A DNA stretch of 40,564 nt from Candidatus Thioglobus perditus (GTDB lineage: Bacteria; Pseudomonadota; Gammaproteobacteria; PS1; Pseudothioglobaceae): positions 1 through 40,564 of the forward strand of contig PNQY01000133.1 of the NCBI GenBank assembly GCA_002909145.1, in the 5' to 3' direction. The notes beneath the pieces are model-generated. The model saw only the letters and a list, made by a program, of their open reading frames with translations. It searched no databases and was not told where the DNA came from. A program made the position numbers and the translations under genes. Positions 1 to 40,564 of the stretch are shown here, piece after piece (positions within the stretch are counted from its first letter, which is position 1; every line of letters begins with the position of its first letter).

Positions 1-421
1 TAGAATAGAAGCAGCACGCATTGCCAAAGAAAAAGAGCTTGCAAGAATTGCAGAAGAAAAGGCTAGAATAGAAGCAGCACGCATTGCCAAAGAAAAAGAG
101 CTTGCAAGAATTGCAGAAGAAAAGGCTGAGGCACAACGTGTTGCTAAAGAGAAGGCTAAATTAAAAGCAGAACTAGCTTCTAAGAAAGCCGAAGCTCAAC
201 GTATTGCCAAAGAATTAGCTGAGGCTGAGCGCATCAATAATAAAAAATCTGAAGCTAAAGCTATAGCAACAGCTATAAAACAAAGCCGTATCAACAATGA
301 AAAAGAAATCGCCAGAAAGAAAAAGCTAGATGATGCTAAAAGATTAACAGCAAAAAAAGAAGCTAAAGAAGAGCAAGTAGAAGCTACAAAGGAAGATAAG
401 CCTTGGTATAAATTTTGGTAG
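1..421 (+). CDS. 3' end of Ala/Lys/Glu/Arg-rich coiled-coil protein (partial)
   Basis: This is the C-terminal part of a gene that begins before the window; the reading frame has codons starting at base 2 and a TAG stop at 419-421. The visible 139 residues consist almost wholly of Ala, Lys, Glu, Arg and Ile and should form a long charged helix or coiled coil. The end is a short aromatic tail (DKPWYKFW). Two identical 63-bp units open the segment, followed by diverged relatives of the same unit. Such segments occur in TolA-like, FtsY-like and other envelope or scaffold proteins, but composition alone does not separate them and I do not name a function. The N-terminal domain that would decide identity is outside the window. 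Confidence 0.7.
   Translation, partial: RIEAARIAKEKELARIAEEKARIEAARIAKEKELARIAEEKAEAQRVAKEKAKLKAELASKKAEAQRIAKELAEAERINNKKSEAKAIATAIKQSRINNEKEIARKKKLDDAKRLTAKKEAKEEQVEATKEDKPWYKFW
2..127 (+). repeat. 63-bp perfect tandem repeat, two visible copies
   Basis: Bases 2-64 and 65-127 are identical and encode the same 21-residue helical unit starting RIEAARIAKEK. The unit is a multiple of three, so copy-number change keeps the frame. Perfect DNA identity, including third codon positions, suggests recent duplication. The array may continue before base 1. Confidence 0.9.
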
Positions 422-453
422 AGTTAATAACTATACACCAACTCTAAATATTT

Positions 454-1413
454 TTACTGTAAAGACCCAACTGCGCTTTGAGATATAAGCTTATCTCCAA
501 TTACCAGTGCAACACCTTTTGCACTTGCCTCGGTTAACTGCTCTAACAATGTCTTCTCTTTCTCATAGATAATTCTTGTATCTACTCCAATTATCTCACT
601 AGCAACATAACTTGCATCGGCAATACCATCAATCAAGCCTAAATCTTGAGCATCCTCACCAAGCCAAATTAATCCAGTAAACAGATCCTTATCAGTTGAT
701 AGTTTTTTACCTCTAGTGAATTTAATAGCATCAATAAAATTATTGTGAGATTTATCTAGAATATTCTCTTGAATATGTTTAATTACTACCTGATTTTCCT
801 GAGTGAATGGATCAAGCAAACCCTTATGCTCACCAGCAGTATAAAGCCTTCTTTCAATGCCAATCTTTTCAATAGCATCAACCGCACCAAAACCTGACAT
901 AACCACTCCAATACTGCCGATAATGGATGATTTATCAGCATAAATTCCATCTGCACTTGCAGCAATATAATAACAACCAGATGCGCAAATATCATCAACT
1001 ACAACATATATATTCTTGTCATACTGCTGTTTAAGGCGCAAAATACCTTTATAGATTTGGCTAGATTGTACCGGTGATCCACCAGGAGAATTAAGCCTCA
1101 GAATTACTGCTTTAGAATTTTCAGCTTTAAATGCATTTTCTAAAAGTTCCATTGCATCATCGGTATTAATTTCACCAGATGTTTGTATAACCCCACTAAG
1201 AACCACTTCTGCTGCAAAAGGCGACTCTTTCTTAATCGCATCTTCCAATAAGTCACTATCTTCGACACTTAAATAAGACATAAACCCAAAGTATGCGATA
1301 AACAACAAAATAAAGAACCTACGCCAGCGTGATCGTGATTTATTTTGTTTGACAAATTCCTTAGCAATGTCTGCTAATTGTTGATCAGAAGAACTTGGTG
1401 TTTTATTACTCAT
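454..1413 (-). CDS. sppA: Signal peptide peptidase SppA, short (36K) type
   Basis: An inner-membrane serine protease of family S49 that degrades cleaved signal peptides. The 319-residue length fits the short single-domain form, not the doubled E. coli enzyme. A basic N-terminus is followed by one membrane segment at about residues 32-50, then the protease domain. The nucleophile is Ser145 in the ASGCYYIAASAD block, and the general base is Lys197 in TAGEHKG; this Ser/Lys spacing matches Bacillus SppA (Ser147/Lys199). The NSPGG motif near 108-112 is also typical. It is transcribed away from ccmA across a gap of only 30 bp, so the two promoters must overlap. Confidence 0.93.
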   Translation of the reverse strand: MSNKTPSSSDQQLADIAKEFVKQNKSRSRWRRFFILLFIAYFGFMSYLSVEDSDLLEDAIKKESPFAAEVVLSGVIQTSGEINTDDAMELLENAFKAENSKAVILRLNSPGGSPVQSSQIYKGILRLKQQYDKNIYVVVDDICASGCYYIAASADGIYADKSSIIGSIGVVMSGFGAVDAIEKIGIERRLYTAGEHKGLLDPFTQENQVVIKHIQENILDKSHNNFIDAIKFTRGKKLSTDKDLFTGLIWLGEDAQDLGLIDGIADASYVASEIIGVDTRIIYEKEKTLLEQLTEASAKGVALVIGDKLISQSAVGSLQ

Positions 1414-1424
1414 AAAGGTCTGTA

Positions 1425-1430
1425 TATAAT
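1425..1430 (+). promoter_or_regulatory. Probable -10 element for ccmAB
   Basis: A perfect TATAAT lies 13 bases before the ccmA ATG, which predicts a transcript with a leader of roughly 6-7 bases. The gap to the divergent sppA gene is only 30 bp, so the minus-strand promoter must share these bases. No clear -35 was seen. Confidence 0.5.
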
Positions 1431-1443
1431 CTAAAATGTCGAT

Positions 1444-2040
1444 ATGTTAAAAATTACCGAACTAAGTTGTCAAAGAGGATACAACCAGCTTTTTAGCGGT
1501 TTATCTTTTAATGTTAATGCTGGTGATATTTTACGCATAACTGGTACTAACGGTAGTGGAAAAACTTCATTACTAAAAATCTTAGCCGGACTTAATACTC
1601 AAGAGCAAGGTAGTATTTCACTAAATAAAAACAAAGTTAAGTCAGAACAATATCAGGAAGAGGTTTTTTATTTAGGGCATTTATCTGCACTTAGCTCAGA
1701 ACTTAGTAGTATTGAAAACCTTAAGTTTTTAACCTCTCTTAGTAAAACCATTAACAGTCAAACCTTGTCACAAGCTTTAAATGATGTTGGTCTAAAAGGT
1801 TATGAGGATGAATACTGCGCTAAACTCTCAGCAGGACAAAAACGCAGAGTAATTCTGGCTGGTTTGTTTGTATCTGATGCAAAATTATGGCTACTTGATG
1901 AGCCATTTACTGCTCTTGATCCAAAGGGAGTAGAGATTGTAGAACAGCGTATTAAAAAACATTCTGAACAAGGTGGTATATGCATATTTACCACTCACCA
2001 AGATTCGGTGCTTGAGAATCAGAGAGTGCTAGCATTATGA
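1444..2040 (+). CDS. ccmA: Haem exporter ATP-binding protein CcmA
   Basis: The ATPase of the CcmAB(CD) transporter, which drives release of holo-CcmE during cytochrome c maturation at the inner membrane. At 198 residues it is the usual CcmA size. Walker A is GTNGSGKTS (about residues 34-42), the ABC signature is LSAGQKRRV (about 128-136) and Walker B is LWLLDEP. It overlaps ccmB by 4 bp (ATGA), indicating translational coupling. No good Shine-Dalgarno precedes the start, in line with the very short predicted leader. The remaining ccm genes are not in this window, so the cluster is split or truncated here. Confidence 0.93.
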   Translation: MLKITELSCQRGYNQLFSGLSFNVNAGDILRITGTNGSGKTSLLKILAGLNTQEQGSISLNKNKVKSEQYQEEVFYLGHLSALSSELSSIENLKFLTSLSKTINSQTLSQALNDVGLKGYEDEYCAKLSAGQKRRVILAGLFVSDAKLWLLDEPFTALDPKGVEIVEQRIKKHSEQGGICIFTTHQDSVLENQRVLAL

Positions 2041-2702
2041 ATATCTATATGCAAACACTTAAGCGTGACCTGCGCATTGCCATTCGTAATCCCTCTAGTG
2101 TGCTTAACCCATTATTGTTTTTTGTTATATCAGTATCACTGTTCCCTTTAGCTATAAGTCCTGAGTCCTCTACGCTTTCACAAATTGCTGCTGGAATTAT
2201 TTGGGTGGCATCTATGCTTTCAGTATTGTTATCACTTAATGCCCTATTTCATAACGATTTTGAAAATGGTGTATTGGAGCAAATGGTTATATCACATCAC
2301 TCCCTACCCTTGTTGATACTATCAAAAATCATTTCACATTGGATACTTACCGGTATTCCAATAATTTTACTGTCTCCACTTTTGGGATTATTCTTATTTC
2401 TTGATAGCAACGGAATTTCAGTATTAATGATAACACTATTATTGGCAACACCAAGTCTTAGCTTGATTGGTGCTATTGGAGCATCACTAATTGTTGGTAT
2501 TAAAAACTCAGGCATGCTGTTATCACTACTAATTTTGCCACTATATATTCCTATTCTTATTTTTGCATCAAGTGCGGTATCACAAGCACAATTCGGCCTA
2601 GAAATAACAGGACAATTGTACTTTTTAGGCGCCATATTGGTAGTTAGTCTTATGGCTGCACCATTTGTAAGTGCATTGGCATTAAAAATAAGCTTAGAAT
2701 AA
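2037..2702 (+). CDS. ccmB: Haem exporter permease CcmB
   Basis: The membrane partner of CcmA. The 221-residue length and about six hydrophobic segments (near 21-40, 48-66, 90-115, 127-150, 160-178 and 193-216) match CcmB. It starts inside the ccmA stop codon. Instead of ccmC, the next feature is the metK leader, so ccmAB appears as a two-gene unit in this genome. No strong terminator follows; the metK promoter starts about 10 bases after the stop. Confidence 0.9.
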   Translation: MNIYMQTLKRDLRIAIRNPSSVLNPLLFFVISVSLFPLAISPESSTLSQIAAGIIWVASMLSVLLSLNALFHNDFENGVLEQMVISHHSLPLLILSKIISHWILTGIPIILLSPLLGLFLFLDSNGISVLMITLLLATPSLSLIGAIGASLIVGIKNSGMLLSLLILPLYIPILIFASSAVSQAQFGLEITGQLYFLGAILVVSLMAAPFVSALALKISLE

Positions 2703-2711
2703 CTTTACTTC

Positions 2712-2720
2712 TGCTATAAT
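2712..2720 (+). promoter_or_regulatory. Extended -10 promoter of metK
   Basis: TGC followed by a perfect TATAAT at 2715-2720 is an extended -10 element. The predicted start near 2727 is just before the first riboswitch helix at 2730, as expected for an aptamer at the extreme 5' end of its transcript. The -35 is weak. Confidence 0.7.
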
Positions 2721-2728
2721 TTCATCCA

Positions 2729-2792
2729 CACGCTGATTTGTCCCGATTGCTAGCGTTACTACCTAGAGTAGTTAAAACAAGCTAAAGTAGGA
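2729..2792 (+). promoter_or_regulatory. SAM-II-like riboswitch aptamer upstream of metK
   Basis: The leader resembles the SAM-II pseudoknot. Helix P1 is ACGCT (2730-2734) with AGCGT (2752-2756). The enclosed 17-base loop starts GATTT and contains CCC and ATTGC, the same length and largely the same bases as the crystallised marine SAM-II RNA as I recall it. The 3' strand AGCTAAA then GTAGG (2780-2791) matches the conserved SAM-II tail, whose AAA and GG contact the loop. Unlike the compact form, about 23 bases lie between P1 and the tail and contain an extra hairpin, ACTAC/GTAGT (2758-2762 with 2768-2772). Placement before the SAM synthetase gene fits feedback repression. Identity rests on pattern memory, not a covariance search. 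Confidence 0.75.
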
Positions 2793-2805
2793 GTTCTTCT
2801 TAGAG

Positions 2806-2832
2806 AAAAACCCGCTTTTATAGGGTTTTTTT
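2806..2832 (+). terminator. Intrinsic terminator in the metK leader (probable riboswitch output)
   Basis: AAAAACCC (2806-2813) pairs with GGGTTTTT (2823-2830) around a 9-base loop, followed by more T. It lies between the aptamer and the metK ribosome-binding site, so it would stop metK transcription unless the upstream arm is captured by a competing helix. Confidence 0.7.
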
Positions 2833-2853
2833 ACATTTACAAGGAGAATAAAA

Positions 2854-3987
2854 ATGATATTTACTTCCGAATCTGTTTCTGCTGGTCACCCTGATAAGGT
2901 TTGTGATCAAGTTTCCGATGCTATTTTAGATGCAGCATTAACACAAGATAAAAACTCACGCGTTGCATGTGAGACACTAATTAAAGATAATAATGTTGTT
3001 GTTGCTGGAGAAATCACCACAAATGCTAGTATCGATTATGAGAAATTAATTCGTAAAACAATTAATGAAATTGGTTACAACGATGATGAGCTAGGTTTTA
3101 ATGGCTCAACTTGTAATATTGCCAACCTGTTAGGTGAGCAATCTCAAGATATCGCTCAAGGTGTTGATGAATTTGAAGATCACGAGCAAGGCGCAGGCGA
3201 CCAAGGTTTAATGTTTGGTTATGCTTGTAATGGAACTGATGTACTTATGCCTGCACCAATTTTATATGCACACCGATTAGTTGCGCGTCAAGCAAAACTA
3301 ATGAAAGATGGCACTCTGCCTTGGTTACGTCCTGATGCAAAATCACAAGTATCTTGTCATTATGACGGGCATAAAATCGTGGGTATTGATGCAGTAGTGT
3401 TATCTACTCAGCACAACGAAGATATTGAATTAAAAGATCTTCAAGAGGCTATTATGGAAGAGATTATTAAGCCGGTTCTACCAGCTGAATGGCTTTCTGC
3501 TTCTACTAAATACCATATCAACCCAACAGGCAAGTTCGTAATTGGTGGCCCTGTAGGTGATGCCGGTCTTACTGGTCGTAAAATTATCGTTGATACTTAT
3601 GGCGGTATGGCGCGTCATGGTGGTGGTGCGTTCTCTGGAAAAGACCCTTCAAAGGTTGATAGATCTGCAGCATATGCAACTCGTTATGTGGCTAAAAATA
3701 TCGTAGCTGCTGGGCTTGCCGACAGATGTGAAATTCAGGTTTCTTATGCAATTGGTGTGGCCGAGCCAACTTCTATTAGTATTGAGACTTTTGGTACAGG
3801 TAAAGCATCTAATGAAGAGATTGAGGCATTAGTAGCTCAGCACTTTGATTTACGACCTAAAGGCTTGATTGCAATGCTTGACCTTAAGCGTCCAATTTAT
3901 CAGCAAACTGCTAGTTACGGACACTTTGGTCGTACAGAGGATGAAATTACTTGGGAAAAGACTGATCGCGCCCACTTACTAAAATAA
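2854..3987 (+). CDS. metK: S-adenosylmethionine synthetase MetK
   Basis: Makes SAM from methionine and ATP in the cytoplasm. The 377 residues are close to the 384 of the E. coli enzyme. The [16 protein letters not shown] motif at the N-terminus, the [12 protein letters not shown] adenine-binding block (about 113-124) and the [19 protein letters not shown] phosphate loop (about 255-273) are all intact. A strong AAGGAG lies 8 bases before the ATG. It stands alone behind its own extended -10 promoter and a SAM-responsive leader, and is followed directly by the SAH riboswitch and ahcY. Confidence 0.98.
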
Positions 3988-3995
3988 CTCTTTAT

Positions 3996-4004
3996 TGGTA
4001 TAAT
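3996..4004 (+). promoter_or_regulatory. Extended -10 promoter of ahcY
   Basis: TGG followed by a perfect TATAAT (3999-4004) gives a predicted start near 4011, immediately before the SAH aptamer. The layout mirrors that of the metK promoter. Confidence 0.7.
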
Positions 4005-4013
4005 AACCAATTC

Positions 4014-4073
4014 GCTGAGGAGCGTTGCATTGGGTGATATACCCATCAGGCTCAGCAATCAAAACGACGCTCA
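4014..4073 (+). promoter_or_regulatory. SAH riboswitch aptamer upstream of ahcY
   Basis: The bases match the S-adenosylhomocysteine riboswitch, including the conserved GAGGAGCG-TGC block and CAGGCTC. P1 is GCTGAG (4014-4019) with CTCAGC (4051-4056). P2 is TGGGT (4031-4034 region) with ACCCA (4041-4045). P4 is GAGCGT (4020-4025) with ACGCTC (4067-4072), downstream of P1 as in the family. This class is known to sense SAH and switch on SAH-recycling genes, most often ahcY, which is the gene that follows. Confidence 0.93.
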
Positions 4074-4106
4074 TTTTTATTGTTTTTTATAGGAGATAAA
4101 AATGAG
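4070..4106 (+). promoter_or_regulatory. Predicted start-codon sequestering helix, exclusive with SAH aptamer P4
   Basis: Bases 4070-4080 are perfectly complementary over 11 bp to 4096-4106, which include the ahcY ATG at 4102-4104; the loop holds the AGGAG at 4091-4095. The 5' arm shares CTC (4070-4072) with the 3' strand of P4, so both helices cannot form together. This gives a simple on-switch: SAH stabilises P4 and frees the start codon. Confidence 0.65.
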
Positions 4107-5487
4107 TAATAAAACACTAGACAATAACGACTATAAAGTTGCCGATATGGCGTTGGCTGACTATGGGCGTAAAGAAGTAGAACTTGCAGAAGCAGAGATG
4201 CCAGCACTTATGGCTTTGCGTGCAAAATACCGTGACTCTCAACCTTTAGCAGATGCTAAGATTCTAGGTTGTATTCATATGACTATTCAAACAGCTGTAC
4301 TAATGGAAACATTGGTTGACTTAGGTGCACAAGTTCGCTGGTCAAGCTGCAATATTTTCTCAACACAAGATCACGCTGCGGCAGCAATGGTAGCAGCAGA
4401 TATTCCAACTTTTGCCTGGAAAGGTGAAACTGAAGAAGAATTCTTATGGTGTATTGAGCAAACTATTTTAGATGGCGGCAAGCCTTGGGATGCAAATATG
4501 GTGCTTGACGATGGTGGCGATCTAACACAGATGCTACATGAAAAATACCCAGAAATGCTAAATGACATTCACGGTATCAGTGAGGAGACAACTACCGGTG
4601 TACACCGCTTATTAGAAATGCTTGAAGAGGGCTCTTTAAAAGTACCTGCAATCAATGTGAATGACTCGGTCACCAAATCAAAGAATGACAATAAGTATGG
4701 TTGTCGTCATTCACTAAACGATGCAATTAAGCGTGGTACAGATATGCTAATGTCTGGCAAAAAAGCACTTGTTGTTGGTTACGGTGATGTTGGTAAAGGC
4801 TCGGCACAAAGCTTGCGTCAAGAAGGCATGATTGTTAAAGTAAGTGAGATTGATCCAATTTGTGCCATGCAAGCTTGTATGGATGGATTTGAAATTGTAT
4901 CGCCTTACAACAATGGCATCAATACAGGAAAAGTTGATAGCATCAATAAAGAACTACTATCGACAACTGATCTTATTGTAACAACTACAGGAAATATTAA
5001 TGTTTGTGATGCTGCTATGCTGCAAAGTGTTAAACCTGGCTCTGTAGTATGTAATATTGGCCACTTTGACAATGAAATTGACACACAATACATGCGTGAC
5101 AACTGGAAATGGGACGAGGTAAAACCTCAGGTTCATCGTGTTTATCGTAGTGAAGGTAAAAATGATTACTTAATTTTATTATCTGAAGGTCGTCTGGTGA
5201 ATCTTGGTAATGCAACAGGACATCCAAGTCGAATTATGGATGGATCTTTTGCTAATCAGGTTTTAGCTCAAATGTATTTATTTGACCAAAAGTTTGCTGA
5301 TTTACCTGAAGGCGCAAAAGGTGAAAGTATTTTTGTAAAAGTACTACCTAAGAAGCTTGATGAGGAAGTGGCGGCAGGAATGGTTGGTGGTTTTGGTGGT
5401 GTACTTACGCAAATGACTGATGTGCAAGCCGACTACATAAACACTCCTAAAGAAGGGCCGTTTAAGCCTGAAGCTTATAAATACTAA
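4102..5487 (+). CDS. ahcY: Adenosylhomocysteinase AhcY
   Basis: Hydrolyses S-adenosylhomocysteine reversibly to adenosine and homocysteine, removing the product inhibitor of methyltransferases; uses tightly bound NAD. The 461 residues are the long bacterial form, with an insertion relative to the roughly 430-residue animal enzyme. The [16 protein letters not shown] block, the NAD-binding [13 protein letters not shown] loop and the C-terminal KPEAYKY lid are all present. It has a strong AGGAG 6 bases before ATG, its own promoter and SAH aptamer upstream, and a strong terminator downstream, so it is a single-gene unit. Confidence 0.98.
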
Positions 5488-5507
5488 TTTTATTTAAGCT
5501 TTAAAAT

Positions 5508-5536
5508 AAAAATGCGAGATTTTTCTCGCATTTTTT
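5508..5536 (+). terminator. Intrinsic terminator after ahcY
   Basis: AAAAATGCGAGA (5508-5519) pairs perfectly over 12 bp with TCTCGCATTTTT (5524-5535) around a TTTT loop, followed by T. The strongest terminator in the window. The next ~155 bp to 5691 are AT-rich and I see nothing distinct in them. Confidence 0.92.
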
Positions 5537-5691
5537 ATGCCATTTTAATAATTTCCAAAATTTTACAAAAACAGTAATTCTAACTCCAAAATTAATAACC
5601 TTTTGCCATAAAAACAACACTTTTAAGGCAAAAATTAGGGAAAATTATCAACCCACAATACTTATTTCAAAAAATCATAAATTTTTAACAT

Positions 5692-6684
5692 ATGCAAAAT
5701 TTAATTAATCCAATCTTTCAATCTATTGATAACTTTGAAAAGGCTTTTATTAACAACCTAGATAAAATGCTAGAGAACGACGAGCTTGGAGTTTTTATCC
5801 TAGTTCTTGCTAATGGTGTTTTCGATGAAAAAATTTGGAAAGCACTTAAGCCCAAATTAATAGATAAATTTGAATATTTAAAAACTCAAGATATTACTGG
5901 CGCACCAGATGATGTTGCAGTTTTTAATCAACTAAAAGACATCGACCTTAATGATTTGGAAGTAACAAAATATCGTGAAATTGGTGGATTTGAGGTTCAG
6001 TACAATCCTCTACGGGCACTACGCCCACAGCGTATGTCCAATGTTAGAACCAAAGGCACTAGCGCTGCATTTGATACAAACGGGTTTCACTTTAATAAGA
6101 ATTTTTTACAAAAAGAAATATTCTATCAAGGTAAGTTCTTTTCTAAAGACGTCTCACTTTTTTATAACAAATTTCCATTTGCTAAATTTCACGGTCTGAT
6201 TGTAGTTGATGCTGATAAAGAGCACAATCAACTACTTACATATGAGATGCATCAGTTTGCTTGGATGATGGCAAATGCTATTGGTATAAATATAAAAGGC
6301 TTTACTCTAGCCTATAATTCATATGGAGCTTATGCATCAGTAAATCATTTTCACTTGCAATGTTTCATACGCGAAAAAACCCTACCAATTGAAAACAATG
6401 AGAAATATCCACTAATTAACCACTGGTTTGCAAGTGTTGGCGATGCATGGGAGTTTATTGAAGCTCTACATAGAGATGAACAACCTTACAATCTAATCTA
6501 TAGAGACGATAACGTCTTGGTAATTGTTAGAAAACGTCAAGATGACTACACACACTCCAATTGGACTGCTGGATATGCCTGGTATGAGGCCTGTGGTGGT
6601 GTTTCTACTTTTAATTTAGATGACTTTAACAGCCTAGATGAATCTGACTTAAATAACGAGCTACTTAAATTAAAAGCAAATTAA
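5692..6684 (+). CDS. HIT/GalT-fold nucleotidyltransferase- or phosphorylase-like protein
   Basis: A 330-residue protein of unassigned function. Near residues 159-172 an NKFPF...FHGLIVVD block resembles the strand of GalT and Ap4A phosphorylase folds. At 217-223 VNHFHLQ carries the His-x-His-x-Gln pattern of the histidine-triad superfamily, where the second His (221) would be the nucleotidylated residue. These families transfer nucleotides between phosphates and sugars or split dinucleoside polyphosphates and GDP-sugars, so an Ap4A phosphorylase or GDP-hexose phosphorylase activity is conceivable. I cannot choose a substrate. No membrane segment or signal peptide is seen. No clear Shine-Dalgarno precedes the ATG. 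It stands alone between the ahcY terminator and an FNR-type site. Confidence 0.7.
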   Translation: MQNLINPIFQSIDNFEKAFINNLDKMLENDELGVFILVLANGVFDEKIWKALKPKLIDKFEYLKTQDITGAPDDVAVFNQLKDIDLNDLEVTKYREIGGFEVQYNPLRALRPQRMSNVRTKGTSAAFDTNGFHFNKNFLQKEIFYQGKFFSKDVSLFYNKFPFAKFHGLIVVDADKEHNQLLTYEMHQFAWMMANAIGINIKGFTLAYNSYGAYASVNHFHLQCFIREKTLPIENNEKYPLINHWFASVGDAWEFIEALHRDEQPYNLIYRDDNVLVIVRKRQDDYTHSNWTAGYAWYEACGGVSTFNLDDFNSLDESDLNNELLKLKAN

Positions 6685-6698
6685 TTGATATAAATCAA
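6685..6698 (+). promoter_or_regulatory. Perfect FNR/ANR-type binding site
   Basis: TTGAT-ATAA-ATCAA is an exact match to the FNR consensus half-sites with the standard 4-bp spacer. It begins at the base after the stop codon of the upstream gene and lies 26 bp before an extended -10. Known FNR-activated promoters have the site about 22 bp from the -10, so spacing is near but not ideal. The site could also repress or be chance. Confidence 0.55.
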
Positions 6699-6721
6699 AT
6701 TATTTGTAGAATCTTTTTTTT

Positions 6722-6730
6722 TGCTATACA
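6722..6730 (+). promoter_or_regulatory. Extended -10 (TGC-TATACA) downstream of the FNR-type box
   Basis: TGC followed by TATACA (6725-6730), predicted start near 6737. It follows a run of nine T (6714-6722). No gene starts within 200 bp downstream, so it would make either a long glyQ leader or a separate RNA. Confidence 0.45.
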
Positions 6731-6736
6731 ATAGCT

Positions 6737-6870
6737 TTATTGTTAAATATTTAAATATGTTTAATAATATGACTAAAAAGTTCTGTATCTCCATATATGC
6801 TTTTTTTAGTCAGGGGGCTCGAAATTGATTCTTCTCAGCTTTATAAATGAGCCCCCACTCTTAACCTTCT
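6737..6870 (+). ncRNA. Candidate structured RNA upstream of glyQ
   Basis: Two hairpins stand back to back. The first pairs GACTAAAAA (6771-6779) with TTTTTAGTC (6803-6811). The second pairs GGGGGCTC (6813-6820) with GAGCCCCC (6849-6856), a perfect 8-bp stem with an unusual GC-rich arm for this AT-rich sequence, around a 28-base loop. No T-tract follows the second stem, so the 3' end is unknown. It is not SRP RNA, tmRNA or a tRNA. A 23-codon frame (6757-6828) overlaps it. The rest of the gap, 6871-6943, is C-rich then AT-rich and shows nothing clear. Confidence 0.4.
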
Positions 6871-6943
6871 AAATACCCCACTTACAACCCCACCGATGCG
6901 GTAAAATTTTTGATAATTTTTATTAATATTTAACATATTTAAT

Positions 6944-7840
6944 ATGTCAATTTCACAGTTAGATGCTACCGCATCATTTCAAAATCTAATCTTAAAATTA
7001 CAATCTTTCTGGGCTTCCAAAGGATGCACTTTATTACAGCCTTTTGATATGGAAATGGGTGCTGGAACATTCCATCCGGCAACATTTTTAAGAGCTATTG
7101 GCCCTGAACCCTGGAAGGCAGCATATGTACAGCCATCTCGCCGCCCTACTGATGGACGCTATGGTGAGAATCCTAATCGCTTACAACACTATTATCAATT
7201 TCAAGTTTTACTCAAACCATCACCAAAAGATATTCAAGATTTATATTTAGAATCTCTAGATGAGATTGGTATCGACTTAACTAAACACGATGTACGCTTT
7301 GTAGAAGATAATTGGGAATCACCAACACTTGGAGCCTGGGGTTTAGGCTGGGAAGTATGGCTTAATGGTATGGAAGTTTCTCAATTTACCTACTTTCAAC
7401 AAGTAGGTGGATTATCTTGCAAGCCAGTATCTGGCGAACTTACCTATGGTCTTGAACGTTTAGCTATGTATTTGCAAGGCGTTGATTCAGTATTCGACTT
7501 AGTTTGGGTTGATGGAGTTAGCTATGGAGATGTTTTTCATCAAAACGAGGTTGAACAGTCAAAATATAACTTTGAAATAGCTGATACTGATGTGCTATTC
7601 AAACAATTTGATGAAGCTGAAGCTATGAATGAGGAACTTATCAGTGAGTCTCTACCTTACCCCGCTTATGAGCAGGTTATGAAAGCATCACACATATTTA
7701 ACCTGCTGGATGCTCGACATGCTATTAGTGTTACTGACAGAGCAAGATTTATTCGTCGAGTTAGATCTATGAGCCAGAAAGTTGCACAAATTTATTACGA
7801 CTCACGCGAAGCCTTAGGTTTCCCGATGAATAAAAGCTAA
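6944..7840 (+). CDS. glyQ: Glycyl-tRNA synthetase alpha subunit GlyQ
   Basis: The catalytic class II subunit of the bacterial alpha2beta2 glycyl-tRNA synthetase. The 298 residues match the family (about 300). The segments [20 protein letters not shown], the motif 2-like [19 protein letters not shown] and [24 protein letters not shown] (motif 3) are intact. No Shine-Dalgarno is evident before the ATG. In most Gammaproteobacteria glyS follows at once; here a DedA-like gene follows after 9 bp, so the beta subunit must be elsewhere. Confidence 0.97.
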
Positions 7841-7849
7841 AATACAAAT

Positions 7850-8422
7850 ATGGATTTTTTCTCACAAATATATTTAAGAGTGCTTGATTGGGCTGAAAGC
7901 AGATATGCTATTTATTATCTATCAGTGGTTAGTTTTTTAGAGTCTAGCGTTCTACCATACCCACCGCCAGATGTACTATTGGCACCTATGGCCCTTAAGC
8001 GTCTTGACAAGGCTTACTATTTTGCTTTTATTTGTACAATTTTTTCAACACTTGGTGGCTTGGCAGGTTATTTTCTTGGTGAAGTATTGTTGCAATTTTT
8101 ACTTGGATATGACTTAGTTAAACCAGAATCTATAGAGCTTGTTAAAAAATGGTTCAATAATTATGGTTTTTGGGTGGTTGGGGTTGCTGCATTCAGCCCT
8201 ATTCCATACAAACTAGCGACTATTACTGCTGGGACTATGTCTATGGCACTATTGCCATTCATTATAATTTCGTTAATTGCTCGTGGAGCTAGATACTATC
8301 TTGTTGCCGCCCTAGTTAGAGCCTACGGTGAACAATGTGATAAGTGGCTACAAAAATATATTGATCGCCTAGGCTACATTCTAATTGTAGTTGTCGCTAT
8401 TAGCGCCTGGTATGCTAGCTAA
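7850..8422 (+). CDS. yqaA: YqaA-like DedA/VTT-family membrane protein
   Basis: A 190-residue inner-membrane protein of the SNARE-associated/DedA-related group. The SFLESSVLPYPPPDVLLAPMAL block (about residues 25-46) and the second half with GFWVVGVAAFSPIPYKLATITAGTMSM (about 106-130) are the paired re-entrant-type motifs of the family. DedA relatives move undecaprenyl phosphate or other lipids; the YqaA branch has no settled function. It is 9 bp after glyQ and overlaps the lipoprotein gene that follows by 11 bp. In Pseudomonas-type genomes yqaA sits beside nlpD, and the same pairing is kept here. Confidence 0.85.
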   Translation: MDFFSQIYLRVLDWAESRYAIYYLSVVSFLESSVLPYPPPDVLLAPMALKRLDKAYYFAFICTIFSTLGGLAGYFLGEVLLQFLLGYDLVKPESIELVKKWFNNYGFWVVGVAAFSPIPYKLATITAGTMSMALLPFIIISLIARGARYYLVAALVRAYGEQCDKWLQKYIDRLGYILIVVVAISAWYAS

Positions 8423-8942
8423 AATAATTATCACTCTTGTAGTCTCAACAACCCTTGCCGGGTGTTTTTCTTCATCTACAAAAACCAAGGTGATTATTGT
8501 AGATAAATCAAGTAACCAACAAAATATAAATCAAGGTAGATTTGCTGATAACTCTAATAACCACAAAACACAAAAACAGGAGGTTGTTAAAAAAACAAGT
8601 AAAAGAAGCTGGAGTATTCCAGTTGAGGCTAAAGTTATTAAAACTTTTTCTAAAAAACACACCGGGCTAACCTTTAACACCAAACCTGGGCAACAAGTTA
8701 AGGCTATTCGTGATGGCAAAGTTGTATATGCAAGTGACAAAATGAAGAGCCACGGCAAAATGATTACCATTCGTCATCCGCTAGGTTTTTACTCATCGTA
8801 CACCCAAAATGCACAACTACTGGTTGCTAATGGAGATACAATAACCAAAGGTCAAGTAATAGCAACTACTGGAGATAAGCCATTTTATTTTGAAATGATT
8901 AAATTTGAACAAGCTATCAACCCTCTTAAGTATTTAAAATAA
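8412..8942 (+). CDS. NlpD-like lipoprotein with degenerate LytM domain
   Basis: I start the gene at ATG 8412, which gives the lipoprotein signal MLAKIIITLVVSTTLAGC with a lipobox (LAGC) and Cys18; an upstream in-frame TTG at 8391 would add seven residues of no use. After a Ser/Asn/Lys linker, the C-terminal domain follows NlpD (KAIRDGKVVYASD, a GKMITIRH block, ending NPLKYLK). The zinc ligands of active M23 enzymes are missing: the expected H-x3-D is HTGLT and the HxH is replaced by YFEM. It is therefore likely a non-catalytic activator of periplasmic amidases during septum splitting. No LysM domain is seen, unlike E. coli NlpD. Length 176 residues. Confidence 0.8.
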   Translation: MLAKIIITLVVSTTLAGCFSSSTKTKVIIVDKSSNQQNINQGRFADNSNNHKTQKQEVVKKTSKRSWSIPVEAKVIKTFSKKHTGLTFNTKPGQQVKAIRDGKVVYASDKMKSHGKMITIRHPLGFYSSYTQNAQLLVANGDTITKGQVIATTGDKPFYFEMIKFEQAINPLKYLK

Positions 8943-8971
8943 TTAAATAAATATCAATTAAAATAAATCCT

Positions 8972-9997
8972 ATGAATGAATTTTTACAAGATATGACTCC
9001 ATACCAAACTACCGGTATCTTATTTGCCGTTGCTCTTGTTGCGCATATTGTGCTTGGATTTGCACTTAAACAAATTATCTCCCATACGCAGAAAACCAAA
9101 AATCAATTAGATGATCATTTAATTGTTGCCGTCTCTGCTCCAATCAAAGTGCTTATTTGGTTTGGATGGGTTTATTTTTCAATTATTGCCTTCAAAGAGC
9201 AAATATCATTACTAGAACAAGTTGTTGAATATATCGACATCACCCCTATATTTATTGTTACCTGGGGAATTGTTAGAGTTGTATCTGGGATTGAAAATTA
9301 CCTAACTAGCAAAGATACTAATGTTGACAATGACTCAGTTAGACTATTCTCACGCTTGATAAAAATTCTAATTATTATTGCCATTGCTCTAGGCATTGCT
9401 CAATACCTTGGTTTCTCAATTTCTAGTCTACTAACATTTGGTGGTGTTGGTGGTATTGTTATGGGTTTTGCTGCAAAAGATATGCTTTCAAATATCTTTG
9501 GCGGACTAATGATTCAAATGGATAAACCCTTCTCAACTGGAGATTGGATTCGCTCAAGTAAGTTTGAAGGTGTAGTGGAGAAGATTGGCTGGCGAATGAC
9601 ACGTATTCGCACATTTAGTAAGAATCCAGTATACATTCCCAACTCTATTTTCGCCTCTATCCCTATCGAGACTCCATCACGCATGACTAATCGTCGTATT
9701 AAAGAGGTAATTGGAATTCGTTATGATGATATTGCACAAATGCCGAACATTATTGCTGAAGTGGAAGCCTTATTAAAAGAACATAAAGACATCGATAAAT
9801 CTGAATCTCTACGTGTGTATTTCAATTATTTCAATGCCTCATCACTTGATTTTAACGTTTATGCCTTTACCAAGACCACCAGTAAGGATGAATACCAACG
9901 TGTGAAGCAGCAAATACTACTAAGTATTGCAAATATTATTACCAAACATAAGGCTGAAATTGCCTATCCAACTCAAACGCTACACATTCAGAAGTAA
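8972..9997 (+). CDS. MscS-family mechanosensitive ion channel
   Basis: A 341-residue inner-membrane channel that opens under membrane tension to release solutes. Four hydrophobic segments (about 14-36, 53-72, 90-106, 125-146) precede the pore helix region at about 147-184, with the Gly/Ala-rich [22 protein letters not shown] typical of MscS TM3. A beta domain follows ([29 protein letters not shown], then VYIPNSIF). It is longer than E. coli MscS (286) at the N-terminus, as in YnaI/YbdG-type relatives. The stop shares one base with the miaB ATG, so the two are coupled. Confidence 0.93.
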
Positions 9998-11322
9998 TGT
10001 CTCTATCTAAATTACACATTCGCACCTTTGGGTGTCAAATGAACGAGTACGATTCCAATAAGATGACCGATGTACTTAAACATTCGCACAACTTGGAGCT
10101 TACCGATGATGCAAATCAAGCCGATGTATTACTACTAAACACATGCTCAATTCGTGAAAAAGCTCAAGAAAAGCTTTTCCATCAGCTTGGCAGATGGAAA
10201 AAACTTAAACAAGACAACCCTAACTTAGTTATTGGGGTTGGCGGATGTGTTGCCTCACAAGAAGGCGAGCTAATTTTAAAGCGCGCACCATATGTAGATA
10301 TTATTTTTGGCCCACAAACACTGCACAGATTACCAAATATGCTTAATGAAGCGCTAAATGATAAACAAACTAGTATTGACATATCATTTCCAGAAATTGA
10401 GAAATTTGACCACTTACCAGAGGCAAAAACTAGCAATGTATCTGCATTTGTATCAATTATGGAAGGTTGTAGCAAATACTGCACTTTTTGTGTAGTGCCT
10501 TATACTCGTGGTGAAGAGGTATCACGCCCATTTAATGATGTGATTCATGATGTTAAGGTGTTGGCAAAACAGGGAGTACGTGAAGTTAATCTTTTGGGGC
10601 AAAATGTTAATAGCTATCAAGGAATAATGGATGATGGGGAGTTCGCAGATCTTGCGCTACTCATAAACATTGTTGCACAAATTGAAGGTATCGATCGTAT
10701 TCGCTATACAACCTCACACCCGGTTGAGTTTTCAGATAGTCTAATTCAAGCTTATGCCGAAGTACCAGAATTGGTTTCACATATACATCTTCCTATACAA
10801 AGTGGCTCTGACAAAATTCTAAGCTTAATGAAGCGTGGTCATATGGTTATAGAGTACAAATCAAAAATTAGAAAATTACGTGAAATTAGGCCTGATATTT
10901 CCATCTCTAGTGACTTTATTATTGGCTTTCCAGGTGAAAATGATCAAGACTTTAATAGCACTATGGGGCTAATTAGTGAAATTGGGTTTGATAAATCGTT
11001 TAGTTTTATATATTCTGCTCGTCCAGGCACCCCAGCATCTACGTACCCTGATGATGTGGATATGGATATCAAGAAAAGACGCTTAGCCTTGGTACAAAAA
11101 ACTATCGATGAATCTACAGAGGTAATATCTAAATCAATGATTGGTAGTGTACAAAAAGTATTGGTAGAGAATATAGCTAAAAAAGGCGACAACTTATTTG
11201 GACGCACAGAGAATATGCGTAATACTCACTTTAAAGGCAGTGAGTCACTAATTGGTCAAATAGTAGATGTAAAAATCACTCAAGGACGTGGAAACTCTTT
11301 AATAGGCGAACTAGTCAACTAA
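9997..11322 (+). CDS. miaB: tRNA-i6A37 methylthiotransferase MiaB
   Basis: A radical-SAM enzyme that turns i6A37 into ms2i6A37 in tRNAs reading UNN codons. Domains in order are the N-terminal UPF0004 domain with three Fe-S cysteines (FGCQMN, NTCSIR, VGGCVA), the radical SAM domain with the C-x3-C-x2-C motif ([12 protein letters not shown]) and a C-terminal TRAM domain. 441 residues fits the family. It acts after MiaA, encoded at 29143 in this window. It is the last gene before a convergent minus-strand cassette, overlapping the end of that cassette by 12 bp. Confidence 0.97.
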
Positions 11323-11784
11323 ATTTATGGCCCTAGTGGTTTTAAAAGGAAATGATATTTTCCATGACTCATTATCAGCAAAAACTTTTAAATGAGCAAA
11401 CCAATTCATGCTTCTTAAAGTGCACAATGAAATAAACCCCCTGGTGTTAAAGTGGTTTTTGCTTATCTTTTTGAAAGGATACGTTGGCAAGTTATGATTA
11501 ATTTCAATACCCTCGAAATCAAGAGACATCTCATCTACTTCAAACCCTTCTAAATTAACATCTATAGTCATTTCTTGTGTTTGAGGCATTCCTCTAGGCA
11601 GTATATTAATCGATAATGACTTACCTGGAGCTAGTACAACATTACACTTAGATTCTTTAATCTTGCAATCTTGCACTTTGATATGGTGAATAATGGATTT
11701 ATTAAATAGATACTTATATCCATACCCTGCAGCAATAGCCAAAGTCATAGCTAACAAAATATAATTTAAAGATTTATTTTTCAA
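11311..11784 (-). CDS. Unrecognised membrane-anchored protein of the copper cassette
   Basis: A 157-residue protein with one N-terminal membrane anchor (about residues 8-26) and a probable periplasmic beta-rich domain. It has Cys residues at about 39, 46 and 121. Its ATG overlaps the stop of the SCO1 gene by 4 bp, so it is almost surely co-translated with copper delivery proteins and may help assemble CuA or another respiratory copper site. The sequence does not let me place it in a family; a FixH/YtkA-like beta sandwich is one possibility. Its 3' end overlaps the 3' end of miaB, read from the other strand. Confidence 0.7.
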
Positions 11785-12452
11785 TAGTTTTCCACAATTA
11801 AATTAATATCACTACTCATATCAAATATATTGTGAGGAGTTGGAAATCCTGCAAATATTTGACCATCGGGAGAAAGCAAGTAAATCCAAGCAGTATGGTT
11901 AATAAAGTAACCATCTTCAACTGCAGTTTCTGGCAATTCTACACTAGATTTTTGCACTACTGTCTTGCCATCTTTTTCAATTACTACTTCATAGTAAGCG
12001 CCAAATGCATCTACCAGTTTATCAATTTGTGCTTTATCACCAGATACACCCAAGAAATCCTTATCAAAATGAGCAACATAGTCTTTCAATAATTCCGGGG
12101 TGTCTCTAAGCGGGTCGAAAGTAATTGCAACAACATTTGGTACAACTTCTGCTTTGCTATTAACCAAATTAGCCTTAAGCATAGATACATTTGCCAGCTC
12201 TGTTGGGCATACATCTGGACAGTGTGTATAAATAAATAAAAGCAGTGTCCAATCGCCTTCTAATTGCTGATTATCAAATTTGTTATTATTATGATCAACC
12301 AAAGAAAAAGCTGGCAACTCTTTATCTGGATTGTAAACCACATGTGATGCTTTAAGCTGTTTAGCCAAAGATTTGTAGTCATTACCTGTATTTACAAATA
12401 CAACCAATATGACTACAAATACACTAGCCAGTATTAATACTTTCTTTAACAC
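11781..12452 (-). CDS. SCO1/SenC copper chaperone for cytochrome oxidase
   Basis: A membrane-anchored, periplasmic thioredoxin-fold protein that passes copper to the CuA site of cytochrome c oxidase subunit II. A membrane segment occupies about residues 3-21. The copper ligands are present: the C-x3-C motif CPDVC (Cys78, Cys82) and His186 in NHTAWIY. Length is 223 residues, as usual. It is 7 bp downstream of the PCuAC gene and overlaps the next gene. The adjacent PCuAC partner is a known companion in CuA loading. Confidence 0.93.
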   Translation of the reverse strand: MLKKVLILASVFVVILVVFVNTGNDYKSLAKQLKASHVVYNPDKELPAFSLVDHNNNKFDNQQLEGDWTLLLFIYTHCPDVCPTELANVSMLKANLVNSKAEVVPNVVAITFDPLRDTPELLKDYVAHFDKDFLGVSGDKAQIDKLVDAFGAYYEVVIEKDGKTVVQKSSVELPETAVEDGYFINHTAWIYLLSPDGQIFAGFPTPHNIFDMSSDINLIVENY

Positions 12453-12459
12453 TTTTTTA

Positions 12460-12933
12460 CTAATGATGATGCATCATCATTTTTTTACCCTTTCTTACCT
12501 TAAATTTAACCGCTTGAGAAGATCCGTTATCAAACTTAAGTGTAATTAACACCACTTCACCTTTAGCAGGAACCTTTTCAGGCTTTATTAGCATCACATG
12601 CCAGCTACCTGGTTTTAAGTGTACCTTTCCCTTTGCCGTTACTGGAATGAACTCTTGCTCTACCATTCTCATCATACCACCATCATCAATTGTTCTATGA
12701 AGCTGAACATCTTTGTAACCTTCAGCATAAGCAGAAATTAATTTAACATTCTGATTAGAGTTGTTATGAATCTTCATAAACGCCCCCAAAGCTGGTGCAT
12801 TAGATGGTGCAGACCTAACCCATGGGTCTTGAATAACAATACCGGTTGATTGTGGACTGCTCATTGCAAAAGATGAAGTAAAACCTGCAAATGCAGCAAG
12901 CGCTAAAATTATTGTTTTTATTTTATAAAACAT
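12460..12933 (-). CDS. Periplasmic copper chaperone PCu(A)C
   Basis: A 157-residue secreted copper carrier with signal peptide (cleavage probably near Ala23). It holds the exact family motif H-x10-M-x21-H-x-M: His79, Met90, His112 and Met114. The C-terminus ends in a run of three Met and three His, a further likely copper-binding tail. PCuAC delivers Cu(I) to CuA-type oxidases alongside SCO1, which lies 7 bp downstream. A good AAGGAAA ribosome-binding site precedes the ATG. Confidence 0.93.
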   Translation of the reverse strand: MFYKIKTIILALAAFAGFTSSFAMSSPQSTGIVIQDPWVRSAPSNAPALGAFMKIHNNSNQNVKLISAYAEGYKDVQLHRTIDDGGMMRMVEQEFIPVTAKGKVHLKPGSWHVMLIKPEKVPAKGEVVLITLKFDNGSSQAVKFKVRKGKKMMMHHH

Positions 12934-13014
12934 GTGTTTCCTTATATTTATTTAATTTGTTGGTAATTACTCAGTACTTAATTAGACTAAGCAATAAAAG
13001 ATATTTTTTAAAAA

Positions 13015-13407
13015 TCAGCCAAAATAAGGAGGGGCACGAATAGGAAATAGTTCTAATTCAGCTTTAAACAAAGTAGTATTTGTAACACTTGAAAAGCTTG
13101 CTATAGAGCTATCCTTATAGTCAAGATAAAACTTCGTATCTGTCTCTATAGTATCAAAATCAACAGCATTAAAAAGACAATATGGACAACTTGCAACAAT
13201 ACTATCAATACTGTCTTTTTCCTCTGTTTCAATCCATATTTGTTTATACCCTTGTATGGTACAAACAGTAGAAAAATACCCTTTGCTATCAGGCTGTAAG
13301 ATCAACGCAAAAACCGTTGAAGAAAACAACTGAAACAACATGACTAATATTACTATGCGCACTGCATGTAATTTATTTTTATTAGCCATTGAATATACTT
13401 TTGTCAT
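13015..13407 (-). CDS. DUF2946-like secreted protein with cysteine pair
   Basis: A 130-residue protein with an N-terminal hydrophobic segment (about 15-35) and a periplasmic tail holding Cys49 and a C-x2-C (Cys74, Cys77 in SCPYCLF), ending IRAPPYFG. The CPxC block together with a terminal RAPP/RGPP is the pattern of DUF2946, a family often found near copper genes. The function is not established; metal or redox handling is a guess from context. Two starts are possible, ATG at 13407 or at 13389; neither has a good Shine-Dalgarno, and the second gives a cleaner signal peptide. PCuAC follows after 81 bp, so the two may be co-transcribed. Confidence 0.65.
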   Translation of the reverse strand: MTKVYSMANKNKLHAVRIVILVMLFQLFSSTVFALILQPDSKGYFSTVCTIQGYKQIWIETEEKDSIDSIVASCPYCLFNAVDFDTIETDTKFYLDYKDSSIASFSSVTNTTLFKAELELFPIRAPPYFG

Positions 13408-13530
13408 TATCTAATACTTGTGAATCTTTATTACGTATAAAAAACCCTGGCCATTCTATCACAATAATCATATAAATTAACACATGCATTATTGGGTTAT
13501 TCTATTACTTTTTTACAGCATTACCGACAA

Positions 13531-13539
13531 TGATAAAAT
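13531..13539 (+). promoter_or_regulatory. Extended -10 just before ybeZ; predicts a leaderless transcript
   Basis: TGA followed by TAAAAT (13534-13539). The ATG is at 13547, seven bases after the -10, where transcription itself should start. The gap to the divergent DUF2946-like gene is 139 bp. Confidence 0.45.
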
Positions 13540-13546
13540 ACGGGCT

Positions 13547-14476
13547 ATGAAACTAATACTTGATATAGATAATTCACAACAATTAACTAATATTTGTGGA
13601 TCGTTTGATAAAAATTTAGAAACTATTGCTAAGAGCCTTGATGTTGAAATAAATAACAAGGGTGAGGATTTTGTTATAAGTGGAGATAACAAACATATGG
13701 CTGCAAATCTGCTTAAAGATTTAACAGAACTAGCAAAGACTCAAGACATTAGTGCGCATGATATAGAGATGGGGATAAAAACCTCTTCTCATAATGACCT
13801 TCCAGGAAAAACAGTTAATATTAAAACTAGACGTAAATTTATCCACGTGCGTAGCGCCAATCAACAACACTATGTAAATTCAATTAAAGAAAAAGATTGT
13901 ACTTTTGGTATTGGACCTGCAGGTACGGGTAAAACTTATCTTGCTGTAGCTAGGGCTGTAGAAGCACTAGAAAGATCTGATGTGCGCCGCATTGTTTTAG
14001 TGCGCCCTGCTGTTGAAGCTGGTGAAAAACTAGGATTCCTACCTGGCGATCTAAGTGAAAAAGTTGATCCTTATCTGCGTCCTATATATGACGCATTGTA
14101 TGAAATGATAGGCTTTGATAAAGTTACTAAACTGCTTGATAAAAATATAATTGAAGTTGCGCCACTAGCCTTTATGCGTGGACGAACCCTTAATGAATCT
14201 TTTATTATTCTTGATGAAGCGCAGAACACCACAATAGAGCAGATGAAAATGTTCTTAACACGCATGGGGTTTGGGTCAAAAATGGTGGTAACTGGTGACG
14301 TTACCCAAATAGACCTACTAAGACCCAATCAATCTGGTCTTTTACATACTATGCAAGTTCTTAAAAACGAGAAAAAAGTAGAGTTTTGTCATTTTAACTC
14401 AAAAGACGTGGTTAGACATAAACTGGTACAGAGTATTGTTCTAGCATATGAAAAATACGATAAATCTAACCAATAA
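13547..14476 (+). CDS. ybeZ: PhoH-like ATPase YbeZ
   Basis: A cytoplasmic P-loop ATPase of the PhoH family, thought to work with the YbeY endoribonuclease in RNA and ribosome quality control. Walker A is GPAGTGKTYLA and Walker B FIILDEAQNTT. I choose ATG 13547 (309 residues, MKLILDID...), which matches family N-termini; the frame stays open to ATG 13484 but adds 21 hydrophobic residues not expected here. miaB lies upstream as in E. coli (miaB-ybeZ-ybeY), but the copper cassette is inserted between them and ybeY is not next. mnmA follows after 14 bp. Confidence 0.9.
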   Translation: MKLILDIDNSQQLTNICGSFDKNLETIAKSLDVEINNKGEDFVISGDNKHMAANLLKDLTELAKTQDISAHDIEMGIKTSSHNDLPGKTVNIKTRRKFIHVRSANQQHYVNSIKEKDCTFGIGPAGTGKTYLAVARAVEALERSDVRRIVLVRPAVEAGEKLGFLPGDLSEKVDPYLRPIYDALYEMIGFDKVTKLLDKNIIEVAPLAFMRGRTLNESFIILDEAQNTTIEQMKMFLTRMGFGSKMVVTGDVTQIDLLRPNQSGLLHTMQVLKNEKKVEFCHFNSKDVVRHKLVQSIVLAYEKYDKSNQ

Positions 14477-14490
14477 AACGATCTCCAATA

Positions 14491-15573
14491 ATGCATAAAG
14501 AAAAAGTTATTGTAGGACTTTCAGGCGGAGTTGACTCGTCAGTAGCAACCCTACTATTATTAGAGCAGGGCTATGAAGTAGAAGCTTTGTTTATGAAAAA
14601 CTGGGACGAAGATGACACAGATGAACACTGCACAGCTGAACAAGATTTATCTGATGCACAAAAGGTAGCTGACAAGCTTGGAGTAAAACTTCATGGCATT
14701 AACTTCTCTGCTGATTATTGGGATGATGTGTTTGCACATTTTCTTCAAGAACATGAAAAAGGACGCACCCCAAATCCTGATGTTTTATGTAATCAAAAAA
14801 TTAAATTCAAAGTGTTCTTGGATTACGCCCTATCGCTTGGAGCTGACAAAATTGCCACTGGGCATTACGCCAGAATCACCAAAAAAAATAACAAATATCA
14901 GCTAAAAACAGGAGTAGATAACAACAAAGACCAAAGCTATTTTCTTTATTTACTTGGACAAGAGCAACTAAGCAAAAGCTTATTCCCTTTGGGAGAAATT
15001 AGCAAAGATAAAGTGCGAGAAATAGCCAATAAAAATGACTTGGTAACTGCATATAAAAAAGACTCTACCGGGATTTGTTTTATTGGTGAGCGTAACTTTT
15101 CTGAGTTTTTGCAAACCTACCTGCCAAAACAGCCTGGTAATATTGTTGATCAGGATGGTCAAATTATCAAAAAGCACCAAGGTTTAGCTTTTTATACAAT
15201 CGGTCAAAGAAAAGGCTTAGAAATTGGCGGAGGTTTTGGAAAATCAGGAGATCCTTGGTTTGTTGCGGACAAGCTTGTAGATACCAACGAATTACTTGTA
15301 GTTCAAGGCGATCATGAGCTTTTATACCATAACACCTTAGAGGCATCTGATATGCACTGGATTGGAGAGATAATGGACTTGCCTCTATCTTGTTCAGCAA
15401 AAATACGCTATCGACAAGCATCGCAAGATTGTACAATCGTGGATAATGGTGATTCTATAAAAGTTATTTTCAATCAAGCACAAAGAGCAATAACTCCAGG
15501 GCAATCAATAGTGTTCTATGACAAGAATGAATGTCTTGGTGGGGCAATAATAGAAACAAGAAAAAATGAATAA
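14491..15573 (+). CDS. mnmA: tRNA-specific 2-thiouridylase MnmA
   Basis: Adds sulfur to U34 of tRNAs for Lys, Glu and Gln, using ATP to adenylate the base. The PP-loop GLSGGVDSSVA is at residues 8-18, and both catalytic cysteines are present: one in NPDVLCNQKIKF (about 97-108) and one in STGICFIGERNF (about 192-203). The 360 residues fit the family. It overlaps hflD by 8 bp, the same neighbour as in E. coli. Confidence 0.97.
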   Translation: MHKEKVIVGLSGGVDSSVATLLLLEQGYEVEALFMKNWDEDDTDEHCTAEQDLSDAQKVADKLGVKLHGINFSADYWDDVFAHFLQEHEKGRTPNPDVLCNQKIKFKVFLDYALSLGADKIATGHYARITKKNNKYQLKTGVDNNKDQSYFLYLLGQEQLSKSLFPLGEISKDKVREIANKNDLVTAYKKDSTGICFIGERNFSEFLQTYLPKQPGNIVDQDGQIIKKHQGLAFYTIGQRKGLEIGGGFGKSGDPWFVADKLVDTNELLVVQGDHELLYHNTLEASDMHWIGEIMDLPLSCSAKIRYRQASQDCTIVDNGDSIKVIFNQAQRAITPGQSIVFYDKNECLGGAIIETRKNE

Positions 15574-16171
15574 ACTATACAATCAGACACTAGCATTAGC
15601 TTCAATATTACAAACAACAACTCTTGTTGACCAGCTTGCATCAAGTGGAACCTGCAACCTTGAAAGTAACGAGGCTAGTTTAAAAAGTATTATTACCACT
15701 AGTAGCAAAATAGAAGATGTTTTTAATTCTAAACAAGACTTGTCACTTGGAATTTCAACTCTAAAAACCGCACTAGGCAAAAAAACCAAAAGTATACAAA
15801 ATATAATTTTTTACTCTTTGGCGCTTATTAATTTAGAAAAAAAATTAATGAAAGATAAGCTTTTGCTAAATAAAATTAGCAAAGAGATAGATGCAATCAA
15901 AACTCAAGATTTCTTTGAAATTTCTCATTCAAATTCTATTGCACGCCTGGCCGAACTATATAAATCAACGCTTGGCGGTATAAACCCAAAAATTATGGTT
16001 AATGGTGAGCAAATGTATTTATCCAATGAGCGCACTGCGAACCATATTAGAGCGCTACTATTAGCAGGTGTTAGAGCAGTATCTTTATGGAAATCTCAGG
16101 GTGGTAAAACTTGGCATTTGTTGTTTAATAAAAAAAAGACACTTAATTTAGTAAATTCTATAGACTTTTAG
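15566..16171 (+). CDS. hflD: High-frequency lysogenisation protein HflD homologue
   Basis: A 201-residue, mainly helical peripheral membrane protein. In E. coli HflD binds phage lambda CII; its cellular role is unclear. The QTLALASILQTTTLVDQLASSG start and the late NHIRALLLAGVRAVSLWKSQGG block (about 158-179) fit the family, as does the position right after mnmA with an 8-bp overlap. The rpsT -35 lies at its 3' end. Confidence 0.88.
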   Translation: MNKLYNQTLALASILQTTTLVDQLASSGTCNLESNEASLKSIITTSSKIEDVFNSKQDLSLGISTLKTALGKKTKSIQNIIFYSLALINLEKKLMKDKLLLNKISKEIDAIKTQDFFEISHSNSIARLAELYKSTLGGINPKIMVNGEQMYLSNERTANHIRALLLAGVRAVSLWKSQGGKTWHLLFNKKKTLNLVNSIDF

Positions 16172-16189
16172 CTCTTAAGACTTTATAAT
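16161..16189 (+). promoter_or_regulatory. Promoter of rpsT
   Basis: TAGACT (16161-16166) and TATAAT (16184-16189), 17-bp spacing. The -35 overlaps the end of hflD. The predicted leader is about 30 bases. Confidence 0.65.
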
Positions 16190-16225
16190 TACGCCTTTTA
16201 TTTATTTCAAATATTTTAATATAAT

Positions 16226-16486
16226 ATGGCTAATTCAGCAGGCTCTAGAAAACGCGCAAGACAAGCAGTTAAACGCAACAAACACAATTCACAAATTCGC
16301 GCTAAAGTTCGCACTTTCATCAAGAAGGTAACTTATGCTTTAGAAGCTGGCAATAAAGAAGAAGCTCAAGGTGGTTTTACTGCAATGCAAAAAATGATCG
16401 ATCAGGCTGTTAACAAAGGCCTAATGCATAAAAACCAAGCAGCTAGAAAGAAAGCTCGCCTTAATGCACAAATTAAAGCTCTGTAA
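16226..16486 (+). CDS. rpsT: 30S ribosomal protein S20
   Basis: An 86-residue basic protein that binds 16S rRNA. The start MANSAGSRKRARQAVKRNKHN is diagnostic for S20, and the C-terminal helix (KNQAARKKARLNAQIKAL) is normal. The start is ATG, unlike E. coli rpsT which uses TTG for autoregulation. No Shine-Dalgarno is evident. It has its own promoter and is followed by an intrinsic terminator. Confidence 0.97.
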   Translation: MANSAGSRKRARQAVKRNKHNSQIRAKVRTFIKKVTYALEAGNKEEAQGGFTAMQKMIDQAVNKGLMHKNQAARKKARLNAQIKAL

Positions 16487-16503
16487 AACTTAAAGTTAAA
16501 CAT

Positions 16504-16512
16504 TGCTATAAT
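16504..16512 (+). promoter_or_regulatory. Extended -10 promoter for smrB overlapping the rpsT terminator
   Basis: TGC followed by TATAAT (16507-16512) predicts a start near 16519, inside the 5' arm of the rpsT terminator. Transcripts from here would lack a full stem and so escape termination, while read-through from rpsT would be stopped. Confidence 0.5.
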
Positions 16513-16515
16513 TAA

Positions 16516-16537
16516 GCCCTCTTTTGAGGGTTTTTTT
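16516..16537 (+). terminator. Intrinsic terminator after rpsT
   Basis: CCCTC (16517-16521), TTTT loop, GAGGG (16526-16530), then seven T. The stem is short but typical. It is entangled with the next promoter. Confidence 0.8.
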
Positions 16538-16551
16538 ATGCATAAAAGTAA

Positions 16552-17040
16552 ATGATTAACGAAGAAGATAAAAACCTATTTAGATCAACGGTTGAGAAAA
16601 ATGCGCCTATTGACAAGGATAGCCATAACAATAAATCAAAATCTACAAATAGAAATGAGGCTTTTAAAGCCTATAGCTATATAACTGATGCTGATTTATC
16701 TGGTGCGGATATTGTTTATCACTCGCAAAGTGGTGTATCCCCAAAAACCATAAAAAAGATGAAGCGTGGTGATATTGATTATGCACCAACATTAGATTTG
16801 CACGGACAAAGTGTCGTTGAGGCTTGTGAGTCATTATCTAATTTTATTTATCATCACCAAGAGCAAAAATTTATTCAAATAATTCATGGCAAAGGGTATC
16901 ACTCAGATCAAGGCAAAAGTATTTTAAAGTCACAAGTGGTTAGTTATTTAAAACAACACCCTCAAGTTATGGCCTTCAACTCATGTCCTGCAAAAGATGG
17001 TGGCACTGGGGCTGTGTTTGTATTAATGAGGAGCACTTAA
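16552..17040 (+). CDS. smrB: Smr-domain endonuclease SmrB
   Basis: Homologue of the SmrB nuclease that cuts mRNA between collided ribosomes. The 162 residues are slightly shorter than E. coli SmrB (183). The N-terminal EEDKNLFR, the MKRGDIDYAPTLDLHG entry into the Smr domain (about 72-87), the IIHGKG motif (about 106-111) and the HPQVMAFNSCPAKDGGTGAVFVLM end align in order with the family. The LDLHG motif is retained. xseA follows with a 3-base gap. Confidence 0.88.
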   Translation: MINEEDKNLFRSTVEKNAPIDKDSHNNKSKSTNRNEAFKAYSYITDADLSGADIVYHSQSGVSPKTIKKMKRGDIDYAPTLDLHGQSVVEACESLSNFIYHHQEQKFIQIIHGKGYHSDQGKSILKSQVVSYLKQHPQVMAFNSCPAKDGGTGAVFVLMRST

Positions 17041-17043
17041 GCT

Positions 17044-18444
17044 GTGTTTAATATTGATGAGATATATACAGTATCTAGCTTTCTATCGCTATGCAACAAA
17101 ACCATTGAAAACAACATACCCACCTGCTGGCTGAGTGGTGAAATATCAAACCTATCTAGACCTGCATCTGGGCATTGGTATTTCTCACTAAAAGACGATA
17201 AGGGGCAAATTCGCTGTGCACTATTTAGACTAAATCAGCGCAATGTTAAGTTTAATCCTGAAAATGGTATGCAAATATTGGTGCGTGCAGCGCCAACACT
17301 ATATGAAGCCAGGGGTGATTTTCAAATAATTATTCAGCATATAGAGCCAGTTGGCGTTGGAAATTTAAACCTTGCCTTTGAACAGCTTAAAGAAAAACTT
17401 ACAAATGAAGGCTTGTTTGCTGACGAGCATAAAAAATCACTGCCATTAAAGCCTAATACTATTGGTGTTATCTCCTCCTCAAATGGTGCAGTTATTAGAG
17501 ATATTGTCAAAATTCTTAATAAGCGATATCCATTTGCAAAGATTTTATTATTTGACTCTATAGTACAAGGTGACAATGCCGCAAAAAAACTTACAACAGC
17601 CCTAAATGTTGCTGATAAATCAAATAAATGTGATGTAATAATCATCGCTAGAGGTGGCGGATCATTAGAGGATCTATGGGCCTTTAATGAGGAGATATTG
17701 GCTAGAGCTATTTTTGATTCAACGACCCCTATTGTTAGCGCTGTAGGCCATGAAACTGATGTCACAATTGCAGACTTTGTGGCCGATGTGCGTGCACCAA
17801 CTCCAAGTGCTGCTGCTATGCTAGTTGCCCCAGATAGATTGGATTTGTTGTCAAATAGTGCAAAACTCTACAAACAGCTATTACAACAACAACAGCAAAT
17901 AATACAACAAAATAAGAATGCACTCACTCAGCTTAAGTTAAGAATTCCAAGCCCTGATAGACAGTTAAATTTATTAGCGCAAAGGCTCGATTATTTAAAT
18001 TCAAACCTTAAACATCAAGCGAAAAATATTATCAACTTAAATGCTAACAAACTTAACTCATTAAGTGCAAGTATAAAACAACATTCACCAATTGAGAATA
18101 TTCGCCACTCTAAGGAATTAAACCGCATATCTATTAACCAATTAAACCAACAGATAAGAAACATTGTAAGCAAAAACACACAAAGACTAGAATATAGCTC
18201 TAATAAGTTATTAAAAGCTATAAACATATTGGTTGATAAGAATAAAAATCAATTGTCCATTTATGTAAATTCACTTGAACATCTATCGCCACTTAGTACC
18301 CTATCGCGTGGTTACAGCATTACTACAAACGCTAAAAATCAAGTATTATCTTCAATGACTGATATTAAAATTAACCAAACAATAACCACGCGCTTAACTA
18401 ATGGAAAAATTCACTCAAAAATTGAGAAAATTGATAAAGATTAA
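17044..18444 (+). CDS. xseA: Exodeoxyribonuclease VII large subunit
   Basis: The large subunit of the single-strand-specific exonuclease ExoVII. It begins with GTG at 17044, three bases after smrB. An N-terminal OB-fold (WLSGEISNLSRPASGHWYFSLKD) is followed by the catalytic domain with GVISSSNGAVIRDI, IIARGGGSLEDLWAFNEE and SAVGHETDVTIADFVADVRAPTPSAAA, then a long coiled coil rich in Gln, Asn and Leu (about 275-420). 466 residues fits. The small subunit xseB is not in this window. The last 44 bp overlap the next gene. Confidence 0.96.
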   Translation: MFNIDEIYTVSSFLSLCNKTIENNIPTCWLSGEISNLSRPASGHWYFSLKDDKGQIRCALFRLNQRNVKFNPENGMQILVRAAPTLYEARGDFQIIIQHIEPVGVGNLNLAFEQLKEKLTNEGLFADEHKKSLPLKPNTIGVISSSNGAVIRDIVKILNKRYPFAKILLFDSIVQGDNAAKKLTTALNVADKSNKCDVIIIARGGGSLEDLWAFNEEILARAIFDSTTPIVSAVGHETDVTIADFVADVRAPTPSAAAMLVAPDRLDLLSNSAKLYKQLLQQQQQIIQQNKNALTQLKLRIPSPDRQLNLLAQRLDYLNSNLKHQAKNIINLNANKLNSLSASIKQHSPIENIRHSKELNRISINQLNQQIRNIVSKNTQRLEYSSNKLLKAINILVDKNKNQLSIYVNSLEHLSPLSTLSRGYSITTNAKNQVLSSMTDIKINQTITTRLTNGKIHSKIEKIDKD

Positions 18445-19249
18445 ATTAATTCTATTAATGCTTTTGCCTAATATATTGTGGGCTAGTATCACAGTAGAAA
18501 ACACCGCAATACCTGGAGGAATTGCAGTAATTAACTTTGAAACCAACCATACTGATCCAAAAGCATTTTATGGAGGTATAGAGTTATATGTACAAAAAAT
18601 CAAAGATAATCACTATCAGGTCTTGGTAGGCATACCACTACTTACAAAGCCCGGTGTTAAGCACATAATTGTCAAAGACTTCTCCAGTAAAAACATAGAA
18701 TTTAATGTGGCAGAGCACAATTACAAAGAGCAACATATCACTTTAAAAGGCAAGAAGAAAAAATATGTAAATCCGAATCTTAAACATATGGAAAGAATAA
18801 AGCGTGAGCGCCCCATTCTATCTGCAGCTAGAAAGATCTTTTCTAATAAAAAACTAGCAAGTATGAATTTTATTCGACCAGTTGACGGTGTTACTACCAG
18901 CCCATTTGGACTTAAACGCTTCTACAATGGCGAGCCAAGAAGACCGCACACTGGACTAGATTTTGCAGGAGATATAGGTGCACCAATTCTGGCTCCGGCA
19001 GATGGCAAGGTAATACTTACTGGTAATTTTTTCTTTAATGGTAATGCAGTGTTTATTGATCACTCTCAGGGACTGATTAGTGTTTATATTCATATGAACG
19101 AAATCCTGGTTGAAGAAGGCCAGCATATAAAACAAGGTGATAAAATTGGAACCATTGGACAAACGGGTCGCGCTACTGGAGCACACCTGCACTGGGGTGT
19201 TTATCTTAACCAAACTGTAGTTAATCCAAATATTCTTATAAAGGAGTAA
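18401..19249 (+). CDS. Secreted M23 (LytM) endopeptidase, catalytic residues intact
   Basis: A 282-residue periplasmic peptidoglycan peptidase. A basic N-terminus and hydrophobic stretch (about 11-28) form the signal peptide, followed by a beta-rich domain and the M23 domain from about 160. Zinc ligands are kept: His and Asp in HTGLDFAG and the HLHWG motif, with LAPADGKV between. It contrasts with the degenerate relative at 8412. The ATG at 18401 overlaps xseA by 44 bp; a start nearer the hydrophobic core (18458) would remove the basic n-region, so I keep the longer one. Confidence 0.88.
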   Translation: MEKFTQKLRKLIKIKLILLMLLPNILWASITVENTAIPGGIAVINFETNHTDPKAFYGGIELYVQKIKDNHYQVLVGIPLLTKPGVKHIIVKDFSSKNIEFNVAEHNYKEQHITLKGKKKKYVNPNLKHMERIKRERPILSAARKIFSNKKLASMNFIRPVDGVTTSPFGLKRFYNGEPRRPHTGLDFAGDIGAPILAPADGKVILTGNFFFNGNAVFIDHSQGLISVYIHMNEILVEEGQHIKQGDKIGTIGQTGRATGAHLHWGVYLNQTVVNPNILIKE

Positions 19250-19252
19250 GCA

Positions 19253-19660
19253 ATGAAATCCAATGTCTCACTACTACGAAGACTAGGTGCGATTACATAC
19301 GATATATTTTTAGCATTTTCTTTGGTATTTTTCGTTGCCGGAGTAATTATTATTATATTTTTTGATGCTAAAGCTCAGGGCGATACTACGCTGTTCTACA
19401 TAGTCACCATACCTACAACATATTTGTATTTTTCACTATCATGGGTAAAAGGCAGACAAACACTAGGAATGAAGGCTTGGAAATTTCAAGTTATTCAAGA
19501 AAATGGCAATAATATAACCCACAAACAAGCATTAATTCGATTTACAAGTGGTATTTTTTCATTTGCAATATTTGGACTTGGGTTTTTATATCAACTGCTC
19601 AATAAGGATGGTCTTACAATGCATGATCTAATATCTAAAACAATACTAATAAAAAATTGA
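19253..19660 (+). CDS. RDD-family membrane protein
   Basis: A 135-residue inner-membrane protein with three hydrophobic segments (about 14-36, 46-62, 98-115). LLRRLGAITYDIFLAF at the N-terminus holds the Arg and Asp that name the RDD family, and LSWVKGRQTLGMKAWKFQV and the C-terminal GLTMHDLISKTILI are also standard. Some RDD proteins act in ion exchange, but most have no known function. It follows the M23 gene by 3 bp with a good AAGGAG, ending that operon. Confidence 0.88.
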   Translation: MKSNVSLLRRLGAITYDIFLAFSLVFFVAGVIIIIFFDAKAQGDTTLFYIVTIPTTYLYFSLSWVKGRQTLGMKAWKFQVIQENGNNITHKQALIRFTSGIFSFAIFGLGFLYQLLNKDGLTMHDLISKTILIKN

Positions 19661-19672
19661 GCAGTATCAATA

Positions 19673-19700
19673 TTGCACATAAAAACACCTGTGATATAAT
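19673..19700 (+). promoter_or_regulatory. Promoter of the 79-residue membrane protein gene
   Basis: TTGCAC (19673-19678), a 16-bp spacer containing TGA as extended -10, and a perfect TATAAT (19695-19700). One of the best promoters in the window. Confidence 0.7.
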
Positions 19701-19732
19701 ACGATTATTATTAATAAAAATTAGGAGATAAA

Positions 19733-19972
19733 ATGGCTTCAACTGTTGATAACAGTGGCGTAAAAGGCAATATTCTATTATTAGGAACATTGGTTGTCAC
19801 TTTAGTATTACCACTTGCACTACTTTTACTATCTTACATTGGTGTTGTTTCTGGTACAGCTGAATATATTTCTGCATTTGCAGTAGTTGGATCAATAATT
19901 TACATTATTGCCGGGACTATTTGGATGTTCACTCAAGATACAGAAGATGGCAAGCAACTTGCTGATGGCTAA
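19733..19972 (+). CDS. Small two-helix membrane protein, unknown
   Basis: A 79-residue protein with two hydrophobic helices (about 14-37 and 44-66), a polar N-terminus and an acidic tail (TQDTEDGKQLADG). I do not recognise a family. It has a strong extended -10 promoter, an AGGAG ribosome-binding site at ideal spacing and, 58 bp after the stop, a perfect intrinsic terminator, so it is a self-contained and probably well-expressed single-gene unit. This is unusual in a window where most genes are packed and lack Shine-Dalgarno sites. Confidence 0.8.
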   Translation: MASTVDNSGVKGNILLLGTLVVTLVLPLALLLLSYIGVVSGTAEYISAFAVVGSIIYIIAGTIWMFTQDTEDGKQLADG

Positions 19973-19989
19973 AACCAGCACTCATTAAA

Positions 19990-20349
19990 TTGAGAAAAAA
20001 TATACAAAAAAGCTCTGCAAAAGGGCTTAAAAAAAAGCCAAACAGATTGTTTGGCTTTTTTTACAACAACTGGATTACCATTACTCTTTTAGTAATTCTT
20101 AGCGCTCTTATTCGTCAAAATTTTATTATTAATGACTTTCCAAATATTATTGATAATAAAAAACAAACAATACAAAAAAATATAGCTATCAATAACAAAT
20201 TAACTGATAAAAATAACTCTCTTGATGTTGAGCTTAAGGCCAAATCTGAAACAAATATGGAAATTTTGGAATCTATTGCTAGAAATAGATTTGGACTTAT
20301 AAAAAACGGTGAAACATATTATCAAATTGTAAAATCAACACAAGAGTAA
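19990..20349 (+). CDS. ftsB: Cell division protein FtsB (septum formation initiator family)
   Basis: A single-pass bitopic divisome protein that joins FtsL and FtsQ. After a basic N-terminus there is one membrane helix (about residues 29-46), a coiled coil (about 52-88) and the ARNRFGLIKNGETYYQIV end, which matches the FtsB RNELGM-x-RPGETFY motif. ispD follows 49 bp later, the classical neighbour. The start is uncertain: no ATG or GTG precedes the membrane helix. The frame opens after a stop at 19963; TTG at 19990 gives 119 residues and TTG at 20047 gives 100, closer to E. coli FtsB (103), but the latter is within the terminator hairpin. Confidence 0.85.
   Translation: MRKNIQKSSAKGLKKKPNRLFGFFYNNWITITLLVILSALIRQNFIINDFPNIIDNKKQTIQKNIAINNKLTDKNNSLDVELKAKSETNMEILESIARNRFGLIKNGETYYQIVKSTQE
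20031..20062 (+). terminator. Perfect intrinsic terminator lying inside the ftsB frame
   Basis: A 14-bp perfect stem (20031-20044 with 20048-20061) around a GAT loop, with GCCAAACA as core and a T-run of seven. It is suited to end the upstream 79-residue gene but occupies codons of the annotated ftsB N-terminus. Confidence 0.85.
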
Positions 20350-20384
20350 AGACCTGCTTAATCTTAAGAGTCACTACGCTTGGG

Positions 20385-20390
20385 TATAAT
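20385..20390 (+). promoter_or_regulatory. Probable -10 for ispD, near-leaderless
   Basis: A perfect TATAAT ends eight bases before the ispD ATG at 20399, so the transcript would begin within about two bases of the start codon. No clear -35 is seen. Confidence 0.45.
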
Positions 20391-20398
20391 GACTAACC

Positions 20399-21109
20399 AT
20401 GTCAACTGATAACTACTATTTAATTGTTCCTGCCAGCGGCACAGGGTCGCGTATGGGAGCTAAAGTAGCAAAACAATACTTACAGCTAGATAATGGAAAA
20501 AGTGTTCTAGATCAAACTCTTGAAACCCTAGTAGGAATTGATAAAATCAAAGGCTACACTATTGCTATCTCAGCTACAGATGAGTTGTTTAAAAAATCAG
20601 AATTTGCAAAACACCCCAAACTATTATCAATAACGACCGGAGGGTCTGAGCGCTTTCAATCAGTAATTAACGCATTAGAACAATTAAAACCCCACGTGCA
20701 AGACAATGACTGGGTACTAGTGCATGATGCTGCACGCCCTTGTGTTAAAGCTATAGAGGTTATAAACTTAATGGATGAATTAAAAGATCATTCTACTGGC
20801 GGGCTGTTGGCAACAAAAACAGTGGATACCATAAAAAAAGTCAACAACAACATCGTTAAAAGCACTATAGATAGATCTAAACTTTGGCAAGCTCAAACGC
20901 CACAAATGTATCGTTTTGGGGTATTATCAAAGGCATTAAAAATCGCTGTAGATGACAACATTAATATTACTGACGAATCTAGCGCTATTGAAAACTTAGG
21001 TCTTGATTCAGTAGTAATACCATCAAGCAAAAGCAATATTAAAATTACTAATCCAGAAGATTTAGAATTGGCAAATTTTTATTTAAAACAACACAATTAT
21101 GCAAGTTAA
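20399..21109 (+). CDS. ispD: 2-C-methyl-D-erythritol 4-phosphate cytidylyltransferase IspD
   Basis: The third enzyme of the MEP isoprenoid pathway; it joins CTP and MEP to form CDP-ME. The nucleotide-binding start IVPASGTGSRMGAKVAKQYLQL, the VLVHDAARPCV block and LWQAQTPQMYRF are standard. 236 residues fits. It overlaps ispF by 11 bp. Confidence 0.96.
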   Translation: MSTDNYYLIVPASGTGSRMGAKVAKQYLQLDNGKSVLDQTLETLVGIDKIKGYTIAISATDELFKKSEFAKHPKLLSITTGGSERFQSVINALEQLKPHVQDNDWVLVHDAARPCVKAIEVINLMDELKDHSTGGLLATKTVDTIKKVNNNIVKSTIDRSKLWQAQTPQMYRFGVLSKALKIAVDDNINITDESSAIENLGLDSVVIPSSKSNIKITNPEDLELANFYLKQHNYAS

Positions 21110-21569
21110 AACTGGACTAGGGCAAGATTCACACGCCTTTGAGAATACCGACAAACCGCTAATACTAGCTGGCACGATATTTGATTACGACAAAGGCCTT
21201 AGAGGTAACAGTGATGCCGATGTTGTATATCACTCCATTACCAATGCTATTTCATCTATAACTGGAATAAATATCTTAGGATCTAAAGCCGATAAGTTGT
21301 GCAAACAAGGAGTTATTGACAGTAGCGAATATTTAAAACTAGCACTTAACGACTTATCTAATTGGAAAGTTCAACATATTGCTATTACTATAGAGTGTTT
21401 AGAGCCAAAGATATCGCCAATGATAAACACTATGAAAGATAACATATCTAAATTATTAAATATTGGTGTTAATGATATTGGCATTACTGCCACCACTGGA
21501 GAAGGATTAACTTCATTTGGTAGGGGCGAAGGTATTCAAGCAATTAGTATTATTACTGTTACAAAATAA
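21099..21569 (+). CDS. ispF: 2-C-methyl-D-erythritol 2,4-cyclodiphosphate synthase IspF
   Basis: Cyclises CDP-ME 2-phosphate to MEcPP in the MEP pathway. The metal ligands are seen in GQDSHAF (Asp-x-His near residue 8-10) and in the His of VVYHSITNAI (about 45). The C-terminal GITATTGEGLTSFGRGEGI is typical. 156 residues fits. The usual motif DALLGA after the His is replaced by NAISSI, a modest divergence. Its stop shares one base with the murC start. Confidence 0.94.
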   Translation: MQVKTGLGQDSHAFENTDKPLILAGTIFDYDKGLRGNSDADVVYHSITNAISSITGINILGSKADKLCKQGVIDSSEYLKLALNDLSNWKVQHIAITIECLEPKISPMINTMKDNISKLLNIGVNDIGITATTGEGLTSFGRGEGIQAISIITVTK

Positions 21570-23002
21570 TGAAGGACTTACGTCTAACTTCCAAATCTAG
21601 AGTTAACAATATTCACTTTATTGGTATTGGCGGGTCTGGAATGAGTGGTATTGCTGAGGTGCTTAACAATCTTGGATACAATATCTCCGGATCAGATATA
21701 AATCATAATAAAATCACCTATAGACTAGAGCAGTTAGGTTGCAAAATATACTACCAACACCATCAAGACAATCTAGATAATGCTCAAGCGGTAGTTGTAT
21801 CAAGTGCAATTGATAAGAATAATCCAGAAGTGTTAAAGGCCTATGAACTAGGTATTCCTATTGTCCCTAGAGCTGAAATGCTCTCTGAGCTTATGCGTTT
21901 TAGATTTGGAATAGCCATAGCTGGAACTCACGGAAAAACCACAACAACCAGCATAATAACTCATATATTAAATACAGCTGAGCTAGATCCAACTTATATT
22001 ATTGGTGGTATATTAAATTCTAGTGGCATCAATGCAAAACTTGGTGAGAGTGATTATTTGATTGCTGAGGCTGATGAATCTGATGCATCATTTCTACACT
22101 TACAGCCAATGTTAAGTGTTGTTACTAATATCGACCAAGATCACATGTCAACCTATGACAATGATTATCAAAAACTTAAAAATGCATTTATAAGCTTTAC
22201 CTCAAACTTACCATTTTATGGGTCTTGCATAATGTGTATAGAAGATGACGGGGTGATTGATATATTAGACGATATTCATCGCCCAATAGTTACCTATGGT
22301 TTTTCTGATAATGCTGATATTCAAGCTGTTAACATTAAACAAGATGATAGACAAATGCATTTTGATGTTATTTGTAATAAATACAAAGATCCTTTTCCAG
22401 TAAAGCTTAACCTTATCGGCAGGCACAATATTCTTAACACTTTAGCTGCAATTGGAATTTGTTGTGAGCTTGATGTTGAAGTTAAAATCATACAAAAGGC
22501 TTTAAGTAATTTTTCTGGCGTTGCACGCAGACTTGATTATCACGGAAAACTAAATATTAATAACAAACAGATATCACTATTTGATGATTACGGACATCAT
22601 CCTAATGAAATAAGCGCAGTATTTGAATCATTACAAAATACTTACGAAGACAGGCGTTTAGTTGTAATTTTCCAGCCACATAGATACTCGAGAACTCGCG
22701 ACTTATTTGATGACTTTTCTCGTGCGCTAGCTAGTGCAGACTCTCTTATATTGTTAGATATTTATCCAGCTAGTGAGAAGCCAATTGCACACATAAACTC
22801 ATCAACCTTGGCTGATAGCATAAGAAAACGCTCAACTTTAGACCCTGTGGTTATAAAGAACGCACAAGAAATATTAGAAGTATTGCCAAACATTGTTTAT
22901 AACAATGATGTGGTATTAACCCTAGGAGCTGGTGATATACATACTCTGCCTGAATTATTAAAATCAAACTACGAAAATGGAGAAAATTCTGATAAAAAGT
23001 AG
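21569..23002 (+). CDS. murC: UDP-N-acetylmuramate-L-alanine ligase MurC
   Basis: Adds the first amino acid to UDP-MurNAc. The N-terminal HFIGIGGSGMSGIAEVL binds UDP, GTHGKTTTTSIITH is the ATP loop, and DDYGHHPNEI with FQPHRYSRTRDLF forms the C-terminal domain. 477 residues fits. It starts at the ispF stop (TAATG) and overlaps murB by 26 bp, so the MEP and murein genes are read as one unit. Confidence 0.97.
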   Translation: MKDLRLTSKSRVNNIHFIGIGGSGMSGIAEVLNNLGYNISGSDINHNKITYRLEQLGCKIYYQHHQDNLDNAQAVVVSSAIDKNNPEVLKAYELGIPIVPRAEMLSELMRFRFGIAIAGTHGKTTTTSIITHILNTAELDPTYIIGGILNSSGINAKLGESDYLIAEADESDASFLHLQPMLSVVTNIDQDHMSTYDNDYQKLKNAFISFTSNLPFYGSCIMCIEDDGVIDILDDIHRPIVTYGFSDNADIQAVNIKQDDRQMHFDVICNKYKDPFPVKLNLIGRHNILNTLAAIGICCELDVEVKIIQKALSNFSGVARRLDYHGKLNINNKQISLFDDYGHHPNEISAVFESLQNTYEDRRLVVIFQPHRYSRTRDLFDDFSRALASADSLILLDIYPASEKPIAHINSSTLADSIRKRSTLDPVVIKNAQEILEVLPNIVYNNDVVLTLGAGDIHTLPELLKSNYENGENSDKK

Positions 23003-23822
23003 TGAGTCAATAGCCAATCATTGCTCACTTAGAACTGGTGGAATTGCCAAAGAGCTCTTCGTTCCAGAAGACTTAGATGACCTGTCCAGTTTTCTAAAGC
23101 ACAATACCAGTCCAATACTAATATTAGGCCTAGGTAGCAACATACTCGTGCGTGATAGTGGCTTTAATGGAGTGGTTGTAAAACTTAACAACCTAAAACA
23201 TATAAATATCAACAATAGTATCGTCAAGATAGGTGCAGGAGCAACTTTAGCAAAACTATCCAGACTATGCGAAGCCAATAAACTATATGGCGCTGAATTT
23301 TTATCTGCAATCCCTGGCAGTGTTGGCGGTGCTCTAGCTATGAACGCTGGGGCGTTTGGATCTGAATTTTGGGATTTTGTTGTTAATGTTACTACTGTAG
23401 ATAAGCTTGGTAATATCTTTCAGCGTAACAAGAGTGAATTTGAGATTGCCTATAGAAGTGTATCTTCAAACAATAATGACGAATTTTTTATTGAAGCTGA
23501 GCTAGAGTTTAAACAAAAGAAGCCTACTCACAATATCAAACAACTACTAGAAAAACGCAACAAGCTACAGCCTATTGGTCTGCCTAGCTGCGGCAGTGTT
23601 TTTAAAAACCCCAAAAATAACTTTGCAGCAAAACTAATCGAAGATAGTAATCTGAAAGGCTTTTGTATTGGTGGAGCATGCATATCCAACAAGCATGCCA
23701 ACTTTATCATCAACAAAGACAACGCTAGCGCAACTGATGTTGAGAATCTAATTAAGCATATTCAACAGACCGTAAAATCAAATTTTTGTATTGACTTAGA
23801 AACAGAGGTGAAAATCATATGA
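22977..23822 (+). CDS. murB: UDP-N-acetylenolpyruvoylglucosamine reductase MurB
   Basis: A FAD enzyme that reduces UDP-GlcNAc-enolpyruvate to UDP-MurNAc. Key blocks are the ILGLGSNILVRD FAD loop, IPGSVGGALAMNAGAFG, AYRSV and GLPSCGSVFKNP, the last carrying the catalytic Ser. At 281 residues it is the shorter type II MurB, not the 342-residue E. coli type. Overlaps both neighbours (26 bp with murC, 4 bp with ddl). Confidence 0.95.
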   Translation: MEKILIKSSESIANHCSLRTGGIAKELFVPEDLDDLSSFLKHNTSPILILGLGSNILVRDSGFNGVVVKLNNLKHININNSIVKIGAGATLAKLSRLCEANKLYGAEFLSAIPGSVGGALAMNAGAFGSEFWDFVVNVTTVDKLGNIFQRNKSEFEIAYRSVSSNNNDEFFIEAELEFKQKKPTHNIKQLLEKRNKLQPIGLPSCGSVFKNPKNNFAAKLIEDSNLKGFCIGGACISNKHANFIINKDNASATDVENLIKHIQQTVKSNFCIDLETEVKII

Positions 23823-24697
23823 TTGCAGTAATTATGGGTGGTAATTCGGCTGAAAGAGACGTATCTCTTAAAAGTGGTGAGGCAGTTTATAAAGCACTTG
23901 TGTCTAAAAATATTGACTGTTTTAAATTTGATTGGAATGGCGACAACCTTAATAAGCTATGGGAAATGTCATTTGACAAAGTTTTTATTGTATTGCACGG
24001 TAGAGGCGGCGAAGACGGCTTTATTCAAAAACAATTAGAAGATAAAAACATTAGCTACACCGGATCTAACTCTAAATCATCAAAAGTAGGCATGGACAAA
24101 TCAGCAACTAAATCTTACTGGAGTTCTAATAATTTGCCTGTAGCCCCGTCTGTTATTGCCAACAGCAATAAATCTCTACCACAAATAAATTTCCCACTTC
24201 CATGGGCCGTAAAACCAACCCTTGAAGGCTCAAGCATCGGCATTAGTAAAGTAGAAAACAAATCACAACTAGATGATGCATTAAAATTAGCATGGAAGTA
24301 CGATGAAAATGCTATGATAGAAAAATGGATTGAAGGCGGTGAATATACTGTGGCAATTCTTAATAATAAAAGCCTGCCAACTATAAAAATCATAGCTGAT
24401 AATAATTTTTACAACTACGAATCAAAATACATATCTGACAACACCCAATACCTTTGCCCCGCGGATTTAGATCCAAAACAAGAAACTGCATTACAAACCC
24501 TTGCACTACAAGCGTTTAAAGTGCTTGGAGCTAAAGATTGGGGCAGGGTTGATTTTATTATTGATAATAATAACAATCCATTCTTACTGGAAATTAATAC
24601 TGTACCGGGCATGACAGACCACTCATTAGTGCCTATGGCAGCAAAAGCTGCAAATATAAGCTTTAATGAGCTTGTGGCAACTATTGCAAATAACTAA
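23819..24697 (+). CDS. ddl: D-alanine-D-alanine ligase
   Basis: An ATP-grasp enzyme that joins two D-alanines for the murein stem peptide. MGGNSAERDVSLKSG at the N-terminus, HGRGGEDGFIQ, the KPTLEGSSIGI loop and FLLEINTVPGMTDHSLVPMAA at the metal site are intact. 292 residues is slightly below the usual 306. It follows murB with a 4-bp overlap and precedes ftsQ by 2 bp, the typical dcw order. Confidence 0.96.
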   Translation: MIAVIMGGNSAERDVSLKSGEAVYKALVSKNIDCFKFDWNGDNLNKLWEMSFDKVFIVLHGRGGEDGFIQKQLEDKNISYTGSNSKSSKVGMDKSATKSYWSSNNLPVAPSVIANSNKSLPQINFPLPWAVKPTLEGSSIGISKVENKSQLDDALKLAWKYDENAMIEKWIEGGEYTVAILNNKSLPTIKIIADNNFYNYESKYISDNTQYLCPADLDPKQETALQTLALQAFKVLGAKDWGRVDFIIDNNNNPFLLEINTVPGMTDHSLVPMAAKAANISFNELVATIANN

Positions 24698-24699
24698 AT

Positions 24700-25452
24700 A
24701 TGTTTATTAAACGCAATAATAGACGTAAAAAATCTATAACTCAGCACACTATAACAATATTAAAAACACTACTACTCGCATCAATACTAGCGTTTGCAAT
24801 ATGGAGCGCACAAAACACCAATCCTACTGAATTTCTAGAAGTTGATATTAGCTGGAATATTGATAAAAATGAGATTGTCGGAAAAGATGAGTTAGAGGGA
24901 AAGATATCTGCATTAATAAATAGCAAAATACAACTAGATCTACACCAAATAAAGCTGGCTATAGAGTCACATCCATGGGTTGCGCAGGCCCATGTTAAAC
25001 GCTTGTTTTGGAATTCTATTAGTATAGACATAACAACACAAACTGTTGCTATGAAATGGAGAAATAAAGACTGCAAAAAAGACGATGATAGTCATAAATG
25101 TATTGGCTATATATCCACATATGGAGATTTATTCATCCCAGATAAAATGATTAAATCAGATGCAGTTTTGGCTACATCTTCCAATGATCAAGATGTAGCT
25201 AAAAAACTATATCAAAATTATCAAAGCTATAAAAAAATAATCGAGCCAATGATAATTAACTCATACTCTAAAACCAATATTGATAAATTAGACGTTGAGC
25301 CAAATGTAAAAGTAATCCTAGGATATCAGCAACAACAGCAAAGACTAGAAAGGTTTAAAAAAGTATACAACAAGCTAATAAAAGAAAACTCTAGAATAAA
25401 AAATGCTACTTTTGATATGCGCTACAATAAGGGTTTTAGTATCAGCTATTAG
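24700..25452 (+). CDS. ftsQ: Cell division protein FtsQ
   Basis: A bitopic divisome protein that binds FtsB and FtsL in the periplasm. A basic cytoplasmic N-terminus precedes one membrane helix (about 21-38), then the POTRA domain (about 48-120, including HPWVAQAHVKRLFWNSISIDI) and the FtsQ/DivIB domain. 250 residues fits. Normally ftsA and ftsZ follow; here a convergent minus-strand gene overlaps its last 11 bp, so the cluster ends. Confidence 0.9.
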   Translation: MFIKRNNRRKKSITQHTITILKTLLLASILAFAIWSAQNTNPTEFLEVDISWNIDKNEIVGKDELEGKISALINSKIQLDLHQIKLAIESHPWVAQAHVKRLFWNSISIDITTQTVAMKWRNKDCKKDDDSHKCIGYISTYGDLFIPDKMIKSDAVLATSSNDQDVAKKLYQNYQSYKKIIEPMIINSYSKTNIDKLDVEPNVKVILGYQQQQQRLERFKKVYNKLIKENSRIKNATFDMRYNKGFSISY

Positions 25453-26134
25453 CGCCCTGCTTAACAATAAGCTGATAGCATAACGCTAAATTAATTAAAG
25501 TCCAGTAAAACACTATAACTTTCACTACCCACTCTAATGCTATTGGCATTCCAACTGATGATATAAGTGCAGAAAACAACATTCCAACTATCGATGGCAA
25601 TATAACTTGCAAAAAGAATAAATTAACTTGTGTTGGGAATGATAAACCCCAATTGTACTTTGATGGTAAACCAATAGATATATTAATAAAATTAAGAGTT
25701 AACGGTAGAATTAAAAAATACATTATTAACTGTAAAAAAGCTACCCCAGTTATCATTACTGGAATCATTGTTGCCAGACCAACAAAAAGTGTTAAGGCGA
25801 TAAACCTAATAATCTTATTAAAATCCAATACTGGAACAAAGCTAGATACAGAGTCAGCACCCAGAACAACCAGCCTGTATACATTTATTGATAAACTCAA
25901 ATAACCATAAGAAAATAATAATAAATATATCATCATATTTTCAGGCATTTGTATATCAACCACCTTTTCGCCAGCATACACACTTTGAATAATTTCCAAC
26001 ATATCTGGAAATATTGTTAAAAATGGTATAGATATAGCCACTGGAATTACCGACATCTCCAATATCTTTTTAAAATTAGTAAATGCGAAAGCAAAACTAG
26101 CAAGAATTATTTTATTAATTGGTAATATATTCAT
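25442..26134 (-). CDS. Polytopic membrane protein, unknown
   Basis: A 230-residue protein with about six hydrophobic segments (near 27-45, 68-90, 108-128, 129-150, 172-195 and 200-220). I do not recognise a family; the general layout recalls YciC/DUF-type membrane proteins of Gammaproteobacteria, but that is only an impression. Its ATG overlaps the mltD stop by 4 bp, so it is likely translated with the lytic transglycosylase. The 3' end overlaps ftsQ by 11 bp on the other strand. Confidence 0.7.
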   Translation of the reverse strand: MNILPINKIILASFAFAFTNFKKILEMSVIPVAISIPFLTIFPDMLEIIQSVYAGEKVVDIQMPENMMIYLLLFSYGYLSLSINVYRLVVLGADSVSSFVPVLDFNKIIRFIALTLFVGLATMIPVMITGVAFLQLIMYFLILPLTLNFINISIGLPSKYNWGLSFPTQVNLFFLQVILPSIVGMLFSALISSVGMPIALEWVVKVIVFYWTLINLALCYQLIVKQGANS

Positions 26135-27693
26135 TTCATTTTAGAGTTAACAACATTTACAATAATCTTTAACTTTTGCCCTATTTGCAACGGCTTATTG
26201 CCTTTGATATTATTCCAGTTTTTAATATCTTTAACACTAACACCAAACTTACTGGCAATAGTTGATAGATTATCTCCGTTTTTAACCTTGTAAGACACTT
26301 TTCTATCAATATTTATACCAACATTAGTTATATTTGATAAGTTCTTGTTTTTAGCGACATAAGGCTTCCAGATTACTAGCTTTTTACCAACCTTGAGTGG
26401 CTTTGTACGCGAGAGATGATTCCATTTAATAATATTGTCTATGCTAGTATTGTACTTCTTTGCAAGCTTCCACAGACTATCGCCAGGAGATATTTTATAA
26501 ATAACCTTGGTGCCACGCTTTTTAGAGTTCATTCTTTGCTGCTCTCGCTGATCCTCTGATAGCGAATAATGACTACTGTCTTTTTGTGCAACTGGAACAA
26601 TAAGATGCTCTCCAACCTTTATAAGGCTGGTATCTAGATTATTTACACTTTTAATTTGATCAATTGTGGTTTTAAACTTGTGCGCAATATAACTCAAACT
26701 ATCACCCTTGCCAACCTTATAACGCAACCACTTAACTCTAGAGTCTACGCTGCTATTTTTTAAATTATCTTTGAATTTATCAATTTTATCAATTGGCAAT
26801 AAAATTGTATGGGCCCCACCACTTGGAGTTGCCCAGCGCTTAAGTCCAGGATTAAGCGAATAAATCTCATCTAGACTCAAATCAGTCCAATCAGATATTA
26901 ATGCTAAATCAAACTGCGAATCAAGCACAACAGAATCTAATTGTGGCTTGTTTTCTACAAATGTAATACTTTGACCATAAGCCTTGGGATTTTTAATCAA
27001 CTTTGCAACTGCTAACAATCTTGGTACATATCCCCTGGTTTCAGCTGGCAGATCAAGATGCCAAAAATCGGTTTTTTTTCCTGCGCGCTTATTTTTACGG
27101 ACAGCCTTCTGTACACGACCAGGTCCGGAATTATATGCTGCAATTGCTAAAAGCCAGTCACCTTTGAATAACTTGTTAAGATTAGTCAAATACCTAACTG
27201 CCGCCCTAGTGGAGGCCAAAACATCACGCCTACCATCATACCACCAGTTATCCTTCAATCCATATAGTTTTCCAGTTGAGGGGATAAACTGCCACAATCC
27301 AGACGCAGTGCCGTGTGAATATGAGAATGGATAATATGCTGATTCAACAATTGGTAGTAGTGCTATTTCAATTGGTAGTCCGGCCTTCTCAACCTCTTTA
27401 GTTATTAGATATAAGTATGGCTCTGCACGTTTAGTAACTCGAGTTAAATAGTCTGGATTTTTCTTAAACCAATCTATATGCCAAAATAAATTTTTATCAC
27501 TTGGAGCACTTAAACTATGACGATTAGAGATATAGCGCCAAAGATCTTTTTCAACAGCTATTACTTCGGCAGCTTTAACTTTAACTTTAACTTTAACTTT
27601 AACGGGGGTTTTTACTGGAATTACAGTTGCTACCTTTTTAGAATTAAGTGTAGGTTCTGTAGCACTTTCACAAGCACTAAGTGTAAACAGCAA
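26131..27693 (-). CDS. mltD: Membrane-bound lytic murein transglycosylase MltD with three LysM domains
   Basis: A lipoprotein that cleaves murein glycan to 1,6-anhydro ends. The SLT domain has the catalytic Glu in LPIVESAYYPFSYS, then ASGLWQFIPSTG and AIAAYNSGPGRV. Three LysM domains follow near residues 326-370, 400-443 and 468-512. The lipobox is TLSAC. The only canonical start is TTG at 27693, leaving just seven residues before the Cys, too short for a signal peptide. The frame continues upstream to 27744 and encodes a proper basic-hydrophobic signal there, but without ATG, GTG or TTG, so a rare ATT/ATC/ATA start or a base error is likely. A (CTTTAA)5 repeat encodes the KVKV tract after the lipobox. 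Confidence 0.9.
   Translation of the reverse strand: MLFTLSACESATEPTLNSKKVATVIPVKTPVKVKVKVKVKAAEVIAVEKDLWRYISNRHSLSAPSDKNLFWHIDWFKKNPDYLTRVTKRAEPYLYLITKEVEKAGLPIEIALLPIVESAYYPFSYSHGTASGLWQFIPSTGKLYGLKDNWWYDGRRDVLASTRAAVRYLTNLNKLFKGDWLLAIAAYNSGPGRVQKAVRKNKRAGKKTDFWHLDLPAETRGYVPRLLAVAKLIKNPKAYGQSITFVENKPQLDSVVLDSQFDLALISDWTDLSLDEIYSLNPGLKRWATPSGGAHTILLPIDKIDKFKDNLKNSSVDSRVKWLRYKVGKGDSLSYIAHKFKTTIDQIKSVNNLDTSLIKVGEHLIVPVAQKDSSHYSLSEDQREQQRMNSKKRGTKVIYKISPGDSLWKLAKKYNTSIDNIIKWNHLSRTKPLKVGKKLVIWKPYVAKNKNLSNITNVGINIDRKVSYKVKNGDNLSTIASKFGVSVKDIKNWNNIKGNKPLQIGQKLKIIVNVVNSKMK
27573..27602 (-). repeat. Hexanucleotide repeat (CTTTAA)5 in mltD
   Basis: Five perfect copies of a 6-bp unit encode alternating Lys and Val in the linker between the lipobox and the catalytic domain. 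A 6-bp unit changes linker length without shifting frame. Confidence 0.9.
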
Positions 27694-27755
27694 AGTATAT
27701 GAAAATATTCTAAAAAACTTTATGATATCAATCGCCTTAAATATTTAACAAAATT

Positions 27756-28037
27756 CTAAGAAGAATTTTTTTTATCCCATTCACTAGGCGTGTAAGTATG
27801 CATTGCCATAGCGTGAATATGTTCTAACTCTTCTCTGAACAGCTCATTGATAAACCTATGTCTATCTACTAATCTCATGCCGTCAAAATTACTACTTACA
27901 ACTGTAATTCTATAATGTGAATTCTCAGCATATCCAGCATGTCCTGCGTGTTTATCTGATTCATTAACAACCTCAAGATACTCAGGACTAAGCGCTGTTG
28001 TTAGCTGCTCAATTAAATGTTGTCTAACTTCACTCAT
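27756..28037 (-). CDS. BolA-family protein
   Basis: A 93-residue BolA/IbaG-type protein. The class II KH-like fold is shown by VVNESDKHAGHAGYAENSHYRITVVSSNFDGMRLVDRHRFINELFREE, with the conserved His in the RHR segment and the ELxxxIHAMAMHTYTP end. BolA proteins pair with monothiol glutaredoxins in Fe-S handling. It follows the 2Fe-2S reductase gene by 8 bp, which supports an Fe-S link. Confidence 0.92.
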   Translation of the reverse strand: MSEVRQHLIEQLTTALSPEYLEVVNESDKHAGHAGYAENSHYRITVVSSNFDGMRLVDRHRFINELFREELEHIHAMAMHTYTPSEWDKKNSS

Positions 28038-28045
28038 AACTACAC

Positions 28046-29053
28046 TTATTGAGATGAAAATTCAAAACTATCGGCAAAGAAACTATCCTTAAACATGCCT
28101 TTGCTAGCAAACGTATCAGCCACCGCTTTAACCATATCTGGAGGTCCACAAGCATACACTTCATACTCTGTAAGATTGTCAAAATCTTCCAACACACTCT
28201 CATGTACATAACCTTTCCTACCCTGCCAAGAGTCTCCATCTTCTTGAGACAAAACTGGCACGAAGTTAACATTATCGTGCTCTTTATCCCATTTATAGCC
28301 TAGATCAGAGTATAAATCATCCTCGTTTCGAGCACCCCAATATATGTGTATTTGTCTTGTAATGCCTATATCAATTGCATGCTCTACCATGGCTTTAACT
28401 GGACCAAATCCAGTACCACCTGCAACCATAATAATAGGATCATCACTATTCTCCCTTAGATAAAAATCACCTTTAGGACCCTCAATCTTAAGAAGTGAAT
28501 TTTCTTGCAGTTCATTAAATACAAAATTAGTAAATTTTCCATCATTAATTAAGCGCACGTGAATTTCTATCAAGCTTGAATTTGCTGGAGAGTTGGCAAT
28601 AGAAAAAGCCCTGGGTTCAAAATCCGGATGAATAACATCTATATACTGACCAGGCAGATACTGTAGTGATTCATCACCAGGTATTTTTAACAATACTTTA
28701 GCAACATCGTGACTTAAACGCTCAATCTTCTGCACTTTACAAGGCATAGTTTTAACTTCAATATTGGCAGAATCATCAAGCTCGCTAACCACTATAGAAA
28801 CATCACTTTTTGCTTTGCATCTACATAAAAGCACCATGTTATCGTCAACCTCTTCAGGAGTGATGCCTGGTGGAATTCCATCCTCTGTATAGTCAACCTC
28901 ACCATCTATTAAAGTTGCCTTGCATTGTCCACAAAAACCATTTTGACAACCGTAAGGAAAATTAACTCCATTGGCAATAGCCCCATCGAGAATAAACTCA
29001 TCTCCACTTACTTTAAAAGTGTTACCACTAACTTGATTTAGAATTGTAAACAT
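28046..29053 (-). CDS. 2Fe-2S ferredoxin/flavin reductase (AscD/phenol-hydroxylase-reductase type)
   Basis: A soluble electron-transfer protein: N-terminal plant-type 2Fe-2S domain (YGCQNGFCGQC, then LLCRC), FAD domain (RAFSIANSP) and NAD(P)H domain (GGTGFGPVKAM and CGPPDMVKA). Related enzymes are CDP-6-deoxy-glucoseen reductase and NAD(P)H-flavin reductases; the physiological partner is unknown. I start at ATG 29053 (335 residues, MFTILNQVSG), the usual family N-terminus. The ATG at 29095 overlaps a TATAAT on this strand, so it would precede the transcript start. bolA follows by 8 bp. Confidence 0.88.
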   Translation of the reverse strand: MFTILNQVSGNTFKVSGDEFILDGAIANGVNFPYGCQNGFCGQCKATLIDGEVDYTEDGIPPGITPEEVDDNMVLLCRCKAKSDVSIVVSELDDSANIEVKTMPCKVQKIERLSHDVAKVLLKIPGDESLQYLPGQYIDVIHPDFEPRAFSIANSPANSSLIEIHVRLINDGKFTNFVFNELQENSLLKIEGPKGDFYLRENSDDPIIMVAGGTGFGPVKAMVEHAIDIGITRQIHIYWGARNEDDLYSDLGYKWDKEHDNVNFVPVLSQEDGDSWQGRKGYVHESVLEDFDNLTEYEVYACGPPDMVKAVADTFASKGMFKDSFFADSFEFSSQ

Positions 29054-29093
29054 ATATTTTTTTGTATGAGACCTTCGTATAATTAATTCAGAC

Positions 29094-29126
29094 ATTATAA
29101 TCTAGGTTAGATTAATAATATCCTAG
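29094..29126 (-). promoter_or_regulatory. -10 element and inverted repeat in the reductase/miaA divergent gap
   Basis: On the minus strand TATAAT occupies 29099-29094. An inverted repeat CTAGG (29102-29106) and CCTAG (29122-29126) covers the -35 zone for this promoter and the upstream zone of miaA. It could be an operator, but the arms are short. Confidence 0.35.
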
Positions 29127-29142
29127 TAATTAAAAGCCATTT

Positions 29143-30063
29143 ATGACTTTAAATATCAATAAAACCGTCATATTTTTAATGGGCCCTACGGCATCTGGAA
29201 AAACAGATTTAGCCATTGAACTATCAAAACTTTTTAGTGCTAGATTGATTAGCGTTGATTCTGCACTAATTTACAAAGGTATGGATATTGGCACAGCAAA
29301 ACCAGAGCAAGACGTCTTGGATAAATATCCTCATTATTTGGTTAACATTTGTACGCCAGATAAATCATATTCAGCACATGATTTTGCACGTGATGCTGCC
29401 AAACAAATTGATATTGCCTTTGCCAAAGGTCAAATTCCAATACTTGTTGGTGGCACATCGTTCTATTTTAATGCACTAGAATATGGATTATCCAACCTAC
29501 CAGAATCAAACCAACAATCAAGAGATAAATTTAACAAATTGCTAAAAGATAAAGGCTCTATTGAACTGCACAAACAACTTTCAGAAATCGATAAGAAAGC
29601 TGCAGATAGAATCCACCCTAATGATTCACAAAGAGTAACTCGTGCACTTGAAGTGTTTGATATCAGTGGCAAGACTATGAGTGAATTGCAAGGCAACAAA
29701 GACCCGGTTATTAGTTATCCAATTAAAAAAATAGTGCTAATGCCCAATAGAGCAAAGCTACACAATAGAATTGAAAATCGCTTTATCTCAATGATGGAAA
29801 ATGGTTTTATTGACGAGGTTAAAAAGCTTAAACAAGACAAAAACCTAAATGAAGATCTACCATCAATCCGCTGCGTTGGTTATCGACAAGCTTGGCAATA
29901 CCTAAACAATGAAATGAATGAAGAGCAAATGATAGAAAAGGCAATCATTGCCACACGACAACTATGCAAGCGTCAAAGCACCTGGCTGAAGAATGAAACA
30001 GATGCGCTATTTTTAGAAAGCCCAGATGTAGAGAAAGCACTAAAATTTATACACCAAGACTAA
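29143..30063 (+). CDS. miaA: tRNA dimethylallyltransferase MiaA
   Basis: Transfers the isopentenyl group to A37 of tRNAs reading UNN codons, the substrate then used by MiaB. The P-loop MGPTASGKTDLA, DSALIYKGMDIGTAKP and LVGGTSFYFNALEYGL are standard, with the late IRCVGYRQAW and ATRQLCKRQSTWL. 306 residues fits. hfq, its usual neighbour, is absent; convergent murD follows after 2 bp. Confidence 0.96.
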   Translation: MTLNINKTVIFLMGPTASGKTDLAIELSKLFSARLISVDSALIYKGMDIGTAKPEQDVLDKYPHYLVNICTPDKSYSAHDFARDAAKQIDIAFAKGQIPILVGGTSFYFNALEYGLSNLPESNQQSRDKFNKLLKDKGSIELHKQLSEIDKKAADRIHPNDSQRVTRALEVFDISGKTMSELQGNKDPVISYPIKKIVLMPNRAKLHNRIENRFISMMENGFIDEVKKLKQDKNLNEDLPSIRCVGYRQAWQYLNNEMNEEQMIEKAIIATRQLCKRQSTWLKNETDALFLESPDVEKALKFIHQD

Positions 30064-30065
30064 AT

Positions 30066-31367
30066 TTACACTCCAAGCACTAGACGCTTAAATTCATTGC
30101 CACGCTGGGCAAAGTTATCAAACATATCAAAACTTGCGCATGCAGGAGATAATATCACCACACCATTGTTGATCATGCCACTGGCAATCTCAACTGCTTG
30201 CTTAATTGAATCTGCATAAGTTGTTTGGGCTTTGTTAATGCCGCGCTCAAAATCTTTAGCACTCTTACCAATCAATACAACACTAGCCACATCATTATCA
30301 ATTAGTTCGAATAATTCCGAATGATCCTCATCCTTAGCAATGCCTCCAGCTATAAGCACAATATTTTCATGCTTATCAATAAGTGCATTTAAAGCCTTGA
30401 TTGTAGACAAGGCGTTGGTAGCCTTAGAGTCGTTATAATAAGTAATTCCTTGTTGCTGATCGACCCATTCTAAACGATGTTCTAGACCTTTAAAGTTTTT
30501 GATACGCTGGGTCATGTGCTTCATTTCTATACCTATTTGATCACCTAGTGCTAGTGCTGCAAGTATGTTGGATACATTATGCTCACCTATTAGCTGCATC
30601 TCATTCACATCCATTAATACGTCATCACCCTTAAGGAAATAACAACTACCATGACAAGTAACAGTACCAAAATCACCATCCTGTTTTGGCATATTAATAC
30701 CAAAATGTTTTGCAGATTTTTTTGCTGGAACTAGCTTCTCATCACTATTTACCACTAAGTTTTCACAGTATTGATACAGGCTTAATTTTGAATCTACATA
30801 ATGCTCAAAACTATCATAACGATCAAGATGATCAGGGGTGATATTAAGAACAACGCCGGTTAATAAATCTAATTTATTAGTGTAATCCAACTGATAACTA
30901 GAAAGCTCTAACACATAATAATCCATTTTGTCATCTAGACAATTTAGTGCTGGCTTGCCAATATTCCCACCTATAGCTACATTTTTTCCACTAGTTGCAA
31001 TCATCTCACCAAGCAACTGAGTAACTGTAGATTTGCCGTTTGTGCCAGTAATTCCGATTATGGGTGCTTTTGCATATCTTGAGAATAATTCAATATCGCT
31101 AGCAACAGGTATATTTTTTTCTCGAGCCCAAATAACAATACTGTCATCTTGTGCGATACCTGGAGAAATAAACACCTCATTAATACCATCTAACAATTTT
31201 TGACTCCAGTCCCCAAGGATAGGTCTACATTCTGAGAAGTTTTTATTGTATTCGCTCAACAGTGGCGGCTGCATACGACTATCTGCGAGTCTATATTCAA
31301 CCTCTTTAGATTGTAAAAATCTAGCAATTGACAAGCCTGTATCGCCCAGACCTAAAATTAGTTTCAC
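30066..31367 (-). CDS. murD: UDP-N-acetylmuramoylalanine-D-glutamate ligase MurD
   Basis: Adds D-Glu to UDP-MurNAc-L-Ala. GLGDTGLSIARFL binds UDP at the N-terminus, GITGTNGKSTVTQLL is the ATP loop, and HRLEWVDQQQGITYYNDSKATN and LSPACASFDMFDNFAQRG mark the C-terminal domain. 433 residues fits. It is alone, some 5 kb from the murC-ftsQ block and on the other strand, not in the usual dcw position. Confidence 0.96.
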   Translation of the reverse strand: MKLILGLGDTGLSIARFLQSKEVEYRLADSRMQPPLLSEYNKNFSECRPILGDWSQKLLDGINEVFISPGIAQDDSIVIWAREKNIPVASDIELFSRYAKAPIIGITGTNGKSTVTQLLGEMIATSGKNVAIGGNIGKPALNCLDDKMDYYVLELSSYQLDYTNKLDLLTGVVLNITPDHLDRYDSFEHYVDSKLSLYQYCENLVVNSDEKLVPAKKSAKHFGINMPKQDGDFGTVTCHGSCYFLKGDDVLMDVNEMQLIGEHNVSNILAALALGDQIGIEMKHMTQRIKNFKGLEHRLEWVDQQQGITYYNDSKATNALSTIKALNALIDKHENIVLIAGGIAKDEDHSELFELIDNDVASVVLIGKSAKDFERGINKAQTTYADSIKQAVEIASGMINNGVVILSPACASFDMFDNFAQRGNEFKRLVLGV

Positions 31368-31431
31368 TTAAAGCCTTGTGTTTTTAATAGAAATTGGCTA
31401 TATTTTACACTTTTGAACACTGGATAAAATT

Positions 31432-32091
31432 ATGAACACAAACGTTGGAACTTCTACACGCGCAATTGTTATTAACAATGTATTAAGAAATACATATCAA
31501 TTACTATCTGCAACATTACTATTTAGTGGACTTATGGCTTATCTATCTATGTCATTAAATCTTCCACATTTTGGCTTTTTAATAACTCTTGGCGGTTATT
31601 TTGGTTTGCTTTATTTGACTAACAAGTTTAAAAATTCATCTTATGGCATATTGGCGGTATTTGCCTTAACTGGATTTATGGGCTTAACTCTAGGTCCAAT
31701 TATTGGTATGTACACTTCAGTATTTTCTAATGGATCTGAACTTGTAGCTATGGCAATGACTGGAACAGGTGCTATATTTCTTGCTCTTTCTTTTTACGCA
31801 ATAACTTCAGGAAAAGACTTTAGCTTTATGTCTGGGTTCCTAACTGCGGGAATACTAGTTGCATTCTTAGCGGGAATTGCAGCATACTTTTTTGCTATTC
31901 CAGCACTGTCACTAACAGTATCAGCAGCGTTTATACTACTAATGAGTGGTTTAATTTTGTTTGAAACTTCAAATATTATTCATGGTGGTGAAACCAACTA
32001 CATTATGGCAACAGTAACGCTGTTTATTTCAATTTATAATTTATTCTTAAGCCTGCTACAGTTATTAGGTGTTTTTTCTGGCGAAGACTAA
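31432..32091 (+). CDS. Bax inhibitor-1/YccA family membrane protein
   Basis: A 219-residue inner-membrane protein with seven hydrophobic segments, as in the BI-1 family (about 22-42, 47-65, 70-92, 98-120, 126-141, 145-172, 190-212). FLALSFYAI and the C-terminal ETNYIMATVTLFISIYNLFLSLLQLLG are typical; the family Asp pair for proton/calcium sensing is not obvious here. E. coli YccA modulates the FtsH protease. It lies 19 bp before rppH. Confidence 0.88.
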   Translation: MNTNVGTSTRAIVINNVLRNTYQLLSATLLFSGLMAYLSMSLNLPHFGFLITLGGYFGLLYLTNKFKNSSYGILAVFALTGFMGLTLGPIIGMYTSVFSNGSELVAMAMTGTGAIFLALSFYAITSGKDFSFMSGFLTAGILVAFLAGIAAYFFAIPALSLTVSAAFILLMSGLILFETSNIIHGGETNYIMATVTLFISIYNLFLSLLQLLGVFSGED

Positions 32092-32109
32092 CAACTTAAA
32101 CAATATAGC

Positions 32110-32649
32110 ATGATAGATAATGAAGGCTATAGGGCAAATGTTGGTATTGTTATAACTAATGACAAACAACAAGTCCTATTAGCCAAACGTCACCTGCAAG
32201 AATCGTGGCAACTGCCACAAGGTGGAATTGATAGCGGAGAAAGCGACTTAGAAGCTCTATTTCGTGAGCTAGATGAAGAAGTTGGCCTATCATCTGAGCA
32301 CGTTGAAGTCATTGCAAAAACTCCAAAATGGTTACGCTACGATCTACCAGATTATCATGTACGTCGTAAACAAAAACCCATATGTATTGGTCAAAAACAA
32401 ATTTGGTTTTTATTAAAACTCACATCAAGTGAAAAAAATATCAAGTTAGACACACATACAGATATTGAGTTTGATGATTGGGAATGGGTGGATTATTGGC
32501 GACCAATTGAAGATGTTATTGATTTTAAAAAACCAGTTTATGAAGATATGCTAAAGGCCCTTGCTCCTGTAGTATTTAACAATCAACACAAAGTGCCGCC
32601 TAAGTACTCGCGCCCACTAAAATGCTCTGCAATTATATTGGCTAAATAG
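32110..32649 (+). CDS. rppH: RNA pyrophosphohydrolase RppH
   Basis: A Nudix enzyme that removes 5' pyrophosphate from mRNA and starts RNase E decay. The start EGYRANVGIVITN and the Nudix box GGIDSGESDLEALFRELDEEVGL (about 38-60, with REx2EE pattern as RELDEE) match RppH closely, as does KTPKWLRYDLP after it. 179 residues fits. It could also act on 5' ends of the leaderless or short-leader transcripts predicted nearby. Confidence 0.94.
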   Translation: MIDNEGYRANVGIVITNDKQQVLLAKRHLQESWQLPQGGIDSGESDLEALFRELDEEVGLSSEHVEVIAKTPKWLRYDLPDYHVRRKQKPICIGQKQIWFLLKLTSSEKNIKLDTHTDIEFDDWEWVDYWRPIEDVIDFKKPVYEDMLKALAPVVFNNQHKVPPKYSRPLKCSAIILAK

Positions 32650-32683
32650 CCTCTTTGGATTACACTCTTTTAAGAGCAAAAGG

Positions 32684-32689
32684 TATAAT
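32684..32689 (+). promoter_or_regulatory. Probable -10 of the hom-thrC unit
   Basis: A perfect TATAAT with about 36 bases to the hom GTG. The upstream -35 is poor. A weak CTTTT/AAAAG inverted repeat lies just before it. Confidence 0.4.
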
Positions 32690-32725
32690 TAAAAACTTTT
32701 ATTATTTATAGATGAGAGTTAAAAC

Positions 32726-34003
32726 GTGAATATAGGAATTTTAGGCCTTGGAACTGTTGGTGGTGGTGTTGTTAATGTTTTAACCAAAAACCAAGCAGAG
32801 ATAACTCGCAGATCTGGAAAAAATATAACTGTCACTCATGCAGCTGTTAGAGATATTAATCAAGACAGAATTTGCCCTACTGATGATATAAGCCTTACTC
32901 AAGACCCATTTGGAATTGTTAATAACAATGAAATAGATATTGTCTTAGAACTTATGGGTGGCACAGGGTTAGCTAAAGATTTAGTCGAACAAGCTATTAA
33001 AAATGGTAAGCATGTTATTACTGCCAATAAAGCCTTAATTGCTATACATGGTAATGAATTACTAGAGCTTGCAAAAGACAACAATGTGTATCTATTATTT
33101 GAAGCTGCAGTTGCTGGTGGCATTCCAATTTTGAAATCTTTAGAACAGGGTCTTAGCGCCAACCAAGTTGAATTAGTTGCTGGAATTATTAATGGCACTG
33201 GAAACTTTATCCTTACTGAAATGCGTGATAAAGGCAGAGATTTTGACGATGTATTAAAAGAAGCTCAAGCATTAGGATATGCTGAAGCTGACCCTACTTT
33301 TGATGTTGAAGGTATTGATGCAGCACATAAGCTTGCCATACTTGGATCTATTGCATTTGGATGCAAACTACAATTTGACAATGTATCTACAGAAGGAATT
33401 AGTCAAATCAGTGGTGAAGATGTAGCCTTTGCAACTGAGCTTGGTTATTCGATTAAGCACCTGGGTATTGCTAAAAAAATAGATAATAAAGTACAAATGC
33501 GTGTACACCCTACACTTATTCCTAAAGCCCGACTTCTGGCAAATGTGGATGGTGTTATGAATGCAGTACTAGTTAAAGGTAATGCAGTAGGACCTACACT
33601 CTACTATGGCGCTGGCGCTGGGGATGAAGCAACGGCAAGCGCAGTTATTGCTGATTTAATTGATATTATAAAAGATACTGTTAGTCATGATATTTTAGGA
33701 TGGCAGAATTTTGAGGACTATCCTGCTTGTGATACTGATGATATTGAAAGTATTTTCTATTTACGCTTATTAGCTACCGACAAACCAGGAGTTTTAGCTG
33801 ATATTACTGCAATTTTTGCTAGTCATAGTATTAGTGTTGAAGCAGTAGTACAAAAGCAAATAGATAGTAAAAATAATGCACATATTGCAATTATCACCAA
33901 TATGATAAAAACTAGTGAGATGAACGAGGCGGTTGCTGAGATTCAAAAAAATGATTTTATTCAGGAAGATGTTAAAATCATTCATGTAGAGACACTTGAT
34001 TAA
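32726..34003 (+). CDS. hom: Homoserine dehydrogenase
   Basis: Reduces aspartate semialdehyde to homoserine, the branch point to threonine and methionine. It starts with GTG at 32726 after GAGAG. The NAD(P) loop [13 protein letters not shown] is at residues 3-15, then NKALIAIHG, the catalytic [14 protein letters not shown] and [23 protein letters not shown]-terminal ACT domain ([17 protein letters not shown]) suggests threonine feedback. 425 residues is the single-function form without aspartokinase. thrC follows after 17 bp. Confidence 0.97.
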
Positions 34004-34020
34004 ACAATGGACATAAAAAT

Positions 34021-35085
34021 ATGAGATATACAGGCCTAATTGAAAACTACAAAGATAGACTTCCTGTTAGCGAAAGTACACGATTAATAAGCTTGGGTGA
34101 AGGCAATACTCCACTTATTCGTCTTGACAATATTCCACGTAAACTAGGTAAGGCTGTTGATATATACATTAAATATGAGGGTCTTAACCCAACTGGATCT
34201 TTTAAAGATCGTGGCATGACTATGGCAGTAACCAAAGCTGTAGAATCAGGATCTAAAGCTATTATTTGTGCCTCAACTGGCAATACCTCAGCATCTGCTG
34301 CTGCCTATGCTGCTCGTGCTGGAATTAAGGCGTTTGTACTAATTCCTGAAGGTAAGATTGCGCTTGGTAAGCTTGCTCAAGCAATGATCCATGGAGCAGT
34401 AATTATCCAAATTAAAGGCAACTTTGATGATGGTATGCGCTTAGTTAAAGAAGTGGCAGATCATGCTCCAGTATCAATTGTTAACTCAATAAATCCTTAT
34501 CGTTTACAGGGGCAAAAAACTGCGGCATTTGAAATTATTGAAGAACTAGGTTTTGCTCCAGACTATCACTGCTTGCCGGTGGGAAATGCTGGAAATATAT
34601 CAGCTCACTGGATGGGTTACACAGAATACAAAGAATACGGAAAGGTGAATAATGCTCCTAAGATGGTTGGTTATCAGGCTGCCGGTGCAGCCCCATTTAT
34701 CAAAGGATCTATGGTTGATAATCCAGATACTATTGCTACTGCAATTCGTATTGGACACCCACAAAGCTGGGACCTTGCTTGGAATGTACAAAAAGAATCA
34801 GGAGGATGGTTTGACTCTTTAACTGATGAAGAAATCCTTGCAGCACAAAAACTACTAACCGAAAAAGAAGGTATATTCTGTGAACCAGCAAGCGCAGCTT
34901 CTATCGCTGGAGCACTGCGTGATATCAAGAGCGGCAAAATCCCTGAAGGATCTAAAGTAGTTTGCACACTTACAGGTCATGGGCTAAAAGACCCTGATAC
35001 TGCAATATCTCAATGCAGTGATGAAATGATCAACATAAATCCAGTAATGGATGAAGTTAGGGATGCAATTTTAAATAATATGTAA
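34021..35085 (+). CDS. thrC: Threonine synthase
   Basis: A PLP enzyme that forms threonine from O-phosphohomoserine. The PLP Lys is in [11 protein letters not shown] (about residue 60), with [18 protein letters not shown] and the late [14 protein letters not shown]. 354 residues is the compact type found in Pseudomonas-like and Gram-positive bacteria, not the 428-residue E. coli type. It shares the hom operon; thrB is not in this window. Confidence 0.96.
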
Positions 35086-35087
35086 TT

Positions 35088-35117
35088 ATTCAGCTAGTTT
35101 TTACTTGCTGAATTTTA
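35088..35117 (+). terminator. Weak terminator-like hairpin after thrC
   Basis: ATTCAGC (35088-35094) pairs with GCTGAAT (35107-35113), followed by TTTTAA. The T-run is short, so termination is uncertain. Confidence 0.35.
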
Positions 35118-35131
35118 ATTAAAGAGGATTT

Positions 35132-36022
35132 ATGGAATATAAAACCATTGACCAGACAATTGGCAACACTCCTTTAATTAAATTACAAAGGCTTAATCCA
35201 AATCCAACAAATACTATTCTGCTAAAGCTTGAAGGCAACAACCCTGCAGGCTCAGTAAAAGATCGTGCTGCTTACAATATGATTAACCAAGCTGAAAAGC
35301 ATGGTGAAATATCCAAAGGCGACACTCTAATCGAGGCAACTAGTGGTAATACTGGTATTGCATTAGCAATGGTTGCCGCTATCAAAGGCTACAAGATGCT
35401 TTTGATTATGCCTGACAATCTATCGCAAGAAAGGCGTGATGCTATGGCTGCATATGGGGCTCAGCTCATTCTGGTTACTGAAGATGATGGCATGGAAGGA
35501 GCTAGAGATTTAGCAGACAAAATGGAGGCAGATGGCAAAGGAAAACAGCTTGACCAATTCTCCAATCAAGAAAATTCCAATGCGCACATAAATACAACCG
35601 CAGAAGAAATATGGCAAGATACTAAAGGGGAAATTACTCACTTTGTTTCAGCAATGGGCACTACTGGAACAATTACTGGAGTATCGACCAATTTAAAAGA
35701 CAAAAATAATGACATTCAGATTGTTGGGGTACAGCCGGAAGATGGGGCTCAAATTGCTGGCATTCGTCGATGGACCAAGGAATATCTGCCAAAAATTTTT
35801 GACGCATCCAAGGTAGACAATATTATGGATGTATCACAACAATCAGCAGAACAAACAACCAGAGATCTTGCCACTAAAGAGGGAATTTTTGCAGGAGTTT
35901 CATCTGGAGGTGCGGTTGCTATCGCTATAGAGCTATCCAAACAAGTCAACAACGCTACCATTGTAACAATTGTTTGCGATCGTGGAGATCGCTACCTATC
36001 AACAGGGTTGTTTTCACAATAA
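35132..36022 (+). CDS. cysM: Cysteine synthase B CysM
   Basis: A PLP enzyme that makes cysteine from O-acetylserine and sulfide or thiosulfate. The PLP Lys is in NPAGSVKDRAAYNMI (about residue 42), with EATSGNTGIALAMVAA and the GVQPEDGAQIAGIRRW block that marks CysM over CysK. 296 residues fits. A GAGG precedes the ATG. The use of thiosulfate by CysM would suit a sulfur-oxidising host, but that is inference. Confidence 0.94.
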   Translation: MEYKTIDQTIGNTPLIKLQRLNPNPTNTILLKLEGNNPAGSVKDRAAYNMINQAEKHGEISKGDTLIEATSGNTGIALAMVAAIKGYKMLLIMPDNLSQERRDAMAAYGAQLILVTEDDGMEGARDLADKMEADGKGKQLDQFSNQENSNAHINTTAEEIWQDTKGEITHFVSAMGTTGTITGVSTNLKDKNNDIQIVGVQPEDGAQIAGIRRWTKEYLPKIFDASKVDNIMDVSQQSAEQTTRDLATKEGIFAGVSSGGAVAIAIELSKQVNNATIVTIVCDRGDRYLSTGLFSQ

Positions 36023-36044
36023 GAAATATGATAATTGCATAATT

Positions 36045-37400
36045 ATGAATAATCGTGCAAAAATTCTAAGACACTTATCATATCAACTACCGAACAATCC
36101 AAAAACATATTTGTACTTATTTGTATCTAGCATAGTAAGTATTTTTGCAATTGCTCTTTTCTTAGAGCTGGCTGACTTTTCTCAAAATTTATTTAAATAT
36201 TTGAATGCTGACATACCTTATTTAAGTTTGGCTCTAACGCCAGCTGTATTTGCTGCAATTGTGTATTTTGACAAAAACTCCCTTAGTTTTTTTGGTGGTA
36301 GCGGAGTTCCACAACTTATTGCTGCAACTGATTCTCGCAACAAAAAGATCAGACTAATACTTTTATCTTTTAAGATTGCTATTGGTAAAATTTTTCTTGT
36401 TTCATTTTCTGTGTTAGGCGGCGCATCAGTTAGTTTTGGAGGCCCTAGTGTACATATTGGCAGCTCTATTTTTTATAATTTTTCTCATAGAATAAAACTT
36501 AAAAGGAAGTTACTTATTAATGCAATTATTGCTATGGGCGGCTCTGTAGGACTAATTGTTGCTTTTAATGCGCCTATTGCTGGATTTCTATTTGCTTTTG
36601 AGGAGATTGGCAGAAACTTAAAAAAACAAGCTTTAGTTCTAATTGCAATAGTGATTTTTATATCATATATGATTGCCAGCATATATCATGGCAAAACACC
36701 ATACCTAGCTAATCTCGATAATCTTTATTTCGACATAGCTAACATTTGGAGGCTAATACCACTTGTAATAATAACTGGGATACTTGGGGCTCTATTTGCC
36801 AAACTTGCACTTAATTTAATATCTAAATTTGTGTTTGCGAAAAATAGTAAAGTTGTTATCTTTGCCATTGTCTGCGGCTTAATAGTTGGATCTATTAACT
36901 CTATAAATATTCATGCATCCGGCTCTGGGGAAAGAGAAATAGTAATGATGCTATCTGGGGACAAACTAGGTTATGAATATATCTTTGCTAAATTTATATC
37001 CTCACTTGCCTCATTTGCATCAACAATTGCAGGTGGGTTGTTTATGACCTCAATATCAATAGGCGCAGCAATTGGATCTGAACTTAGTGACTTTTATCAA
37101 CAAATAGATATGCAGGTTATGGTTTTGTTCGGGATGGTCTCCTACTTGTCTGCCGTTATTCGCACACCACTTGCTGCTGCATTTTTAGTGTTAGAGATGA
37201 GTGGATCACTAGAACTTATATTGCCTAGTTTATTAATAGCATTTGTATCTAGCTATATATCAAAACAAATATCTAAAAAACCTATTTATGAAGCTTTGGC
37301 AGACTACTACCTAAAAGCATCAAATCAAAAAGGTTTTACTACTACTAAGATAACTACCGCCAATAATATTAGAACTGGAAATTCGTTAAACCAGCGATAA
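36045..37400 (+). CDS. ClC-family chloride channel/transporter lacking the gating glutamate
   Basis: A polytopic inner-membrane protein of 451 residues. The frame is open from 35970 inside cysM, but ATG 36045 is the sensible start. The selectivity motif GSGVP is at 85-89, AFNAPIAG and the EE pair (FAFEEI) follow, so the fold and the inner proton glutamate are retained. The usual GREGP motif is SFGGP at 130-134: the external gating Glu is Gly132. In E. coli ClcA, loss of this Glu uncouples proton exchange and leaves passive chloride flow, so this may act as an open or differently gated channel. No CBS domains. Its last 76 bp overlap hemJ on the other strand. Confidence 0.88.
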   Translation: MNNRAKILRHLSYQLPNNPKTYLYLFVSSIVSIFAIALFLELADFSQNLFKYLNADIPYLSLALTPAVFAAIVYFDKNSLSFFGGSGVPQLIAATDSRNKKIRLILLSFKIAIGKIFLVSFSVLGGASVSFGGPSVHIGSSIFYNFSHRIKLKRKLLINAIIAMGGSVGLIVAFNAPIAGFLFAFEEIGRNLKKQALVLIAIVIFISYMIASIYHGKTPYLANLDNLYFDIANIWRLIPLVIITGILGALFAKLALNLISKFVFAKNSKVVIFAIVCGLIVGSINSINIHASGSGEREIVMMLSGDKLGYEYIFAKFISSLASFASTIAGGLFMTSISIGAAIGSELSDFYQQIDMQVMVLFGMVSYLSAVIRTPLAAAFLVLEMSGSLELILPSLLIAFVSSYISKQISKKPIYEALADYYLKASNQKGFTTTKITTANNIRTGNSLNQR

Positions 37401-37750
37401 AAAGTATCACTACGAGTATTTTTATCATCTCTAAACACACTCACTAAGTGTCCACAATAAAAATGATAGCCAATCAATAATGCAACCAATAGTAGTTTAA
37501 TATCCAACCAGTACTGCATAGAATATGCCTGCCATGCATAACCTTGTAGCATCCACAATCCAAACACACTTGCCAATATAAAGCTTGGCATCATAATGCC
37601 TTTATACAGCTTACGCTCCATTATTTTAAAACGCTCGATACTGGTCTTGTCACTACTCATTGAGTGGTAAACAAAAAGACGTGGCAAATAAAACAGCGCT
37701 GCAAACCAAGTTATTACGGTAATTATATGAAAAGCTTTAATCCACAACAT
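37325..37750 (-). CDS. hemJ: Protoporphyrinogen IX oxidase HemJ
   Basis: A 141-residue membrane enzyme for the penultimate step of haem synthesis in bacteria without HemG or HemY. The LWIKAFHIITVITWFAALFYLPRLFVYH start has the conserved His8 and the PRLFVYH block; RKLYKG and four helices are as expected, and the end is FNEFPVLILLAVVILVVVKPF. A strong AGGAGAGG ribosome site precedes the ATG. It connects with ccmAB and the copper cassette as respiratory-chain biogenesis. Confidence 0.92.
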   Translation of the reverse strand: MLWIKAFHIITVITWFAALFYLPRLFVYHSMSSDKTSIERFKIMERKLYKGIMMPSFILASVFGLWMLQGYAWQAYSMQYWLDIKLLLVALLIGYHFYCGHLVSVFRDDKNTRSDTFYRWFNEFPVLILLAVVILVVVKPF

Positions 37751-37856
37751 GTTAATCCCTCTCCTTTTTGGCGCCCTTTTTAAAGGTAAAACATAAAATA
37801 ATAATTGTTACCCATTATAGTAAAATAAAATGCAATTTATTTATTTATAACAGCAC

Positions 37857-40564
37857 TTGAAGCAATACCGTGAAATCCCTTATAACTACACGTCTTTCTC
37901 AGATAAGGAAATAGTGTGTCGTTTTCTTGGTGTTGAGTCCTGGGATCTTCTTAACCAGCTTCGCCAAAATCGTAACACTGGTCGTAGTGCTAGAATGTTG
38001 TTCGAGGTTCTTGGAGATATGTGGGTGGTTAACAGAAACCCATATCTACAAGAAGATCTTATTAAAAACAAACGCCGATGGATAGCTTTAACTGAAGCCC
38101 TGTATTCTCGACTTGATTTAATCAAATCACGCGCAAACGGCAATGAAAAAGTATTGGAACTATTGAATAGTGCAGATATTGCTGTTGATGAATTTAAACA
38201 CTGTCTGAGTGATTTTAAAAATAACAAGCAACGTATTAAAAAAGCCCTACTTAAGGTTACCAATAATAACAATATTCGCTTTGACGCCCTATCGCGCTCA
38301 TCTCACTCTACTGATGCAACCGACTGGAGAGTGGAATATCCTGCCGTGATTATTACTCCAGATACAGAATATGAAGTGGCTAAAATTATTAAGGCTTGTA
38401 TTGCACTTGGATTAACAATTATTCCTCGTGGTGGTGGCACTGGATACACTGGTGGAGCTATACCACTAAATACACAAACAGCAGTAATAAACACCGAAAA
38501 ACTAAACTTTATTGATGATATTAATACTAATAACTCTATTCACAGTATTAATGTCGGTGCTGGAGTTGTTACCAAACGTGTAAGCGAAAAAGCAAATAAA
38601 AATAACTTAGTTTTTGCAGTAGACCCTACCTCACAAAACGCATGCACCATTGGTGGTAACGTAGCAATGAATGCTGGTGGCAAAAAAGCCTTAAGATGGG
38701 GCACAACTATTGATAATTTATTATCTTGGAAAATGGTAATGCCTGACGGATCTTGGTTAAAAGTTGAGCGTGTAAATCATAATCAAGATAAGATCCAACT
38801 ACTCGATGAAGTTATTTTTAAAGTCCATAAATTACAAAGCGATGGCAAGACCATAAACACAACCAAAACTCTTAATATTAATACTGATAATATACGCAAA
38901 AGTGGTCTGGGTAAGGATGTAACCAATAAATTTTTGGATGGATTGCCTGGGATTCAAAAAGAAGGCTGCGATGGATTTATTACCTCTGCTGAATTTATCT
39001 TACATAAACCACAAGAAAATATTAACACTCTGTGTTTAGAGTTTTTTGGCCATGATCTTAAGCTAGCAGTATCAACCATTGTAGATATTAAAGACAGCGT
39101 TGATGCTAACCCAGATATAGATTTAGTAGGCATGGAACACCTTGATGCTCGTTATATCAAGGCGGTACACTACACAACTAAAGCCAACAGGGCTGAGCTA
39201 CCTAGAATGGTGCTACTATTAGACATTAGCTCTAATAGTCAATCTTCACTTGACGATCATATTGAAATAATAACCAATATAACCGCTAATCGTGAGGGCG
39301 AATGTTTTGTAGCCAAGTCATTTAATAAAAGACTCACATTTTGGCAAGATCGCGCCAATACAGCTGCAATTGCCGCACACACTAATGCTTTTAAAATTAA
39401 TGAAGATGTGGTAATACCGCTAGATAAGCTTGCTGATTATAATGACGGCATTGAGCATATAAATATCAAACTATCTATTAGCAATAAGATTGACACACTA
39501 AGCGCAGTTAAAGAATATTTTATCAATCTTAGCCCAGAAACCAGACTAATTAAAGACAAGATTGATAATGCCCTAGAATTACTAAATGATATTAGTAACA
39601 AGTGGCAAGATTTGCTCAATAATCTCGATGATGAGAGTGTATTTAAAGCTATTCAAATTGGTGAAAATATCATCTCATACGTTGATGCTTTTGCCAACCC
39701 GCTAAATAACCTGCTTATGGGTGATATCTTTATTGACATTCGCGCAAAAGTTAAAGATATCCATAAAGAATGTCGTGAAGTGCGTCTTTTTGTTGCTACA
39801 CATATGCATGCTGGAGATGGCAATGTACATACCAATATTCCAGTGCATTCTCACAACACCCAAATGCTCAAACAAGCAGAATCGGTAGTTGATGATATTA
39901 TGGTTTTGGCGCAAAAACTTGGTGGAGTTATATCTGGTGAGCACGGTATAGGCATTACTAAATATCAATATTTATCTGATGAGCTTAAGAATGAATTTGT
40001 CAAATATAAAAAACTTATAGACCCAGACAATAACTTCAACAAAGGTAAGCTTATGCCTGGAAGTGGTCTTGAAAATGCATTTACACCATCACTTAGACTA
40101 GTTGAGCAAGAGGCTCTAATTTTAGAAAGTAGCGAGATTGGTGAAATTAATGACATGGTTAAATCATGCTTACGTTGTGGTAAATGCAAAAGTGTATGTA
40201 CCACTCATGTGCCAGAGGCCAATCTTTTATATTCTCCGCGCGATAAAATCATTGGTACCAATCTCATATCTGAAGCATTTTTATACGAAGAGCAGACTCG
40301 TAGAGGTGTCTCACTTAATCATTTTAATGAGTTTAATGATGTTGCTGACCATTGCACCATTTGCCATAGATGTTCAACACCTTGCCCAGTCAATATTGAC
40401 TTTGGTGATGTTTCTATCAAAATGAAAAGTGTTTTGATCAAACAAAATAAACGTCGTAGCAATATTATGGCAAAGACATCTATTGCTTATCTAAATATGA
40501 CTAAACCTTGGCAGATTAAACTTACCAAAAAATTGTTAATAGATGTGAGCTACAAAGCTCAAAA
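37857..40564 (+). CDS. DUF3683/FAD-linked oxidase/Fe-S oxidoreductase (partial, cut by window end)
   Basis: A very large protein of which 902 codons are visible with no stop. The N-terminal DUF3683 domain (REIPYNYTSFSDKEIVCRFLG ... GRSARMLFEVLGDMWVVNRNPYLQ, about residues 5-62) is followed by a FAD-binding type 4 domain (PRGGGTGYTGGAIP, then GGNVAMNAGGKKALRWG), a FAD-oxidase C domain (HMHAGDGNVHTNIP and GGVISGEHGIGITK) and two 4Fe-4S motifs (CLRCGKCKSVC and CTICHRCSTPC). It belongs with GlcD/D-lactate-dehydrogenase-like enzymes fused to an Fe-S subunit that pass electrons to the respiratory chain; the substrate is not shown. The first codon is TTG at 37857, after an in-frame TAA at 37848, with no Shine-Dalgarno. 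Confidence 0.9.
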   Translation, partial: MKQYREIPYNYTSFSDKEIVCRFLGVESWDLLNQLRQNRNTGRSARMLFEVLGDMWVVNRNPYLQEDLIKNKRRWIALTEALYSRLDLIKSRANGNEKVLELLNSADIAVDEFKHCLSDFKNNKQRIKKALLKVTNNNNIRFDALSRSSHSTDATDWRVEYPAVIITPDTEYEVAKIIKACIALGLTIIPRGGGTGYTGGAIPLNTQTAVINTEKLNFIDDINTNNSIHSINVGAGVVTKRVSEKANKNNLVFAVDPTSQNACTIGGNVAMNAGGKKALRWGTTIDNLLSWKMVMPDGSWLKVERVNHNQDKIQLLDEVIFKVHKLQSDGKTINTTKTLNINTDNIRKSGLGKDVTNKFLDGLPGIQKEGCDGFITSAEFILHKPQENINTLCLEFFGHDLKLAVSTIVDIKDSVDANPDIDLVGMEHLDARYIKAVHYTTKANRAELPRMVLLLDISSNSQSSLDDHIEIITNITANREGECFVAKSFNKRLTFWQDRANTAAIAAHTNAFKINEDVVIPLDKLADYNDGIEHINIKLSISNKIDTLSAVKEYFINLSPETRLIKDKIDNALELLNDISNKWQDLLNNLDDESVFKAIQIGENIISYVDAFANPLNNLLMGDIFIDIRAKVKDIHKECREVRLFVATHMHAGDGNVHTNIPVHSHNTQMLKQAESVVDDIMVLAQKLGGVISGEHGIGITKYQYLSDELKNEFVKYKKLIDPDNNFNKGKLMPGSGLENAFTPSLRLVEQEALILESSEIGEINDMVKSCLRCGKCKSVCTTHVPEANLLYSPRDKIIGTNLISEAFLYEEQTRRGVSLNHFNEFNDVADHCTICHRCSTPCPVNIDFGDVSIKMKSVLIKQNKRRSNIMAKTSIAYLNMTKPWQIKLTKKLLIDVSYKAQ

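Follow-up and report, generated by a model that had tools for sequence, protein, structure and literature searches.

A probable SAM-II-type riboswitch with a SAM-V-like hairpin in front of metK in marine and symbiotic Gammaproteobacteria

A promoter placed just before P1 is a layout described for SAM-II riboswitches (PMC1273637), and terminators are usual in this class (PMC2258182, PMC1273637, PMC6061858). The occurrence of SAM-II in gammaproteobacteria has been described as sporadic (PMC2258182). When methionine control was surveyed in some 200 proteobacteria, SAM_alpha turned up in Rhizobiales and Rhodobacterales only, before metY, metA, metX and other genes, not metK (PMC4239095). The long-loop form of SAM-II (RF01726) is listed for Bacteroidetes and marine metagenomes (PMC2864571), and SAM-V has the same SAM pocket as SAM-II (PMC6061858). 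In the literature covered, nothing joins riboswitches with Bathymodiolus; papers that mention riboswitches together with SUP05 appear to concern other matters than the element described below, which may nevertheless have been listed earlier.

The window (the whole stretch of DNA analysed, 40,564 nt) corresponds to contig C125 in a gammaproteobacterial genome of 1.59 Mb. It carries an open reading frame of 377 aa (2854-3987; all features described here are on the forward strand), which is named metK, S-adenosylmethionine synthetase, by homology and whose orthologues in the family are 76-92% identical. Directly 5' of it, the segment 2728-2832 contains a complete SAM-II aptamer core; the original prediction had placed this element correctly to within 1-2 nt. 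In our judgement it is, with good probability, a riboswitch of the SAM-II type bearing a SAM-V-like P3 hairpin, and abundant SAM, the product of metK, would switch the gene off.

Aptamer core and inserted hairpin

P1 joins 2730-2734 (ACGCU) with 2752-2756 (AGCGU) and encloses a 17-nt loop (2735-2751), so that stem and loop span 2730-2756. The loop holds the triplex strand GAUUU (2735-2739), a CCC (2742-2744) from which C2743-C2744 serve as the 5' strand of P2a, and the P2b 5' strand UUGC (2747-2750). The tail AGCUAAAGUAGG (2780-2791) contains the 3' strand of the pseudoknot (2781-2791), with G2781, C2782, A2784 and A2785 in P2b, G2790-G2791 in P2a, and U2783 and A2786 as predicted ligand contacts. 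The A-rich remainder of L3, AAAACAA (2774-2780), should occupy the minor groove of P1, a role taken over from PMC6061858; among 74 aligned leaders the A of column A49 is invariant and the neighbouring As are conserved in at least 90%.

Across the same 74 leaders GCUAAAG is invariant, and AUUU, AUUGC and AGCUAAAG are invariant or almost so. In the 72 distinct rows of the alignment, 99.4% of P1 cells are paired; this stem varies little, but at two of its pairs both bases have changed (to G-C in L185, to U-A in L202). P2b is paired in 100% of cells and its pairs never vary; support for it therefore comes from conservation and not from covariation. P2a consists of two C-G pairs, is paired in 94.4% and is partly lost in a subgroup of genus g3. 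Over the whole structure there are 87 double-change cells, whereas 500 shuffles average 28.6 and none of them reaches 87.

Both loop and tail align letter for letter with the metX SAM-II RNA of structure 2QWY. Nine positions of this structure given in PMC3764141 (G8-C23-G42, U11-U21-A45 and U12-U20-A46) agree with the sequence used for this comparison. In window coordinates, G8 corresponds to 2735, U10-U12 to 2737-2739, A19-C23 to 2746-2750 and G42-A47 to 2781-2786. Thus, the pocket nucleotides G8, U11, U12, U20, U21, C23, G42, A45 and A46 are all present, including both U:A.U triples that read the sulfonium, and they are almost invariant in the 74 metK leaders (one or few have A at G8), which bears out the original proposal of a SAM-II-type aptamer. 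The H-type pseudoknot P2b with its conserved triplex strand, together with P1, is what defines the SAM-II class, and all of these parts are found here.

Between P1 and the pseudoknot strand lies an additional hairpin of 5 bp (2758-2772, with 2758-2762 pairing to 2768-2772), rightly flagged as noteworthy in the original prediction. In the 74-leader set all five of its pairs are changed on both sides and 96.3% of cells are paired; the covariation was already visible with 30 leaders. The spacer from TTGC to GCTAAA is 25-43 nt in the family versus 18-21 nt in 33 SAM-II RNAs from outside it and, judged by this length, those 33 do not have the hairpin, although they were mostly found by RF00521, which penalises insertions, so that the sample favours RNAs with a short L3. 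In SAM-V, the P3 hairpin occupies the equivalent place, and the As after it contact the minor groove of P1 (PMC6061858, section 12); here too a hairpin follows P1 and is itself followed by AAAACAA. The short unstructured L3 of SAM-II is not found. Since the hairpin is inserted in L3 and covaries, we call the element a SAM-II variant.

Distribution and gene context

By metK, the closest named relatives include the Bathymodiolus heckerae thiotrophic gill symbiont. Its leader (L032) is identical to L138 of family member G099, which is why we regard the family as the SUP05/Bathymodiolus-symbiont clade. In GTDB this presumably corresponds to Thioglobaceae. The element was present in 30 of 31 readable family leaders, and the alignment was later extended to 74. 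A covariance model built from 30 leaders scores 92.6 bits (E 7.9e-20) against the window and matches 74 of the 83 family genomes (53-92 bits), or 47 of the 49 good ones. In every one of the 74 aligned leaders the element lies 5' of metK, as originally proposed, save for the copy in G031 (L175), where the next gene is beyond the fetched stretch. The nine family genomes without a model match include G005, in which metK is at a contig edge, and G030 and G032, in which metK was not found. Another of them, G009 (genus g10), has a metK leader (L203:230-361) with the promoter, AATTGC and AAAGCTAAAATAGGG, in which P1 and the GAUUU strand are gone; to judge from its sequence, it looks like a decayed or strongly diverged switch.

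The hairpin form was found nowhere else in a sample of 369 gammaproteobacterial genomes plus a phylum sample. Other real-looking matches in the 369 genomes are weak (L142 before metN, 30 bits; L143 before metZ, 27 bits), and the phylum sample contributed one further SAM-II RNA, L206, before metX; all three are without the extra hairpin. L143 scores 36.4 bits with RF00521 and has a GCUAAAG/CUUUAGC antiterminator over a terminator. As an independent gammaproteobacterial RNA with a like arrangement, we count it in favour of our main explanation. Weak second model matches in G088 (L204) and G020 (L205), with no methionine gene downstream, were regarded as chance, and L144 (G303) was set aside as well, as neither metK nor another methionine gene was seen there. 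The core pattern was unmatched in viral contigs.

MetJ (PF01340) is absent from all 57 relative genomes searched, 36 of them from the same family, whereas the E. coli control was positive. The usual gammaproteobacterial repressor of metK is thus missing from these relatives. Upstream of metK, two genes (1444-2702) encode, as read by eye from the translations, an ABC ATPase resembling CcmA and a membrane protein resembling CcmB, and the metK leader begins immediately past the stop codon of the second. Downstream, between metK and ahcY, there is an SAH riboswitch (RF01057, 56.9 bits, 3999-4079) with its own TATAAT at 3999-4004, so that each of the two genes seems to be under its own control, metK by SAM and ahcY by SAH. 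RF01057 has no match above the cut-off in L016, L017, L027, L029 and L030, where the SAH riboswitch is lost or diverged; the metK switch is retained in the first four of these but not in L030.

Terminator, antiterminator and Shine-Dalgarno pairing

Transcription probably starts at about 2727, at the 5' foot of P1, in view of an extended -10 element TGCTATAAT at 2712-2720. All 74 leaders have TATAAT 3-18 nt (mostly 4-8) 5' of where the aptamer begins, 34 of them as TGNTATAAT. This -10, which is of the extended type with a -35 match that is short or absent, was missed by a scanner based on consensus promoters and terminators, as was the terminator, whose 9-nt loop exceeds the scanner's limit of 8.

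The intrinsic terminator (2804-2832) pairs 2804-2813 with 2823-2832, has a U run at 2826-2832 and carries a conserved GCUUU in its loop. Its hairpin is predicted at -10.1 kcal/mol against a shuffled mean of -2.4, and 0 of 500 shuffles reach this value, in agreement with the original call of a real terminator. That call had treated the terminator as unusual for SAM-II, which does not hold, as most SAM-II are reported to be transcriptional. By a strict scan the terminator is found in at least 48 of the 74 leaders; some leaders of genus g3 are without a recognisable one.

Terminator and antiterminator are mutually exclusive, 2804-2813 being part of both. The antiterminator, or ON hairpin (2784-2818), pairs 2784-2800 with 2804-2818. 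The helix initially proposed (2790-2800 with 2804-2813) is its inner part; the true helix is longer and extends into the pseudoknot strand (AAAG) and the terminator loop (CUUU), giving -7.5 kcal/mol versus -3.5 for the shorter helix. For this energy the shuffled mean is -3.7, and 20 of 500 shuffles reach it. The hairpin thus pairs the pseudoknot strand AAAG.AGG with the loop CUUU, and none of 1000 loop-shuffled controls reaches the observed AAAGYNGG/CCCGCUUU complementarity. In a test of own versus other partners the ON hairpin gave a weak signal (558 of 20000 overall, 137 of 20000 within g3), which we attribute to the aptamer nearly fixing its 5' strand. Co-variation of the short antiterminator strand was not found by this test, and that strand is retained just as conserved complementarity. 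In genus g3 and in L005, L014, L015 and L032, folding the tail without constraints gives the ON hairpin as the minimum-energy structure. In most leaders the terminator fold beats the antiterminator thermodynamically; the ON state must therefore be kinetic.

The linker GUUCUUCUU (2793-2801) is complementary to the metK Shine-Dalgarno (SD) region AAGGAGAAU (2841-2849). The fold of 2793-2852, comprising anti-SD and terminator, is predicted at -16.9 kcal/mol, which 0 of 500 shuffles reach. Own linker/SD duplexes beat cross-species ones (0 of 20000 permutations with all leaders, 1 of 20000 without g3), although these permutations retain relatedness and the figures are not strict probabilities. None of 300 letter-shuffled linkers reaches the observed duplex energy, and in L114 and L176 both partners are changed, GUUUUCCUU with AAGGAAAAC. 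Because the linker is both complementary to the SD and co-varying with it, translation is probably controlled too. The original prediction, in part correct as to mechanism, had overlooked this pairing. In most leaders, equilibrium folding pairs the SD in the ON as well as the OFF state and so does not tell the two apart; our argument relies on strand exclusivity and on the order of folding.

From the arrangement of these strands we infer SAM binding, the order of folding and the effects on termination and translation as follows. RNA polymerase would start at the 5' foot of P1. With SAM, 2781-2791 would be locked in the P2 pseudoknot with its U:A.U triplex, which would bar the antiterminator (2784-2800/2804-2818), let the terminator (2804-2832) form and stop transcription. 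In transcripts that escape, the freed linker 2793-2801 could pair with the SD at 2841-2849 around the terminator hairpin and block translation. Without SAM, the long hairpin AAAGYNGGnGUUCUUC/GAAAACCCGCUUU would form first, burying both the 5' arm of the terminator and the anti-SD and leaving metK on. The originally suggested SAM-OFF switch, with the P2a GG (2790-2791) common to pseudoknot and antiterminator, is supported, and SAM probably blocks both transcription and translation of metK. It is tempting to speculate further that control at two levels comes from one aptamer intermediate between SAM-II and SAM-V, with one ON hairpin hiding both the terminator arm and the co-evolving anti-SD, and that one genus lost the terminator while keeping the same strands, so that turnover of the platform under a fixed aptamer may be traceable in close relatives. 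We put this fuller scenario forward tentatively, giving it somewhat less than even chances.

It is also possible, if rather doubtful, that the same SAM-II aptamer acts by termination alone and that linker and SD match incidentally, one being a CU-rich antiterminator strand and the other an AG-rich ribosome site. Most SAM-II riboswitches act at the level of transcription (PMC6061858), and a U-run terminator is present in the window as in most leaders. However, linker and SD co-vary beyond composition, as the permutations, the shuffled linkers and the double changes in L114 and L176 indicate.

Conversely, control might be mainly translational through the anti-SD, the terminator being secondary. 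The anti-SD is indeed the better co-varying element. The GGG terminator is missing from the g3 leaders L194-L198 and L201, and likewise from L026, L028, L123 and L132. In L194-L198 and L201, AAGCUAAAG faces CUUUAGCUU, forming 9 bp in most, with UCCUUU or AAAUCC, complementary to the SD, nearby; these features suggest a shift to translation control in this subgroup. Nonetheless, the terminator is retained in most leaders outside g3 and that of the window is strong, and we regard mainly translational control as unlikely.

Ligand, class assignment and relation to known SAM riboswitches

An altered ligand, such as SAH or another SAM relative, deserves mention, since close variants of SAM-I have switched to spermidine (PMC10853860) and the adjoining SAH riboswitch indicates that SAH matters in this operon. 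Yet every pocket position is unchanged, the two U:A.U triples included, and the target is the SAM-making enzyme, which makes such a change quite improbable.

No Rfam model calls the element. The best match, RF01726, reaches 17.9 bits against a cut-off of 44; RF00521 and the SAM-V model RF01826 are not listed for the window at E<=10, and RF00521 has no match in genome G000. The above-threshold SAM-II match anticipated originally was thus not obtained. RF01726 is above its cut-off in none of the 57 relatives, and since control genomes also match it at E<=1, its weak matches alone carry little weight. Weak matches to osmY, freshwater-2, STnc370 and similar families were far under the cut-off, lay on terminator- or SD-like sequence and were taken as chance. 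Rfam probably misses the element because the 5-bp hairpin sits between P1 and the pseudoknot strand; we trace the failed threshold to this insertion, and the comparative evidence from aligned sequences outweighs it. That a conserved attenuator or protein-binding leader should merely resemble SAM-II, as scores under all Rfam cut-offs might be read, is very improbable, as the entire core fits the metX structure in order, spacing and letters, insert aside, and the link to metK fits SAM feedback.

The element really departs from SAM-II in having a hairpin where SAM-V has P3, in its target metK and in its lineage. Apparently new are the SAM-V-like hairpin, the control of metK, the family-wide occurrence and a platform that combines terminator and anti-SD. 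The element fills a gap, namely the control of metK in a widespread marine and symbiotic lineage without MetJ, by an RNA that escapes the current Rfam models. As an insertion in L3 suffices to hide a SAM-II riboswitch from searches, more may be missed. The hairpin also brings the two SAM pseudoknot classes closer, and the proposed two-level platform on a single aptamer, together with terminator loss within one genus, would offer a natural series on platform change under an unchanged aptamer.

With SAM-II (SAM_alpha, RF00521; 2QWY) the element shares the H-type pseudoknot, identical pocket nucleotides, an equal loop length between GAUUU and AUUGC, the promoter just 5' of P1 and a terminator platform common in the class. 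It differs in its covarying L3 hairpin, a P2a of just 2 bp, scores under the Rfam cut-off and the target metK instead of metY, metA or metX (PMC4239095). GAUUUG..GAUUGC and GCUAAAG.AG are common to it and to the long-loop form RF01726, whose Rfam consensus is without the inserted hairpin. Like SAM-V (RF01826), it has a P3 hairpin directly after P1, then As, and a 2-bp P2a. However, P2a of SAM-V masks the SD directly, whereas here the 3' strand of P2a ends at 2791, short of the SD at 2841-2849, and the platform lies downstream, with a terminator. A SAM-induced terminator is likewise predicted for the metZ SAM-II riboswitch of S. meliloti (PMC9373788), which is alphaproteobacterial and has a different target. 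In the tandem 'bi-mechanism' SAM-II/SAM-V leaders of Pelagibacter (PMC9481103), SAM halts transcription and translation, as we predict for the metK leader; there, however, two aptamers share the task, whereas in the metK leader one seems to drive both.
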